Source: Gammaproteobacteria bacterium LSUCC0096 (GTDB lineage: Bacteria; Pseudomonadota; Gammaproteobacteria; Pseudomonadales; Litorivicinaceae). Taken from it: 64,000 bases of DNA. The stretch lies in contig VIEA01000001.1 of the NCBI GenBank assembly GCA_008087055.1, forward strand, positions 1,302,014-1,366,013, given 5' to 3'. The first letter of the stretch is position 1; the number at the start of each line of letters is the position of its first letter. The notes under the pieces are model-generated. The model was given only the letters and a program-made list of their open reading frames with translations. It was not told the origin of the DNA and searched no databases. This document shows positions 1-64,000 of the stretch, piece after piece. The position numbers and the translations under genes are program-made.

Positions 1-578
1 GCAAAGTGAGGGACCCACCATGAATGAATCACATCATTCGCAGTAATCAAGAAGCGCACTTTTTTATTCGCTGGAATAACAAGTGGGTTATCAACTTCAA
101 GAAGGTAGTTTGCATTTTTCGCCTGCGCATTCATGATTTCTTCACGAGGCGTCGAGAGGTTTGAGAAGAAATCGATATCCTCGTCGAGGTACTGATAACG
201 CCACTTCCACTGATACCCAGTAATCTGAATATCAACGTCCGCTTCAGAGGTATCGTACATGTCCATCAGTGTCGCTGTCGCTGGCACTGCCATGCCGATC
301 AAGATCACAAATGGTATCACCGTCCAAAGTACTTCAACGGTTGTGTTTTCGTGCCAATGCTCCGCAACAGCGCCCTTCGACTTACGGAATTTGAAAATCG
401 AATAGAACATCACGCCAAAAACGGCGATACCGATTGCCACGCAGATCCAAAAGATCAACATGTGTAGATCGAACACTTCGCGTGAAATTGCTGTCACGCC
501 CTCGTTCATATTGACTTGCCAATCTGCCCACGCAGGCACAGCCAAAAGCGATAGAGCCAAAGTAATTGCTTTGGTCAT
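1..578 (-). CDS. coxB: Cytochrome c oxidase subunit II, 3' end cut by window edge
   Basis: This is the subunit of the heme-copper terminal oxidase that takes electrons from cytochrome c at its CuA centre in the periplasm. About 192 residues are visible. There is a signal peptide (about 1-18, ending AWA), two membrane helices (about 38-62 and 83-105), the aromatic GYQWKWRYQY block (about 121-130), and the beginning of the CuA domain with the HSWWVP motif (about 185-190), whose His is a CuA ligand. The rest of the CuA domain lies outside the window. I chose the ATG at 578 because a GGGAGG sits 7 nt upstream; the in-frame ATG at 584 would almost touch that site. The downstream coxA expected in this operon would lie beyond position 1. 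Confidence 0.96.
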   Translation of the reverse strand, partial: MTKAITLALSLLAVPAWADWQVNMNEGVTAISREVFDLHMLIFWICVAIGIAVFGVMFYSIFKFRKSKGAVAEHWHENTTVEVLWTVIPFVILIGMAVPATATLMDMYDTSEADVDIQITGYQWKWRYQYLDEDIDFFSNLSTPREEIMNAQAKNANYLLEVDNPLVIPANKKVRFLITANDVIHSWWVPHF

Positions 579-718
579 TCGCATACCTCCCATTTATGTT
601 TATATATTCGGCGGTTAACGAAAATTTAAATTGTTTAGTTATGATTGTTGTTGGGCAAAACTTTAAACGGGATTAGCAGGGTCCCGCAAGGGTTTGTTGC
701 AAAAAAATTAGACAACGA

Positions 719-907
719 CTACACAAAACTCATCACTACTTTTACAAGAACATACACAGTCAATAAAAAGCCAAGTGTTAAGGCGATCCCAGCCACAACA
801 AATACCGAAAAACGTCCTTGCTGAAAGTCCCGCTCACGGTTTTCTTCCGACTGCACACCCAAAAAAGCTGCAAATACGCTAGCGAACGCCCTTAACCAAT
901 CCTTCAT
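719..907 (-). CDS. DUF2970 family small membrane protein
   Basis: A 62-residue protein with an amphipathic N-terminal part, the conserved charged stretch GVQSEENRERDF (about 17-28), and one membrane helix (about 34-60). The SEENRERDFQQG block and its location beside cytochrome c oxidase genes are characteristic of DUF2970, a family of unknown function in Gammaproteobacteria. It lies 140 nt upstream of coxB on the same strand. A role in oxidase assembly or stability is inferred from context only. Confidence 0.85.
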   Translation of the reverse strand: MKDWLRAFASVFAAFLGVQSEENRERDFQQGRFSVFVVAGIALTLGFLLTVYVLVKVVMSFV

Positions 908-1031
908 GTGCTTACCACTTCATATAACGGAAACATAACGACGACCCAAGCTATCTCTTTTTTGCTCGCAAACAACGGTAACCAATTGGCAACCTAACCC
1001 ACAAAACACATCATCGACAAGCCATCACACT

Positions 1032-2144
1032 CTAAATCTCTGACTTTAGGCATCTGAGTTGATTGATAAAAGGGAGCTCTCCACGGAGCCTCACTGCATC
1101 GATGACTGCATCGGTGACGATTTCAAGGTCAACCTTGCCTCTCAGGTAATGAATCCGCAAGTCAAACGATGCACTCGGATTCGCAATTGCTGAACGGACA
1201 GCTTCCTCAATTTCAGGTCTTAACGGTCTTAGGGACGATGGACCTTCTTGATCAATCTCTGCGTCATCTTCAGGGTCAATATGAAACGTAATATCTGTAA
1301 TGTCAGAAAATTGTTCCCGAATTGATGCCGCGACCCAGCAACCGATTTCATGGCCTTCTGATACCGACACGCGTGGATCGACTTGCAAGTGCAAATCCAT
1401 CAGGGTCTTACCACCCATGGTCCGAGTCCTAATGTGGTGCACATCGCGAAGACCCGGAACAGCCATCGCGACCCCACGAATTGCTGCAATTTGCTCTGCA
1501 GGCAAGGCCGTATCAATCAATTCCTGCATGGAATCCCACAGTAGGCTCAATGCAATTTTTGCAATAAATAACGCGACGACGAGGGCTGCGGCTGCATCAA
1601 GCCACATCACATCAAATGTTACGCCGATCAGACCAATTAACACGGCGATCGATGACAATGAATCTGTTCTTGAATGCCATGCATTCGCCATCAATAGCTT
1701 GGAATTAAGCTTCTTCGCATAGTGAAGGGTGTAATGATAGATCGCCTCTTTCGAGACGATTGATGCGACTGTTACAACGAACGCTGCAATACCCAAATTG
1801 ATTGCAACACCCGGATCCAATAACCGTTGCACGCTGTCATACAAAATACCGCCAGCAACTGCGAGTAAGACACTACCAAGAACAAGTGTTGCTAGCGTTT
1901 CAATCCGATCGTGCCCATAGGGGTGATTCGCATCGGGCTCCTCATTACTCCACTTAGCTGCCAAGATCACCAACACATCCGTTCCAAGATCTGACAGTGA
2001 GTGCACTCCATCTGCGACAAGGGCGTGGCTTTGACTGACAAAGCCAACCGTGATTTTAAATAAGCCTAAAAGCCCATCAACAATCGCACCGATCACAGTG
2101 ACACGAGTCATGACTTGCGCATTCGTTTGCATCTCAGTTGTCAC
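1032..2144 (-). CDS. Cation diffusion facilitator (CDF) transporter, FieF-like, with C-terminal extension
   Basis: A proton-coupled exporter of divalent metals such as Zn2+, Fe2+ or Co2+ across the inner membrane. The two intramembrane metal-site motifs are visible: ADGVHSLSD (about 44-52, with D45, H48 and D52) in helix 2 and HSRTD (about 157-161) in helix 5. The HPYGHDR loop (about 74-80) lies between them. A cytoplasmic CDF dimerisation domain follows (about 205-290). About 75 further residues come after the usual end of a FieF protein (about 300 aa) and do not match a motif I recognise. The start is a GTG overlapping the stop of the HupE-like gene by one base; an ATG four codons downstream is possible. 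Metal specificity cannot be read from the sequence. Confidence 0.93.
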   Translation of the reverse strand: MTTEMQTNAQVMTRVTVIGAIVDGLLGLFKITVGFVSQSHALVADGVHSLSDLGTDVLVILAAKWSNEEPDANHPYGHDRIETLATLVLGSVLLAVAGGILYDSVQRLLDPGVAINLGIAAFVVTVASIVSKEAIYHYTLHYAKKLNSKLLMANAWHSRTDSLSSIAVLIGLIGVTFDVMWLDAAAALVVALFIAKIALSLLWDSMQELIDTALPAEQIAAIRGVAMAVPGLRDVHHIRTRTMGGKTLMDLHLQVDPRVSVSEGHEIGCWVAASIREQFSDITDITFHIDPEDDAEIDQEGPSSLRPLRPEIEEAVRSAIANPSASFDLRIHYLRGKVDLEIVTDAVIDAVRLRGELPFINQLRCLKSEI

Positions 2145-3256
2145 TACCCAACCACTCGTTCAAAAAACCAATAACAACCAATGATACCAATCACTGTAGA
2201 TAACGGGACGGCGACTCTCGATTGGTACCAGGGATAACGTAAAATCCAAATGCCAACCGAAAGATACGCCCCTAAGATGATAGCCAACTGCCCAAGCTCT
2301 ACGCCGGCATTAAATGACAGAAGCCCGACCACAAAATCACGCTCAGGCAATCCGAGTTCAGTCAGTACACCTGCAAATCCCAATCCATGGAGCAAGCCAA
2401 AGGCAAACACGACAAACGCTCGCGATCGATTAACTTTGTGATGCCAGATATTTTCGACAGCGATGTAAATAATTGAGGCAGCGATGAGAGGCTCTACGAT
2501 AGATGACGGGAGCTCTAAAACGCCATAGAGGCCGAGAGCGAGAGTCACTGAATGCGCAACCGTAAATGCCGTGACTTGTATCACCAAATCAATCAATCGC
2601 TTGGAAATCAGCGTTAGACCCAAGATAAAAATAATATGATCGAGGCCCCTCGGGATAATGTGGGTGAAACCCAGCTCGATGTATTCAACAACAAGGGCAC
2701 TGAACGATCGTTTGACGGCCTGATCGAGCGACAGCAGATCTGATTTTTGGCCGCTTTTCACAAACTGAACACGGGGCTCTGCATTCTCAAGAAATAAGCG
2801 AATCGCCGTATTTGGCATCGTATCACTCACACGATAGACGAGAGCGTCAGCGCCATCAGGTAATCCACCGACAAAGGTCAATTGAGTATCACGCGGAAGC
2901 TCATCATCGTCGACAGGAAGAACTTCCAGAGTGCTTAAAGTCATTGTGATTGGCGTATCACCCACCATCACGTCGATGACTCGAGAGATCTCACGTTCTT
3001 GATCTCTGATAACCGCTTCTAATCGCGTCGCATCAAGCGCCCGCAACTGATCATAGACCGCTGCATTCGGTGAATCGTTGGTATCCGTCAATGAAGGGTC
3101 GATATTCGCAAGCCAAGCCTCCATATTGGTGACTAGGTTGAGTGTCAGTACGCCCTGAGAATCCACTGAGAGGGATGCGATCGATGGCCGCATTTCATGA
3201 GCGCTTGCGACCAGACTGAAAATCGCTAACAGTAGGCTCATCAACACAGATTTCAT
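2144..3256 (-). CDS. HupE/UreJ-family membrane protein with periplasmic N-terminal domain
   Basis: A 370-residue protein. It has a signal peptide (about 1-19, ending VASA), an approximately 170-residue periplasmic domain, then a HupE/UreJ-type membrane domain from about residue 195 to the end. That domain carries RGLDHIIFILGL (about 203-214) and HGLGFAGVL, both hallmarks of the family. HupE/UreJ proteins are linked to nickel uptake in hydrogenase and urease clusters, but neither enzyme is in this window. The gene is translationally linked to the CDF transporter (TAG/GTG overlap) and is divergent from a DUF4198 gene only 29 nt away. A metal-related role is likely by family and context, and the substrate is unknown. 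Confidence 0.85.
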   Translation of the reverse strand: MKSVLMSLLLAIFSLVASAHEMRPSIASLSVDSQGVLTLNLVTNMEAWLANIDPSLTDTNDSPNAAVYDQLRALDATRLEAVIRDQEREISRVIDVMVGDTPITMTLSTLEVLPVDDDELPRDTQLTFVGGLPDGADALVYRVSDTMPNTAIRLFLENAEPRVQFVKSGQKSDLLSLDQAVKRSFSALVVEYIELGFTHIIPRGLDHIIFILGLTLISKRLIDLVIQVTAFTVAHSVTLALGLYGVLELPSSIVEPLIAASIIYIAVENIWHHKVNRSRAFVVFAFGLLHGLGFAGVLTELGLPERDFVVGLLSFNAGVELGQLAIILGAYLSVGIWILRYPWYQSRVAVPLSTVIGIIGCYWFFERVVG

Positions 3257-3285
3257 CGACTTGTTCTCAAACCCTAGAGGTCACC

Positions 3286-4077
3286 ATGACATTATCACGT
3301 AGCCTAACATTCTCAGTCGGACTTCTGTTGTGGAGTACTCAAATTAGCGCGCATGAATTTTGGATCGAGCCCTCGCAACACTACACACCAACGCAGGAAT
3401 CGGTCGATTTGATTTTAAAAGTCGGAGAAACTTTTCGTGGTAGTGCGCAACCCTATCTTCCAGACGAGACTGCGAAATTCTTCGTCATCAATCAAGATAA
3501 GCGTTCAATTCAAGGTCTTCTAGGCGATTCTCGACCCGCTGCAAAAGTTACAGTGAATGAGGGCCTCAATCGCATCATCCATCAAACGACCCCCTTCTCG
3601 ATCCGCTTCGGAGAGGGAGATGAACGTTGGGACAACTACGTCGCATTGGATGGACTTCAACGACAACTCGATCAGCATCCAGACGAACCACAAACAGTGC
3701 CTGTCACCGAACGCTATGTTCGAGTTGCAAAAAGCTTTATTAAAGCCGGGCCCGCTGAAACTGCAGACGCTCTCTCGGGTGAGATGCCTTTTGAGCTGGT
3801 TCTGGAAGGAAGTTGGAGTCAGCTGACCCCTGGTCAACGTGTATTTACTTTATATGATGGACAACAACCCCTTGAGGGTATCTTAGTAAAGGCATTTCGG
3901 CACAACGATCGATCTGTGGTCTCACAGGCGTATACAGATGCTGATGGTCGGGTGGTACTTGAGTTACCGAGTGCCGATCGCTATCTGATCAGCGGAGTGA
4001 TCATTCGACCTGATACAGACCCGAATTACGACTGGATTAGCCATTGGCCAACAATCACTCTTGAGGTTCTTAATTAA
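3286..4077 (+). CDS. DUF4198 domain-containing periplasmic protein
   Basis: A 263-residue secreted protein. It has a signal peptide (about 1-22, ending QISA) followed directly by HEFWIEP, the conserved N-terminus of mature DUF4198 proteins. Beta-rich segments and a C-terminal Ig/transthyretin-like part follow (YTDADGRVVLELPSADRYL, about 217-235). DUF4198 proteins often accompany nickel or cobalt uptake systems, and here the divergent neighbour is a HupE-like protein. GAGG sits 5 nt before the ATG. The 3' end overlaps the convergent tcdA gene by 8 nt. The function is not established; a metal-binding or transport-accessory role is inference. Confidence 0.8.
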   Translation: MTLSRSLTFSVGLLLWSTQISAHEFWIEPSQHYTPTQESVDLILKVGETFRGSAQPYLPDETAKFFVINQDKRSIQGLLGDSRPAAKVTVNEGLNRIIHQTTPFSIRFGEGDERWDNYVALDGLQRQLDQHPDEPQTVPVTERYVRVAKSFIKAGPAETADALSGEMPFELVLEGSWSQLTPGQRVFTLYDGQQPLEGILVKAFRHNDRSVVSQAYTDADGRVVLELPSADRYLISGVIIRPDTDPNYDWISHWPTITLEVLN

Positions 4078-4843
4078 GCAGCATGTCGATCGCCTTCGCA
4101 GTCGCATGGAACGCGAATACTGCAGTGACATGAGTCACTGCACCTAAAGCGCCTGCACAATCAAGCCGATTAGCGCCCGAGTCCGGCTTCTGTTGACCCA
4201 CCGAGCCATTAACTTGCAAATATCGTGTTTGCTCATCGGAGTAGACCGCACTCACAGCAAAACGTTTACCCGGCGTCCGGGAAAATCCATAACGATTTCT
4301 GAGTGTTTGACGCACCGATGCGAGTAACGCATCACCATCCGTTTTCGCTAAATCACGCACCTGAACTTTGCCTGGATCGATTCGACCACCAGCAGCGCCG
4401 ATCGTGATCACAGGTACTCTGATTCGCTTTGCGTGTGCAATCAGGGCTGCTTTAGCCATTTGGTTGTCACCGCAATCAATAATTAAATCCAAATCCGATT
4501 CGATCAGTGACGCAACAGTTTTATCCGTGACAAAGGCGTGATCGCAACGCACTGTGACATCGGGATTAATCGATCGGCAGCGCTCAGCCATCACTTCGAT
4601 TTTGGATTGCCCGACCGTTGATGACAGCGCATGGATTTGGCGATTGGTATTGGTTACACAGATATCATCAAGGTCAGCGAGTCGAATTTCACCGATTCCC
4701 GAGCGCGCCAAGCTCTCGACAACCCACGATCCGACGCCACCGATGCCAACGATATAAACACGTTTTGTTGAGAGGGTTTGATAGGCATGATCGCCATAAA
4801 GGCGATCAATACCACGGAATGCATCAGGCGTATTAATTGGCAT
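4070..4843 (-). CDS. tcdA: tRNA threonylcarbamoyladenosine dehydratase (TcdA/CsdL)
   Basis: An E1-like ThiF-fold enzyme that dehydrates t6A37 to the cyclic ct6A form in tRNAs reading ANN codons, using ATP. The nucleotide-binding GIGGVGSW (about 33-40) and TNRQIHA (about 66-72) are visible, as are the later GAAGGRIDPGKVQVRDLAKT and DCAGALGAVTHVTA blocks typical of TcdA. I start at the ATG at 4843 because this gives the family's short N-terminus before RLYG (257 aa). An upstream ATG at 4915 would bury 24 extra residues inside lysC. The start overlaps the lysC stop by 11 nt, so the two are probably translationally coupled. Confidence 0.92.
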   Translation of the reverse strand: MPINTPDAFRGIDRLYGDHAYQTLSTKRVYIVGIGGVGSWVVESLARSGIGEIRLADLDDICVTNTNRQIHALSSTVGQSKIEVMAERCRSINPDVTVRCDHAFVTDKTVASLIESDLDLIIDCGDNQMAKAALIAHAKRIRVPVITIGAAGGRIDPGKVQVRDLAKTDGDALLASVRQTLRNRYGFSRTPGKRFAVSAVYSDEQTRYLQVNGSVGQQKPDSGANRLDCAGALGAVTHVTAVFAFHATAKAIDMLLN

Positions 4844-6062
4844 CCTCGAGCGCCAACTCAAAAGCCTGGTGAAGAGAGCGGACTGCGAGTTCGAGATATT
4901 TTTCATCAACGACAACGGATATCTTGATCTCGGAGGTCGAGATCATTTGGATGTTAATCCCCTCAGCGGCAAGCGTCTCAAACATCTGACTCGCAACACC
5001 CGCGTGTGAACGCATCCCAACGCCAACAACCGACACCTTACAAATTTTCGAATCTTTCCGTACTTCGCGTGCGCCCAACTCTTTCGAAACGCCCTCAAGG
5101 ACTTCATAAGCTGCTTCGACGTCATTCCGATGAACAGTGAATGTAAAGTCCGTTGTCTGATCGGCACCGACGTTTTGAACAATCATGTCGACTTCGATAT
5201 TTTTCGCACCGACTGGGGCCAAAATTTTCGCAGCAACACCAGGAACATCGGGCACGCCTAGTAACGTCAATTTTGCTTCGTCACGGTTAAATGCAATACC
5301 TGAAATAACGGGTTGTTCCATGGAATCTAACTCCTCAGTAGTGATCAACGTACCTGGGCCATCTTCAAAGGTTGATAGCACGCGAAGCGGCACATTGTAT
5401 TTGCCGGCAAATTCGACCGACCGAATCTGTAAAACTTTTGAACCAAGAGACGCCATTTCAAGCATCTCCTCAAAGGTGATCTTGGACAGTCGACGTGCAG
5501 ACTCAACAACACGTGGATCCGTCGTATACACCCCATCCACATCCGTATAGATCTGACACTCGTCTGCTTTTAATGCAGCCGCCAAGGCAACTGCTGTCGT
5601 ATCCGACCCGCCTCGACCCAAGGTCGTGATGTTGTTGTTGTCATCCATTCCTTGAAAGCCTGCCACAATGACAACGCGACCCGCTTTAAGGTCGGCACGC
5701 ATATTCTCATCATCAATTGCTTGAATACGGGCCTTGGTATGAGCGCTATCTGTATGGATACGGACTTGACCGCCTGTGTAGCTCTTTGCAGCACAGCCAA
5801 GTTCGGTTAACGCCATCGCAAGCAGTGCGATCGTGACCTGTTCACCTGTTGAGACCAACACATCCATTTCGCGTGGCACAGGTCGCTGACTAATCTCGTT
5901 GGCCATACCAATCAATCGATTGGTTTCCCCACTCATCGCAGAGACGACAACAACGACATCGTGTCCTTGCTCTCTAAATCCTTTAACTTTTTGCGCAACA
6001 CCCTGGATGCGCTCGACGGTCCCTACGCTGGTGCCGCCATATTTTTGAACGATTAACGCCAT
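4833..6062 (-). CDS. lysC: Aspartate kinase
   Basis: Phosphorylates aspartate as the first step towards lysine, threonine, methionine and diaminopimelate. The N-terminal kinase domain opens with the KYGGTSV signature (about 7-13) and contains GRGGSDTTAVALAAAL (about 149-164) and the TDVDGVYTTDPR loop (about 173-184). Two ACT regulatory domains follow (from about 270 and 350), so feedback inhibition by lysine and/or threonine is expected. At 409 residues it matches the monofunctional class common in Pseudomonas relatives. It follows alaS by 8 nt, the alaS-lysC order known in several Gammaproteobacteria. csrA, which often comes next, is replaced here by tcdA. Confidence 0.97.
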   Translation of the reverse strand: MALIVQKYGGTSVGTVERIQGVAQKVKGFREQGHDVVVVVSAMSGETNRLIGMANEISQRPVPREMDVLVSTGEQVTIALLAMALTELGCAAKSYTGGQVRIHTDSAHTKARIQAIDDENMRADLKAGRVVIVAGFQGMDDNNNITTLGRGGSDTTAVALAAALKADECQIYTDVDGVYTTDPRVVESARRLSKITFEEMLEMASLGSKVLQIRSVEFAGKYNVPLRVLSTFEDGPGTLITTEELDSMEQPVISGIAFNRDEAKLTLLGVPDVPGVAAKILAPVGAKNIEVDMIVQNVGADQTTDFTFTVHRNDVEAAYEVLEGVSKELGAREVRKDSKICKVSVVGVGMRSHAGVASQMFETLAAEGINIQMISTSEIKISVVVDEKYLELAVRSLHQAFELALEDAN

Positions 6063-6070
6063 CGAACTTC

Positions 6071-8668
6071 CTAACTCAACTGTTCTTCAAGCCACCCAGA
6101 CACTGACTTCAATGCCTCTGGCAATGATGCAGGCTCAGTACCGCCAGCTTGGGCCATGTCTGCACGCCCACCACCGCGACCTCCGACCTGAGAAGCGACG
6201 AATCCAATCAGATCGCCAGCCTTAACTCGATCGGTCAAGTTGTCTGTTACACCTGCAATCAAATTCACTTTGTCGTCACGAACTGTTGCAAGCACAACAA
6301 CGCCCTGCGACAGACGATTTTTAACGCGATCCAGTGTGTCCCGCAGCGTTTTGGGGTCTTGTCCATCAAGACTTGAGACCAAACATTGCACCCCAGCGAC
6401 TTCCACAACATCGTCTAACAAGTCACCGCCTGCTGCTGTTGCAAGCTTCATTTTCAACGCATCGACTTCACGCTCTGATGCTTTGAGTCGCTCAGCCATT
6501 TGCTCAATTTTAGCGAGCACGGAATCAGACCCTGTTTTCAACAGGGCTGCCGCTTGATCCAAGGTCGTCTCAATTGCATGGATATGATGCAGAGCACCCT
6601 CACCTGTCACCGCTTCAATTCGACGGACACCCGAGGCAACACCGCTCTCGGCGATGATTTTGAATAAGCCAATATCACCAGTTCGAGCAACATGGGTACC
6701 ACCACATAATTCGACTGAAAACTCGCCCATCGACAGGACGCGCACTTCGTCATCATATTTTTCACCAAACAAAGCCATCGCGCCTGCAGCCTTTGCTTCG
6801 TCGATTGGCATGACTCGTGTGACCACATCTTCATTGCGACGAATCTCTGCGTTAACCATTGCCTCAATGGCAGCGATCTCCTCAGCCGAGACTGGTTGCG
6901 AATGCGAGAAATCGAATCGTGTGCGCTCATGAGTCACTAACGAGCCTTTCTGGGTCACATGATCGCCGAGGACAGTTCGAAGTGCAGCGTGCAGCAAATG
7001 CGTTGCCGAATGATTCAATGCGGTCGATTGGCGTCTTGGGCCTTCAACGCGCGCATTGACGGTATCGCCAACATGCAATTCACCCATACCCAGTTTGCCC
7101 TCATGACCAAAATGAGAGCCATACTTTTTAGTCACCGATACTTGGAATGAACCACCTGCTGATGTCAGGGAACCGGAATCCCCTTGTTGGCCACCGCTCT
7201 CTGCATAAAAAGGCGTTTGATTCAGTACGACAACCCCAGTCTCGCCAGCAGCAAGTGATTCGACCTGCGCACCATCTTTTGCTAAGGCAACGACTACGGC
7301 GCTGGCGTCGAGATGCGTGTAACCAAGAAACTCGGTCGATCCATCCAAATCAAATCGAACCTGGCCTTCGGCCGCAAAACTCGAACCTTGGCGCGACTTT
7401 TCACGCTGCTCAGCCATCGCTTGATCAAACCCATCGATATCGAGCTCAAGATCACGCTCGCGGGCAATGTCGTTGGTCAAATCAACTGGAAAGCCGTGTG
7501 TATCGTAGAGTCGGAAAATCAATTCACCAGGAAGTGTGTTTCCTTGAAGAGATGCAACTGCATCTTCCAAAACTTTCATCCCTGCATCTAAGGTCTTTGC
7601 AAATTGAGCTTCTTCCTGTTTCAAGGCAGCTACAATCCGATCTTCATTTTCGCGAAGTTCGGGATACGCTTCGCCCATTTCGGCTACTAAGGTATGCACA
7701 ATTTTGTGGAAAAATGGTTGGTCACAGCCCAACTTGTGTCCGTGGCGAATCGCTCGACGGATGATTCGACGCAACACGTACCCACGCCCTTCGTTTGATG
7801 GCAATACGCCATCACATATCAAAAACGAACAACTCCGAATGTGATCGGCAATCACGCGAAGTGATTTAGCCTCGAGGTCATTGGTACGCGTCACATCCGC
7901 AGCGGCTTTCAATAGCGCCTGGAAAAGATCAATTTCATAATTCGAGTGGACTCCCTGCATAACAGCAGCAATCCGCTCAAGACCCATCCCAGTATCAACA
8001 GATGGTTTTGGTAGCGGAGTCCGCGTGCCATCCGCAGACTGCTCGAACTGCATAAAGACGAGGTTCCAGATTTCGATATACCGATCAAGATCATCGTCTT
8101 CTGAGCCGGGAGGTCCGCCCGGAACGTCAGGTCCATGATCATAGAAAATCTCACTACAAGGACCACAAGGGCCTGTATCGCCCATCGACCAGAAATTGTC
8201 TTTATCACCCAACCGCGAGAGCCGGTTTGGATCGACACCAATTTTTTGAATCCAGATGTCTTCAGCTTCTTGATCTGAATGATGCACAGTCACCCAAAGA
8301 CGTTCTTTAGGAAGCCCTAAGCGCTCAGTTAAAAAGGTCCATGCGAAGCGAATTGCATCTTCTTTGAAATAATCACCAAAGCTGAAGTTTCCGAGCATTT
8401 CGAAAAACGTATGATGACGCGCCGTATAACCAACATTCTCAAGATCATTGTGTTTGCCACCCGCACGCACGCAACGTTGCGAAGTTGTTGCTCGATGATA
8501 GGGACGACTTTCCTCACCTGTGAACACATCTTTAAACTGCACCATCCCTGCGTTAGTAAACAACAGTGTCGGGTCATTTCCCGGAATCAGAGGGCTCGAT
8601 GACACGATGGTGTGGCCATTTTCCTGAAAATATTCAAGGAACTGCGAACGGATTTCAGCGCTTTTCAT
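6071..8668 (-). CDS. alaS: Alanyl-tRNA synthetase
   Basis: Charges tRNA-Ala and edits mischarged serine or glycine. It is 865 residues, a normal full length. The class II catalytic core is at the N-terminus (NPTLL-like [12 protein letters not shown], about 27-38; [19 protein letters not shown], about 59-77). The editing domain carries the zinc motif HSATHLLH (about 556-563) and CGGTH (about 657-661). The C-Ala domain ends with [15 protein letters not shown]. It is flanked by recX upstream and lysC downstream on the same strand and is probably cotranscribed with both. Confidence 0.98.
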
Positions 8669-8706
8669 GGTTTTTCAAATTTCTGGAATTCAAGTGAGGT
8701 GCAATG

Positions 8707-9147
8707 CTATCGGAAAATCGCGTCGACTGCTTCTGTTGCATCGGAAAAATTAAACCCTCGCGATGCTAAAAATCGGAGTGCTTTATCGCGAGTTGGGTCT
8801 TTTTTGCTGCGCATCCACTTCTCAAGTGCAGCAACACATCGCTCAGACTCGCTGCCCTCTGCATCATCGAAGTGGTGACTGACATCACGCGCATCAATCG
8901 CATGTTGCGCAAGCTCTTGCTCAATACGCCGTCGACCCTGCCCGCGGAACAAGCGAGATCGGATGAGCATTTCAGCAAATCGCGTATCAGACTGCAGATT
9001 CAGTTCGATTAATCGATCGAGCAGTTTGTTGCGCTCTGGCAACGAGAGTTCGGGGTGGTAGGTTTTGAGTTTACGATCGAGTTCGACCCGCGAGTGCTCT
9101 CGGCGGGCCAAACGATTAACTAGCGTGTCAAATGGATCACTTGCCAC
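8707..9147 (-). CDS. recX: Regulatory protein RecX
   Basis: A small three-helix-repeat protein that modulates RecA filament assembly. It is 146 residues. The RecX signatures ARREHSRVELDRKL (about 14-27), FAEMLIRSRLFRGQGRRRIEQEL (about 57-79) and the C-terminal KALRFLASRGFNFSDATEAV are visible. The start is a GTG at 9147, overlapping the upstream dehydrogenase stop by 11 nt with no strong ribosome site, so coupling to that gene is likely. recA is not adjacent; it lies about 20 kb away in this window, while alaS is directly downstream as in enterics. Confidence 0.92.
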   Translation of the reverse strand: MASDPFDTLVNRLARREHSRVELDRKLKTYHPELSLPERNKLLDRLIELNLQSDTRFAEMLIRSRLFRGQGRRRIEQELAQHAIDARDVSHHFDDAEGSESERCVAALEKWMRSKKDPTRDKALRFLASRGFNFSDATEAVDAIFR

Positions 9148-10021
9148 CGCGTTGACGCATTGCTTCTAAGCGCGCGAATAGGCTCGATGTATCCCAACGG
9201 CCGCCGCCCATGGATTGAACTTCGCCATAGAGCTGATCAACGGCTGCTGTAATCGGCAGTGCAGACCCATTTTTACGCGCTTCAGCCAAACAAATCGACA
9301 GATCTTTACGCATCCAGTCAACTGCAAAACCATGCGCAAACTCATCGGCAAGCATTGTTTTATAACGATTTTCCATCTGCCATGACTGAGCAGCACCTTT
9401 ACTGATGACGTCCACTACTTTGTGCGCATCAAGTCCTGCTGCGCGAGCAAACGAGAGGCCTTCAGATAATGCTTCAACCAAACCGGCAATACAGATTTGA
9501 TTCACCATTTTTGTCAACTGTCCTGCGCCCACTTCACCCATGAGCGTGCATGCCCGCGCAAAGGCATCAATCACTGGTGCAGCCCGGTCAAAATGCGCCT
9601 GACTTCCGCCAACCATCACAGTCAATGCACCATTTTCTGCTCCCTGCTGTCCTCCGGAGACTGGAGCATCCATAAACCCGATGTTAAGAGCCTTCGCGGC
9701 CTCACCCAACTCACGAGCAACTTCGGCACTCGCTGTGGTGTGGTCAACAAACAAAGCGCCTTCACTCATGCCAGCAAAAGCACCATCGTCACCGAGGGTG
9801 ATACTGCGTAAATCATCATCATTACCAACACAAGCAAAGACAATCTCTTGACCAACTGCTGCATCTTTCGGTGTCGCGGCTGCTTTTCCACCAAATTCGG
9901 CAGCCCATTTTTCTGCTTTTGCAATTGTTCGGTTGTAGACGGTGACCTCATGGCCAGCTTTGGCAAGGTGTCCGGCCATTGGATAACCCATAACACCTAA
10001 TCCTAAAAATGAAACTTTCAT
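9137..10021 (-). CDS. 3-hydroxyisobutyrate dehydrogenase-family oxidoreductase
   Basis: An NAD(P)-dependent beta-hydroxyacid dehydrogenase of 294 residues. The Rossmann motif GLGVMG (7-12), substrate-site DAPVSGG (118-124) and catalytic K171 in the GQLTKMVNQ segment (168-175) are all present. The family includes 3-hydroxyisobutyrate dehydrogenase and tartronate semialdehyde reductase. The gene immediately upstream encodes a 3-hydroxyisobutyryl-CoA hydrolase-like protein, so a step in valine catabolism (3-hydroxyisobutyrate to methylmalonate semialdehyde) is the best reading. Substrate assignment within this family is uncertain without biochemical data. Confidence 0.85.
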   Translation of the reverse strand: MKVSFLGLGVMGYPMAGHLAKAGHEVTVYNRTIAKAEKWAAEFGGKAAATPKDAAVGQEIVFACVGNDDDLRSITLGDDGAFAGMSEGALFVDHTTASAEVARELGEAAKALNIGFMDAPVSGGQQGAENGALTVMVGGSQAHFDRAAPVIDAFARACTLMGEVGAGQLTKMVNQICIAGLVEALSEGLSFARAAGLDAHKVVDVISKGAAQSWQMENRYKTMLADEFAHGFAVDWMRKDLSICLAEARKNGSALPITAAVDQLYGEVQSMGGGRWDTSSLFARLEAMRQRGGK

Positions 10022-10042
10022 GTGGAGTCCTTTATCGTTGTA

Positions 10043-11173
10043 TCAGTCGTGCAATAACCCTTTGGCAGCGAGTTTGGCTGCCAAAGGATGTGTCGTCGTC
10101 CATTCCATGGGGGCTAACATCGCCTGAATCCAGTCAGGCGTGACCTCTTCAACCGTTTTAAAACGCCATTGAGGATTTTTGTCCTTATCGATTAAGAGTG
10201 CTCTCACACCCTCGCACCACTCCCCATCTGACAAAAGCCGCATCCCGAGATCATGCTCTTGTACGACTGCTTTCGTCAGATTTTGATATTTCGCACGCTG
10301 TTGCTGGTATCCCGCAACGAGTGCCGAGCCTGGACTTGCTTGCTCTAATCCAACAAACAATTCTGGAATCTCTTGATGCCAGTGTTGCATCGTGTGCCAA
10401 ACAGCCAAGGGTGACTGATGTCGAATGCTATTACTCAATCGCGCACCATTCTCTTCCCAAGGCCCATGGCGCGGGGATTCTGAAGTCGCTTCATGCAAGA
10501 TTGTTCCAATTTCACAAAGCGCTGATTCTTTTGATGCGTAAGTTAACCCGAGGACAGTTTCGAATAACGCCGATTTCTCTGCTCGCGGTAAGAGCCAGTC
10601 AGCCAAGTTCAACCAACATCCATCAGCTGCACCGACCGTCGCACCACTCATCGCAAGACAGATACCCAGACCATTTGGAACACGATTCAAAAACCAACTT
10701 CCACCACAATCGGGCACAAAGCCTATGCGCACTTCGGGCATCGCTAGATTTGAGTGTTCAGTCACGAATCGTACATCTGCTCCCTGGAATACACCCATGC
10801 CGCCACCCATGATGTAACCATCACCCCAGGCAAAAACTGGTTTCGAACAGTAGCGAAGCCAAACATCTAATAGGTATTCATCGGCTAGGTAATCAGCAGA
10901 GTTCGTGAGATCAGTGAGACCGCCCGCTTGACCATTATTGGTCACATCACGGACATCGCCTCCAGCACAAAACGCTTTTTCAGCAGATGACTCAATCCAT
11001 AACGCACGAATCGCCGGATCTGATTCAACAACCTCAACCACCTGTAATAATTCCCGGATCATGGTGTGATCCAGTGCATTTAAGGCCTTGGGACGATCCA
11101 TCACCGCGACCCCAAGCACACCTTCTGCCTGACTGAGAGGCACGGTGTGAAAACGAACTGTTGGCTCTGACAT
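10043..11173 (-). CDS. 3-hydroxyisobutyryl-CoA hydrolase / enoyl-CoA hydratase family protein
   Basis: A crotonase-fold enzyme of 376 residues with the extended C-terminal part of the HIBYL-CoA hydrolase branch. The acyl-CoA oxyanion region appears as CAGGDVRD (about 68-75), and the active-site segment as NLAMPEVRIGFVPDCGGSWF (about 141-160). It would release 3-hydroxyisobutyrate from its CoA ester in valine degradation, feeding the dehydrogenase 21 nt downstream. I chose the ATG at 11173 because GGAG lies 5 nt before it. Its promoter region carries a perfect palindrome shared with the divergent ArsR-type regulator gene, so both may respond to that regulator. Confidence 0.85.
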   Translation of the reverse strand: MSEPTVRFHTVPLSQAEGVLGVAVMDRPKALNALDHTMIRELLQVVEVVESDPAIRALWIESSAEKAFCAGGDVRDVTNNGQAGGLTDLTNSADYLADEYLLDVWLRYCSKPVFAWGDGYIMGGGMGVFQGADVRFVTEHSNLAMPEVRIGFVPDCGGSWFLNRVPNGLGICLAMSGATVGAADGCWLNLADWLLPRAEKSALFETVLGLTYASKESALCEIGTILHEATSESPRHGPWEENGARLSNSIRHQSPLAVWHTMQHWHQEIPELFVGLEQASPGSALVAGYQQQRAKYQNLTKAVVQEHDLGMRLLSDGEWCEGVRALLIDKDKNPQWRFKTVEEVTPDWIQAMLAPMEWTTTHPLAAKLAAKGLLHD

Positions 11174-11189
11174 CAAATCTCCATTGAAC

Positions 11190-11205
11190 ATAAAGATATC
11201 TTTAT
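11190..11205. promoter_or_regulatory. 16-bp perfect palindrome, candidate operator of the ArsR-methyltransferase regulator
   Basis: ATAAAGATATCTTTAT is its own reverse complement. It sits in the short gap between two divergent genes, ending 15 nt before the regulator's ATG. ArsR-type SahR regulators of methionine-cycle genes bind AT-rich palindromes centred on GATATC-like cores. Autoregulation, and control of the downstream metF and metH, is inferred. The site would also cover the promoter of the hydrolase gene on the other strand. Confidence 0.7.
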
Positions 11206-11220
11206 ATTATTATATGCGCC

Positions 11221-12156
11221 ATGTGGACATCCTATGACGACTATATTGACGCATTAAAGGCGATTGCTGAACCAACTCGGTTCAGATTGACGCGTTTGTG
11301 CGCTCAAGGCGAATTGACTGTATCAGAACTGATGCGGATTGTCGGCCAATCACAACCGAGAGTATCTCGTCATTTGAAACTTCTGCAAGACGCAGGTGTC
11401 CTCGAGAGTTTTCGTGAACAGCATTGGGTGTTTTACCGGGTTGCGCAAAATGTGCAGTGCCAACAATTGGTTACCGATCTATTAGAACAGCTACCATCTG
11501 ACGATGATGTGATGGAGCTGGACCAAGCACGATTGAATGAGTTGCGTGATGCGCGCGCAAAGCTCTCTGAAGAATTTGTCGAAACTGAAGTACCTGACTG
11601 GCTCAGGCTCCATGAATATCATGGCGATGAAGTTCGATTTAGTGATGCTGTTCAAGAAGCGCTATCCGGCAAACCTATTGGGCATCTGCTCGATATAGCA
11701 ACTGGTACAGGCCGCATGCTAAAAATTGCAGGCCCCCTCGCTGATAGCGGTGTTGGCATCGATTTGTCGAAAAAAATGGTCATGGTCGCGAGAAACGCAC
11801 TGGCAGAAGCGGATCTCCCCCATCTTACGGTGCGTCAAGAAGACATGTACCAGATGCGATTCCCAGCTCGGCATTTCGATACCGTGACCATCGACCAGGT
11901 GCTCTATTTCGCATCCAACCCCGATGCATTAATCAAAGAAGCCACGCGGGTTCTCAAGCCCCATGGACGCCTTCTATTAGTCGCATTCACCGAAGCCGCT
12001 CAAGCCAAAACTCCGCCATCCGTAGGTATCGCAATTTCTGATATTCGCAATTGGCTTGAAGAGGCTGGATTAACAATTACCGCAACCAACGTACTACCTG
12101 GCGATGTGCTGGATATTAGTTTGTTGGTCTCTGAGAAAAACAAGGAACGATCATGA
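11221..12156 (+). CDS. ArsR-family regulator fused to a SAM-dependent methyltransferase domain (SahR-like)
   Basis: A 311-residue fusion. Residues 1-90 form an ArsR winged helix (recognition region SELMRIVGQSQPRVSRHLKL, 35-54, wing about 60-75). It has no ELCVCDL-type metal-binding cysteines, so it is not a metal sensor of the SmtB type. Residues 125-305 form a class I methyltransferase with motif I LLDIATGTGRML (156-167) and acidic GIDLSKKM (179-186). Such fusions precede metF/metH in many Proteobacteria, where SAM or S-adenosylhomocysteine is thought to be the signal. The stop overlaps metF by 4 nt (ATGA), which places it in the operon it probably controls. Confidence 0.9.
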   Translation: MWTSYDDYIDALKAIAEPTRFRLTRLCAQGELTVSELMRIVGQSQPRVSRHLKLLQDAGVLESFREQHWVFYRVAQNVQCQQLVTDLLEQLPSDDDVMELDQARLNELRDARAKLSEEFVETEVPDWLRLHEYHGDEVRFSDAVQEALSGKPIGHLLDIATGTGRMLKIAGPLADSGVGIDLSKKMVMVARNALAEADLPHLTVRQEDMYQMRFPARHFDTVTIDQVLYFASNPDALIKEATRVLKPHGRLLLVAFTEAAQAKTPPSVGIAISDIRNWLEEAGLTITATNVLPGDVLDISLLVSEKNKERS

Positions 12157-13001
12157 GTGCACCGCGCGTCTCATTTGAATTTTTTCCACCCAAAACACCA
12201 GAAGCTGAAGCGAGCCTTTGGAAAACCGTGGAGCGACTCGCGCCGTTGAATCCTGAGTTTGTATCTGTCACCTACGGAGCTGACGGATCAACGCGCGAGC
12301 GCACACACCAGGTGATCGAGAGCATTCTAAAGAAAACATCGTTAAAACCCGTTCCACACCTGACCTGTGTCGGTGCCCCACGAGACGAAATCGATACGAT
12401 CGCTGATGACTATTGGAATATGGGTGTTCGCCAGATTGTTGCCCTGCGTGGTGACCCGGAGGGCGGTGCGGAAGCTGATTACGTACCGCACCCAGATGGA
12501 TATGCCTATGCCTCTGATTTGGTTCAGGGGTTGCTCGAAAAACATCCGTTCGAGTTATTCGTTGCGGCCTACCCAGAGACACACCCACAGGCTGTTTCAG
12601 CAGATGCAGATCTGGATAATCTAAAACGTAAAGTCGACGCGGGTGGTCACCGTGCGATTACCCAATTCTTTTTCGATAACGAGATTTTTTTGCGATTTCG
12701 CGATCGAGTCGCTGCCGCACAGATTGACGTCGAGTTAATCCCAGGGATTTTACCGGTTACCAACTTCAATACGCTGGTACGATTTGCTGGTGCCTGTGGC
12801 GCTTCGATTCCACAGTCACTGTCAACGTTGTTTGAAGGCCTTGACGAGGACCCGACGACTCGGCAATTGATCGCAGCGCATGCGGCGGTATCTCAGGCCG
12901 AGGATCTTGGCCGTGAGGGCGTTGAAGACTTCCATTTCTATACACTCAATCGTGCAGATCTTAGTTTTGCAGTCTGCCACGCGTTAGGAGTTCGAGGTTA
13001 G
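12153..13001 (+). CDS. metF: 5,10-methylenetetrahydrofolate reductase
   Basis: A FAD-dependent TIM-barrel enzyme making 5-methyl-THF, the methyl donor for MetH. It is 282 residues, the bacterial length. The N-terminal [14 protein letters not shown] (about 6-19), HLTC (about 69-72), VALRGDP (about 94-100) and [13 protein letters not shown] (about 163-175) motifs are all present. It lies between the SahR-like regulator (4-nt overlap) and metH (1-nt gap), so reductase and methyl acceptor are produced together. Palindrome-dependent repression through the upstream regulator is expected but not shown. Confidence 0.97.
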
Positions 13002-13002
13002 C

Positions 13003-16000
13003 ATGACACGCGACGAGCGCATTCAATGGCTTGAATCCACACTGACGGAGTCTGTTGTCATTCTCGATGGCGGCATGGGCACTATGATTCAGGGCGCCGG
13101 CCTTGGTGAGAGTGATTATCGCGGCGAACGATTTAAAGATTTTCCGCAAGATTTAAAGGGAAATAATGATCTTCTTACGCTGACTCAGCCTGACCTCATC
13201 GCATCGATTCATAAAGCCTATGTCGATGCTGGTGCGAGCATCGTCGAAACCAATACCTTCAACGCGAACCGACCATCCATGGCTGATTATGCGATGGAAG
13301 ATTTGGTCGGCGAACTCAATCGTGAGGCCGCAAAACTCGCCCGCTCAGTCGCAGACTCCTACGACAGGCCCGTATTGGTCGCAGGCGTTTTAGGACCGAC
13401 CAACAGAACGTGCTCCATTAGCCCTGATGTCAACGACCCAGGTGCACGAAACATTACATTCAATCAATTGGTTGAAACTTACATGGATGCGACTCACGCA
13501 CTACTCGAGGGTGGTGCCGATCTCATTTTGGTCGAAACGATTTTCGATACGCTCAATGCAAAGGCTGCATTATTTGCGATCGATGAAGTCGCGCGCGAGA
13601 CAGGCATCCAGATTCGCATCATGATCTCAGGGACGATCACTGATGCCTCAGGTCGAACCCTATCGGGGCAAACAACCGAGGCGTTTTGGTTCTCTGTCCG
13701 TCATGCCAAGCCACTCACCATCGGCTTGAACTGTGCACTTGGACCTAAAGAACTCCGCCCGTTCCTATCTGACTTGTCTCGAGTTGCAGACACTTTTGTA
13801 TCGGCACACCCAAATGCGGGACTTCCCAATCAATTTGGTGAATATGATTTAGATGCGGCTGAAATGTCTGAGATTGTTGCCGAATATGCGCAATCAGGTC
13901 TGGTGAATATTATCGGTGGTTGTTGCGGAACGACACCGGATCATATCCGTTTGATCGCTGAAAAAGTACAGAACCAAAAACCGCGCGAAATTCCAACCAA
14001 ACAGCCGGTCATGCGCTTATCGGGACTTGAACCTTTCATTGCTGATGACACTACAGGTTTTGTGAACGTCGGGGAGCGGACGAATGTCACAGGTTCTGCG
14101 ATGTTCAAGCGGCTGATTTTAAACGGCGATTTTGACGAAGCGCTTGCTGTGGCACGTCAACAAGTCGAAAACGGCGCCCAAGTCATCGATATCAATATGG
14201 ATGAAGGCATGCTCGACTCCAAGTCAGCAATGGTCACTTTCCTTAATCTGATCGCTTCAGAACCTGATATCTCAAGGGTCCCTGTGATGATTGACTCATC
14301 CAAATGGGACATTCTTGAAGCTGGCATGCAATGCGTTCAAGGCAAGGGGATCATCAACTCCATCTCGCTGAAAGAAGGTGAAGCGAATTTCCTAGAGCAG
14401 GCTCGTAAAATTCGACAGTACGGATTTGCTGTTGTCGTCATGGCGTTCGATGAAACAGGCCAAGCAGATACACGTGAGCGTAAACTCGACATCTGCAAAC
14501 GCTCATACAAACTGTTGACCGAGGTAATAGGGTTCCCTCCAGAAGACATCGTGTTTGACCCGAACGTCTTCGCAGTTGCGACAGGTATTGAAGAACACAA
14601 TAACTATGCACTCGATTTCATCCATGCCTGTAAAGACATAACCGAACAGTGTCCGCACAGTTATATTTCCGGCGGCATCTCCAACGTCTCCTTCTCTTTC
14701 CGCGGAAATAACCCGGTGCGTGAGGCCATGCATTCTGTATTTTTATATCACGCGATTCGAGAAGGTCTCTCGATGGGTATCGTCAATGCAGGCCAATTAG
14801 CCATTTATGAGGATATTGATCCAGAACTTCGAGATCTCGTTGAAGACGTGATTCTGAATCGTCGCGACGATTCGACCGAACGGCTTGTCGATATCGCACC
14901 AAAATACAATGTCGATAAAGAAGACGATGACACCACGGTCGCTGAATGGCGGAACGGTACCTGTGAAGAACGTTTAGCCTATGCGTTGATCAAGGGTATC
15001 GATACCTATGTGGTTGAAGATACGGAAGAAGCGCGAGTGAAATCCCCACGCCCACTGTCCGTGATTGAAGGTCCTCTTATGGACGGCATGAACACAGTCG
15101 GCGACCTGTTCGGTGCCGGTAAAATGTTCTTGCCACAGGTTGTGAAATCAGCCCGCGTGATGAAAAAAGCTGTTGCCCATCTCATCCCATTCATTGAGGA
15201 AGAAAAAGAAGCTGCAGGTGATACGAGCCAAGAACATGGTGTGATCATCATGGCGACTGTCAAAGGTGATGTTCACGATATTGGAAAAAATATTGTGGGT
15301 GTCGTTTTGCAGTGTAATAACTTCAAAGTGATTGATTTAGGTGTGATGGTTCCAACCCAGACCATTCTGGACGCGGCACGCGAACATAACGCGGATATTA
15401 TCGGGCTCTCCGGCTTAATTACGCCATCGTTGGATGAAATGGTGACCGTTGCCGCTGAGATGGAACGTCAGGGTTTCACTTGTCCATTATTGATTGGCGG
15501 AGCAACCACCTCGCCTGCACACACATCAGTAAAAATTGACCCCGCCTATTCTGGCCCTGTGTTGTATGTAAAAGATGCCTCACGTGCCGTTGGTGTTGCG
15601 TCCAAATTGTTGAGTGATGAGCGCGAGTCATATCATCAGGAAATTGCTGCCGACCACGATGTAAAACGCAAAGCACACGCCGGCAAAGCACCTAAGAAAC
15701 TTCTTTCCATTGCCGATGCGAATTCGCGTCGTCCTGAACTCCAATTTGATACAACAACGATTAAGACACCCAACTCCATTGGACGCATTGTATTGAATGA
15801 TTATCCATTGGACGCGTTGTTAGACACGATTGACTGGATGCCATTCTTCAACGCATGGGAGTTCAGTGGAAAATTCCCTGATATCTTAAACGACCCTCGA
15901 AAAGGGCCTGAAGCTCGAAAACTATACAACGATGCGCAAGCGATGCTTGATCGCATCATTGATCAAAAATGGTTGCGAGCCGATGCTGTGGTTGGATGTT

Positions 16001-16671
16001 TCCCAGCATATTCAGAAGGCAACAGCATCGTGATTTTGGATCCAGAAAATCATGAGCGCGAGGTTCTGAGAACTCATTGGCTGAGACAACAACGACCGAT
16101 GCCTGATGGCAAGCCGCAGTTATGCTTAAGTGACTTCATTGCACCGAAAGAATCCGGTCAGATTGACTATATTGGGGCTTTCGCAGTCACAACAGGTCAT
16201 GGAATCGACGCGCATGTTAAAGCCTTTGAGGACGCACACGATGACTACCAAGCGATTCTATTGAAAGCACTTGCTGATCGATTTGCAGAGAGTTTCGCAG
16301 AACACTTGCACCGTCGAGTGCGAACAGAGTTCTGGGGATATGCGGCCGACGAAGCACTATCCAATGATGAATTAATTCGGGAAAAGTACCGTGGTATTAG
16401 ACCGGCTCCCGGATATCCAGCATGTCCTGATCATCGCGAAAAACGGTCTTTATGGACACTGCTTGATGTTGAGGCTGCAACAGAGATTTCACTCACTGAG
16501 AGCTTAGCCATGTGGCCAACAGCTTCTGTGAGTGGCTTTTACTTTGCCCACCCTGATGCACGATATTTCACGCTTGGACAAATCGGAAAAGATCAATTGG
16601 AGAGTTACTCGGAATTGAGAAACGAAGCGGTTGATGAGAATGCACGCTGGCTCTCACCCATCCTTGGGTAA
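13003..16671 (+). CDS. metH: Cobalamin-dependent methionine synthase
   Basis: Transfers the methyl group from 5-methyl-THF to homocysteine through methylcobalamin. It is 1222 residues with all four modules. The homocysteine domain (1-325) has the Zn cysteines in GLNC and [10 protein letters not shown] (about 306-315). The pterin domain runs from about 350 to 610 ([13 protein letters not shown]). The cobalamin cap and Rossmann domain (about 640-880) has the B12 ligand motif DVHDIG (about 758-763). The activation domain (about 890-1222) contains [12 protein letters not shown] (about 1136-1147). No metE is seen here, so methionine synthesis would depend on B12 if this is the only synthase. It is the last gene of the regulator-metF-metH unit. 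Confidence 0.98.
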
Positions 16672-16674
16672 GAG

Positions 16675-16929
16675 TCAGTTTCTCTCGCGAGGGCGATGGA
16701 AAATCTGTTTGTGAACTGGACCAACTCGGTGGCCGCTCATGTAGACCTCACCGCGCCAGCGGCAAAAGAGGATGAAATTAGACACCATCTCCATGAGCGC
16801 CTTAATCGGACGCACCCGCTCGTACTTTCCATGCTGAATCAGCACTTCAATTTCAGAGCGATCCATGCCCCGCGCTGATAACGAACGATCAGCAGACGAA
16901 CCCGTCCATTCAGTTAATTTCAATCGCAT
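16675..16929 (-). CDS. Small hypothetical protein, 84 residues
   Basis: I do not recognise this protein. It lies 62 nt downstream of pdxB on the same strand and ends 3 nt from the convergent metH stop. An AGGA lies about 7 nt before the ATG. The product is basic and soluble-looking, with a WTG near residue 8 and conserved-looking segments SADRSLSARGMDRSEIE (12-28) and VRPIKALMEMVSNFIL (39-54), suggesting a short alpha-beta fold. No signal peptide or membrane segment is visible. It could be a genuine small gene, but without homologue comparison a chance reading frame cannot be excluded. Confidence 0.5.
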   Translation of the reverse strand: MRLKLTEWTGSSADRSLSARGMDRSEIEVLIQHGKYERVRPIKALMEMVSNFILFCRWRGEVYMSGHRVGPVHKQIFHRPRERN

Positions 16930-16991
16930 CGATCCATCCTTGCGAAAACTTCACTAAAGTATAAGGGATTTTTTGTGCGTCGCAATATTTT

Positions 16992-18047
16992 TTAAAGAGG
17001 ATATAACTCAGATTCTCTGCGCAACTGATATGATTTCCGGGTTTCGTCGAACAAGTCCGGCTTTTCCATCTCAAATGCTCGAAAAACTCGTTCACGAAGC
17101 ACGCGATCAGTTTCAGCCATCGGACAAGCTTTGAGGATGGTATCCATTGATGAATGACCGGAGGGACGAGCCCCAGCAACAGCCTCCAAAAATGCTTCTT
17201 CATCGAGACGATTCAACTCAAAACTGAAAAGAGATGCGGCTTCTTGAAGTATTTGCTTCGTCCCTCGGTATTTACCTTCGGCAGAATGGCCAGCAATATG
17301 CGGGCTGATCCGCCAAGAACGACTGATCAGTGCGTCACTGATTACGGGCTCATTTGGAAACACATCCAAGACCAAATCAAAATGCGTCTGCTTCAGTAAG
17401 TCATGCTCATGCAACACCTGCCCTCTCGATGCATTGATCAATAGTCCATGACGCTTGATTCGTGATAGCGCTTTTTCATCCAACAGCCGATCCGTTATGT
17501 AGTGGCCTTCAGTGACACGTGGCACATGAAGCGAAATGACATCTGACTGGCGAACAACATCCCCCATAGGTACATGATTTTCCAGATCTCCAGAATCAAA
17601 TCGGGGTTGATCAGACAACAGCGTCCCAATCCCCATCGCTTGAGCCCGCGCATTAAGAAGTGAACCCACTGCTCCAACACCAATGATACCAAGCATAAGA
17701 TCATCGACAGTACGCCCCCTCGATTTAGCCCAACTAAACAAATGAGAGAGCACATAGTCAGTCACCGCAAACGCATTACAGCCAGGCGCAGATGCGACCG
17801 TAATGTGTCGATCGAAGAGCTGCTTCAGCGGTAAGTGGTCAGTACCGATGGTTGCTGTACCGATATAGCGAATGGATTCAGGGAGATTGTGCGCTGAAAC
17901 GCGCGCTGTTGAGCGAACGAGTAAAGCATCAGCTCCATCTAACAACGGACGAGGGATATCACGACCAGAGTACCAACGAAGCTCGCAATCGCTCGGAACA
18001 AGCTCGGTTAACCCAAGCAGTCCTTCATCGGCCACAAATACAGTCAT
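16992..18047 (-). CDS. pdxB: Erythronate-4-phosphate dehydrogenase
   Basis: Oxidises 4-phosphoerythronate in the DXP-dependent route to pyridoxal phosphate found in Gammaproteobacteria. It is 351 residues. The D-2-hydroxyacid dehydrogenase fold is clear: the N-terminal substrate part has DALLVRSTARV (about 39-49), the NAD motif is GIIGVGAVGS (about 119-128), the catalytic Arg is in NASRGQVL (about 205-212), and the catalytic His is in SPHIAGHSAEGKYRGT (about 252-267). The C-terminal PdxB dimerisation domain follows. The gene is divergent from mfd with about 70 nt between starts. PLP made by this route serves glyA and gcvP elsewhere in the window. Confidence 0.95.
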   Translation of the reverse strand: MTVFVADEGLLGLTELVPSDCELRWYSGRDIPRPLLDGADALLVRSTARVSAHNLPESIRYIGTATIGTDHLPLKQLFDRHITVASAPGCNAFAVTDYVLSHLFSWAKSRGRTVDDLMLGIIGVGAVGSLLNARAQAMGIGTLLSDQPRFDSGDLENHVPMGDVVRQSDVISLHVPRVTEGHYITDRLLDEKALSRIKRHGLLINASRGQVLHEHDLLKQTHFDLVLDVFPNEPVISDALISRSWRISPHIAGHSAEGKYRGTKQILQEAASLFSFELNRLDEEAFLEAVAGARPSGHSSMDTILKACPMAETDRVLRERVFRAFEMEKPDLFDETRKSYQLRRESELYPL

Positions 18048-18083
18048 TGAAAGTTCCCTAAAGCGAAACCATTGATTGTCGCC

Positions 18084-18089
18084 TATACT
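18084..18089 (+). promoter_or_regulatory. Candidate -10 hexamer of mfd
   Basis: TATACT lies 28 nt before the chosen mfd ATG in the pdxB-mfd divergent gap. No convincing -35 partner is seen. It supports placing the mfd start at 18118 rather than at the in-frame TTG at 18076. Confidence 0.35.
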
Positions 18090-18117
18090 CTCGTCTCAGA
18101 CAAAGCCACGACATCAC

Positions 18118-21100
18118 ATGCTGACAATTCAACCACCCCTGATCGATTCACTACCGAAAGCTGGCAGTTCACTTCAAACGCTTTCGAATCTTACTCAAAG
18201 CGCAATACCGCTTGCGATTGCGGAGATCGCAACGCGCTCAAGCTCACTCGTATTAGTCCTGGTCGAGAAATCCCAAGATGCGCAGCAATTAGCCAATGCT
18301 CTGCATTTTTACCTTGGTCAAGACCATCACTTGGACGCTGAGGGTGAGGCCGACGGCACTGCTGATATTCCAATCGTGCATTTACCGGACTGGGAAACAT
18401 TACCCTATGACAGCTTCTCACCGCATGAAGACATTACCTCAGAACGACTCAAAGCATTAAGCCAACTGGGTGATTTACATCGAGGGCTCCTTATTCTACC
18501 GGTGCAAACACTGGCACACCGACTGCCGCCCCGGGAGCACCTGGACGGCCAGAAATTTATTTTAAAAACCGGTGATCAGTTTGATTTACATACTGAGCGT
18601 AGACGGCTTGAGGCCTCTGGATACCATGCAGTCGATACCGTTAGAGAGCATGGGGAATTTGCTGTCCGCGGCGCAATTCTAGATGTGTTTCCGATGGGCT
18701 CAGACCAACCCCTGCGCGTGGAGCTCTTCGATACTGAGATTGAGAGCTTAAGGGCGTTCGATCCTGATACCCAAAGAACAATCACAAAAATCGAGTCAGT
18801 CACCCTTTTACCAGCGCGAGAAATACCGCTGACTGAAACTGGCATCGCGACATTCAGACAAAACTGGCACGAAACATTCGATGGTAATCCGAGAGACTGC
18901 TCGATCTACCAAGATGTTTCATCAGGTCTTGCACCTCCCGGCATCGAGTACTACGCCCCACTGTTTTTCAATCAGATGGCGACGCTATTTGATTATTTGC
19001 CGAAAGACACACAGACCATCCGTGTTGGTGCATTACATCAAGCACTTGAGCAGTTCTGGAACGATGTAACAACACGTTTTGAAAGCCTACGTCACGACCG
19101 TCGAAAGCCTATTCTTTTGCCAGAGAAGCTCTTTGTTCGAACAGAGGAGCTATTTGCTGACTTAAAGCCCTTTGGCTCACTGGAGATCAAGGAGCCAGAC
19201 GCTGCGCACCCTCGAATCCAGCCACTTCCTGATGTCACATTTGATGCCAAAACCGATCAACCGGCTTCAAAAATCAAATCACTGATTGAGAGTGGTAAAG
19301 CAGTGTGCTTTGTCGCTGAATCAGCCGGCAGACGTGAGGCATTATTAGAGCTTTTGGCAAAGCATGGTGTTCGTCCAGAGCCTATTGAACGATTCAGTCA
19401 ATTCAATCCCAGTAAACAAAAAGCAGTCATCACACTAGGCCTACTCGACCAGGGAATCATAGTCGATCAATTTGCGATTGTTCCTGAGAGCCAATTATTC
19501 GGCCGTCGTGTCCCCCAAAGACGCAGACGCAAGCAACATGAGATCGCAACAGATCTCATCGTTCGCGATTTATCAGAGATTGAAGTCGGTGACCCGATCG
19601 TCCACATCGATCATGGAGTTGGTCATTATCAAGGACTCGAAACCATCGACTTAGGTGAAGACATCAATGAATTCGTCACTGTTGAGTACCAGGGTGGTGC
19701 AAAACTCTACATCCCAGTTACGAATCTTGGAGTACTCAGTCGGTATGCGGGAGGAGACCCCGATTCAGTCTCAGCTCACAAGCTCGGAACCGATCGCTGG
19801 AGTAAAGCGAAGCAAAAAGCTGCTGAAGAAATTCGTGATAAAGCTGCAGAACTATTAGACATCTATGCCAGGCGAGCCGCCAAACAAGGTTATGCGCATC
19901 AAATCGATGAATCGCAATATGATCGATTCGCTGATGGCTTTCCTTTTGAACTCACTCCAGATCAAGAAACATCGATCGATGCGGTTCTTGCCGATTTGAA
20001 AGCTCCACGCCCCATGGACCGATTAGTCTGTGGTGATGTCGGTTTTGGTAAAACTGAAGTTGCGATGCGTGCTGCATTTGCCTCTGTCAGTAGCGGCAAG
20101 CAAGTGTGTGTCTTGGTTCCAACAACACTGCTCGCACAACAACATTTCGAGTCTTTCCGTGATCGATTCGCAGATTGGCCTGTCACAGTTGAAGTACTCA
20201 GCCGATTTAAATCAGCGAAAGAAACCAAATTAGTTGTTGATCGTGCAAACAACGGCCAAGTCGATATCGTCGTGGGTACACATAAACTGTTATCGAGCGA
20301 TCTCAAACTACCGAAGCTCGGCCTCTTAATTATTGATGAAGAGCATCGTTTTGGGGTCGCGCAAAAAGAGCGCCTGAAAAAATATCGCTCAGATGTAGAT
20401 GTACTCACTCTGACCGCAACTCCAATTCCACGAACTCTCAATCTCTCGATGGCAGGGATTCGTGATTTATCAGTCATTGCAACACCACCCGCTAGACGTT
20501 TGTCAGTTAAAACCTTCATCAAACAAAAAGATGATGCGCTTGTGAAAGAAGCGATCCTGCGTGAACTCCTGAGGGGTGGGCAGGTCTACTACCTACACAA
20601 TGAAGTTAAAAGCATCGAGCGCTCTGCTGACGACGTACGACAGCTCGTACCAGAAGCTCGCGTCATCGTGGCTCATGGCCAAATGCGCGAACGAGAGCTC
20701 GAGGACGTGATGACAGACTTCTATCACAAGAAATATAACGTCTTGGTCTGCTCAACAATCATCGAGACCGGTATCGATATTCCATCGGCGAACACGATTT
20801 TAATCGAGCGCGCAGACCAATTCGGCCTTGCACAACTGCATCAACTCAGAGGACGAGTAGGACGCTCTCATCACCAGGCATATGCCTATCTACTCACACC
20901 AGATCCACGCTCCATAACAGCCGACGCAGTGAAACGTTTGGAAGCAATCGAAGCCGCGAGCGATCTCGGAGCTGGATTCCAGTTGGCAACGCACGATCTT
21001 GAGATCCGGGGCGCGGGAGAGCTGTTGGGCGAAGATCAATCAGGCAACATGCAAACTATCGGATTCTCTCTCTACATGGAAATGCTCGATGAGGCTGTGA

Positions 21101-21597
21101 CAGCCATCCGCGAGGGACGGACGCCTGATTTTGATCAAACCGAATCGGCACACGCCGAAGTCGATTTAAAAATTCCTGCATTAATTCCGAACGATTATCT
21201 CAATGATGTGCCATTGCGACTGGAGCTTTACAAGCGAATTAGCTCGGCCTCATCAGAGGAACTGTTATCCGAAATTGAAATCGAAATGATTGATCGCTTT
21301 GGTCTATTGCCGCCGCAAGTCAAAAATCTATTCCAACAAGCTAAAGTGCGCCTCCTGGCTGAGTCTCTGGGAATCAAACAGATCACGCTTGGACCACAAT
21401 CTGGCCGCATTGAGTTTAGAGAAAAGACGAAAGTCGATCCAATGGTGCTCATCAGTCTGGTACAGTCAAAGTCTCATGAATATAAACTCGACGGCGCAAC
21501 AGCCTTGAAAATCATCCGAGAAACGGTTGGAGCTGAAGCCCGATTGGCGTTTATTTATGAAGTACTCGATGCATTAAAAAGGCCTGCAACCCCATGA
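18118..21597 (+). CDS. mfd: Transcription-repair coupling factor
   Basis: A DNA translocase that displaces stalled RNA polymerase and recruits UvrA. It is about 1159 residues. The N-terminal UvrB-like module includes LPDWETLPYDSFSPHEDI. The RNA-polymerase-interacting domain has DHGVGHYQGL and is followed by a RecG-like helicase with Walker A GDVGFGKTEVA (about 639-649), the DEEH box (about 740) and TATPIPRTLN. The C-terminal part ends with the D7 domain that masks UvrA binding. I use the ATG at 18118 (MLTIQPPL...) because it fits the family N-terminus; the upstream TTG overlaps the likely promoter. It overlaps csiV by 4 nt. Confidence 0.96.
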   Translation: MLTIQPPLIDSLPKAGSSLQTLSNLTQSAIPLAIAEIATRSSSLVLVLVEKSQDAQQLANALHFYLGQDHHLDAEGEADGTADIPIVHLPDWETLPYDSFSPHEDITSERLKALSQLGDLHRGLLILPVQTLAHRLPPREHLDGQKFILKTGDQFDLHTERRRLEASGYHAVDTVREHGEFAVRGAILDVFPMGSDQPLRVELFDTEIESLRAFDPDTQRTITKIESVTLLPAREIPLTETGIATFRQNWHETFDGNPRDCSIYQDVSSGLAPPGIEYYAPLFFNQMATLFDYLPKDTQTIRVGALHQALEQFWNDVTTRFESLRHDRRKPILLPEKLFVRTEELFADLKPFGSLEIKEPDAAHPRIQPLPDVTFDAKTDQPASKIKSLIESGKAVCFVAESAGRREALLELLAKHGVRPEPIERFSQFNPSKQKAVITLGLLDQGIIVDQFAIVPESQLFGRRVPQRRRRKQHEIATDLIVRDLSEIEVGDPIVHIDHGVGHYQGLETIDLGEDINEFVTVEYQGGAKLYIPVTNLGVLSRYAGGDPDSVSAHKLGTDRWSKAKQKAAEEIRDKAAELLDIYARRAAKQGYAHQIDESQYDRFADGFPFELTPDQETSIDAVLADLKAPRPMDRLVCGDVGFGKTEVAMRAAFASVSSGKQVCVLVPTTLLAQQHFESFRDRFADWPVTVEVLSRFKSAKETKLVVDRANNGQVDIVVGTHKLLSSDLKLPKLGLLIIDEEHRFGVAQKERLKKYRSDVDVLTLTATPIPRTLNLSMAGIRDLSVIATPPARRLSVKTFIKQKDDALVKEAILRELLRGGQVYYLHNEVKSIERSADDVRQLVPEARVIVAHGQMRERELEDVMTDFYHKKYNVLVCSTIIETGIDIPSANTILIERADQFGLAQLHQLRGRVGRSHHQAYAYLLTPDPRSITADAVKRLEAIEAASDLGAGFQLATHDLEIRGAGELLGEDQSGNMQTIGFSLYMEMLDEAVTAIREGRTPDFDQTESAHAEVDLKIPALIPNDYLNDVPLRLELYKRISSASSEELLSEIEIEMIDRFGLLPPQVKNLFQQAKVRLLAESLGIKQITLGPQSGRIEFREKTKVDPMVLISLVQSKSHEYKLDGATALKIIRETVGAEARLAFIYEVLDALKRPATP

Positions 21598-22253
21598 CAA
21601 ACCGGATCATCAGTTTCTTTATCACCCTCCTGATGACAACTGTTGCCTATGCTGACGTGAGACCCTATGCCCTTGAGGTTTTGGTATTTTCACGTCCTGA
21701 ACCAGTGCAATCGATCACTGAAGTTTTTTCAGCAACAGAACCTCAAGCACCCGAGAGTTTTGATTTACTCTTTGCTTTAAATTCTGGCTATAAAAACTTA
21801 ACGCCACTACCTGATTCAAGCAGAGTTTTGAACAATTCTGCGCTTCGCATCCAGACACAATTGAATGGCCAAATTTTGTTCCACAAACGCTGGATTCATC
21901 CGCTCACCGAAAACCAACAAGCCAATCCATGGTTTCAAATCTCCGGCATGGCCGATAACGGGTTCAGCCTGAATGGCTATCTGCGTTGGTCGATCGATCG
22001 ATTCATTGAAGTCAACGCAGACTTAAGGGTCACCCGGGCCGGCGTGCGACAAGCTCCTGACGGAACTCCTCTGGATGAGGTCTATGTACTAAGAGAATTT
22101 CGAAAAATGTCCTCAAAGGACATTCACTACCTCGATCATCCAGCATTCGGAGTCATCATTGCTGCTGAGCCGATTGAGCTTGCAGAGCCTCAGGCTCAAC
22201 CTGCAAGTGGAGCGTCTGAGTCGGAAACGCAACCTCTGCCCCAAGTTCAGTGA
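21594..22253 (+). CDS. csiV: CsiV-family periplasmic protein
   Basis: A 219-residue secreted protein with a signal peptide (about 1-20, ending AYA). The family features seen are YALEVLVFSRPE near the mature N-terminus (about 25-36), LNGYLRWSIDRFIEVNADL (about 125-143), and the C-terminal MSSKDIHYLDHPAFGVII (about 173-190). CsiV was described in Vibrio as a peptidoglycan-binding activator of LpoA/PBP1a, and the mfd-csiV order is common in Gammaproteobacteria. The ATGA overlap with mfd indicates coupling. The last 98 nt overlap the convergent mscS gene, and the Gln/Pro/Ser-rich tail after about residue 195 is encoded in that overlap. Confidence 0.85.
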   Translation: MTNRIISFFITLLMTTVAYADVRPYALEVLVFSRPEPVQSITEVFSATEPQAPESFDLLFALNSGYKNLTPLPDSSRVLNNSALRIQTQLNGQILFHKRWIHPLTENQQANPWFQISGMADNGFSLNGYLRWSIDRFIEVNADLRVTRAGVRQAPDGTPLDEVYVLREFRKMSSKDIHYLDHPAFGVIIAAEPIELAEPQAQPASGASESETQPLPQVQ

Positions 22254-23289
22254 TTAAGTCATAGGCTTTTAGCAACACATCTTCTTTAACGGCATGATAT
22301 TCCGTCCACACAGTGGTTTTGGTGAAGCAGTAAATAAAGAAGTCGAGAGAGCTCGGACCAAATTGGTTGAAGTTCACCATCAACGTTTGTGATGCATCAA
22401 TATCCGGATGCTGTTCAAGCATGCTCTTAACCCGCTCGACAATCCGCCGGATTTGATTCGCATCGTCATAGCGTACACCGATGGTTTCATAAATCCGGCG
22501 ATGTGACATCCGAGACGGATTTTCGACAGCAATCGATAAGAATGTTGCGTTTGGGACATACAGCGGTCGCTTATCGAACGTTCGAATGGTTGTGAGTCTC
22601 CAGCCTAACGACTCAACAGTTCCTTCGATGTCTCGATCAGGCGAGCGAATCCAGTCTCCAACACCGAATGGTCGATCTAAGAAAATCATCAAACCGCCGA
22701 AAAAATTCGACAACAAGTCCTTGGCCGCAAAACCAACAGCTATGCCGCCAAGACCACCAAAAGCGAGTACACCAGACACCGAGAAACCAAGGGTTTGAAG
22801 AATGATCAAACCACTGGTAATCATCACGGTGATTCGAATCAAACGCCCAATTGCCTCAACCGTAGTGAGATCCAAATCATCGCTCTGCGGATCGTGCATC
22901 ATGCGGCGTTGGACGCGATCAATGAATCGGATCAAAGCCCATGTCAACGTCGCAATCACCAATGCAGAGCGGAGAGGGCTGAAAATCGCCTCGATATCCA
23001 ATCCGACAGACGCGCGCTCAAGCGCAAATGTCAGCCCGACGACCCACACCAATGTCCGAGCAGGACCTTGAAGCGCAGCAAAAAATGTATCGTCCCATTT
23101 TGATTCAGTCTTCTCAGCTCGCGTTTTCAACGTGCGAACAAAACGGCGTACAAAATACGAGCCGAAGACCGTTAACAAAACGATCACGAAAAGTTCGACA
23201 CCTCGAAGTACGGCAACTGGAGAAACACCAATACCTGTTAATGGACCTTCAAGGAGCGACAGAATGGATTCTATGAATAACTCGAGCAT
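22156..23289 (-). CDS. Mechanosensitive ion channel, MscS family
   Basis: An inner-membrane channel gated by membrane tension, protecting against hypo-osmotic shock. It is 377 residues with about four to five membrane helices. The pore-lining helix and following beta domain show the MscS pattern GGLGGIAVGFAAKDLLSNFF (about 179-198), then GDWIRSPDRDIEGTVESLGW and YVPNATFL. A cytoplasmic vestibule domain follows. The extra N-terminal helices and length resemble YnaI/YbiO-type paralogues rather than the 286-residue MscS. It follows the L,D-transpeptidase gene by 1 nt and overlaps csiV tail to tail. Confidence 0.93.
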   Translation of the reverse strand: MLELFIESILSLLEGPLTGIGVSPVAVLRGVELFVIVLLTVFGSYFVRRFVRTLKTRAEKTESKWDDTFFAALQGPARTLVWVVGLTFALERASVGLDIEAIFSPLRSALVIATLTWALIRFIDRVQRRMMHDPQSDDLDLTTVEAIGRLIRITVMITSGLIILQTLGFSVSGVLAFGGLGGIAVGFAAKDLLSNFFGGLMIFLDRPFGVGDWIRSPDRDIEGTVESLGWRLTTIRTFDKRPLYVPNATFLSIAVENPSRMSHRRIYETIGVRYDDANQIRRIVERVKSMLEQHPDIDASQTLMVNFNQFGPSSLDFFIYCFTKTTVWTEYHAVKEDVLLKAYDLITELGAEVAFPTQTLHLQVEPEALQAQSAQQQ

Positions 23290-23290
23290 G

Positions 23291-23776
23291 TCAGGACTCC
23301 ACGATTGTAACTACAGTGCCTGGCGAAACTTGGTCAGCCAGCTCACAGATATCTTGAAGACGCATCCGCACACATCCATGCGATAACGGAATACCCATTG
23401 GTTCCGTTGGTGGCGTGCCATGAATATAAATATAACGCCGCTGGCTATCGACTTTTCCACCCCGATTCAATCCGCTGTCGTTGCCACAGAGCCACAAGAT
23501 TCTGCCTAAAATCCAATCACGATTGGGATACCCTTCGTGTAGTTGCTCTGTCCAACGCTCGCCCGTAGGGCGTCGGCCGACGAAAACCGCGTTAGCTGGC
23601 TCACCAAGGCCAATAATTGCACGAATACGATGACTGCCCCGCGGCGTGCACCCAGAGCCGTCTTGCTCACCCGGTCCATTCAGAGCCGTTGAGCAGGGAT
23701 AATCAACAATACCATCGGTCGTAAAAACTCGACAATTTTGCGTTTTAAGATTGATCTCGATTGATTCGATCGCCAT
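23291..23776 (-). CDS. L,D-transpeptidase (YkuD) family protein without signal peptide
   Basis: A 161-residue protein consisting almost only of a YkuD catalytic domain. The active-site region reads IHGTPPTEPMG (about 113-123) followed by SHGCVRM (about 128-134), with the catalytic Cys and conserved His and Arg. YkuD enzymes make 3-3 crosslinks or attach lipoprotein to peptidoglycan in the periplasm, but this N-terminus (MAIESIEINLKTQN) has no signal peptide or membrane anchor. The family also contains such short forms in proteobacteria, with unclear location. It is cotranscribed with mscS, which fits a cell-envelope role. Confidence 0.88.
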   Translation of the reverse strand: MAIESIEINLKTQNCRVFTTDGIVDYPCSTALNGPGEQDGSGCTPRGSHRIRAIIGLGEPANAVFVGRRPTGERWTEQLHEGYPNRDWILGRILWLCGNDSGLNRGGKVDSQRRYIYIHGTPPTEPMGIPLSHGCVRMRLQDICELADQVSPGTVVTIVES

Positions 23777-23822
23777 AGTCCAAGTCTAACACTTGGTAAT
23801 AACAAAACTGGATGAAACACCA

Positions 23823-24815
23823 ATGAAAGTGATGACTATCTCGGGCTTCGGTGGCCCTGAAGTATTTTCTCTCCACGAAATGCCTGAACCCACAGCAGGC
23901 GAAGGGCAAGTAGTCATTGATGTGAAAGCATCAAGCGTCAACCCGATTGATTTAAAAATCCGTGCAGGCATGGTTCCTCCAGCGACCCCTCCATTTCCAG
24001 CGGTGTTGCATGGAGATGTTGCAGGAATCGTGACTGAAGTTGGACCCGGTGTTGATCACCTAAAAGTGGGGGATGAAGTCTGGGGTTGTGCGGGCGGATT
24101 TAATGGCCTTCCCTCAGGAGCGTTAGCTGAGAAAATGCTAACGGATGCACAGTTAGTTACCAAGAAGCCAAAGAATCTTTCGTTTGTGGAAGCTGCAGCA
24201 CTACCACTTGTGTCTCTGACAGCGTGGTTTGCGCTGGCTGACCGCGCCCAAGTGAAAGCCGGTGATAAGGTTCTTGTTCATGCCGGTGGTGGTGGTGTCG
24301 GTCACGTTGGGATCCAGATCGCTAAGCATTTGGGTGGTACCGTTCATACAACAGTCAGTAATGAAGAAAAAGCGGGTTACGCTCGGGACCTCGGCGCTTC
24401 TGAAACCATTTTGTACAAAGGCTTATCGGTTGAGGATTATGTAAATCAGCACGCCGATGGCAAAGGGTACGACATCGTATTTGACACAGTTGGCGGCGAT
24501 AACCTCGATGCGAGTTTCCAAGCTGCGCGCTTTGGAGGCACCGTAGTTAACATCGCAGCTCGCTCAACACATGACTTAAGCCCGATGCATGCGAGAAGCC
24601 TGACTCTGCACGTCGTCTTTTTAGTTGGACAGGTTGCAAACCCAATGAACCGTCACAACATCCGACCACGCCTTGAAAAGCTCTGCGAAATGGCTGAAAA
24701 CGGAGAATTGCGTCCGTTGATTGATCAGCAGCAGTTTGAATTTGAAGACGTTGCCGATGCACATGCCTATTTAGAATCAGGCGAGGCGATCGGCAAAGTT
24801 GTTCTTATCCGGTAA
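23823..24815 (+). CDS. Zinc-free medium-chain alcohol dehydrogenase-family NADPH:quinone oxidoreductase
   Basis: A QOR-type MDR enzyme of about 330 residues. The N-terminal GroES-like domain has SSVNPIDLKIRAG (about 38-50) and HGDVAGIVTEVG (about 64-75). The Rossmann domain has VHAGGGGVGHVGIQIAKHLG (about 155-174). It lacks the zinc-binding Cys/His set of alcohol dehydrogenases. It probably reduces quinones or alpha,beta-unsaturated carbonyls with NADPH; the substrate is unknown. I start at the ATG at 23823, whose product begins at the family's usual KVMTISGFGGPEV; a TTG at 23793 is less likely. It stands alone on this strand and overlaps the convergent glcF by 11 nt. Confidence 0.88.
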   Translation: MKVMTISGFGGPEVFSLHEMPEPTAGEGQVVIDVKASSVNPIDLKIRAGMVPPATPPFPAVLHGDVAGIVTEVGPGVDHLKVGDEVWGCAGGFNGLPSGALAEKMLTDAQLVTKKPKNLSFVEAAALPLVSLTAWFALADRAQVKAGDKVLVHAGGGGVGHVGIQIAKHLGGTVHTTVSNEEKAGYARDLGASETILYKGLSVEDYVNQHADGKGYDIVFDTVGGDNLDASFQAARFGGTVVNIAARSTHDLSPMHARSLTLHVVFLVGQVANPMNRHNIRPRLEKLCEMAENGELRPLIDQQQFEFEDVADAHAYLESGEAIGKVVLIR

Positions 24816-26019
24816 CTTCGTCTACTAATTCAATCCAGTGTTTGACCGGAGTATTCGCTCCGGTCGACAAATGGAGCTGACATCCAACGTTTGCCGTCGC
24901 AATCGTTGGAGCCCCAGTGGCCTCAAGAGCCCTCACTTTATTTTTCAAAAGCCGCTTACTGAGATCCGGTTGAAGGATCGAGTAAGTCCCTGCAGAGCCA
25001 CAGCACAAGTGGGAATCAGCAACAGGTTTTAAATCAAATCCAAGCTCTCTCAAGACGCTTTCAGTTAAGCCATTGAGCTTCTGCCCGTGTTGCAGCGTGC
25101 ATGGAGAATGAAATGCCAGAGTCTTTGCTCCTCGGACTTTCAGTCCACCCAAATCCTCATTGACCAACACTTCAGAAATGTCTTTGGCCATCTCAGAAAC
25201 TCGTTGCGCTTTTTCGGCATATAGCGGGTCATCGGCAAGTAAATGACCATACTCCTTCACCATCACGCCACACCCTGAGGCGGTAATCACGATCGCTTCG
25301 GCACCATACTCAATCAAAGGCCACCAGGCGTCGATATTTCGCTTCACCGCATCAAAGCTTCGATCATGATCACTCAAGTGGTGCGCCACAGCACCACAAC
25401 AACCCGCTTCTTTCGCTGCTTTTAATTGAATACCCAACCGATCGAGTACACGAGCAGCAGCTGCGTTCACATTCGGGGTTGCCGAAGGTTGTGCACAGGC
25501 CTCAAGAACCAACATTGTCCGAGTGTGGGTTGATGTCGGCCAAACACTCGGTGCAACACGCTTAGGAATCTTGCGGCGTATTGGGCCTGGCATGAACGGA
25601 CGAAAGAGTTGCCCCATGCGCATCAGGAAACCGAACAACTGTCGATTCGGAATCACTACAATGAGCGCTTTCCGAATCAAGGTCTGTATCCACGAGCGGC
25701 CCACTTCATCTTCAACAATCTTACGACCGATGTCTGCAAGACGCCCATAGTCAACGCCTGAAGGGCAAGTGGTCTCACACGAACGGCAAGTTAAACAGCG
25801 ATCGAGGTGTGTCTGCGTTGAAGAAGTTGGAGTCGCGCCCTCTAGGATTTCTTTAATTTGATAAATTCGACCTCGCGGTCCATCCAATTCATCACCAAGT
25901 AGTTGGTAAGTTGGGCAAGTCGCTGTGCAAAATCCACAGTGCACACATTTTCGAAGAATCGCTTCAGCTTCGCGGCCATAGTCGGTATTGGCATAACGCT
26001 CAACAATATTGGTTTGCAT
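24805..26019 (-). CDS. glcF: Glycolate oxidase iron-sulfur subunit
   Basis: The electron-transfer subunit of the membrane-associated GlcDEF glycolate dehydrogenase that makes glyoxylate. It is 404 residues. Two 4Fe-4S motifs are seen, CVHCGFCTATCP (about 25-36) and CLTCRSCETTCP (about 75-86). Two CCG domains follow, with CCGAVAHHL and CCGSAGTY. It is the last gene of glcD-glcE-glcF; its ATG overlaps the glcE stop (TAATG), and GGAGG lies 10 nt upstream. No glcC regulator or glcA permease is adjacent. Confidence 0.96.
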   Translation of the reverse strand: MQTNIVERYANTDYGREAEAILRKCVHCGFCTATCPTYQLLGDELDGPRGRIYQIKEILEGATPTSSTQTHLDRCLTCRSCETTCPSGVDYGRLADIGRKIVEDEVGRSWIQTLIRKALIVVIPNRQLFGFLMRMGQLFRPFMPGPIRRKIPKRVAPSVWPTSTHTRTMLVLEACAQPSATPNVNAAAARVLDRLGIQLKAAKEAGCCGAVAHHLSDHDRSFDAVKRNIDAWWPLIEYGAEAIVITASGCGVMVKEYGHLLADDPLYAEKAQRVSEMAKDISEVLVNEDLGGLKVRGAKTLAFHSPCTLQHGQKLNGLTESVLRELGFDLKPVADSHLCCGSAGTYSILQPDLSKRLLKNKVRALEATGAPTIATANVGCQLHLSTGANTPVKHWIELVDEVTG

Positions 26020-27065
26020 TAGTGAGCCTCCTCCAATAAACGACCTCGGTTAATTAACCCGTGCGGATCCATGGCTTCTTTGACGCGTTGATTTAAGCGC
26101 AAAATTCCTGATTCAAGTGGCTGCATGCCGGTTCCCGATTCACGATCACGCGCGAAACAAGTTGCATGTCCTCCCAGTCGCGCAGCCAATTCAAAGGGTG
26201 AATAATCATCAGGTTGCGTAACCAACCAGCGCTGTCCACCAGCCCAATCAAAACAGAACGCGTCCAATGTATTAGTTGGCGTGGTTGGCGCGACAGAAAT
26301 CCTCCAGAGCCATTCGCCGGCAGGATTAAATTCAGTGGCTGTCATATCACGAAGTCCCGACCAAAATAGGTCCGCTGTTTTTAACGTCTCACCACCAATC
26401 GCGCTAGCCGCTGATTCAACACCATTGGCTGCACCAGACAAACGAATATAGAGAGCACCACCGATCCAAGATGCCGCAGACAGTGGATAAGGACGACGTC
26501 CAATCCGAATGAGCGTTGCGAGTGCTTCCGCTTGTGAACACTCAAGTACTTGAGTCTGCTCGTTCTCTGGAATCGGCAATACCTTGACCGAAATCTCAGT
26601 CAAAATACCCAACGTACCGTATGCGCCCACAGATAAACGAGACAGATCATAACCAGCAACGTTCTTCATTACTTCACCGCCGAACTTGAGATGTTGACCC
26701 AAGCCATTGATTAAGCGAACACCGAGCACACAATCACGCGCACTGCCAAGATGCATACGTCGCGGTCCAGAGAGTCCTGATGCCATCACGCCACCGATGG
26801 TGGATTGCACACCGAAGCGAGGCGGTTCGAAAGGCAGCATCTGACGGGCATCACTCAAACAAGCTTCGATTTCCTGGAGGGTTGTCCCACTTTTGGCGGT
26901 TAAAACGAGCTCGGTCGGCTCATAATTGATGATTCCAGAATGTTCCTGCATTGATACCGGCTCATCTTTCAAGCGGCCAGCTAAAAATGATTTGGTACCA
27001 CCGCCAATGACAGAAACTGGTTCTTTGGCTGCAAGACGAGTGCATAAAGTTTCAACTAAGGCCAT
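26019..27065 (-). CDS. glcE: Glycolate oxidase FAD-binding subunit
   Basis: A second, shorter FAD/PCMH-type subunit of glycolate oxidase, 348 residues. The FAD domain shows PVSVIGGGTKSFL (about 16-28), FGVQSTIGGVMASGLSGPRR (about 83-102) and NVAGYDLSRLSVGAYGTLGI (about 137-156). The C-terminal cap ends with LNQRVKEAMDPHGLINRGRL. I place the start at the ATG at 27065, which overlaps the glcD stop as TGATG; the codon before it is an in-frame TTG. It is needed with GlcD and GlcF for activity in E. coli. Confidence 0.95.
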   Translation of the reverse strand: MALVETLCTRLAAKEPVSVIGGGTKSFLAGRLKDEPVSMQEHSGIINYEPTELVLTAKSGTTLQEIEACLSDARQMLPFEPPRFGVQSTIGGVMASGLSGPRRMHLGSARDCVLGVRLINGLGQHLKFGGEVMKNVAGYDLSRLSVGAYGTLGILTEISVKVLPIPENEQTQVLECSQAEALATLIRIGRRPYPLSAASWIGGALYIRLSGAANGVESAASAIGGETLKTADLFWSGLRDMTATEFNPAGEWLWRISVAPTTPTNTLDAFCFDWAGGQRWLVTQPDDYSPFELAARLGGHATCFARDRESGTGMQPLESGILRLNQRVKEAMDPHGLINRGRLLEEAH

Positions 27066-28519
27066 CAAAAACGTTCCAACTCAGGATGAGGCATCTGCCC
27101 ATGGTGAATATGCATTTTCCCAAACTCTGCACAGCGGTTCAGTGTTGGGACTGCTTTTCCTGGGTTAAGGATCCCCGTTGGATCAAAAGCCGCCTTTACT
27201 GTATGGAATTGTGTCAATTCATCTGAAGAGAACTGAACGCACATTTCGTTAATCTTCTCGATACCAACGCCGTGTTCTCCAGTAATGGTTCCACCCACCT
27301 CAACCGACAATTCGAGAATCTCAGCACCAAAATCTTCAGCACGTTTAACCTCATCAGGATCATTCGCATCAAACAGAATCAGTGGATGCAAGTTACCGTC
27401 GCCTGCATGAAACACATTTGCACAACGAAGCCCGTACCGTTCAGACATTTCTCTCATCCGTCTTAATACAAGTGAGAGGTGTTTACGTGGAATGGTGCCG
27501 TCCATGCAATAGTAGTCAGGAGAGATTCGACCGACAGCCGGGAATGCACTCTTACGACCTTTCCAGAAAAGCAGGCGTTCTTCCTCATTGGTTGCGACGC
27601 GCAACATCGTCGCTCCAGACTCTTTCAAGATTGCCTCGACTCGAGCAAGTTCATCAGCAACTTCTTCTTTGGTTCCGTCAACTTCACACAGCAGAAGTGC
27701 TTCGGCATCCAGTGGATAGCCTGCCTTCACAAAATCTTCAACAGCAGCGACCGCTGGCCCATCCATCATTTCTAGACCAGCAGGAATGATTCCAGCAGCG
27801 ATGATGTTACCGACAGAATCTCCGGCTTTTGTCACGTCATCAAATGCAGCCATCACAACACGCATTTCTTCTGGCTTCGGTAACAAACGGACCGTGACCT
27901 CTAAAACAACCGCCAAAAGACCTTCGCTTCCGATGGTCAGGGCCAAGAGGTCATATCCAGCAGAATCCAACGCATCGGATCCAACTGTCACAATCGAGCC
28001 ATCATCCAACGCGACTGTCACTGACAACACGTTGTGAACTGTTAAACCATATTTCAGACAATGCACACCGCCTGAGTTTTCAGCGATGTTGCCCCCGATC
28101 GAGCACGCAATTTGTGACGATGGGTCTGGGGCGTAATATAAATCAAGGTGACTAACCGCTTCTGAGATCGCTAGGTTCCGGACACCGGGCTCGACACGCG
28201 CAATCCGCGCATCCTGATCAATCTCAAGGATCCGGCTGAATTTAGCCATGACAAGCAGTACTCCATCAGCATGCGGTAACGCTCCACCAGATAATCCAGT
28301 ACCAGCACCCCGCGCCACCACGGGTACCCCAAGTGCCTTACAGGTCTTGAGTACATGACAGACTTCATCTCGCGTCTCCGGAAGTACAACGACTTTCGGT
28401 TTCGCTTTGAACATCGTTAAGCCATCACACTCGTAAGGCGCTGTATCTTGCTCGCGGAATAAAACTCGATCAGATTGAACACCTGCCGCCAGTGCAGCGA
28501 CTAATTGTCCAGTTTCCAT
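27065..28519 (-). CDS. glcD: Glycolate oxidase catalytic subunit
   Basis: The FAD-linked catalytic subunit oxidising glycolate (and often D-lactate) to glyoxylate. It is 484 residues. The FAD-binding PCMH domain has PVVARGAGTGLSGGALPHAD (about 65-84) and SIGGNIAENSGGVHCLKYG. The FAD-oxidase C-terminal domain has FHAGDGNLHPLILFD (about 373-387) and GEHGVGIEKI (about 417-426). AGGTG lies 7 nt before the ATG. As the first gene of glcDEF its promoter should lie in the 80 nt between it and the TSUP gene, where I see no clear operator. Glyoxylate produced could go to glycine or the glyoxylate shunt. Confidence 0.96.
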   Translation of the reverse strand: METGQLVAALAAGVQSDRVLFREQDTAPYECDGLTMFKAKPKVVVLPETRDEVCHVLKTCKALGVPVVARGAGTGLSGGALPHADGVLLVMAKFSRILEIDQDARIARVEPGVRNLAISEAVSHLDLYYAPDPSSQIACSIGGNIAENSGGVHCLKYGLTVHNVLSVTVALDDGSIVTVGSDALDSAGYDLLALTIGSEGLLAVVLEVTVRLLPKPEEMRVVMAAFDDVTKAGDSVGNIIAAGIIPAGLEMMDGPAVAAVEDFVKAGYPLDAEALLLCEVDGTKEEVADELARVEAILKESGATMLRVATNEEERLLFWKGRKSAFPAVGRISPDYYCMDGTIPRKHLSLVLRRMREMSERYGLRCANVFHAGDGNLHPLILFDANDPDEVKRAEDFGAEILELSVEVGGTITGEHGVGIEKINEMCVQFSSDELTQFHTVKAAFDPTGILNPGKAVPTLNRCAEFGKMHIHHGQMPHPELERF

Positions 28520-28599
28520 GGAATCACCTTTTGCGGTTCAACAGTTTTATTTGATTAGTTATGTTTGAAGGATATCACAGGCAAGACCCGGCGATTCGA

Positions 28600-29370
28600 C
28601 TAAGTGGTCATACCAATAAACAGTAGTCGAGCGCTCGATAAAACCAAACCGAAGTAACAGACGCGATAGAACCAAAATGCTGAAACTCTTTGATTTAGGA
28701 ACATTCCGAGTCGTACTGCGAAGGGCCCGACAGGCGCAAGAATAAGCGCGGTCCACAACACCTCACTAGTGAACTGGTCTAACCAGTAATACGGAAATAC
28801 TTTAACGACATTGACGAAGGTAAAGAATACAACCGTGGTCGCTGCATAGATCTTTGGATCAAGCCTTTGAGGCAACAGTGCGACCTGGAGTGGCGGCCCG
28901 CCTGCATGCACACTAAAACTTGTGAATCCGGCGACCGTGCTCCAAAAACGAGTGTGCCAAGGTCCCGGCACAGGCTTATCTGCCGATTGCACTAAGCCTA
29001 AATGCTTCACCCACCATTGAATTCCGAACACTAAACCGATGATGCCGATCATTATTCGGAGGGCATTTTCCGATAGCACATGGAAGCTCAGTGCACCAAG
29101 ACAAACACCGAGACCCGCTGCTGGCAATAATCGCTTGAGTTGCACCCAGCACCATTGCCCACGCCAACCGTAAAGCCCTGTTAAGTCCATAATGATTAAA
29201 CATGGAAGCATAATCGCTGCAGCTTGGTTCACTGGAATCGCTGCAGCAAGAAACGGTACACCAACAACACCAAGGCCACCGCCAAAACCACCTTTGGAGA
29301 CGCCTACAATAACTAAACCAATCAGTGCGAGACCCCAGAACAAGGGGTCCGCAATTAAGGTCGTTCCCAT
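28600..29370 (-). CDS. TSUP (TauE/SafE) family permease
   Basis: An inner-membrane protein of 256 residues with seven to eight hydrophobic segments and the family's glycine-rich N-terminus GVSKGGFGGGLGVVGVPFLA (about 22-41) and its repeat-like counterpart AGFTSFSVHAGGPPLQVALL (about 146-165). TSUP proteins export or import sulfite, sulfoacetate, sulfonates or related organic anions; the substrate cannot be read here. It is encoded between recA and glcDEF on the same strand, 25 nt after recA. A link to glycolate use is possible but is only positional. Confidence 0.87.
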   Translation of the reverse strand: MGTTLIADPLFWGLALIGLVIVGVSKGGFGGGLGVVGVPFLAAAIPVNQAAAIMLPCLIIMDLTGLYGWRGQWCWVQLKRLLPAAGLGVCLGALSFHVLSENALRIMIGIIGLVFGIQWWVKHLGLVQSADKPVPGPWHTRFWSTVAGFTSFSVHAGGPPLQVALLPQRLDPKIYAATTVVFFTFVNVVKVFPYYWLDQFTSEVLWTALILAPVGPFAVRLGMFLNQRVSAFWFYRVCYFGLVLSSARLLFIGMTT

Positions 29371-29394
29371 CAAGCAAGCATTGCTCTAGGGCAC

Positions 29395-30438
29395 TTACTC
29401 TTCAGGTGGTGCCTCAGCAATATCTGTCGGTGTGTCTTCAGTGGGTACTGCAGACGCAAGCAACCTGTCTCGAAGCATTTTCTCAATTTCATCGGCCATC
29501 GCGCGATTATCTTCAAGGAATTGAGCTGCGTTTGCCTTACCTTGCCCGATACGCTGGCCATCATAGGAATACCACGCACCAGACTTCTCAACTAAGCCTT
29601 CCTGAACGCCAAGATCAAGAACTTCTCCCATGTGATAGATGCCTTGACCATACATGACTTGGAATTCTGCTTGACGGAAAGGTGGCGATACTTTGTTTTT
29701 GACAACCTTGACGCGTGTCTCATTACCAACTACTTCATCGCCCTGTTTCACACTACCGATACGACGGATATCCAAACGCACCGAACTGTAGAACTTCAAT
29801 GCATTACCACCGGTTGTCGTCTCAGGGTTACCGAACATGACACCAATTTTCATTCGGATCTGGTTAATGAAGATGACAAGACAATTCGAGCGCTTGATAT
29901 TACCCGTGATCTTGCGAAGCGCCTGACTCATGAGTCGAGCCTGGAGACCGACGTGCGTATCACCCATATCTCCCTCGATTTCAGCACGTGGCGTCAAAGC
30001 AGCAACCGAGTCGACGACAAGGATATCAACACTACCTGAACGAACGAGCATGTCAGCAATTTCCAACGCCTGCTCACCAGTATCCGGCTGAGACACAAGA
30101 AGGTCATCCACATTGACGCCCAACTTACCGGCGTACACTGGATCCAACGCATGCTCAGCATCAATAAACGCAGCAGTGCCACCCGCTTTCTGACATTCGG
30201 CAATGGTTTGCAATGTCAGTGTTGTTTTACCGGAAGACTCTGGGCCATAAATTTCAACAATTCGACCTTTTGGAAGACCGCCAATTCCAAGCGCAATATC
30301 GAGACCTAGTGAACCAGTTGAAATCGCTGGGATCGCCTCACGGGGAGTATCTCCCAAACGCATCACTGCGCCTTTACCAAACTGGCGTTCGATCTGACTT
30401 AAGGCTGCATCAAGCGCTTTACGACGATTATCATCCAT
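29395..30438 (-). CDS. recA: Recombinase RecA
   Basis: The strand-exchange protein and SOS co-protease. It is 347 residues. Walker [10 protein letters not shown] (about 66-74), the [20 protein letters not shown] block (about 206-225) containing loop L2 residues, and an acidic C-terminus ([14 protein letters not shown]) are visible. The start has AAGGG upstream. A LexA box lies about 75 nt upstream. recX is not the next gene, which is unusual; a TSUP permease gene follows instead. Confidence 0.99.
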
Positions 30439-30512
30439 TGAAATACCCTTCTCGTGTATGTGGAATATGTGCTTAGAGTAACGATCTTCGAGCGCCCTGT
30501 CAGCAGAAAATA

Positions 30513-30528
30513 CTGAAAATAATGTCAG
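30513..30528. promoter_or_regulatory. LexA (SOS) box of recA
   Basis: CTGAAAATAATGTCAG fits the gammaproteobacterial CTG-N10-CAG consensus, and the flanking TA on each side extends the symmetry to 20 bp. It lies 75 nt upstream of the recA ATG and only 4 nt past the end of hda, so the recA control region is squeezed against the preceding gene. Confidence 0.8.
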
Positions 30529-30532
30529 TATT

Positions 30533-31228
30533 TTATGACAGGCGCAAAAGGAGCTGTTTCAGCCAAGGAACAGTGATTTTCCTCTGATCACGCAGACTCT
30601 CGTGATCCATTGCCGCGAGCAAATCCATCAGCTTAGCGGGATTCCTTGGAAGCCTAGGATTTAAGAAGCGAAGCACTTCGGGCGCTAATTCAATTCGCAG
30701 CCGTTCAAGTTGGCATCGAAATAAACGATCAATATCGTCATCATTCAAACTATCGAGCGGCAATATCATTGCCGCATGCGCTCGGCTTGCCAAATCAGGA
30801 AGCGTAATAGATTCATCAGCTCGAGGTGATGTTTCTGAAATCAACACCAACCCATTCTCTTTGCGCTTCCACCAAGAAAACAGCGCAGACTCTGAGGAGG
30901 CATCATGCAACCATCGATCAACCCGATCCAGAACGACTCCTGTTCCCGCATCAAGATACTCGAATAACTCGGGCGCCACCGAAGGACTGATATCGCTACA
31001 GTCGTAATAATCAAACTCGAAACGCCCAGCAATTAAAAGCCCAAGATGCGTCTTACCAACCCCCGGTGCCCCATAGAACCAAAGCTCTGCCGAGTGCCCA
31101 ACCAGACATTCTCTGACGTGGGACATGATCATTTGGTGCTGCTCGGTTTCGATCCAGCATTCCACGGAATATCCTGCTGGCTTCTCCAGACTGAGGATCT
31201 CTTGGATCGGTTGTTTTTGCAGCGTCAC
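30533..31228 (-). CDS. hda: DnaA regulatory inactivator Hda
   Basis: A DnaA-related AAA+ protein that, with the sliding clamp, stimulates hydrolysis of DnaA-ATP after initiation. It is 231 residues. Walker A reads GAPGVGKTH (53-61), Walker B-like VVLDRVDRW (about 97-105), sensor region LPDLASR (about 143-149), and the C-terminal helices end [13 protein letters not shown]. The N-terminal clamp-binding motif (QLSLPL in E. coli) is not present in that form; QEILSL (9-14) is the nearest match. It overlaps DUF2066 by 4 nt, an arrangement seen in Pseudomonas relatives. Confidence 0.9.
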
Positions 31229-32244
31229 TTTAGTGAATACATCAACGGAGAAATAAACTGAATCGATCCAAATGATGACACCAAATCATCAGTCGCTCCA
31301 AGCGACAGTTGTGTATTCAAAACAATTGATGCGTCTGTCGCTCGAATCTCTGTGGCTTCGATCGCCACACCATCAGATGCCTCAAGATGATCGATCAGAT
31401 CCATCAAACGAATCACATCGGTATACTCAACTTTGACGGTCCATTGTCCCGCTACAACATCATCGCGCGGCCGGAATGACGTCAGTGAATCGCGCTCTTC
31501 AATAGAAGCTACCTGCTTAGGTTCCATGGTTTCAGAGATCGATCGCGCATACTGCATCACAACTTCAATCAAAGCATAAGCTCTCGCATCTGCATCGAAA
31601 CCAGATATCTCTCCTGAGCGATATTCACCATTGGATTCGAATAACCAATATTTCAGCGATTGCCGCTCAGGCCGGTCGCCGATAACCAGTATATGCTCGA
31701 TGCCGTAACGCGCAGATGCATTAGTCACAGCCCCAGCAAACTCACCCCAAATTTCAGCAGGCGATAACGCCAATGTATCTTCCAGATCCATCAAAGGGCG
31801 CTGCATTGGCACACCAAACCGCTCACTCGCAGCAAGCAGTCGATTAATAATCAAATTTGATTCTTGGCCGATCATCAAGCGCTCGAGACCACGTTCTTCT
31901 GTCGCCCAAATCAGCATTTCAGGTCGTTCAGTTTCCCAAAGCTCTATGCCCGCTGTATTCAGCCGAGCTTTCAACCCATCGACATCAATGTCTACGATGA
32001 AGGTATCGCCATCGTAACCATAGGAATTTACTAATGCCTCAGACAGACTAAAAAGATCGGGTGCTTCACTGATCATTTGAGCCTCCGGAATTCCAGTCAG
32101 CTTTTCAGCCGCGCCTTTGATCGTGTTCGCTATCGCCTCTTCCACGTTAAAAAGAGAGGGCTCTTCAACCTCAATGCGATACTCGAGCGCATGGGCCGCT
32201 GAGGATAGTAAACACGCGATAACGAGAAAAAATCGTGCTGTCAT
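31225..32244 (-). CDS. DUF2066 domain-containing secreted protein
   Basis: A 339-residue protein with a signal peptide (about 1-19, ending AHA). Features typical of DUF2066 are a mature N-terminus YRIEVEEPSLFNVEEAIANT and a central SLKYWLFESNGEYRSGEISG segment. The function is unknown. The family commonly lies between hda and the divergent purM in Gammaproteobacteria, as here. Its start is 67 nt from the purM start, so the two promoters share a short region. Confidence 0.83.
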   Translation of the reverse strand: MTARFFLVIACLLSSAAHALEYRIEVEEPSLFNVEEAIANTIKGAAEKLTGIPEAQMISEAPDLFSLSEALVNSYGYDGDTFIVDIDVDGLKARLNTAGIELWETERPEMLIWATEERGLERLMIGQESNLIINRLLAASERFGVPMQRPLMDLEDTLALSPAEIWGEFAGAVTNASARYGIEHILVIGDRPERQSLKYWLFESNGEYRSGEISGFDADARAYALIEVVMQYARSISETMEPKQVASIEERDSLTSFRPRDDVVAGQWTVKVEYTDVIRLMDLIDHLEASDGVAIEATEIRATDASIVLNTQLSLGATDDLVSSFGSIQFISPLMYSLK

Positions 32245-32311
32245 GAAATCTCACATTGGTTCAGTTAACTCGGCAAATGATACACTTCCGCAACCATTCA
32301 CGCAGGAAGCT

Positions 32312-33376
32312 ATGAAGTCAATGAGCCAAGATCATCAGAAAGGTCTCTCCTATCGAGACGCTGGTGTCGATATTGATGCTGGAAACGCTCTCATCGAACG
32401 CATCAAACCGCACGCAAAAAGAACTGCCCGCAAAGAATCTCTAGGTGCCCTGGGCGGTTTTGGAGCTCTATTTAAAATTCCACAGGGGTACCAAAGTCCA
32501 GTACTCGTTTCTGGAACAGACGGAGTCGGGACTAAGTTAAAACTTGCCATCGACTACCATCGCCACAGTCAAATTGGCGAAGACCTCGTAGCCATGTGCG
32601 TTAATGACCTCATTGTGGCAAATGCAGAACCCCTATTTTTCTTGGACTACTACGCAACAGGACAGCTTGATGTTGATGTTGCCGAATCCGTGATCGCGTC
32701 GATCGCAAATGGTTGCGAACTATCTGGTTGCGCGCTCGCTGGTGGTGAAACAGCTGAAATGCCAGGTATGTACCACGACGGAGATTATGATCTGGCGGGC
32801 TTTTGCGTTGGTGTCGCCGAAGAGTCGAAGATTCTCGATGGGAGTGGGGTCAAAGCGGGTAATGCCATTATTGGGTTGCCTTCTTCCGGACCACACAGCA
32901 ATGGCTATTCGCTAATCCGAAAAATCATCGCGCATGCGGACATCAATCCTGAAACAGAACAACTCACTCCTGATTCAACTGTGCTCGATGCAGTTATGCA
33001 ACCGACCCGAATTTATGTCAAATCTGTTCTGAAAGCGATGGCGACGGCCCAAATCACAGGGGCTGTGCATGTAACAGGTGGCGGTTTCCAAGAGAATCTC
33101 CCCCGTTCGTTCGGTAGCGATTTGGCTGCCCACATCGATCTCGATACCTGGGATCGTCCCGAAATTTTCAAATGGCTTGAAGCCCAAGGTGACGTGGGTG
33201 CTGAAGAAATGCTGAGAACCTTCAACTGCGGCATTGGTTTCATCATGTTCTGTGCACCAGAACATGTCGCAGAGGTCACTGAGGTTCTTACTTCAGCTGG
33301 TGAGCATCCCATCGTGATTGGTGAACTCATAGAACGTAAAACAGACGCAGTGGTTTTCTCAGGAGCATTCGCTTAA
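32312..33376 (+). CDS. purM: Phosphoribosylformylglycinamidine cyclo-ligase (AIR synthetase)
   Basis: The fifth step of purine synthesis: FGAM to AIR with ATP. It is 354 residues. The motifs SYRDAGVDIDAGNALIERIK (about 12-31), SGTDGVGTKLKLA (about 64-76), GGETAEMPGMY (about 143-153) and the later VTGGGFQENLPRSF are all present. I chose the ATG at 32312, preceded by AGGA, because the reading frame farther upstream runs into the signal-peptide region of the divergent DUF2066 gene. The stop overlaps the purN start (TAATG). Confidence 0.97.
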   Translation: MKSMSQDHQKGLSYRDAGVDIDAGNALIERIKPHAKRTARKESLGALGGFGALFKIPQGYQSPVLVSGTDGVGTKLKLAIDYHRHSQIGEDLVAMCVNDLIVANAEPLFFLDYYATGQLDVDVAESVIASIANGCELSGCALAGGETAEMPGMYHDGDYDLAGFCVGVAEESKILDGSGVKAGNAIIGLPSSGPHSNGYSLIRKIIAHADINPETEQLTPDSTVLDAVMQPTRIYVKSVLKAMATAQITGAVHVTGGGFQENLPRSFGSDLAAHIDLDTWDRPEIFKWLEAQGDVGAEEMLRTFNCGIGFIMFCAPEHVAEVTEVLTSAGEHPIVIGELIERKTDAVVFSGAFA

Positions 33377-33954
33377 TGCGAGTGGTTTGCTTGATTTCGG
33401 GGGGCGGAAGCAATCTACAAGCCCTCATTGATTGGCAAACCAAAGGACTACTCGGTAATGCGGAGATTGTTGGTGTTGTGTCCAACAACGCTGGTGCGTT
33501 CGGGCTCGAACGAGCCAAGAAAGCGAATATTTCCGTTTCGTGTGTATCGCATCACGACCACCCTGATCGACTGCAGTTTGATCAGGCGCTCATTGAAGTG
33601 ATTGACCGCTATCAACCAGATCTCGTTGTACTTGCGGGGTTTATGCGAATTTTGACATCAGAATTTGTGCACCATTACGCAGACCGACTGATCAATGTAC
33701 ACCCATCACTACTACCCAAATATAAAGGTCTAAATACGCATCGACGTGCCATCGAAGCAGGTGATGCGACTGCTGGGGCAACTGTTCATTGGGTCACCGA
33801 AGAGCTCGACTCCGGCGGTATCATTCGACAGATTGAAGTACCAATCCATGCTGACGATTCAGAAGATTCTGTAAAGCAACGAGTGCTCGAAGCGGAACAC
33901 ACGTTGTATCCATCTGTTATTCGCGACCTGTCCTTGGGAGTCATTACATGTTGA
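33376..33954 (+). CDS. purN: Phosphoribosylglycinamide formyltransferase (folate-dependent)
   Basis: Transfers a formyl group from 10-formyl-THF to GAR in purine synthesis. It is 192 residues. The N-terminal LISGGGSNLQALID (about 6-19), the catalytic N-H region INVHPSLLPKYKGLNTH (about 105-121) and the D in TEELDSGGII (about 140-149) are seen. It is coupled to purM by a TAATG junction and overlaps the DUF3108 gene by 7 nt. It draws on the C1-folate pool that the glycine cleavage genes in this window also supply. Confidence 0.97.
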   Translation: MRVVCLISGGGSNLQALIDWQTKGLLGNAEIVGVVSNNAGAFGLERAKKANISVSCVSHHDHPDRLQFDQALIEVIDRYQPDLVVLAGFMRILTSEFVHHYADRLINVHPSLLPKYKGLNTHRRAIEAGDATAGATVHWVTEELDSGGIIRQIEVPIHADDSEDSVKQRVLEAEHTLYPSVIRDLSLGVITC

Positions 33955-34640
33955 GACTATTTGCGCTACTCGCTGTGTTTATCGCGTTACCTGCCTTTTC
34001 ACAGGGCTATGAAGCCAAATACGACATGATTTGGAGTGTTGGCATCAAGCTCGAGGCCGAAGCCATCGAAACGTTGAAGCAAAACGGTGATCGTTTTGAA
34101 ATGGTTCTTGATGCAAATGCGAGTATTGGCTCTGCAAATGAGACCACCAATCTACTGTTTAACAATGAAAACGGCTGGAAGCCCCTTGATTACAATTACA
34201 CTCAGAGCATCCTCGGGCGCACGACTGGCCGTAATTTCCGATTCAACTGGAACAAAAAGTCGTTAGCCTCGCTTCACGAGCCGGAGCGCGCAGAGATCAC
34301 TATTCCCGATGATACAGTTGACCCCTTAGGATTCCGGCTACAATTGGCGCACCTATTACGTAACGGCAAGCCTTTACCCGAAACAATCACTATGCTTGAT
34401 GGGAATGACATCAAAGCGCGTTCAGTGGTCTCTGGTGAGGTTGAAACTCTGGACATACCCTATGGCCAGATTAAAGCCCAAAAGTTCACTCTGACAGATG
34501 ATAATCCCGATCCGAAGCGCAAATTTGAATTTTGGCTTGCACCTTCACTTGATTATCAACTTGTGAAACTCGAAAAACGTGACAACAAACGGCTTTTTGC
34601 ATTGACGCTCAAAGCATTTAAGAAAGCAGGGACGCCCTAA
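33948..34640 (+). CDS. DUF3108 domain-containing secreted protein
   Basis: A 230-residue protein with a signal peptide (about 1-19, ending FSQ) followed by YEAKYDMIWSVGIKLEAEA, the start of the DUF3108 beta-barrel-like domain. The C-terminal FEFWLAPSLDYQLVKLEKRD (about 196-215) is also typical. The function is unknown. The purM-purN-DUF3108 order is widespread in Gammaproteobacteria. GGAG precedes the ATG by 7 nt, inside purN. Confidence 0.85.
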   Translation: MLRLFALLAVFIALPAFSQGYEAKYDMIWSVGIKLEAEAIETLKQNGDRFEMVLDANASIGSANETTNLLFNNENGWKPLDYNYTQSILGRTTGRNFRFNWNKKSLASLHEPERAEITIPDDTVDPLGFRLQLAHLLRNGKPLPETITMLDGNDIKARSVVSGEVETLDIPYGQIKAQKFTLTDDNPDPKRKFEFWLAPSLDYQLVKLEKRDNKRLFALTLKAFKKAGTP

Positions 34641-34655
34641 CCACAGAGGGCATAT

Positions 34656-35822
34656 ATGCAAACAGGGCTTCACCTGTCGATTCATGCGTTTAAGCCAGAA
34701 GAATGGGACGCGTTAAATCCATCTCGTTACCCTGGTCTATTGCACGGCTTTCTATCAGCTCTCGAAGACTCGAAAAGCGTTGGCGAAGGCACGGGGTGGC
34801 GCCCTCTCTATGCTTCGATCAGCGACTCCAATCAACTGATTGGCGCAATCGTCTGCTATTTAAAATCGGATTCATATGGCGAATATGTATTTGATTGGGC
34901 TTGGGCAGATGCGTATCACCGCCATGGACTTAACTACTACCCAAAATGTGTCACCTCTGTTCCATTCACCCCAGCAACTGGTCCTCGGGTACTCATCAGA
35001 GAAGGTTATGATAAAGCGCGTATCACTCAACAGCTCATTGAAACGTTACGCGATGAGCTTGCCGATCGCGTCTCAAGTTGGCACATCCTGTTTCCAGACG
35101 AAGAGAGTACTCAATACATAAAACCCACAGGCCCTTGGCTCGAGCGCTTTGGTGTTCAGTTTCATTGGTTCAATCAAGGGTTTCAAAGCTTTGATGATCA
35201 TCTTGCGACCTTTAACTCAAAACGACGAAAAGAAGCGCGACGAGAGCGCAGACGTGTGGCTGAGCAAGGAATTACATTCGAACGGTTGAGCGGACATGAG
35301 ATTGACGAGGCAGCACTGGAAACATTATTTCAGTGTTATCAAATGACCTACCGAGTGCGGGGGAGTCTTGGGTATTTGACCCGGGAGTTTTTTGAATATG
35401 CAGTTGATCGTATTCCAGATTCAATTCGAGTCGCCTTTGCGCTTCATCGAGGTCAGCGTATTGCCATGTCATTGTGCTTACGCGATGACACAACACTCTA
35501 CGGCCGTTACTGGGGAGCACTGTATGACGTGGACTGCCTTCATTTTGAAACCTGCTTCCATCAGTGGATAGAAGATGCAATTGCCGAAGGCATACAGCGT
35601 TTTGATCCCGGTGCACAAGGCGAACATAAGATTGCTCGGGGGTTTCGACCTATCAAAACCCAAAGCCTTCACTGGATCCATCATGAAGAATTCGACGATG
35701 CCATTCGACACTTCTTGACTCGAGAGCGGCAGCATATCGACCACTACTTCAAAGCGTGCGATGACTCAACGCCATTTAAGAGCCTAGAGAACGAATTAGT
35801 GCTTAAAAAAAACCCCTCTTGA
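34656..35822 (+). CDS. COG3146-type GNAT/FemAB-like acyltransferase
   Basis: A 388-residue cytosolic protein of the FemAB-like (peptidoglycan biosynthesis/recognition, PF04339) group. Seen are the aromatic YVFDWAWADAYHRHGLNYYPK segment, split here as YVFDWAWADAYHRHG (about 73-87) and LNYYPKCVTSVPFTPATGPR (about 88-107). Also present are a basic KRRKEARRERRR stretch (about 189-200) and RFDPGAQGEHKIARGFRP (about 309-326) near the C-terminus. The acceptor substrate is unknown. The stop codon lies at the apex of the terminator hairpin, so the last residues (KKNPS) are encoded by the hairpin's left arm. Confidence 0.85.
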   Translation: MQTGLHLSIHAFKPEEWDALNPSRYPGLLHGFLSALEDSKSVGEGTGWRPLYASISDSNQLIGAIVCYLKSDSYGEYVFDWAWADAYHRHGLNYYPKCVTSVPFTPATGPRVLIREGYDKARITQQLIETLRDELADRVSSWHILFPDEESTQYIKPTGPWLERFGVQFHWFNQGFQSFDDHLATFNSKRRKEARRERRRVAEQGITFERLSGHEIDEAALETLFQCYQMTYRVRGSLGYLTREFFEYAVDRIPDSIRVAFALHRGQRIAMSLCLRDDTTLYGRYWGALYDVDCLHFETCFHQWIEDAIAEGIQRFDPGAQGEHKIARGFRPIKTQSLHWIHHEEFDDAIRHFLTRERQHIDHYFKACDDSTPFKSLENELVLKKNPS

Positions 35823-35834
35823 AGAGGGGTTTTT
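35808..35834. terminator. Bidirectional intrinsic terminator
   Basis: A near-perfect inverted repeat, AAAAACCCCTCTT / AAGAGGGGTTTTT, is centred on 35821, with an A-tract on the left and a T-tract on the right. It can therefore end transcription of the acyltransferase gene (plus) and of the DUF1538-PII unit (minus). The plus-strand stop codon TGA sits at the apex. Confidence 0.92.
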
Positions 35835-35850
35835 GTCAAATCGATGTCGC

Positions 35851-36600
35851 TTATTTCGACATCAAATCCGCTGAGCGTTTTTGGTTCGCAACCACTTTCT
35901 CGCGATCCGCCTGGATCCGCTCACGGCGTGCCGCAATGTCATCACCAGCGTCCAGAATGACTTTCGTACGCGCCTCGACGGCCCCAACCATCGCATGCGC
36001 TTGCTGCTCTGCAATGTGCGCTTTCTCGATAAGGCTTACCAGTCGTTCCGTATTTGATTCGACAATCTTTCCATTGGTCGCAGGGCTCGCTGCATGGAAT
36101 AACTTATCAAGTTCACCATCGATCCACTCGGCATTTTGAGAAACCATTTCGGAGGCTTGATCGGCAACGACCTCGTTCGCGCTGGTGACCAATTCGTTTA
36201 GCGTGATAAACAGCACGTTGATCTCCGCCATTTGTGCAGCGATCTCACGGAGTTTCTCGTTCAGAACAAAGCGATTCTCAAGAAGATCGATACGAAGGCT
36301 ATTCGTCATCGCATTTTTAAAGTTCTGCTCTGGTTCTGTCTTTGCATCCAAAGCATCAACCATCAGCATCCGGCAACGGTAAAGATCTTCGACATTATCA
36401 ATCGCAATCGCACGGTTACCGTTGAATGCAGATGTAAAGTTTCGCATCAAAAGCGCGCGATTTTCTTCAATATCTGCAACGAGCAGCATGAGTTCAGCAT
36501 ATGCTGTTGATACTCCACACTCGAGCTCAAAAATGCGACGCTTGTTCTTTTTGATATTTGCTGCGTTTTGGGTTGAAACTTGTGTCTTTGGTTCAGTCAT
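35851..36600 (-). CDS. Orphan all-helical (coiled-coil) protein of the DUF1538-PII unit
   Basis: I do not recognise this 249-residue protein. It is predicted from composition to be almost entirely alpha-helical. It has no signal peptide or membrane segment and carries long heptad-like stretches, notably about 104-150 (LENRFVLNEKLREIAAQMAE in this part) and the charged C-terminal helix AARRERIQADREKVVANQKR (about 223-242). Thr/Ser/Asn-rich residues at the N-terminus precede a basic KKNKRR patch (17-22). It is the last gene of the unit, 14 nt after a PII-like gene, and ends at the bidirectional terminator. It may be a scaffold or effector for the PII-like pair; this is inference. Confidence 0.8.
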   Translation of the reverse strand: MTEPKTQVSTQNAANIKKNKRRIFELECGVSTAYAELMLLVADIEENRALLMRNFTSAFNGNRAIAIDNVEDLYRCRMLMVDALDAKTEPEQNFKNAMTNSLRIDLLENRFVLNEKLREIAAQMAEINVLFITLNELVTSANEVVADQASEMVSQNAEWIDGELDKLFHAASPATNGKIVESNTERLVSLIEKAHIAEQQAHAMVGAVEARTKVILDAGDDIAARRERIQADREKVVANQKRSADLMSK

Positions 36601-36614
36601 ATCATCACCTGCGA

Positions 36615-37016
36615 TTAATTTGGTTGGTGCTCGATTGCGTCGGCATCTTGTGCGTCAACGTCATCTGGGAGCGTGTGAATGGTTGAGCGACTCAGCTTAT
36701 TTAAGCGAATCATTCCCATGTTCGGCTTATCCAAATCGCAAAAGTGATAAATAAAATCGAAAATGTTTTCTGCTTGGTCGGCAGCGACAATCACGAAAAA
36801 TTCTTCAACATCAAAAGAATCCGCAACACCAGCGACTGTTTTCTTTCCAATTGGAGAGCCCGCGACGTTGTAGAAATACACTTCGTTGATGCCTTTTGCT
36901 TGAAGTTCTGGGATCAACGTATCTGTCCCACCTTCATACAAAATGCCCGATATCAACCACGAGTAGTCGATAAATTCGACCCGTGGATCTCGTTTTAAAA
37001 CAGGAACGTGTGCCAT
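36615..37016 (-). CDS. PII-like protein B (divergent)
   Basis: A 133-residue protein with the ferredoxin-like beta-alpha-beta repeat of PII relatives. Strand 1 (about 20-26) is followed by helix 1 (TDTLIPELQAKG, 31-42) and strand 2 (VYFYNVAG, 46-53). A loop with IGKKTVAG (56-63) replaces the T-loop. Then come EEFFVIVAADQAENIFDFIY (71-90) and MGMIRLNKL (100-108), matching the PII beta3-alpha2-beta4 region. An acidic tail (about 118-130) is extra. The uridylylated Tyr of GlnB is absent. I start at the ATG at 37016 because the longer frame begins with a poor TTG inside the preceding gene. Binding of an adenine nucleotide is expected by family, not shown. Confidence 0.75.
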   Translation of the reverse strand: MAHVPVLKRDPRVEFIDYSWLISGILYEGGTDTLIPELQAKGINEVYFYNVAGSPIGKKTVAGVADSFDVEEFFVIVAADQAENIFDFIYHFCDLDKPNMGMIRLNKLSRSTIHTLPDDVDAQDADAIEHQPN

Positions 37017-37020
37017 GTCA

Positions 37021-37377
37021 CTAATCCGTATATTTCGCAAGGATTGAAGGCGGAACGTAGGTTGCAGCTTGCATCAGAGGCGTTGCATACATAAAGCCCA
37101 TACCTGGCGTATCCATTTTACCGGCGAGGAAAATCCGTTCGAAAACACGGTCAACTTCATCGCTTGAGACCATTACGCTCACCACATCACGCTCAGCATC
37201 GACAGCGACACCGACTGCTCCGAGGCGCTCTCGGATACCAACGCCCATCGCCGAGTGTAATGTTGCTCCCTGAATACCGACTTCGAGCAGTGCGTCAGTG
37301 ATTACTTCACCGAAACCGTGCTGGACTACCGCTGTAATTAAAGTTGCGTCAGTCAGCGTAGTAAAAGTACGTTTCAT
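37021..37377 (-). CDS. PII-like protein A
   Basis: A 118-residue protein with a clear PII-type layout: strand 1 LITAVVQ (13-19), helix 1 EVITDALLEVG (24-34), strand 2 GATLHSAMGVG (37-47), a shortened T-loop region with RERLGAVG (49-56), strand 3 DVVSVMVSSD (64-73), helix 2 EVDRVFERIFLAG (74-86) and strand 4 GMGFMYATPL (92-101). The canonical GDGKIFV signature of GlnB/GlnK is replaced by TPGMGFMY. AAGGAG lies 9 nt before the ATG at 37377. It follows the DUF1538 gene by 4 nt. It probably senses a small molecule and controls the transporter, by analogy with SbtB or GlnK; this is inference. Confidence 0.82.
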   Translation of the reverse strand: MKRTFTTLTDATLITAVVQHGFGEVITDALLEVGIQGATLHSAMGVGIRERLGAVGVAVDAERDVVSVMVSSDEVDRVFERIFLAGKMDTPGMGFMYATPLMQAATYVPPSILAKYTD

Positions 37378-37381
37378 GGTG

Positions 37382-39178
37382 TCAGACTCCTTGTGGAACT
37401 TCAGTTCGAGCAAGTTCGCGGGCAGTCCGACGCTCTTCTCGTTTCACTTTAAATTGAACATAAATACCGAGTGTCAAAACGGCAACGATTGGGCAAATTG
37501 ATGCGGCAGCCAAGATTCCAAATCCCTCGGTTGAACCGAGCGCGTTACCGAAACCAAGACCCATCGCCAAAACAAGAGGCACCGTCACAGGGCCTGTTGT
37601 CACACCCGCAGAATCCCATCCGACGTTAACGAATTCTTCCGTCGAAAGCAGCGTCAGAATCAAACCAATGGTATATCCGGGAATCAGGATATACATGATG
37701 TGGAAATCATAAATCAGCTTCAAAACGCCAAGCATGATGCCTGTCGCAACACCAAAGGCGACTGCACCCATCAACATCGACTTTTTGAACGCGCCGTTGG
37801 TTAGGTTTTGAACCGTCATTCCGAGTGCATTCAAAGCTGGCTCAGCGAGCGTCGCCCCGAGGCCCAAGACCCAAGCAAACAAAGCGGCGATACCAACACC
37901 CACAGTTACGCTGTAGAGAGGACTTGCATCAACCGCATCGATAGCCGTAAACGCTGCAGCAATCAAACCGCCAGACTGATCACCAAGCTTTGCAAGACCA
38001 TATGTCAAACCAACGTTGAAAATACACATCCCGGCAACAGCCAAGAAAACACCGTAGTAGGTCATTCCTGCATTTTTCATCTTCTCGCGAAGGACGAGCA
38101 TCAAAACGATCGCAAGGAAAATAACCAATGGAACAATCGCACGGACGCCTAAGATTACCTCGTTCCAAGGAGTCACTTCGAACCACTGAGGCTGAGCCGC
38201 AGCCAATGCTGCAGCAGCCTTAATTTCCGCTGCCTTTGCGATAATCTCTTCCGGCGGCACGGTGTAGGCTGTGTAAAAGCTCAGCAACAAAACACCAAGA
38301 ATCGGGAATACAGATGCGAGTGTCACAATCCCGAAACCAGAAAGCGAAGAATCGGCACCCTTACCGGCTGCTGATGCAACACCAATACCCAAAGCCAACA
38401 CGAGAGGAACAGTCACTGGCCCAGTCGTCACAGCTCCGCAGTCCCAAGCGAGGCCCACGATTTTTGTCAGTTCTGGATCCATGAATGCAATTACGCTGAG
38501 AATTAGAGTTGGCGTTAGACTGATGAAAATGAGTGGCTTCAAACTCCAGCCGCGCAAGAAACGAACCGTCCCAAGAACAGCCGCCAAACCAACGCCTAAG
38601 CCGACCAGAAGTACTGTCGCGCCGGAACGGTCGTTTAAGAGCGTGAACAAATAGGGAGCTTTTTCAGGGTCGACAATCGAACCCGCAACCTGGAGCGCAC
38701 CAATGGCTGGCTCAGCAAAGGTCACACCGATACCCAGCAAGAACGCGATGAATAAGACACCTGTTAGTGGCAACTTCCGCGGTAGCGTATTCCCGATGAC
38801 TTCACCAAAAGGCATCAACCCAAGCTTCAGTCCTTCCATGAACATCATCAATCCAACCATAACCGCCAAGAGGCCACCGGCGATGATCGATGCATCCATT
38901 ACTGGAGTTTGCAAAACGAGATATTGGAAAAGCCCAAGATAGATTGCTAAAGGTACAACGGCTCGCGCTTGATCCATAAAGCGCGTTGACAAATAAGGCT
39001 GGAGAATTTTAACAACTTCACCACCACCCAATTTCATTTTCGGAACAGGTTGCGGATACTCATTGCCGTGACGATCGAAGAGTGGTTCAGGCATGAGTTC
39101 CTGATATGGCACGCGTTGGCTATCGACAGACATTGCCTGAATAAAATCGCCAAAGCGCATTGAATTTCTGCGCGACAT
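37382..39178 (-). CDS. Duplicated DUF1538 integral membrane protein (putative transporter)
   Basis: A 598-residue inner-membrane protein made of two homologous halves, each a DUF1538 domain with about six membrane helices. Matching motifs are GVTFAEPA (151-158) with GATLAEPA (441-448), TTGPVTVPLVLA (251-262) with the same motif at 527-538, and GFGIVTLASVFPILGVL (281-297) with GFGILAAASICPIVAVL (552-568). The halves are joined by an Ala/Glu-rich soluble linker (about 308-340). The inverted-repeat-like design and conserved TTGPVTVP are typical of a secondary transporter, but no substrate is known for DUF1538. The first about 60 residues are soluble. Two PII-like genes follow immediately. No good ribosome site precedes the ATG. 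Confidence 0.88.
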   Translation of the reverse strand: MSRRNSMRFGDFIQAMSVDSQRVPYQELMPEPLFDRHGNEYPQPVPKMKLGGGEVVKILQPYLSTRFMDQARAVVPLAIYLGLFQYLVLQTPVMDASIIAGGLLAVMVGLMMFMEGLKLGLMPFGEVIGNTLPRKLPLTGVLFIAFLLGIGVTFAEPAIGALQVAGSIVDPEKAPYLFTLLNDRSGATVLLVGLGVGLAAVLGTVRFLRGWSLKPLIFISLTPTLILSVIAFMDPELTKIVGLAWDCGAVTTGPVTVPLVLALGIGVASAAGKGADSSLSGFGIVTLASVFPILGVLLLSFYTAYTVPPEEIIAKAAEIKAAAALAAAQPQWFEVTPWNEVILGVRAIVPLVIFLAIVLMLVLREKMKNAGMTYYGVFLAVAGMCIFNVGLTYGLAKLGDQSGGLIAAAFTAIDAVDASPLYSVTVGVGIAALFAWVLGLGATLAEPALNALGMTVQNLTNGAFKKSMLMGAVAFGVATGIMLGVLKLIYDFHIMYILIPGYTIGLILTLLSTEEFVNVGWDSAGVTTGPVTVPLVLAMGLGFGNALGSTEGFGILAAASICPIVAVLTLGIYVQFKVKREERRTARELARTEVPQGV

Positions 39179-39233
39179 AATTGATATACCAATAAAAACG
39201 TTTGGTTTGTTATACGTTCAAAATTATGACAGA

Positions 39234-40364
39234 TCAATTACAACTATTGTCTACACCGCAAAAACGCCCCTTGAGAAGACACTCATTCCATTCTTCCTCA
39301 AGGGATGAATCAGCAACTAACCCACTACCCAAACCTAACTGCACCCGACTCCCACTTTGCTCGACTGTCCGGATCGCAACCGACAATGTCATATCACCGG
39401 AGGGTTCGAGGAATCCAACGCTGCCAGTGTATAGCTCTCTCTGATCAGACTCTAACTTCTGAATCAATTCAAACGCTTTTGCTTTCGGCGCCCCAACGAC
39501 GGATCCACAGGGAAACAACGCCTCAATTAATTGGCTCGAATCAACTTTTGACTGGAGCATGGACTCGATCACAGAGGACACTTGATGTACAGACTTCAAT
39601 GAGCGCGGCTCGAATAAACGAGAGACCTGGACAGAGTGAGGTTTTGAAACGCGGCTCAAGTCATTTCGAATGAGATCCACAATCATCAAGTTTTCTGCCT
39701 GCATTTTTGTATCCGATAGCAATTGCTCAAGGATGAACTGATCTTTGCCTTCATCAGAATCTCGAGCAGCAGTTCCTTTCATCGGTTCAGAGCGCAAATG
39801 ATCACCCCGTTTCTCGACAAATAATTCCGGTGACCTCGATAAAACCTGGTGCTCTTTAAAATCGATAAACGCGCCATAATTCGCTGGCTGTGTCTCAAGT
39901 AGGGTGCGATACAATTCCCAAGGCGGGATGTCAGATTGACCATGCAACCGGAAGGTATGGTTTACCTGATAGCAAACTCCTGCCTGAATAGCGTCCTGAA
40001 TTTGCTTAAATGCGTTCCTGTAGTGCGCAAAATCTGGCATTTCCCAATGCGGAAACTGCGTGGCTGGTGCTTGATCAACGGCAATTGGCTGAGGCGCCTC
40101 GCTGTATATGTAGGCTTTTAAGTACGTCTTAGACGGCTGTGTTTCAGCGACATGCCTGGGAAGATCCATCAAATGGAAGGCCGCTTCGTAATTCAAAGTA
40201 AAAACGACCCAAGCGCCTTCACGCGCTTGATCTGCCAAATAACGAAGCCCGCTCTTTAGCTGATCTGAGTGATCAACCTGAAATTCGATTCCTTTCGATA
40301 ACCAACCAAATTCAGTATCAAAACGACTCGAAAAACCGCGGTCCAAACAAACTATTGGATGCAT
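39234..40364 (-). CDS. pabB: Aminodeoxychorismate synthase component I
   Basis: Converts chorismate with ammonia to aminodeoxychorismate, on the way to p-aminobenzoate and folate. It is 376 residues, shorter than E. coli PabB (about 450) because the N-terminal domain is compact. The chorismate-binding core shows SEPMKGTAARDSDEG (about 191-205) with the nucleophile Lys of the PabB-type P(M/I)KGT motif, GSVVGAPKAKAFELIQKLE (about 298-316), YTGSVGF (about 324-330) and GLGSGLVADSSLEEEW (about 351-366). TrpE is an alternative family member, but the PMKGT Lys favours PabB. It is divergent from proS. Confidence 0.88.
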   Translation of the reverse strand: MHPIVCLDRGFSSRFDTEFGWLSKGIEFQVDHSDQLKSGLRYLADQAREGAWVVFTLNYEAAFHLMDLPRHVAETQPSKTYLKAYIYSEAPQPIAVDQAPATQFPHWEMPDFAHYRNAFKQIQDAIQAGVCYQVNHTFRLHGQSDIPPWELYRTLLETQPANYGAFIDFKEHQVLSRSPELFVEKRGDHLRSEPMKGTAARDSDEGKDQFILEQLLSDTKMQAENLMIVDLIRNDLSRVSKPHSVQVSRLFEPRSLKSVHQVSSVIESMLQSKVDSSQLIEALFPCGSVVGAPKAKAFELIQKLESDQRELYTGSVGFLEPSGDMTLSVAIRTVEQSGSRVQLGLGSGLVADSSLEEEWNECLLKGRFCGVDNSCN

Positions 40365-40389
40365 TCCACTCCTAAAGGCCGAAGCCCGT

Positions 40390-40395
40390 TATACT
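40390..40395 (+). promoter_or_regulatory. Candidate -10 hexamer of proS
   Basis: TATACT lies 34 nt before the proS ATG in the 65-nt gap shared with divergent pabB. A matching -35 is not obvious. Confidence 0.35.
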
Positions 40396-40429
40396 TAGCG
40401 TTTTCCACGTTACTACATATGGATGCGAT

Positions 40430-42151
40430 ATGCGGACCTCCCAACTGTTACTCCCAACATTAAAAGAAGATCCGGTTGATACCGTTGTCATCAGTCACAA
40501 ACTGATGCTCCGTGCGGGCATGATTCGACAACTCGCGTCCGGTCTCTACACTTGGTTACCGCTAGGCCTTCGAGTTCTTAAGAAGGTTGAACGTATTGTA
40601 AGAGAAGAAATGGATCGAGCGGGAGCGCAAGAAGTTTTAATGTCAGGCGTCCAACCTGCTGAGCTATGGCAGGAGTCAGGTCGCTGGGGTCAATTTGGAC
40701 CTGAACTACTGCGCCTCAAAGATCGCCATGAGCGCGATTTCTGTTTGGGTCCAACCCATGAAGAAGTCGTCACAGATATCGTGCGCCGGGAGGTCAATTC
40801 GTATAAACAGTTACCTCTCAATTTGTATCAAGTTCAAACAAAATTCCGTGATGAAGTACGTCCACGTTTTGGGGTGATGCGTTCACGGGAATTCATCATG
40901 AAAGATGCCTATTCGTTTGATATTAACGAAGACGGCATGCGCGAGAGCTATCAAGCAATGTACGACGCCTACTGCCGTATTTTTGATCGGTTTGGTCTCG
41001 ACTATCGTGCAGTTCTTGCAGATTCAGGAGCGATCGGCGGCAGTGGATCACAAGAATTTCATGTCCTTGCGGATTCAGGTGAAGATGACATCGTCTTTTC
41101 AAATGGGTCTGAATACGCAGCAAACATTGAAAAGGCGGAGTGCATTGCCTCGGGAAATCGCCTAGAACCTCAAGAAGAGATGCGCAAGATCGAAACGCCA
41201 ACGCAAAAAACTATCGAAGCCTTGGTAACGGACTTTAATCTTGCAGTCGAGAAAACGGTCAAAACACTCATCGTCCGCGCATCTGATCTCTGTGAATCTG
41301 ATTTTGTCGCTCTCATCGTTCGGGGCGACCACACGTTGAATGAAGTCAAGGCTGAAAACCATGCCATGGTCGCAAGTCCACTCACGTTCGCAACAGAAAG
41401 TGAAATTAAAACGATCATGGGCGCCGGCCCTGGCTCCCTCGGTCCCGTGAATTGTCCCATTCCGGTCATCGCTGACAGACAAGCTGCCGTCTGTTCCGAT
41501 TTTGGAGCGGGTGCTAACGAAGATGGATGGCATTATTTCGGTATCAATTGGGGGCGTGATTGTGCCGAGCCTGAAACAGCTGATTTGCGGAATGCCGTCG
41601 AAGGTGATCCTGCACCAGATGGCTCAGGAACCTACTTAATCCGCAGAGGTATTGAGGTGGGGCATGTGTTCCAACTGGGCCAAAAATACTCCGAAGCAAT
41701 GAATGCGACGGTTCTTGATGAGAACGGTAAGCAGGCGACATTGTTTATGGGATGTTACGGAATTGGCGTGACGCGTATTGTCGCTGCGGCTATTGAGCAA
41801 CGTCATGACGAGCGAGGAATCTGCTGGCCACCTGCATTGGCACCTTTTGATGTCTGCATCGTTCCAATTGGTGGTAACAAAAATCCATCTGTCGATGAAG
41901 AAGCCCTGCGCATCCAGAGCGAACTCCAAGGTCGTGGTCTCGAGGTTCTTCTGGATGATCGGAACATGGGACCAGGTCCCCGGTTTGCGGATATGGATCT
42001 GATCGGCATCCCTGTGCGCATCGTTGTTAGTGCAAAGACTCTTGAAGACTCAGAAGTTGAACTCAAACAACGAACTGAGGAGGAGGATGCTCGCGTGCCT
42101 CTTGGTGATGTTGTAGATATTGTGATGACACTCGAATGGCTCAAATCCTAG
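40430..42151 (+). CDS. proS: Prolyl-tRNA synthetase
   Basis: Charges tRNA-Pro. It is 573 residues, the bacterial type with an editing insertion domain. Class II motifs are seen: [20 protein letters not shown] (about 27-46, motif 1 region), [20 protein letters not shown] (motif 2, about 139-158) and [13 protein letters not shown] (motif 3, about 443-455). The insertion domain (about 220-400) lies between motifs 2 and 3. The C-terminal anticodon-binding domain has [19 protein letters not shown] (about 507-525). Its last 16 nt overlap the start of the wrbA-like gene. Confidence 0.98.
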
Positions 42152-42714
42152 TTCTTTTTTACAGTCGAACTGGTCATGTTGCCTCGCTCGCCGAGGCGAT
42201 TGCCGAGGGCATTGAACAGGCGGGAAGTGATGCCAAATTACGCACCGTTCCAGCATTTTCACCGTCCTATTCTGAGCCAACGGGTGATCCGTTTGAAAGT
42301 GAAGATGGCTATCTCTTTGCAACCAAAGATGACTTAAGAGATTGCGATGGTCTTGCCCTTGGCTCACCTTCTCGTTTTGGCACTATGGCGGCTCCACTTA
42401 AAGGCTTCCTGGAAACAACATCTGACCTTTGGTTGTCTGGCGCGATGATCGATAAACCGGCTTGTGTCTTTGCTTCAGCCTCATCGCTCCATGGCGGACA
42501 CGAGGCTGTGCTGCAGTCGATGATGACTCCACTACTGCATCACGGCATGGTCGTGATGGGATGTCCGTATTCAGATCCCGGTCTTGCAGTAACAGAAGGT
42601 GGTGGCACGCCCTATGGCCCTACACATCTTGATGCAGAGACTCTTCGCCCACACGAACATGAGATGGCTGTTCGCTTGGGACAACGCCTTGCCAAATGGA
42701 GTCAACATGACTGA
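42136..42714 (+). CDS. wrbA: NAD(P)H:quinone oxidoreductase, WrbA family
   Basis: A flavodoxin-fold FMN enzyme of 192 residues that reduces quinones by two electrons. The FMN phosphate loop [14 protein letters not shown] (about 9-22), the [17 protein letters not shown] segment (about 75-91) and the STGTLHGG-equivalent [10 protein letters not shown] (about 113-122) are present. YGPTHL near the C-terminus is also conserved. It overlaps proS upstream and a DUF2069 gene downstream; the wrbA-DUF2069 pair is common in Gammaproteobacteria. Confidence 0.92.
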
Positions 42715-43102
42715 TGCAAATACCTATCGCCAGAGAAAGCAGATGTTTTTCGGGTGGTTACGGATTTCTTTGATAGCTCTAATCGCACTGCGTATTTCGG
42801 GGCTTTGGCTCCTAACGCCACCGGCTACGGTGATGGGTGCGATCGGCGTGACTCTGATCTTAGTGGCCTTTGTCTGGCCTGTTTTAAAGCAACAGATCAA
42901 AGCGAGCCTCTGGCTCAGCTTCGTCTCGTGTTTGTTTTTCACCACGGGCGTCTTAAATGCTATGACTGATGGACGAGAACTGTTTGGGATTGTGGAATCG
43001 CTGTTGGCTGCCACTATTTTTGTCAGCGCAATGATGTTTGCTCGAAACGGCTATCGCGAACTCGAAGCTATAGCAGAAGCGTCAGAGCAATCGACCACAT
43101 AA
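42707..43102 (+). CDS. DUF2069 membrane protein
   Basis: A 131-residue protein with four membrane helices (about 17-32, 38-55, 63-80 and 88-108) and a short cytoplasmic N-terminus. The pattern RISLIALIALRISGLWLL and the family's position directly after wrbA identify DUF2069, whose function is unknown. GGAG lies 5 nt before the ATG at 42707, within wrbA. The 3' end overlaps the convergent LysE-family gene by 35 nt. Confidence 0.85.
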   Translation: MTDANTYRQRKQMFFGWLRISLIALIALRISGLWLLTPPATVMGAIGVTLILVAFVWPVLKQQIKASLWLSFVSCLFFTTGVLNAMTDGRELFGIVESLLAATIFVSAMMFARNGYRELEAIAEASEQSTT

Positions 43103-43670
43103 CCAGACCAATCCCAACATCAAGAATGGTCCACGCTTTTGGATTCTCAAATGTCGGCCTCAATAAGCGTGCACCATACCCCAGTGAAAGAAACCACACC
43201 CAGCTCGCAGAGACGGCGCCGACCGCAAAAGAGAACTGATCTTCCGGACCATATTGCGCGCCCAGACTGCCGATGAAGACGAGGGTATCTAAGTAGACAT
43301 GTGGGTTCAGCAAGGACACGCCTACGATGGTCCATAAAGCGGGCCAAAATGATTCAATCACGCGCCCTTCTCCGCCCAGCGCTTGATTTTTAAACGCAGA
43401 ACGAAAACACATCGCACCGAAACCAATTAAAAAGAGCGCACCTCCAATCCGCGTGACTGATTCAAATGGAGGCCACAATTCGATGATAGCACCCATACCA
43501 TAGACCCCAGCCGACATTAAGACGGTGTCCAAGATGATACAGACGGCGACGGACACGCCCACCTGATGCCCTGCAATTCCTTGTCTCAATACATGCGCGT
43601 TTTGCGCCCCAATTGCGGCGATCAAACCAAGCGCAATCCCGAAACCCGAGAAAGTAACAAACCAGTTCAA
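43068..43670 (-). CDS. LysE/ArgO-family amino acid exporter
   Basis: An inner-membrane protein of 200 residues with about six helices. The LysE-family N-terminus GFGIALGLIAAIGAQNAHVL (about 9-28) and the middle SLLNPHVYLDTLVFIGSLGA (about 121-140) are diagnostic. Members export lysine, arginine or related amino acids. The QNA(H/F)VLRQG form is the ArgO/LysE branch. The typical divergent LysR-type regulator (ArgP/LysG) is not present; the upstream gene is aceA across a 297-nt gap. Confidence 0.9.
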   Translation of the reverse strand: MNWFVTFSGFGIALGLIAAIGAQNAHVLRQGIAGHQVGVSVAVCIILDTVLMSAGVYGMGAIIELWPPFESVTRIGGALFLIGFGAMCFRSAFKNQALGGEGRVIESFWPALWTIVGVSLLNPHVYLDTLVFIGSLGAQYGPEDQFSFAVGAVSASWVWFLSLGYGARLLRPTFENPKAWTILDVGIGLVMWSIALTLLL

Positions 43671-43758
43671 AGCGATCCTTAATGACCAATAATTAACATT
43701 TGGTCACTGATAATACCATCGGCGTGAAATCGTTTTATATTGCAGTGCACACTAACAA

Positions 43759-43797
43759 TCCGTTGGCCCTGTTCAAGGATGAACTACGGCTAACGGA
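43759..43797. other. Stable imperfect stem-loop in the aceA leader
   Basis: TCCGTTGGCC (43759-43768) pairs with GGCTAACGGA (43788-43797) with one G-U wobble, and an inner GTTC/GAAC pair (43771-43774 with 43781-43784) extends the stem. No T-run follows, so it is not an intrinsic terminator. It could be a leader structure in the aceA mRNA or part of a regulator site. Confidence 0.45.
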
Positions 43798-43883
43798 CTA
43801 TGGAATTTGATGCACTGCTCAGGGAGTATACACCTCCTAAATTTGAGCAACCGATTTGATCAGGACGATCAATGCTCAAACCG

Positions 43884-43897
43884 ATGTGCAGTTGCAC
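43884..43897. promoter_or_regulatory. Hyphenated palindrome upstream of aceA, candidate operator
   Basis: TGTGCA-GT-TGCACA has perfect 6-bp arms. A related sequence, TGCAGTGCACA, occurs at 43741-43751. Its position about 70 nt upstream of the aceA ATG fits a repressor or activator site. The protein that would bind it is unknown. Confidence 0.4.
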
Positions 43898-43967
43898 AGA
43901 TTTGTGGGTTCTTCGGCATCGCGTACTGAAGAACATTAATTTCACCTGATGCAGAGGGGGTGATTTC

Positions 43968-45278
43968 ATGGAAATGACACGCGAACAGCAGATTGCTGCT
44001 ATTGAGAAAGATTGGGCTGAAAACCCACGTTGGAAAGGTGTTGAACGCACATATTCCGCTGAAGACGTGGTCCGTTTACGCGGAAGCATTCAGCCAGCAA
44101 ATACACTTGCCGACCGTGGCGCTCGCAAACTGTGGGACCTTGTCAACGGCGATGCAAAGAAAGGCTATGTAAACTGCCTTGGCGCCTTGACAGCAGGTCA
44201 GGCGATGCAGCAAGTGAAAGCAGGTATCGAGGCTATTTATTTGTCAGGTTGGCAGGTCGCTGCCGACAACAACTCGAGCTTGTCAATGTACCCAGATCAG
44301 TCGTTGTACGCTGTGAACTCAGTTCCAACAGTTGTTCAACGCATCAACAATGCATTCCGTCGTGCGGATCAAATCCAGTGGAAAGCTGGTAAGAACCCAG
44401 GCGATGCAGACTACATCGATTATTTCGCTCCAGTCGTTGCCGATGCAGAAGCTGGTTTCGGCGGTGTATTGAACGCGTATGAACTGATGAAGTCGATGAT
44501 CGAAGCTGGCGCTGCAGGCGTCCACTTCGAAGACCAGCTTGCTTCTGTGAAGAAGTGCGGTCACATGGGCGGCAAGGTTCTTGTTCCTACTCAAGAAGCG
44601 GTTCAAAAGTTGATCGCTGCGCGTTTGGCTGCTGACGTCGCTGGTACTCCAACAGTCGTGTTGGCACGTACTGACGCCAACGCCGCTGACCTCCTAACAT
44701 CAGATTGTGATCCATATGATCAGCCATTCTGTACTGGTGAGCGCACTGCTGAAGGTTTCTATCGCGTTAAAGCTGGTATCGACCAAGCGATCGCTCGTGG
44801 TCTTGCCTACGCTCCATACGCTGATATGTTGTGGTGTGAAACTGCGACTCCATGTCTTGAAGAAGCGAAGAAATTCGCAGATGCAATCCACGCAAAATAC
44901 CCAGATCAGTTGCTTGCGTATAACTGCTCACCTTCATTTAACTGGAAAAAGAACTTGGATGACGCGACGATCGCTAAATTCCAGGCTGAACTTTCAGCGA
45001 TGGGCTACAAGTATCAGTTCATTACGTTGGCTGGTATCCACAACATGTGGCACAACATGTTCGAACTCGCGCACAACTATGCGCGTGGCGAAGGCATGAA
45101 GCACTATGTTGAAATGGTTCAGGAGCCAGAATTTGCTGCTGCAGAGCGCGGATACACATTCGTTGCACACCAGCAGGAAGTTGGTACAGGCTACTTTGAT
45201 GACGTCACAACAGTGATTCAAGGCGGCCAGTCAAGCGTGACTGCACTGACAGGTTCAACTGAAGAAGAACAGTTCTAA
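43968..45278 (+). CDS. aceA: Isocitrate lyase
   Basis: Splits isocitrate into glyoxylate and succinate, the first step of the glyoxylate shunt. It is 436 residues, the E. coli AceA size class. The catalytic KKCGHMGG (Cys near residue 197), the WQVAADNN segment (about 91-98) and the [10 protein letters not shown]-equivalent [11 protein letters not shown] (about 157-167) are present. [10 protein letters not shown] and the QHxWQ-type C-terminal region follow. Codon use looks biased towards highly expressed genes (many GGT and CGT codons). It has a strong G-rich ribosome site and its own terminator. aceB (malate synthase) and aceK are not adjacent. Confidence 0.97.
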
Positions 45279-45295
45279 TACTGTCCTTTGGAACC

Positions 45296-45327
45296 AAAAA
45301 GCCCGCTATGTTCTAGCGGGCTTTTTT
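45296..45327 (+). terminator. Intrinsic terminator of aceA
   Basis: GCCCGCTA (45301-45308) and TAGCGGGC (45314-45321) form an 8-bp stem with loop TGTTC, preceded by five A and followed by a T-run, 18 nt after the aceA stop. Confidence 0.93.
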
Positions 45328-45387
45328 ATTTCCAAGCCAACTCAAAATCCATGGCTATAGTCTCTAAAATATTGATGAGAACTCAAC

Positions 45388-46026
45388 ATGCCATCTATTC
45401 GAAGCCAGCCAATTATTTGCTTAAAGACGTATCAACCGATTGGTCATGAGCTGTTTCATAGCACACTACGTCAACATGCGTACAGATCTCATGAAACAAT
45501 CCACATCCATGCTCTCAAAGATACGGCTCAACTTATCTCAGAGCGTGGGTTCAACACGCCAATTTTCATCAATGTCAGCTCACGCCTGATTAGCGAATCA
45601 AACCGATTCTTCCAACAGGTCAATAACACACTCGAGCAACTCAAAAACGCTGACATAAAGATATATCTTGAACTCACAGAGGAATCAGCAGGACCAAGCT
45701 TTGCGAAACGTGTACAACTCCTAAAACCGTTATGCACCCAAATCGTCATGGATGATTTTGGCTCTCTCTCATCGAATATTGATCGGTTAATGCAAATCCA
45801 ACCCCATGCAGTCAAAATCGATCAATTACTTCTTGAAACGTTATCACCAAATCATCCAAATCAAGGCCTCTACCCGGCCTTGATTGATCTCTTCAACACT
45901 CTGCAAATCGAAATCATTGCAGAGGGAATCGAAACGGAAACACAGTATTTGTGGCTTAAAAATCATGGGGTCATCAGAGGGCAAGGCTACTATCTCGAGC
46001 CCCCTCGTATTCAAGCCGTTGTCTGA
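45388..46026 (+). CDS. Stand-alone EAL-domain protein, probable c-di-GMP phosphodiesterase
   Basis: A 212-residue protein made only of an EAL domain. The signature EAL is replaced by ELF (21-23), but the catalytic set appears intact: E21, N62 (INVS), E95 in LELTE, D122-D123 (DDFG), K143 (KID), E179 and E182 (AEGIETE) and Q199 (GQGYY). Loop 6 is shortened: DDFGSLSS in place of DDFGTGYSS. No sensor, GGDEF or membrane domain is present. Hydrolysis of c-di-GMP to pGpG is plausible; a binding-only role cannot be excluded. It overlaps the convergent K+ channel gene by 16 nt. Confidence 0.85.
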   Translation: MPSIRSQPIICLKTYQPIGHELFHSTLRQHAYRSHETIHIHALKDTAQLISERGFNTPIFINVSSRLISESNRFFQQVNNTLEQLKNADIKIYLELTEESAGPSFAKRVQLLKPLCTQIVMDDFGSLSSNIDRLMQIQPHAVKIDQLLLETLSPNHPNQGLYPALIDLFNTLQIEIIAEGIETETQYLWLKNHGVIRGQGYYLEPPRIQAVV

Positions 46027-47714
46027 CGCCTTGCTGCAAGGACCGTTTCAAACAAATCTTCTCGTCTGACAAGAAAATGAAGTCTGTGATGCGCCCCCAT
46101 TGCGCCCCATAAAAGCAGTCGGTCGCCCTCTTCCAACTGGAGCCCATCACCCGGAAAAGGCACCAAGTCTCCATTCAGACGAATCAGTAGAAGACAAATC
46201 AGCGGCATACTCAGATGATCCAAGCCCGGATCAACTAACAGGTCACCGAGTTTTGGGGCCATCGCAGTATGCAAAAACGGAAGGACTCCAGGTGCTTCAT
46301 CGCTATCTAAAGTCAGATCAAAGTGTGCCAATTCAGGCCTCTCTGCTCCTAAACGAACATGAAGTTTTTTGATAATCCCATCGACCAATGCCTCCGGCAT
46401 GATTTCGAGTTGACCTAAAAATTGATGCAACAATGGCGTTGTGATTCGCGCATACATCTCTTGCGCAATAATCCGACCCTCACGCAAGACAAAATTAAAA
46501 TGACCTTGGCCAAATACAGGTTCGCTGGTTGGTTTGTTTCTGCGTGCCACTGTAACTAATTTTGGATTTTCTGATTGAGCGGTTAGAAGAATCGATAAGT
46601 TGTCACCGTCATCATTGGTTCCAGCGACGATACCAACTGCTTCATGAATTCGCGCTTCACGTAGGGTTTGCGCTTCAGTTCCGACACCTTGAACCCAAAA
46701 CCAATCGCTTTCGCTCTCGGGTGCTGTTGAACTCACAAGGCAGAATGGAATCTGTTCCCTAACAAAAGCTTCAACCATCGTTTCAGCTATTCGGCCTGTT
46801 GCACAAATGATCCAGTGGCCTGAGGTTGGAATATCAACCACATCGATTTGATTGAGATCTGGATCGACTAATTCGTGATAGAGCGCAAACGCGTTTGGCT
46901 TGCGAATCAATTGAGTCACACTCCGGGCCGCAACTCGGAATGGGTCGATCACAACTTCAGTGTCAAAGCTTCTTAAATTACGCGTATTCGCATCAGTTGC
47001 TGAACGCGCATAGACAGGCACTCGAGGAGCTAAGATTCGCGTGTTGGTTGCCACTGTCAGATTGACTTGGTCTTGATCGGTTAACGCAAGCACCCCACGG
47101 CATAATGCGCGTTGAACACCCGCATCAACAAGTGTTTGAGGCTCGGCAACATCACCAACCAGAATATCAAGCTCGTAACTTAAGTCAGAGAGTCTTGCAG
47201 CATCTGCTCTCGTGACATCTGAATCAATCATCACACACCGGATCCCAGATTGATCCAGGAAGCGGATCAACTGACTACCAGCACCCCCAAAACCACACAC
47301 AATCCAATAAGGGTATTTAATGCCATGAATTCGAGACACTGAGCGTTGATACGAACGTAAACGACGAAATGCGGGATCAGACAGTACCGCCAACACTGAA
47401 CCGATCGAGTAAAGCCAAGCAATCACCGTCGAATACATCACAAACAACATCCACAACTTTTGGCTTGGAGTGAATGGATGTGGAATTTCCCCGAATCCGA
47501 TCGTGGTTGCCGTGTAGCTCACCAGGTAAAAAGCATCGAGAAATGAAAGGTGATAAACCAGACCGTCTGGTGTTACCCCAGGAATCAAAACGAGACCCAA
47601 AACGCTGATCGAATAAGTGACAACCAGGGTAATCAGGGGCGTCCGCAGTTCGAGCAACAATAACCACATTGCTGCTCCACGGATCCGTGACCGGCCTCGA
47701 GTGTTGGAGTTCAT
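46011..47714 (-). CDS. Two-RCK potassium channel protein (Kch-like)
   Basis: An inner-membrane ion channel subunit of 567 residues. The N-terminal pore module has two helices around the selectivity filter TATTIGFGE (68-76); TIGFG is the canonical potassium filter with F for Y. Two RCK/TrkA-N regions follow: the first starts IVCGFGGAGSQLI (138-150), and a second degenerate Rossmann copy has IICATGRIAETMVEAF. A TrkA-C-like domain lies at the C-terminus (about 480-550). NAD(H) or another nucleotide could gate it. The gene overlaps the DUF6394 stop by one base, and the two are probably functionally linked. Confidence 0.9.
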   Translation of the reverse strand: MNSNTRGRSRIRGAAMWLLLLELRTPLITLVVTYSISVLGLVLIPGVTPDGLVYHLSFLDAFYLVSYTATTIGFGEIPHPFTPSQKLWMLFVMYSTVIAWLYSIGSVLAVLSDPAFRRLRSYQRSVSRIHGIKYPYWIVCGFGGAGSQLIRFLDQSGIRCVMIDSDVTRADAARLSDLSYELDILVGDVAEPQTLVDAGVQRALCRGVLALTDQDQVNLTVATNTRILAPRVPVYARSATDANTRNLRSFDTEVVIDPFRVAARSVTQLIRKPNAFALYHELVDPDLNQIDVVDIPTSGHWIICATGRIAETMVEAFVREQIPFCLVSSTAPESESDWFWVQGVGTEAQTLREARIHEAVGIVAGTNDDGDNLSILLTAQSENPKLVTVARRNKPTSEPVFGQGHFNFVLREGRIIAQEMYARITTPLLHQFLGQLEIMPEALVDGIIKKLHVRLGAERPELAHFDLTLDSDEAPGVLPFLHTAMAPKLGDLLVDPGLDHLSMPLICLLLIRLNGDLVPFPGDGLQLEEGDRLLLWGAMGAHHRLHFLVRREDLFETVLAARRQTTA

Positions 47715-48094
47715 TAACGTTTTAATTGAATTGTCTCAGCAATTAACAACACAACGCTTGTGACATTGGCAAGCATCGCACCGCCAGCGAGTGAAACAAC
47801 ACTCGCCATCACCCCCACAGATACTTCACCAGTCACTTGCGTCGCATAACCCCAAATGACAGCAGCTGCGATGAGCTGGAGATCGGCAACTAAACTAGTC
47901 GCTAATAACACTGCGCCCAAGTGCGAGCGATCACCGATTTTAAGTACCGTCGCAATCAACGACACCACGAGGGCAAAGAAAAATTCGTAAGGGTTATGGT
48001 GATGTGGGTTATCAATGTCGCCGACAAAGAAGCCGAAATTCAAAGTCAATGCGAGGACGATAAAAAAAGCGAACCAGACCCGCTGGGTATTCAT
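47714..48094 (-). CDS. DUF6394-family membrane protein
   Basis: A 126-residue protein with about four membrane helices and an N-terminal loop rich in histidine (GDIDNPHHHNPYEFFFALVV, about 25-44). I recognise it as resembling DUF6394 proteins that sit beside Kch-type channels in Gammaproteobacteria. GGAG lies 6 nt before the ATG at 48094, which is preferred to an upstream TTG. It overlaps the channel gene by one base. It could be an accessory subunit of the channel; that is inferred from the consistent pairing. Confidence 0.72.
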   Translation of the reverse strand: MNTQRVWFAFFIVLALTLNFGFFVGDIDNPHHHNPYEFFFALVVSLIATVLKIGDRSHLGAVLLATSLVADLQLIAAAVIWGYATQVTGEVSVGVMASVVSLAGGAMLANVTSVVLLIAETIQLKR

Positions 48095-48112
48095 AAGCAA
48101 CTCCAAACGATC

Positions 48113-48127
48113 GGGGGCTACGCCCCC
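48113..48127. other. GC-rich hairpin between mdh and the DUF6394 gene
   Basis: GGGGGC-TAC-GCCCCC forms a tight 6-bp stem with a 3-nt loop. There is no T-run on the minus strand, so it is more likely an attenuator or mRNA-stability element than a full terminator. It would reduce read-through from mdh into the DUF6394 and channel genes. Confidence 0.5.
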
Positions 48128-48146
48128 TTTCGTTTATAGTCACCGA

Positions 48147-49169
48147 TTATGCGACAGGATGCGAGACCGAGTTGAGTTTCGCTTCAGTTTCCGTTGGCAA
48201 CAAATCTGCGATTGCATCGCGTTCACTGACCAACTCATCGTTGGTTGCGTCCATTTTACCGCGAGAGAAATCGCTCACATCGATCCCCTGAACGACTTTG
48301 TAGTCGCCGCCTTCACAGACAACCGGGTATGAGTAGATCACGCCTGGAGCAATCCCGTAAGAGCCATCTGAAGGAACCGCCATCGATACAACCTTGCCAT
48401 TGGTTCCAAGGATCCAATCATGCATGTGGTCAATTGCTGCCTGTGCAGCAGATGCAGCAGATGAAGCACCACGTGCCTCAATAATCGCAGCACCGCGCTT
48501 CGCAACTGTTGGAATGTAATCATTCTCATACCAAGCTCGATCGATTTGATCCAATGCTGGCTGTCCTTTCACCGTGGCACGGTGCAAATCTGGATACTGG
48601 GTTGGCGAGTGGTTACCCCAGATGTAGGCGTTATCAACGTCCGTTGGCTGAACATCCAAATGGTTCGCTAAAATTCCGACCGCACGGTTGTGGTCAAGAC
48701 GAGTCATTGCTGTGAACTGACGCGGATCAAGATTTGGCGCATTGCGGCTAGCGATCAAAGCGTTCGTGTTCGCCGGGTTACCGACCACCAATACACGCAC
48801 GTCTTTCGATGCGTGATCATTCAGCGCTTTACCTTGAACAGAGAAGATTTTTGCATTCTCTTTCAAAAGATCAGCGCGCTCCATGCCAGGCCCACGTGGA
48901 CGAGCACCGATTAAGAATACGACATTGGCATCTTTAAATCCGTCTTCTGGATTGTCATGCGTTGTGATGCCAGCCACCAATGGGAATGCACAGTCGATCA
49001 ATTCCATGACAACACCATTTAATGCTGTCATTGCTGGTGGAATTTCCACCAATTGAAGGATCACCGGCTGATCTTTACCTAGCAGCTCTCCTGCTGCGAT
49101 TTTAAAGAGAATTGTGTAGCTAATCGCACCGGCAGCACCAGTGACAGCAACGCGTACAGGTTGTTTCAT
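48147..49169 (-). CDS. mdh: Malate dehydrogenase
   Basis: NAD-dependent oxidation of malate to oxaloacetate in the TCA cycle and glyoxylate shunt. It is 340 residues. This is the MDH type 2 class, with the N-terminal [20 protein letters not shown] (about 7-26), [15 protein letters not shown] (about 91-105), [10 protein letters not shown] (about 129-138) and the catalytic [12 protein letters not shown] (about 184-195) with its His. The ATG at 49169 has GGAG 6 nt upstream and overlaps the stop of the carboxylesterase gene (ATGA). With aceA 3 kb away, carbon from acetate or glycolate can return to oxaloacetate. Confidence 0.97.
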
Positions 49170-49849
49170 TCCTTGCTCCTTGTCGGGGAATCGGAGTTCA
49201 AACGTAATGCCATCCATTGTCCGATGGCCCGAAGTTGTTCAGGCACCACGCTATGCTGCATGGCAAACGCCTGAAACGTAACCGGATAACCAAGCACTGA
49301 TAACGAATCGCGCGCTTGTTCTCCAAGTACATAAGGGACCACGGGATCCAATGTCCCGTGGTGAATTTCGATAGGTACTGTCTCTGGCTCACGGCCTGGA
49401 GACAATGTTGGATCTTGATCACCAACCCAGTAAGTGGATAACGCTAGAATTCCTGCAATCGGCTGCTTAGAGCGAACTCCTGCATAAAGCGCAACTGCAC
49501 CACCCTGGCTGAAACCAACCAAAAGAATTCGATTCGGCTCAATTCCCGCATCGATTTGAGTCTGGATAATCGCGTCAACACGATCTGCTGATTGTGAAAT
49601 ACCATGTACATCGATGGTACGGTCAATATCCATATGCTCGATGTCATACCAAGCAGGCATCACCATACCGCCGTTGACTGTCACTGGAATTTGTGGAGCA
49701 TGTGGAAAAATAAAGCGAGTCGCTGTGCTCTCAAGACCTAAAAGGGGAAGTGCGGGCTCGAAATCATGACCACTCGCACCAAGTCCATGAAGCCAAATAA
49801 CGGCACTATCAGCTGGTTGTGTTGGTTCTACGACGACTGCGTCAAACAT
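49166..49849 (-). CDS. Alpha/beta-hydrolase, phospholipase/carboxylesterase family
   Basis: A 227-residue cytosolic serine esterase like Pseudomonas carboxylesterase EstB and human acyl-protein thioesterase. The oxyanion segment [12 protein letters not shown] (about 19-30), the nucleophile GFSQGG (112-117, S114), the Asp in [10 protein letters not shown] (about 169-178) and the His in MQHSVVPE (about 202-209) form the triad. It is coupled to mdh by an ATGA overlap, though no metabolic link is evident. The natural substrate is unknown. Confidence 0.9.
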
Positions 49850-49925
49850 GAATCTTCCAATGTATTAAGGAACGCGAAGCCTAATCGCGCTAATCTATGC
49901 ACGCAATGACACTTTGGCTAAACGC

Positions 49926-50801
49926 ATGATATCGATTTTACGTCTTTTTCTTCTCGCAGTCGCAACATTTTTAGGCGGATTACTTATAACCTTCGTCTCA
50001 CCTCTGAAGTTATTCGCTCCGACAAAGCTCTTGAGTTATCGGCTTGCAGCTGGCATCGCAGGGGTGTGGGCTGACTTTATGCGCTGGCTCTTAACTACTG
50101 TTGAGACCGAATATGTCATTACAGGTGACAAACTCGACCCAAAGGGGACCTATCTCATCCTCGCCAACCACCAAAGCTGGATCGACATCATGATGGTGAT
50201 GATGGTCTTAGGTAAGGGAACAACGCTACCCCGCTTCTTTATGAAGTGGGAGCTAGTTTATGTGCCAGTCATCAATATCTGCGCTTGGGCACTCGACTTT
50301 CCAATCATGCGTCGCTACACCCAAGAAGATATTAAAGATCGCCCTGAACTCAAAAACCGCGATTTTGATTACGCTCACGATGTACTTTCAAGAAATCCAG
50401 AGCAAGCCTGTGTCGTGGTGAATTACGCGGAAGGAACGCGGTTCACGCCAGAAAAGCACAAAAAGAATCGCTCTCCGTATAAGCATTTACTCAAGCCAAA
50501 AGTTGGCGGACCACAGCTCGCGCTTGACTGTTTACGAGATCGACTCGATGGGATCATCGATATCACGCTTGCATATCCAGGAGCCAAATTGGGTGTGTGG
50601 CAATTGTTAGCAGGGCAAGTGCCCAAAGTCATGATTCATGTTGAGAAAATCGAGGTGCCAGAAGGGCTAGAAAAAACCCCGGAGACATTGGCTGAACTCA
50701 AAGCATTCCGGGGTTGGATGAACTCAATATGGGCGAAGAAAGACGCCCGTATCGAACAGATGATTAACGGTATACCGGCAAGCGATCACACATCGCCTTA
50801 A
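49926..50801 (+). CDS. Lysophospholipid acyltransferase-family protein (YihG-like)
   Basis: A PlsC-fold membrane acyltransferase of 291 residues. An N-terminal membrane helix (about 5-27) precedes the catalytic NHQSWID (81-87, H82 and D87), the [17 protein letters not shown] block (about 102-118) and [17 protein letters not shown] (about 162-178). These match the E. coli YihG/1-acylglycerol-3-phosphate acyltransferase branch. It probably remodels phospholipids. The start is the ATG at 49926; an in-frame TTG four codons earlier is less likely. It overlaps glyA tail to tail by 38 nt. Confidence 0.88.
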
Positions 50802-52017
50802 CCTGATCGCGAACGCGCCCTTTCACTGCTTCGTCATCAAGGTTATCCAGAACATCGCAAATGAGATTAGCCAAATCGCGGCAATCGCTTTCAACGAAAC
50901 CACGCGTTGTCACTGCAGGCGTCCCGATACGAATTCCCGAGGTCACAAACGGTGACTGAGGATCATTTGGTACAGCATTTTTGTTCACCGTGATGTGCGA
51001 GTCGCCGAGGGCCGCATCAGCCGCTTTACCCGTAATTCCCTGAGCAACCAAGTCGACCAACATCAGGTGGTTATCTGTTCCGCCTGAGACAATTTTGAAT
51101 CCGCGCTCAATGAAGACTGATGCCATCACTTGCGCATTCTTCACAACTTGCTCTTGATAGGTCTTAAATCCTGGCTCCATGGCTTCTTTAAAGGCGACAG
51201 CTTTACCCGCGATCGCGTGCATCAGCGGTCCACCCTGCATTCCTGGGAAAACTGCAGAGTTTAGTTTCTTATGCAAAGTCTCGTCGTCTTGCCCAGACAA
51301 AATCAGACCTGAACGCGGTCCACGCAGCGTTTTGTGTGTTGTCGTCGTCACAACATGTGCATGAGGGATTGGGGATGGATAGACACCAGCCGCTACCAGA
51401 CCTGCAATGTGCGCCATATCGACCAAGAAATACGAACCAACATTGTCTGCGATTTCACGCATCTTGGCCCAATCGACAACACGTGAATACGCAGAGAAAC
51501 CGCCTAAAATTAATTTCGGCTTATGTTCTTCGGCAAGATCGGAAATTTGGTTGTAGTCCATGTATCCATCGGCATCAATACCGTATTGGACTGCGTTGTA
51601 GACCTTGCCTGAAAAGTTAACAGACGCCCCGTGTGTTAAGTGACCGCCATCAGCTAAAGACATACCGAGAACTGTATCACCAGCTTCCATCAACGCGAGA
51701 TATGCTGCCGCGTTTGCTTGAGATCCGGCATGCGGTTGAACGTTAGCGTAAGCAGCACCGAATAGCGCTTTCGCACGATCAATCGCAAGCTGTTCGACAA
51801 CATCAACGTATTCACAACCGCCGTAGTAACGCTTCCCGGGATATCCTTCAGCATATTTGTTAGTCAGCACTGATCCTTGAGCTTCTAAAACACGAGGACT
51901 TGCATAGTTTTCTGATGCTATCAGCTCAATATGATCTTCCTGACGAATAGCCTCTTGAGCCATCGCTTCAGAAAGCGCCTGATCATATTCAGAAATAGTG
52001 GAAGTCTTCGCGTACAT
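50764..52017 (-). CDS. glyA: Serine hydroxymethyltransferase
   Basis: A PLP enzyme interconverting serine and glycine with transfer of a one-carbon unit to THF. It is 417 residues, exactly the usual size when started at the ATG at 52017 (AAGGA 8 nt upstream). Seen are [11 protein letters not shown] (about 32-42), the YYGGCEYVD segment (about 64-72), the PLP-Lys motif [12 protein letters not shown] (about 224-235) and [14 protein letters not shown] (about 361-374). It is divergent from the glycine riboswitch and gcv operon, so synthesis and cleavage of glycine are encoded side by side. Confidence 0.98.
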
Positions 52018-52098
52018 ATTCAGATCCTTCATTGCCAGTCGGGCGAGAGTCGCACATAATAACCGCTCGACTGCCAAGGTGAAATAAAGAACTTGGCA

Positions 52099-52179
52099 TG
52101 TATCTGAGGGAGAGCGCTTTCAAAGCCGCCGAAGGAGCAACCGACCCGGAAACTCTCAGGCAACAGGACCGCAGATACA
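52099..52179 (+). ncRNA. Glycine riboswitch, first aptamer
   Basis: The first of two tandem glycine aptamers. P1 is closed by GTATCTG (52100-52106) and CAGATAC (52172-52178). The core has the hallmark GGGAGAG near 52109, GCCGCCGAAGGAGCAA (about 52126-52141) and ACTCTCAGGCAACAGGACCG (about 52152-52171). It controls gcvT and downstream genes, usually switching them on at high glycine. Confidence 0.92.
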
Positions 52180-52189
52180 CATAGGTCGA

Positions 52190-52262
52190 ATCTGGAAAGA
52201 AGCATCACGCTCACCGAAGGAGTAAGGGATTTATCCTGAATCTCTCAGGTCAATGACAGATG
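52190..52262 (+). ncRNA. Glycine riboswitch, second aptamer
   Basis: The second aptamer follows a linker of about 11 nt. TCTG (52191-52194) pairs with CAGA (52257-52260). The conserved CACCGAAGGAGTAA (about 52212-52225) and ATCTCTCAGGTCAATGACAG (about 52240-52259) are clear. The region between this aptamer and the gcvT ribosome site is only about 20 nt, so control probably acts on translation initiation: no terminator hairpin is seen there. Confidence 0.92.
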
Positions 52263-52293
52263 GGTCATGCGCAACAGCCTGCAAGGAGCATGC

Positions 52294-53403
52294 ATGACAG
52301 ATCTACACACGCTAGTACTCGAACAATTCCACGCCGAACAAGGCGCTAAGTTTGCTCCCTTTGCCGGCTACAAAATGCCAATCCAATACCCCTTGGGCGT
52401 TAAAGGTGAGCATCTCCATACGCGTGATGCTGTGGGGCTCTTTGATGTCTCGCACATGGGGCAGCTTTTGATCGAGGGCCCTGGAAGTACCGAAGCGCTC
52501 GAGCATCTTGTTCCCGCGGCACTTAAAGAAATGGTTCCAGGGCAAATTCGTTACTCGCAGCTTACATTGGAAAACGGCGGCATCTTAGATGATTTGATGT
52601 TAACCCGATGGGATGACACCACATGGGGACTGGTGGTTAACGGCGCCTGTAAGCACAGTGACATGGATCACCTTAAAGCCCATTTACCAAATACGGTGCA
52701 GATGACCTATTTTGATGCGCATGCATTGATCGCAGTGCAAGGCCCTAAAGCGCGAGAAGTGCTTTCTCGCCTCATCCCGGAGGCAGCCGATCTCGTTTTC
52801 ATGCGAGCGATTCAAACTACTTGGAATGGGCACCCCATTACATTGTCATGCTGTGGATATACCGGTGAGGATGGATACGAAGTCTCGATCACGAATGAAT
52901 CGGCGTTCGAGCTTGCAGACGCATTGACTGCTCTTGAAGAATCGACATGGGTCGGTCTCGGTGCAAGAAACTCTTTGCGTTTAGAGACAGGCCTCTGTCT
53001 CTACGGTAATGACTTAACAACTGAAACCACTCCGATTGAAGCGGACCTCCTTTGGTCTATCCAAAAGCGTCGTCGTACAGAGGGCGGATTTTTGGGTGCG
53101 GACATTATCCTCCAACAAATCAATGCGGGGGCATCTCGTAAGCGCGTAGGTATCGCGCCTGCTGACGGTCGCACTCCATTAAGAGATCACACGATTCTCA
53201 AAAATAGTTCTGGAGAAGTGGTTGGCGAGATCACTTCCGGAGGATTTGGACCCACCCATGAAGGGCCTGTGGCCATGGGCTATGTGTCACAAAATATGAG
53301 TACACTCGGAACCGAATTAATCGCAGAGGTTAGAGGCAAGGCACTTCCATGCACTGTCTGTGACCCCATCTTTGTTCAACAGCGCTACGTACGCTCACTT
53401 TAA
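52294..53403 (+). CDS. gcvT: Aminomethyltransferase, glycine cleavage T-protein
   Basis: Transfers the methylene group from aminomethyl-lipoyl GcvH to THF and releases ammonia. It is 369 residues. Seen are [14 protein letters not shown] (about 22-35), [11 protein letters not shown] (about 50-60), the folate-site segment [10 protein letters not shown] (about 188-197) and [20 protein letters not shown] (about 225-244) with the catalytic Asp region. AAGGAG lies 5 nt before the ATG at 52294, just after the riboswitch. It is the first gene of gcvT-gcvH-gcvP-lipA. Confidence 0.97.
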
Positions 53404-53423
53404 GCCACAAGAAGGACCCCGTT

Positions 53424-53798
53424 ATGACTGTCAAATACACGCGCGAACACGAATGGATCCGTATCGAAGGCGATACAGCCACTGTCGGCATCACCTTTTA
53501 TGCACAAGAACAACTTGGTGATGTCGTGTTTGTCGAACTCCCAGAAGCTGACACATCTGCTGATCAAGGTGCAGAAGTCGCTGTTGTCGAATCTGTCAAA
53601 GCGGCTAGTGACATCTATGCCCCTGTGACTGGCACGATCATCGAATCGAATGAAGAACTTTCAGAACGACCAGAGCTCGTAAATGAAGACCCAGAAAATG
53701 ATGGCTGGTTCTTCAGGATGCAATTATCTGATCCTTCTGAACTCGATGATCTGCTTGATGAGGCTGACTATCAGGCATTTATCCAAGAAGAATTGTAA
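53424..53798 (+). CDS. gcvH: Glycine cleavage H-protein
   Basis: The lipoyl-carrying shuttle of the glycine cleavage system. It is 124 residues. The lipoylated lysine is K59 in VESVKAASD (55-63). EHEWI (8-12), the [10 protein letters not shown] segment (31-40) and the C-terminal GWFFRMQL are typical. The gene lies 20 nt after gcvT and 12 nt before gcvP. LipA, which inserts sulfur into its lipoyl group, is encoded in the same operon. Confidence 0.98.
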
Positions 53799-53810
53799 GA
53801 GGTAGTTTGA

Positions 53811-56642
53811 GTGAAGCAGGAAATGACATTTCGTGACCGTCACATCGGTTTATCTGACGATGAAAGAGCGTTGATGCTCAACACTCTGGGACTTAACTCC
53901 ATGGATGAGTTAGCCAAACAGGTTGTTCCAGACAATATTCGTAAACAGACACGGATGTCACTTCCTGATGCGTTATCGGAAGTTGATGCTCTCGCCGAAC
54001 TCAAATCAATTGCATCGAAAAACCAGGTCGTACGAACACTCATCGGCCAAGGGTATTATCACACGCTGACACCTGCTGTTATTCAGCGCAACGTACTCGA
54101 AAACCCAGCGTGGTACACAGCCTACACACCTTATCAGCCAGAAATTTCTCAAGGTCGTCTTGAAGCGCTCTTTAACTATCAAACAATGGTGGTTGAGTTA
54201 ACTGGAATGGCTGTCGCAAATGCATCTCTACTTGATGAAGGAACTGCTGCTGCAGAAGCAATGACCCTGTGCGAGCGAAGCTCTAAGTCGAAATCGAATC
54301 GCTTTTATGTCGCATCGAACCTATTCAGCCAAACGCGCGCAGTGATCGAAACGCGCGCCAAGCCGCTAGGATTTGAGCTTGTTGAATTTGATGCGCATAA
54401 CCCACCTGCTTTTGACGACGCTTTCGGGCTGATCGTCCAATATACTGGAAGCGACGGATCAGTGGTCGATATCAAGCCATTAATCCAAAATGCAAAAGAG
54501 AAAGGCATTCTAACGATCGTTACTGCCGACATCTTGAGCCTGACTGTTCTTGAAGGCCCAGGACACTTGGGTGCGGACATTTGCTTAGGTTCAACTCAGC
54601 GTTTTGGTGTTCCAATGGGTAATGGCGGACCTCATGCCGCATTTTTTGCAGTCACTGACAAACTCAAACGAAATATCCCAGGTCGCCTAGTCGGTCAGTC
54701 GATTGACTCTGAAGGACGCGATGCCTTTCGCTTAACGCTGCAGACTCGCGAGCAACATATCCGCCGGGAAAAGGCCACGAGCAACATCTGTACAGCGCAA
54801 GTGTTACTGGCGAACATTGCAGGTTTCTATGCCTGCTATCACGGTCCGTCGGGTCTGGCTGCTCAGGCACACCGCGTCCATCGGTTGGCATCTCGCTTCC
54901 ATCAAGGAATCAAAGAAAAAGGCCAAATGGTCAACGATACCTTCTTTGATACGGTATCTGTCCGCGTTTCCGACGCTGACGCGATGCTTGCTAAAGCACT
55001 GAAAGGCGGCTTCAACATTCATAAAGCGGATGCAACAACTGTCTCTGTTTCATTTGATGAAGCCTCCAATGAGGCGGAACTCGAATCGCTTGCGAAGATC
55101 TTCGATATCACACTGGGCCAAGGTGCGGTTGCACTTCCAAATCAGCTACTTCGCACAACAGAATTCATGACGCAAGAAGCATTCAATACACATCATTCAG
55201 AAACAGAAATGATGCGTTATCTTCGAAAACTATCTGATCGAGATCTTGCACTTGACCGCGCGATGATCCCGCTCGGATCCTGCACGATGAAACTGAACGC
55301 AGCCTCAGAAATGGCTCCTATTACGTGGCCAGAGTTTGCAAATATCCATCCATTCGCGCCCGAAAACCAGCGTCTTGGCTATGCAGAAATGATTCACAAC
55401 CTCAATGAATGGCTGGCTGAGATTACTGACTATTCTGGCATTTCGTTGCAGCCGAACTCTGGGGCGCAAGGTGAGTATGCAGGTCTTCTCGCAATTCAGG
55501 GATACCACGAGTCACGTGGTGAAGCGGATCGTACAATTTGCCTAGTCCCTTCTTCTGCACACGGAACGAATCCAGCGTCTGCACAGATGGTGGGTCTTGA
55601 TGTTGTTGTGATCGGTTGTGACCAGGACGGGAATATCGATTTAGATGACCTCAAAACGAAGGTGGAACAGTATGGCACCAATGTATCGTGTCTAATGATC
55701 ACCTATCCGTCGACACACGGCGTGTTTGAAACTCATGTCCAAGAAGTATGCGAAATTGTTCACTCTGTTGGTGGCCAGATCTATTTAGATGGTGCGAACT
55801 TGAACGCACAAGTTGGACTAACAAGCCCAGGCATCATCGGTTCTGATGTATCGCATTTGAATTTACATAAAACGTTCTGTATTCCGCACGGTGGTGGCGG
55901 ACCAGGTGTGGGCCCAATTGGTGTCGCTGAACACTTAAAGCCTTTTATGCCAGGGCATCCTGAGTTCACAACACAGTCTCCTGTCGGCCCAGTGTCTGCA
56001 GCACCATTTGGTTCTGCGATGATTCTGCCCATTTCCTGGATGTATATCCGCATGATGGGACCTGATGGATTAAAGGATGCGACTGAAAACGCTATTTTGT
56101 CAGCAAACTACATTGCGAAGCGTCTCGCATCGCACTATCCAATTTTGTATACAGACGCAAAAGGCTTCGTAGCACATGAATGCATTCTCGATACACGTGT
56201 AGTCAAAGACAGCGCGGGTGTCACTGTTGATGATATCGCCAAACGATTGATCGATTATGGTTTCCATGCGCCAACAATGAGCTGGCCAGTCGCCGGAACT
56301 CTGATGATTGAGCCAACAGAAAGTGAACCTCTATGCGAGCTCGACAGGTTCTGTGATGCCATGATTGCTATTCGCGAAGAAATCACCGAAATCGAATCTG
56401 GGAAAGGGTCAGCAGATGACTCGATTCTCCGTCACGCTCCGTATACAGTTGAATCGGTAACAACTGATGACTGGCCGCACATGTTTTCGCGGCAACAAGC
56501 AGCATTCCCGGTTGATTCATTAAAGAAAGATCGGTATTGGCCACCTGTTGGTCGGATTGACAATGTGTACGGCGACCGCAATCTTGTCTGTAGTTGCCCT
56601 CCACTGTCTGAATACACAGACACACCAACGGAAGCTGCATGA
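53811..56642 (+). CDS. gcvP: Glycine dehydrogenase (decarboxylating), P-protein
   Basis: A PLP enzyme that decarboxylates glycine and passes the aminomethyl group to GcvH. It is 943 residues, the fused single-chain type of Proteobacteria. N-terminal half: [21 protein letters not shown]-terminal half: [20 protein letters not shown] and the PLP lysine in [16 protein letters not shown] (Lys near residue 687). The start is probably the GTG at 53811 with AGAGG 8 nt upstream; an ATG at 53823 is the alternative but has its AGGA too close. The stop overlaps lipA (ATGA). Confidence 0.97.
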
Positions 56643-57661
56643 CAGATCATAAAGCGCGCCCGAAAAGTGGCGATAAAATCATCAACGATGTCGGCGTTAA
56701 GGCCATCAAAAACGGTCAGAAGCGTCGAACAGATGAACAAGCCCCACGTGGCGATAAGCCAAAGTGGCTGCGCTTTGTAAGCCCTGGTGGCCAAGGCTAC
56801 CAAGACGTTAAAAAGATTGTCCGAACACACCGTTTGTCGACGGTTTGTGAAGAGGCGATGTGTCCTAATATCGGTGAATGCTGGAGCGCCGGCACTGCCA
56901 CAATCATGCTGATGGGCTCAGTGTGCACGCGCGCATGTAAATTCTGTGCAGTCGATACTGGGAATCCAAAAGGATGGCTCGATCTTGAAGAGCCCGCAAA
57001 TACAGCAGAGTCTGTCGCTTTGATGGGCCTTAAGTATGTCGTTTTGACCAGTGTGAATCGTGATGATCTCGACGATGGTGGAGCCAATCATTTCGCGGCA
57101 ACCGTTCGTGCGATCAAACAGCAAAGCCCGGAGACAGCGGTTGAGGCACTAACACCTGATTTCCAAGGTGTCATGTCCGATGTGGAAACCCTAGTCGATT
57201 CCGGACTTGAGGTATTCGCCCAGAATGTTGAAACGGTAAAACGCCTGACTCACCCAGTTCGCGATCCACGAGCAAGCTACGAACAAACCCTTGATGTGCT
57301 CGCCCATGGAAAAAAACATCGTCCTGAAGTCTTGACGAAAACAAGCCTCATGCTTGGCCTTGGTGAAACCGAAGACGAAATCAAGCAAGCAATGGATGAC
57401 ATGCGTGAGCACCATGTTGATATCGTGACCTTTGGACAATATCTGAGACCGACAGTGAATCACTTACCGGTGGATCGATATGTTGCACCTGAAGAATTCG
57501 ATCTCTATCGGGAATGGGGATTAGAGCGAGGGTTCCTTGAAGTTGTCTCAGGCCCTATGGTTCGCTCAAGCTATCGGGCGGAGCAAGCGTTACTGAAAAA
57601 TAACGCTGGCATCTCAAATGCAGCGCTTAAAGAGCGTGGAATCCCTATCAAACAACTATGA
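56639..57661 (+). CDS. lipA: Lipoyl synthase
   Basis: A radical-SAM enzyme inserting two sulfurs into octanoyl groups to form lipoate on GcvH and 2-oxoacid dehydrogenases. It is 340 residues. The auxiliary cluster cysteines are C70, C75 and C81 ([15 protein letters not shown]), the radical-SAM cluster is C96, C100 and C103 (CTRACKFC), and the C-terminal RSSY (about 316-319) is the conserved Ser ligand. It is placed in the gcv operon by a 4-nt overlap rather than beside lipB, so lipoylation capacity would rise with GcvH. It overlaps the next gene by 4 nt. Confidence 0.96.
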
Positions 57662-58779
57662 AACCGATAGCGCTTGCCGTCTTTGTTGCAACCCTCGGTA
57701 TCACTGGATGCCAAAATCCGGTGAGAGATCCGATCGACTCTGTCGTACAGGTCGTCACAGATCCAAAGAAAGAAGTTCAAAAAGGGACACGCCAATATCC
57801 ATTTGCCTTAGCGCAATCTGGTGGTGATCTGACCCAATTCCCAGTAACGACCGCCTATCTCAATGGATTAATCCAACGCCTAGCCAAAACGGCAAACTCT
57901 CCCTTCCCATGGGAAATTCGGCTCATTAACGACGGCTCGATCAATGCTTGGGCATTGCCTGGCGGAAAAATGGGTGTGAATTACGGTCTACTCAAAGCAG
58001 TCGAGACAGAAGCGGAACTGGTGTCGGTCTTAGGTCATGAAATGGCACACAGTATTGAGCTCCATGGCACTGGTCGCGAAACCTTTGGTGCCTTGGTCGG
58101 ATTGGCCGCACAAGTCATTGAGATTGGCATCTCTGAACCAGGAACCAAGCCTGGCTCAAATAAGCTGATTGGTCTTGGTCAAAACATCTTAATGGGTCAG
58201 TACAGCCAATCGAATGAACTTGAAGCAGATCGTGTCGGCGTCGATCTTATGGTCCGCGCAGGATTTGATCCTCGAGGCGCTATTGGGATGCAAGAGAAAC
58301 TCGCAAAGCTTGGATCAGGCGGAAATTCTGTCGCGCAAAAACTACTCGGAACACACCCAATCAGTCGCGAGCGCTTGGCCGCAATCAAATCCGAAGTCAG
58401 TAAGTACCCTAAGGCTGGGCAGTCAACGAGTGACGCTTTTGCTCAGGCACAATCCGAAATCAAACAATTAGAATCTGGCTTACAACTGGTTACTGAGGCC
58501 CGTAAGGCCGGTACTGAAAAGCAATTTTCAGATGCCTTGAAGCTCACAGAACGCGCACTCAAAATTCTTCCCAATGAGCACAGTGTGTGGCGTCTTCAGG
58601 CTGAATTACTCGTCGCTAATAAGGAACCGCGACAAGCGATTCAATCAGCACTCAAGGTTCGCGACTTGAACCCAAGTGATCCGATTTCCGAATTATTACT
58701 CGGTTATTGTTACGATTCTGCAGGTGACAAAGCCAATGGTGATTTGGCTCGCTCACGAGCCAAACGACTGGTGAAATAA
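57658..58779 (+). CDS. M48-family metalloprotease lipoprotein with TPR-like tail
   Basis: A 373-residue predicted lipoprotein: signal peptide with lipobox ITGC (C18). The M48 peptidase domain carries the zinc motif HEMAH (127-131, E128 catalytic), and the third ligand Glu is in [10 protein letters not shown] (about 183-192). A helical tail (about 255-370) resembles tetratricopeptide repeats. It is like E. coli LoiP/BepA-type proteases that act on outer-membrane proteins. The ATGA overlap with lipA makes it the last gene of the glycine-riboswitch operon, which is odd for an envelope quality-control protease. A strong terminator follows directly. Confidence 0.9.
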
Positions 58780-58807
58780 AAAAGCGGATCATTGATCCGC
58801 TTTTTTT
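58779..58807. terminator. Bidirectional intrinsic terminator between the M48 protease and cydX
   Basis: GCGGATCA (58784-58791) and TGATCCGC (58793-58800) pair, with A-run to the left and a 7-T run to the right. It ends the gcv-lipA-M48 unit on the plus strand and can also end cydABX on the minus strand. Confidence 0.92.
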
Positions 58808-58808
58808 G

Positions 58809-58916
58809 TTAAGACTCAGATGTTTCGGGCTCTTCATCAAGCTCAAGCCACATGGCATTAAGAATGCCAAATGCACTGGCTAGACCGACACCAAGAATCC
58901 ACGTGAAATACCACAT
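58809..58916 (-). CDS. cydX: Cytochrome bd oxidase small subunit CydX
   Basis: A 35-residue single-helix subunit needed for stability and activity of cytochrome bd. The translation begins MWYFTWILGVGLASAFGILN and continues with AMWLELDEE, matching CydX/YbgT of E. coli very closely, with an acidic tail (EEPETSES). GGAGG lies 4 nt before the ATG. It starts 9 nt after the cydB stop. It is short enough to be missed by ordinary gene finding. Confidence 0.93.
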   Translation of the reverse strand: MWYFTWILGVGLASAFGILNAMWLELDEEPETSES

Positions 58917-58925
58917 ATCGCCTCC

Positions 58926-60071
58926 TTAATAGAGCGTGTGCTGATTATCTTCGACATACTCTTCAGTCACGCGACCAAACAGCACCTTAAAGACCCATGC
59001 AGTGTACGCAAGGATCAACGGCATGAAGATGAGTGTCGCGATCAACATAATGAACAATGTGAGCTCACTTGATGACGCATCCCAAACAGTCAGACTCTGT
59101 GATGGATCTTTAGAGCTTGGCAAGATGAATGGAAACATCGACAAACCAACCGTTGTAATGATTCCACCAATCGATAATTTCGATCCTACAAAAGCGATCC
59201 ATTCAATCCGCATTAGCATCGCAAACCAAGCAACCACGAGCCCAGCTAGACCGACGAGTGGCGCAATCCAAAAGAGTGGATAGGTATCAAAATTTGAACC
59301 CCAGCCACCAGTCACAATCGAAACTTCTTTCAGTAAAGGGTTACTTGGACCATCGGTCACAACTTCACTCGTAATCACAAACCCAGGCAGCCAGAGATGA
59401 ACAACAACACCCAGAAGTACGAACACCACACCAACCAATGGAATACTCCACATCGCGATCATGTTCGCGCGCGCCTGAACTTGCCCACTGGCTTTCAAGC
59501 TTAACCAGAGTGCGCCATGCGTCGAGAGCATCAATACGCTTAGCACACCTGTCACCAACGCAAATGGATTCAATAATCCAAAGAGGTTTCCATCATAGAA
59601 CGGACGCAATGTGTCATCGAAATAGAACGGGACACCCAACAAGACGTTTCCGACAGCCACGCCAAAAATCAGCGCTGGCACTAATCCACCAATAAAGAGT
59701 GCTACATCCCACATTGAACGCCATTGAGTGCATTCGCGCTTCGAGCGGAATTTAAATGCCACTGGTCGCAAAATGAGAGCCACCAGAGCAATAAACATAG
59801 CGAAATAGAACCCTGAGAACGATACTGCATAGAGTGCAGGCCAAGCAGCGAAAATCGCCCCACCACCCAAAATTAACCAGACCTGATTTCCTTCCCAAAC
59901 AGGGCCGATTGTATTGATCGCAACTCGCTTCTCAGTTTCTGTCTTTGCAACAAAGGGAAGCAATGAGGCAACGCCCATATCGAATCCATCTGTGACCGCA
60001 AATCCAATCAGAAGAACACCGAGAAGCGCCCACCAAATCACCCGTAATACTGTGTAATCTAGAAATTCCAT
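58926..60071 (-). CDS. cydB: Cytochrome bd ubiquinol oxidase subunit II
   Basis: The second large subunit of the high-affinity oxidase, an eight- to nine-helix membrane protein of 381 residues. The N-terminal RVIWWALLGVLLIGFAVTDG (about 9-28) with DGFDMG, the GPVWEGNQVWLILGGGAIFA segment (about 51-70) and FPFILPSSKDPSQSLTVWDA (about 314-333) are conserved. It lies 11 nt after cydA and before cydX. The oxidase reduces oxygen to water with ubiquinol at low oxygen or under stress. Confidence 0.98.
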   Translation of the reverse strand: MEFLDYTVLRVIWWALLGVLLIGFAVTDGFDMGVASLLPFVAKTETEKRVAINTIGPVWEGNQVWLILGGGAIFAAWPALYAVSFSGFYFAMFIALVALILRPVAFKFRSKRECTQWRSMWDVALFIGGLVPALIFGVAVGNVLLGVPFYFDDTLRPFYDGNLFGLLNPFALVTGVLSVLMLSTHGALWLSLKASGQVQARANMIAMWSIPLVGVVFVLLGVVVHLWLPGFVITSEVVTDGPSNPLLKEVSIVTGGWGSNFDTYPLFWIAPLVGLAGLVVAWFAMLMRIEWIAFVGSKLSIGGIITTVGLSMFPFILPSSKDPSQSLTVWDASSSELTLFIMLIATLIFMPLILAYTAWVFKVLFGRVTEEYVEDNQHTLY

Positions 60072-60082
60072 GGTGTACTCCT

Positions 60083-61672
60083 TTACTTCGCAAATACTGG
60101 TTGAACAAGCTCGGGATGCTGAACATCCTGATTCCCGCCAGTACCGCTGTGATCATGGGCATAAGGCCCTTCCAATACGGTCTTACGCAATAAACCGATC
60201 TCGATGACGAACAAAGTCGAGTAAATCAGTACAAACCCAACCAAGGTGGTGAGTACTTCGTAGTAATCGAGACTTGATACCGCCAGGAATGTTGGCAACA
60301 CCGAATCAATAACCCAAGGTTGGCGACCGAATTCCGCAACAAACCAGCCAAGTTCAGCCGCAACCCATGGCAATGGGATCGCGAACAAACAGAGCTTTAA
60401 AAATAGAGGGTTTTTGGTGTGTTCGCGACGCGCTGTTAACCAGAATGCGTAGGCGAACATTGCGATGAATAAAAATCCAAGACCAACCATCAAGCGGAAG
60501 CTATAAAACAATGGAGCAACTGGCGGAACCGTACTCCAAGCAGCCTGGCTAATGTGTTCTTCGGTCGCATCTCGTGGATCTTCAACGAACTGCTTTAACA
60601 ACAATCCGAACCCTAGATCATCCTTAAATGCGTCAAAGCGTAATTTTGCTTCTGTATTGGATGGATCTTCTTTGATGGTTTGAAGAGCATCGTAAGCAGC
60701 AATACCAGTTTTCACCCGAGCTTTCGCATGCTCAACCAAATCCAAAATCCCAGGAACTTCCTCAGTCACACTACGTGTCGCGATCAAGCCCAAAACATAG
60801 GGGATGTGAACTGCATAATCGATTCGATTGGTATCCGGATTTGGTACGCCAATGACCGTAAAGCTTGCTGGTGCTTCTTGCGTTTCATACATACCTTCCA
60901 TCGCTGCAAGCTTCATTTTTTGGTTCTCACCAACTGAGTAACCAGATTCATCACCCAGAACAACAACCGAAAGTGCCGCGGCCAAACCAAAACTTGCTGC
61001 TACTGTCATTGACCGCTTCGCAAACTCAACGTTTTGATTCTTCAGCAAGTAAAACGCACTGACACCCAAAACAAACACCGCACCGGTCACATAACCAGCT
61101 GAGACGGTATGAACAAACTTAGACTGCGCAACAGGGTTAAATATCACTGCGGCGAAATCAGTCACTTCCATGCGCATGGTCAATGGATTGAATTCGGATC
61201 CAACAGGGAAGTTCATCCAACCATTTGCGACCAAAATCCACAATGCGGAGAAGTTTGAACCGATCGCGACAAGCCATGTCACCATCAGGTGTTGGACACG
61301 CGTGAGTTTATCCCAGCCAAAGAAGAACAATCCGATGAAGGTGGCTTCTAGGAAAAAGGCCATCAACCCTTCAATCGCAAGAGGGGCTCCGAAAATATCA
61401 CCGACATAGTGGCTGTAATAAGACCAGTTCATACCGAACTGGAATTCCATCACGATGCCAGTCGCAACTCCTACTGCGAAGTTAATACCGAACAGTTTCC
61501 CCCAAAAAATGGTCATATCACGCCAGACCTGACGACCTGTCATGACATACACACTTTCCATAATCGCTATCAAAAACGACAATCCAAGTGTGAGAGGAAC
61601 AAATAAGAAGTGATACATTGCTGTCATTGCAAACTGCAAACGCGACAGATCAACTAAACCTGAATCAATCAT
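60083..61672 (-). CDS. cydA: Cytochrome bd ubiquinol oxidase subunit I
   Basis: The heme-bearing catalytic subunit with hemes b558, b595 and d. It is 529 residues. The N-terminus LSRLQFAMTAMYHFLFVPLT (9-28) includes the proximal His near residue 21. GRQPWVI (near residue 448) and the WVAELGW-type segment before it are conserved. The periplasmic Q-loop (about 255-385) has the long form typical of E. coli CydA. The gene is divergent from cydD across 74 nt; its promoter should lie there. No FNR-type box is evident in that gap. Confidence 0.98.
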   Translation of the reverse strand: MIDSGLVDLSRLQFAMTAMYHFLFVPLTLGLSFLIAIMESVYVMTGRQVWRDMTIFWGKLFGINFAVGVATGIVMEFQFGMNWSYYSHYVGDIFGAPLAIEGLMAFFLEATFIGLFFFGWDKLTRVQHLMVTWLVAIGSNFSALWILVANGWMNFPVGSEFNPLTMRMEVTDFAAVIFNPVAQSKFVHTVSAGYVTGAVFVLGVSAFYLLKNQNVEFAKRSMTVAASFGLAAALSVVVLGDESGYSVGENQKMKLAAMEGMYETQEAPASFTVIGVPNPDTNRIDYAVHIPYVLGLIATRSVTEEVPGILDLVEHAKARVKTGIAAYDALQTIKEDPSNTEAKLRFDAFKDDLGFGLLLKQFVEDPRDATEEHISQAAWSTVPPVAPLFYSFRLMVGLGFLFIAMFAYAFWLTARREHTKNPLFLKLCLFAIPLPWVAAELGWFVAEFGRQPWVIDSVLPTFLAVSSLDYYEVLTTLVGFVLIYSTLFVIEIGLLRKTVLEGPYAHDHSGTGGNQDVQHPELVQPVFAK

Positions 61673-61746
61673 GGATACATCCTTCCCTAGAGATTTGCGC
61701 TAAGCTTACGCGCTTTATTTGACAACGAGACGACACCTCAACCTCA

Positions 61747-63378
61747 ATGGCTGACTTGGATCAAACAATTGACAGAATTGCCGCTGAAAACAGTCGAAAT
61801 CGGCATCAAGATCTCGCTTTAGGAACAGCTGAGGCGGGATTTGCGATTGCGCTTGCAATATGGATCGCTGTCGTTTTCTCACCGCCTATCTCAGCGCCAG
61901 AAACATCAGCGATCGTGATATTGTTGATTTTGGTCCTTGCACGCAGAATTGCATCTGACTGGTGGTTTCAGCGGTCCGAGCGTCTCGGCCAAGAGAGCTT
62001 AACGGACTACCGCTCAAGCTTTTCTAAAGCGGTGATCCAACGACTACCCTCAGAATCATCCGGAGCCATTGGAGCTCTAGCAATCGAAGGCACCGAACCC
62101 GTTGCTGCTCGTTTGGGTCGGTATCCAACATTACGTGCACTTGCCCTGATCCAGCCGATTCTGGTCTTGCTTGTCATGGGCTACATCCACTGGCCAATTG
62201 CGCTGGGTATCCTCATCACGACACCGCTCATTCCCCTGCTGATGGCACTCATTGGCATCGGTGCAAAATCAGCCAGCCAAAAACAAGTCGACGCACTGAC
62301 TCGATTGGGCGCGCATTATCTCGATCGAATTCGAGGACTCGAGACATTGTGGATGCTCGGCGGCGCTCGCAATGTTGGCGCTGAAATTGAAGACAAGGCA
62401 GACCAACTAAGACGTTCAACCATGGGTGTTCTAAAATTGGCTTTCCTAACATCAGCGGTCCTCGAGTTCTTCAGTTCACTTGCCATCGCAATGATCGCGG
62501 TCTACATCGGCTTATCTCTGTTAAATCTCATTACACCACTGTTCGGCTTACCCTTATCGCCGCTCGAAGGCCTCTGCTTATTGGTTCTTGCACCCGAATT
62601 TTATAACCCCATTCGACGGCTCATGGCTGCTTGGCATGATGCGTCTGAAGCGAAAAGTGCCGATGAAAAAGTCAAAGCAGTACTCGGAACGCAATGGCAA
62701 ATTCCGCAAGAACATGAAGTAGAAAATAACCCGTCATCTGCATTGCTCTCGCTTCAGAACTATTCAGTCGGATTCGATCCTGAATCTCCGCTCATACAAC
62801 CGGTTGATCTCGCAATTCAGACAGATGATCTCTGTGTCATTTTTGGACCCTCAGGCTCGGGTAAAAGTCAGTTTCTAGGGAGCCTACTTAATGGGAATGC
62901 ACGACTCTCGGGTTCTATCCACATGGATGGGCAAACAATTCGATCACTGACAGATCAACGCCAACACATCGCATGGATGGGCCAATCACAGTGGTTTGAT
63001 GAGGGCAGTATTCGTCACGCTTTGAGTTATGGCCAACCAACTGCTGAAGATCAACGCTATCTGGATATTCTTGATCAAGTTGGGCTCTTAGAACAGCTCG
63101 GTCAAAAGCCTCTAGATCGGGAGCTCGGACCGCGAGGAGCTGGCCTTTCTGGAGGACAATTAAGACGACTGGGACTTGCCCGAGCTCTGCTCAGACAACC
63201 ACGACTTCTAATCCTCGATGAGCCGACGGCACATCTTGATGCTGACTCAGCTGACCAATTAGCTCAATTAATCCGTGATCTCAAAACCACATGTTTACTG
63301 GTGACTCACGATAGTCGATTTGAAAATGAGACGCTCATTTACGATCTGAAAAATCGTTCTTTGGAACGTCGCTCATGA
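61747..63378 (+). CDS. cydD: Thiol reductant ABC exporter subunit CydD
   Basis: One half of the CydDC heterodimer, which exports cysteine and glutathione and is needed for cytochrome bd assembly. It is 543 residues, shorter than E. coli CydD (588). The membrane domain (about 20-310) is followed by the ATPase: Walker A GPSGSGKSQ (about 366-374), signature LSGGQLRRLGLARAL (about 468-482) and Walker B LLILDEPTAHLD (about 486-497). It is divergent from cydABX instead of being downstream of it, and overlaps cydC by 4 nt. Confidence 0.92.
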   Translation: MADLDQTIDRIAAENSRNRHQDLALGTAEAGFAIALAIWIAVVFSPPISAPETSAIVILLILVLARRIASDWWFQRSERLGQESLTDYRSSFSKAVIQRLPSESSGAIGALAIEGTEPVAARLGRYPTLRALALIQPILVLLVMGYIHWPIALGILITTPLIPLLMALIGIGAKSASQKQVDALTRLGAHYLDRIRGLETLWMLGGARNVGAEIEDKADQLRRSTMGVLKLAFLTSAVLEFFSSLAIAMIAVYIGLSLLNLITPLFGLPLSPLEGLCLLVLAPEFYNPIRRLMAAWHDASEAKSADEKVKAVLGTQWQIPQEHEVENNPSSALLSLQNYSVGFDPESPLIQPVDLAIQTDDLCVIFGPSGSGKSQFLGSLLNGNARLSGSIHMDGQTIRSLTDQRQHIAWMGQSQWFDEGSIRHALSYGQPTAEDQRYLDILDQVGLLEQLGQKPLDRELGPRGAGLSGGQLRRLGLARALLRQPRLLILDEPTAHLDADSADQLAQLIRDLKTTCLLVTHDSRFENETLIYDLKNRSLERRS

Positions 63379-64000
63379 CATTACGCGGTCTTATCAAACA
63401 CCTGAATGTGAAAATGACTCCGCTCATTTTAGCGATCGTTCTAACCATCATCATGACCTTATCATCACTTGGACTATTAGCCTTGTCAGGCTGGTTCTTA
63501 AGTGCCGCGTCGATCGCAGGGCTCGCCGCTTTAAGCGGAGCTTTCGGTTTCAATATCCTACAACCGTCGTCCATGATTCGAGGCTTGGCTGTCAGCCGGA
63601 CGCTATCACGTTACGTAGAGCGCTTATTGAGCCATGACGCGACATTGCGTGTGGTTGTGAAGTTGAGGCGTTTCATTTTCGATGGCCTTTTAGATGGCAT
63701 TGGGCACCGGCCAAGCAATGACCAAGAGGCGCTCGACCGATTAGTACAAGACGCCTCAGTGGTTGAAGGTGCATTATTGCGAACCCTTCTTCCCCTGGTT
63801 GGCGCCGTTATCGCAGGATTATTTGTACCAATCCTCGCAGCGATTGTTGCACCCTCAGCTGTGATCCCCGCATTCATTCCTCTCGCAGTCTTCATCGGCA
63901 CTTTAGTGGTCCGTCGGCCGGGTTATCGAGCGCTTGCCGAACAGATTGATGTTCAATCACGCAGAGCGAGAAACCGCGCCATCGCGCTGGCTGATGGCCG
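63375..64000 (+). CDS. cydC: Thiol reductant ABC exporter subunit CydC, N-terminal part only
   Basis: The first about 208 residues of the partner half-transporter, cut by the window edge. The membrane domain starts LALSGWFLSAASIAGLAAL (about 35-53), and SRTLSRYVERLLSHDATLRV (about 74-93) is the typical CydC motif between the early helices. The ATPase domain is outside the window. ATGA overlap with cydD indicates coupled translation, as expected for subunits of one heterodimer. Confidence 0.92.
   Translation, partial: MTLRGLIKHLNVKMTPLILAIVLTIIMTLSSLGLLALSGWFLSAASIAGLAALSGAFGFNILQPSSMIRGLAVSRTLSRYVERLLSHDATLRVVVKLRRFIFDGLLDGIGHRPSNDQEALDRLVQDASVVEGALLRTLLPLVGAVIAGLFVPILAAIVAPSAVIPAFIPLAVFIGTLVVRRPGYRALAEQIDVQSRRARNRAIALADG

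Follow-up and report, generated by a model that had tools for sequence, protein, structure and literature searches.

A four-gene unit of the marine Gammaproteobacteria bacterium LSUCC0096 raises the question of what two unlike PII-type proteins do beside a membrane protein of the DUF1538 family. No signalling family of prokaryotes is more widespread than the PII superfamily, for which, however, few transporter targets are known. The unit lies in a window of 64,000 nt, by which the whole analysed stretch of DNA is meant. The original prediction took it for a transporter of unknown substrate, gated by a pair of non-identical PII-like sensors that may form mixed trimers and accompanied by a helical protein as a further partner.

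The four-gene unit and its probable antiporter

As had been predicted, four open reading frames follow one another on the same strand (Table 1), separated in the order U-P1-P2-C by 4 nt (CACC), 4 nt (TGAC) and 14 nt. The bidirectional terminator that had been noted after the unit corresponds to a hairpin with a T run on both strands at the convergent end. By count, such hairpins are not rare (7 observed versus 5.3 expected); this one sits between convergent genes. No RNA element was detected by Rfam in positions 34500-40500, and the base composition of the unit is not foreign (GC 0.490 versus 0.488).

Table 1. Features of the U-P1-P2-C unit and its borders, in positions of the window
Feature	Position	Strand	Description
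U	37382..39178	-	598 aa, two DUF1538 halves, fused UmpA-UmpB type antiporter (by sequence)
P1	37021..37377	-	118 aa, ATG start, PII-family protein, short T-loop with GxGxRERLG
P2	36615..37016	-	133 aa, ATG start, second divergent PII-type protein
C	35851..36600	-	249 aa, soluble helical protein, conserved Asn-layer heptad register, no known family
Two-way intrinsic-terminator-like hairpin	35813..35829	.	Between C and the convergent gene 34656-35822
Stretch missing from same-genus genomes (empty site)	35823..39233	.	Flanking convergent genes there overlap by 4 nt

U matches Pfam DUF1538 (PF07556) in two stretches, one in each half (E 6.8e-99, 329.8 bits; cut-off 22.6). The two homologous halves with a repeated motif, which had been noted before, align with each other at 32% identity (E 3e-26); TTGPVTVP occurs at residues 251 and 527, and each half contains one AEP motif and one WD-x-x-x-VTTGPVTVP motif. 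Candidates for ion/proton residues are the invariant acidic positions of these motifs, E156/E446 (AEPA) and D246/D522 (WDxxxVTTGPVTVP). In a predicted model of U (pLDDT 73.1, pTM 0.73), helices are interrupted at the AEP and VTTGP motifs. No solved relative of U was found by sequence, and the predicted model has no PDB match at E<=0.001.

The unknown substrate of the original prediction is rejected, because DUF1538 is the family of UmpAB, a heterodimeric Na+(Li+,K+)/H+ antiporter that was characterized in Halomonas zhaodongensis in 2017 (PMC5484666) and is represented in NCBIfam by the UmpA and UmpB models (NF041627/NF041628). U matches these two models with E values of 1e-61 and 5e-46, respectively, and, since its scores are below their equivalog cut-offs (208 versus 490 bits and 157 versus 500 bits), it is a UmpAB homologue and not an equivalog. 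UmpAB belongs to the same Pfam family and likewise consists of two homologous halves, and the AEP and D-S/C-x-x-V-T-T motifs of U are also seen in two-gene UmpAB relatives. In contrast to the Halomonas protein, however, U is one fused chain with a linker, and its long fused form is only about 30-36% identical to the two-gene UmpA/UmpB of sampled relatives. Judged by its sequence, U is a fusion of UmpA and UmpB and would act as a Na+(Li+,K+)/H+ antiporter, the substrate being taken from the family. The Halomonas clone ended with umpB, and antiport was measured without PII or CBS proteins (PMC5484666), which fits a role of these neighbours as regulators rather than as essential subunits. PII is nowhere mentioned in the main text of that paper (PMC5484666), and the PII neighbours are outside its clone.

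Two unlike PII-type proteins and a helical companion

Both small proteins had been predicted to be of the PII type and different from GlnB/GlnK, and the comparisons agree. P1 scores 27.3 to 27.7 bits against Pfam P-II (PF00543), whose curated gathering cut-off is 25; all 22 scanned P1 homologues match P-II at E<=0.1, and a PDB search with the P1 profile retrieves PII chains (E 9.7e-7). P1 retains T29, G35, G37, G87, G89 and a basic residue at 58 of GlnK, and these residues match the frame of the PII nucleotide site (PMC8395244). On the other hand, at least 24 of the 26 P1 homologues have lost each of the GlnB/GlnK residues Q39, Y51, K90, R101 and R103 by replacement or deletion (Arg stands at the position of Q39 in 23 of them), and the T-loop is about six residues shorter than that of GlnK and lacks Tyr51. 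Because Q39, K90, R101 and R103 of GlnK bind Mg-ATP and 2-oxoglutarate (PMC8395244), classical sensing of ATP and 2-oxoglutarate is not to be expected of P1. Nor is P1 the canonical GlnB/GlnK of this organism, since it lacks the key residues and the genome encodes its own GlnK elsewhere.

GxGxR is invariant in the P1 family, and RER is mostly conserved. SbtB, another PII-type protein, uses an R43xxR46 motif to bind adenyl nucleotides (PMC10117731); in P1, R49 is invariant and position 51 is basic, both within GxGxRER. By analogy, GxGxR and RER may take over phosphate binding in P1. Unlike SbtB, P1 has no Cys pair in an R-loop.

P2 itself has no Pfam match. Nevertheless, the P1 and P2 family profiles match each other at 98.9% (E 1.5e-17), and at 99.6% (E 1.2e-23) when broader sets are compared by hhalign; the two proteins are homologous across their whole length. 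An AlphaFold2 model of P2, of moderate confidence (pLDDT 70.8), has the PII order of beta-alpha-beta-beta-alpha-beta, and its best 29 Foldseek matches in the PDB are all GlnK, PII, CPII or SbtB (E from 8.9e-4, probability 1.00). By profile comparison and predicted structure, P2 is thus a PII-fold protein, and a non-PII identity is rejected on the same grounds.

C had been described as a coiled-coil orphan, and this description stands: nothing above noise was found for C in Pfam or, by sequence, in the PDB, so that membership in a known family is rejected on this basis, as is a membrane protein, no membrane segment being detected (maximum 19-residue hydropathy 1.33). The six strongly conserved Asn columns of residues 93-160 all share a single heptad register, which none of 20,000 random placements achieved, as would be expected of a coiled coil with Asn core layers. 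C is present in only one of 274 gammaproteobacterial genomes, that of LSUCC0096 itself, and is found elsewhere only behind U-P1-P2.

Neighbourhoods of DUF1538 antiporters

DUF1538 loci were gathered in two ways, by searching for homologues of U and by sampling genomes of the class and phylum irrespective of their neighbours; the sample is not random. The antiporter family occurs in about 30% of the Pseudomonadota genomes sampled. Of 114 classified loci, 113 have enough flank to be assessed, and a PII-type gene adjoins the antiporter in all 113; in the sole exception (L078), the contig ends five bases after the match. PII domains also lie beside the antiporter in six of the six clostridial or alphaproteobacterial plasmid records examined, among them a conjugative alphaproteobacterial Chelativorans plasmid that carries DUF1538 genes and PII. 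Although the PII profiles were built from DUF1538 loci, representatives of every architecture also pass Pfam P-II.

Five architectures were found. In the first, umpA and umpB are accompanied by a PII gene and a CBS pair (23 loci, and a further two with no CBS detected), and in the second, a short fusion of 495-538 aa by PII and CBS (13 loci). The third is that of LSUCC0096, a long fusion with P1 and P2, which occurs in 30 loci and, with C added, in 39 more (40 with the truncated copy L090). The fourth, in five gammaproteobacterial genera, couples an extra-long fusion of 632-731 aa (interrupted in L147) with a single chain of 384-420 aa that has three PII-like domains; domain 1 is about equally like P2 and P1, domain 2 is clearly P1 (E 7e-24), and domain 3 is a weak P1 match (91%). 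In the fifth, seen in Clostridia (five records examined, two of them unannotated), the gene after a fusion of about 500 aa encodes two PII domains in a single chain of about 220 aa, which NCBI annotates as P-II family nitrogen regulator. The PII domain is therefore the constant of the DUF1538 antiporter, and the second sensor swaps between CBS and PII. The co-occurrence implied by the original prediction holds for the PII gene throughout, but not for the rest of the set: the commoner architectures have a CBS-pair protein in place of P2, and C is restricted to one branch.

The unit is also a horizontally transferred cassette. U is 86-92% identical between members in Gamma- and Alphaproteobacteria, among them IMCC14465 and IMCC1909, both isolates, and SAR116 single-cell genomes, and the AU test rejects a tree that separates the members of the two classes (p 3.6e-5). 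DUF1538 is found in only five of the 22 genomes of the genus, and where LSUCC0096 holds the unit, two other genomes of the genus have their flanking genes overlapping by 4 nt. P2 homologues were not found in viral contigs.

Proposed gating of the antiporter and its alternatives

GlnK-AmtB and SbtB-SbtA are precedents for the gating of transporters by PII proteins (PMC10117731). GlnK is encoded beside the transporter that it plugs, and the unit likewise encodes PII beside a transporter, but the transporter, the T-loop length and the ligand residues are different. Similarly, the SbtB gene forms an operon with a membrane transporter, but this transporter is of an unrelated family, and SbtB is single, with no second PII or CBS protein. 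CPII and other PII-like regulators, CPII being among the Foldseek matches of P2, combine the PII fold with altered ligand residues; they have other genomic partners, and neither an obligate pair of unlike PII domains nor a double or triple chain is known there with a transporter. A precedent for mixed trimers is provided by GlnB-GlnK heterotrimers of E. coli, according to references cited in PMC5448240; these consist of two free-standing paralogues, whereas the unlike domains are co-encoded in the unit of LSUCC0096 and covalently fused in other DUF1538 loci.

By analogy with GlnK-AmtB and SbtB-SbtA, the unit is probably a PII-gated cation/proton antiporter that is set by a complex of the unlike P1 and P2. 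Its docking, gating, ligand and mixed trimer, and the role of C, we infer as follows. P1 and P2 would assemble into a mixed trimer, or into paired trimers, and dock on the cytoplasmic face of the fused UmpAB. Depending on the bound adenine nucleotide, the T-loops would plug or free UmpAB, and Na+(K+)/H+ exchange would thereby track the cell's energy status or its second messengers. C would be a coiled-coil accessory of one branch; that it scaffolds or tethers the PII-antiporter complex is a guess from its shape and linkage. Fusion of domains in one chain is a classical sign that separate proteins meet. Because fused two- and three-domain chains occupy the same genomic position as P1 and P2, unlike PII domains would touch each other, and their physical pairing is likely. 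The mixed trimers of the original prediction are thus supported indirectly by the double chains of Clostridia and the triple chains of Gammaproteobacteria, which are not proof. A CBS pair is typically an adenine-nucleotide sensor; since the partner of PII is a CBS pair or another PII, sensing is a fixed part of the unit. Against this reading counts that P1, with five GlnK residues lost, would not keep the classical ATP/2-oxoglutarate chemistry. The distance of the long fused form from two-gene UmpA/UmpB, the moderate confidence of the P2 model and the non-random sample also count against it.

PII might gate the transporter with P1 and P2 as separate homotrimers that have separate tasks, for example P1 acting on U and P2 buffering P1 or sensing another ligand. 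P1 and P2 are indeed separate genes in most long-fused loci, and one PII with a CBS protein is enough in the commoner architectures, but the fused PII chains and the homology of P1 and P2 over their entire length make this unlikely. Somewhat less probable again is that the long fused form has left Na+/K+ antiport for another substrate under PII gating of the SbtA/SbtB kind. PII proteins do gate bicarbonate and ammonium carriers, the fused forms are distant from two-gene UmpAB, and U has no solved relative by sequence or fold; however, the matches to the UmpA and UmpB models are statistically strong, though below the equivalog cut-offs, and the acidic motifs FAEPA and WDxxxVTT are present in both halves and in two-gene UmpAB.

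It is improbable that P1, P2 and C serve the fused antiporter as necessary structural or assembly subunits and not as switches. In the sample they never part from U, but Halomonas UmpAB works in E. coli without them and the second PII is exchangeable for CBS or fused chains. The horizontal transfer of the unit would agree with chance or hitch-hiking neighbours in a mobile cassette, but this is scarcely credible and already contradicted by the presence of PII beside DUF1538 in every assessable locus, in three phyla and five arrangements, and by the overlapping or 4-nt gene spacing.

If the antiporter is gated by its PII proteins, PII control would reach beyond the uptake of nitrogen and carbon to the homeostasis of sodium, potassium and pH, and the conserved PII neighbours suggest an on/off switch of ion exchange by metabolic state that was previously unreported. 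More tentatively, the whole UmpAB family might be gated by an obligate asymmetric PII assembly, in which either unlike PII domains (P1 with P2, or the fused double and triple chains) or PII with CBS give the asymmetric two-half transporter a switch with two inputs; if true, PII signalling of this kind would be undescribed so far. Whether PII trimers can consist of unlike subunits, and why, could be asked directly and cheaply of the naturally occurring double and triple chains. Each kind of component is known, but a search of the literature that left most subscription journals outside found nothing relevant on a PII link to DUF1538 or on an antiporter with CBS, nor the constant PII-antiporter link, the second PII or the double and triple PII chains. 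Pfam still lists DUF1538 as a domain of unknown function. A 2026 study that predicted growth pH from genomes counted DUF1538 among its 20 strongest predictors (PMC13255231), and UmpAB has been suggested as an adaptation of cable bacteria to marine conditions (PMC10030654, PMC12093952).

Same-genus loci and repeated acquisition

The segment holding the four-gene unit (window 35823-39233) has an empty counterpart in two loci of the same genus, L151 and L152, where the two flanking genes run towards each other and share 4 nt. Two further loci of this genus (L029 in genome G017 and L030 in G012) carry another DUF1538 unit, 57% identical, in which the antiporter is joined by P1 and a short P2 but not by C. 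Therefore, the genus has acquired such units at least twice.

Chains with two or three PII domains

On plasmid records from Clostridia, the gene after the DUF1538 fusion encodes a double-PII chain of ~220 aa. In five gammaproteobacterial genera, single chains of 384-420 aa contain three PII-like domains, and their genes lie immediately 3′ of the extra-long DUF1538 fusions (antiporter chains of 632-731 aa). The linker joining domains 2 and 3 is conserved and ends in DWRDQ or WRDR. In one of these loci, L147 (G264), two ORFs of 489 and 128 aa (2702-4590, + strand) stand in place of one extra-long antiporter, owing to either a frameshift or an assembly error.

Positions of genes for multiple-PII chains in the comparison loci
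Chain	Locus	Position	Strand
Double-PII	L153	4472-5140	
Double-PII	L154	4314-4988	
Double-PII	L156	3467-4135	
Double-PII	L157	4452-5132	
Double-PII	L158	4269-5270	
Triple-PII	L028	3399-4661	-
Triple-PII	L144	4659-5813	+
Triple-PII	L145	3486-4661	-
Triple-PII	L146	335-1525	-
Triple-PII	L147	4587-5765	+

Other unusual DUF1538 loci

Locus L104 of genome G449 (3496-7687, - strand) combines in a single row a fused antiporter, PII, a CBS protein, another PII and an antiporter split into umpA and umpB. A conjugative Chelativorans plasmid (L155, 2956-4294, + strand) encodes a short and a full DUF1538 ORF with a PII gene, without the CBS-pair protein. Highly divergent DUF1538 fusions with long tree branches are found in L142 (G352) and L143 (G346), in which P1 is ordinary and P2 strongly diverged.
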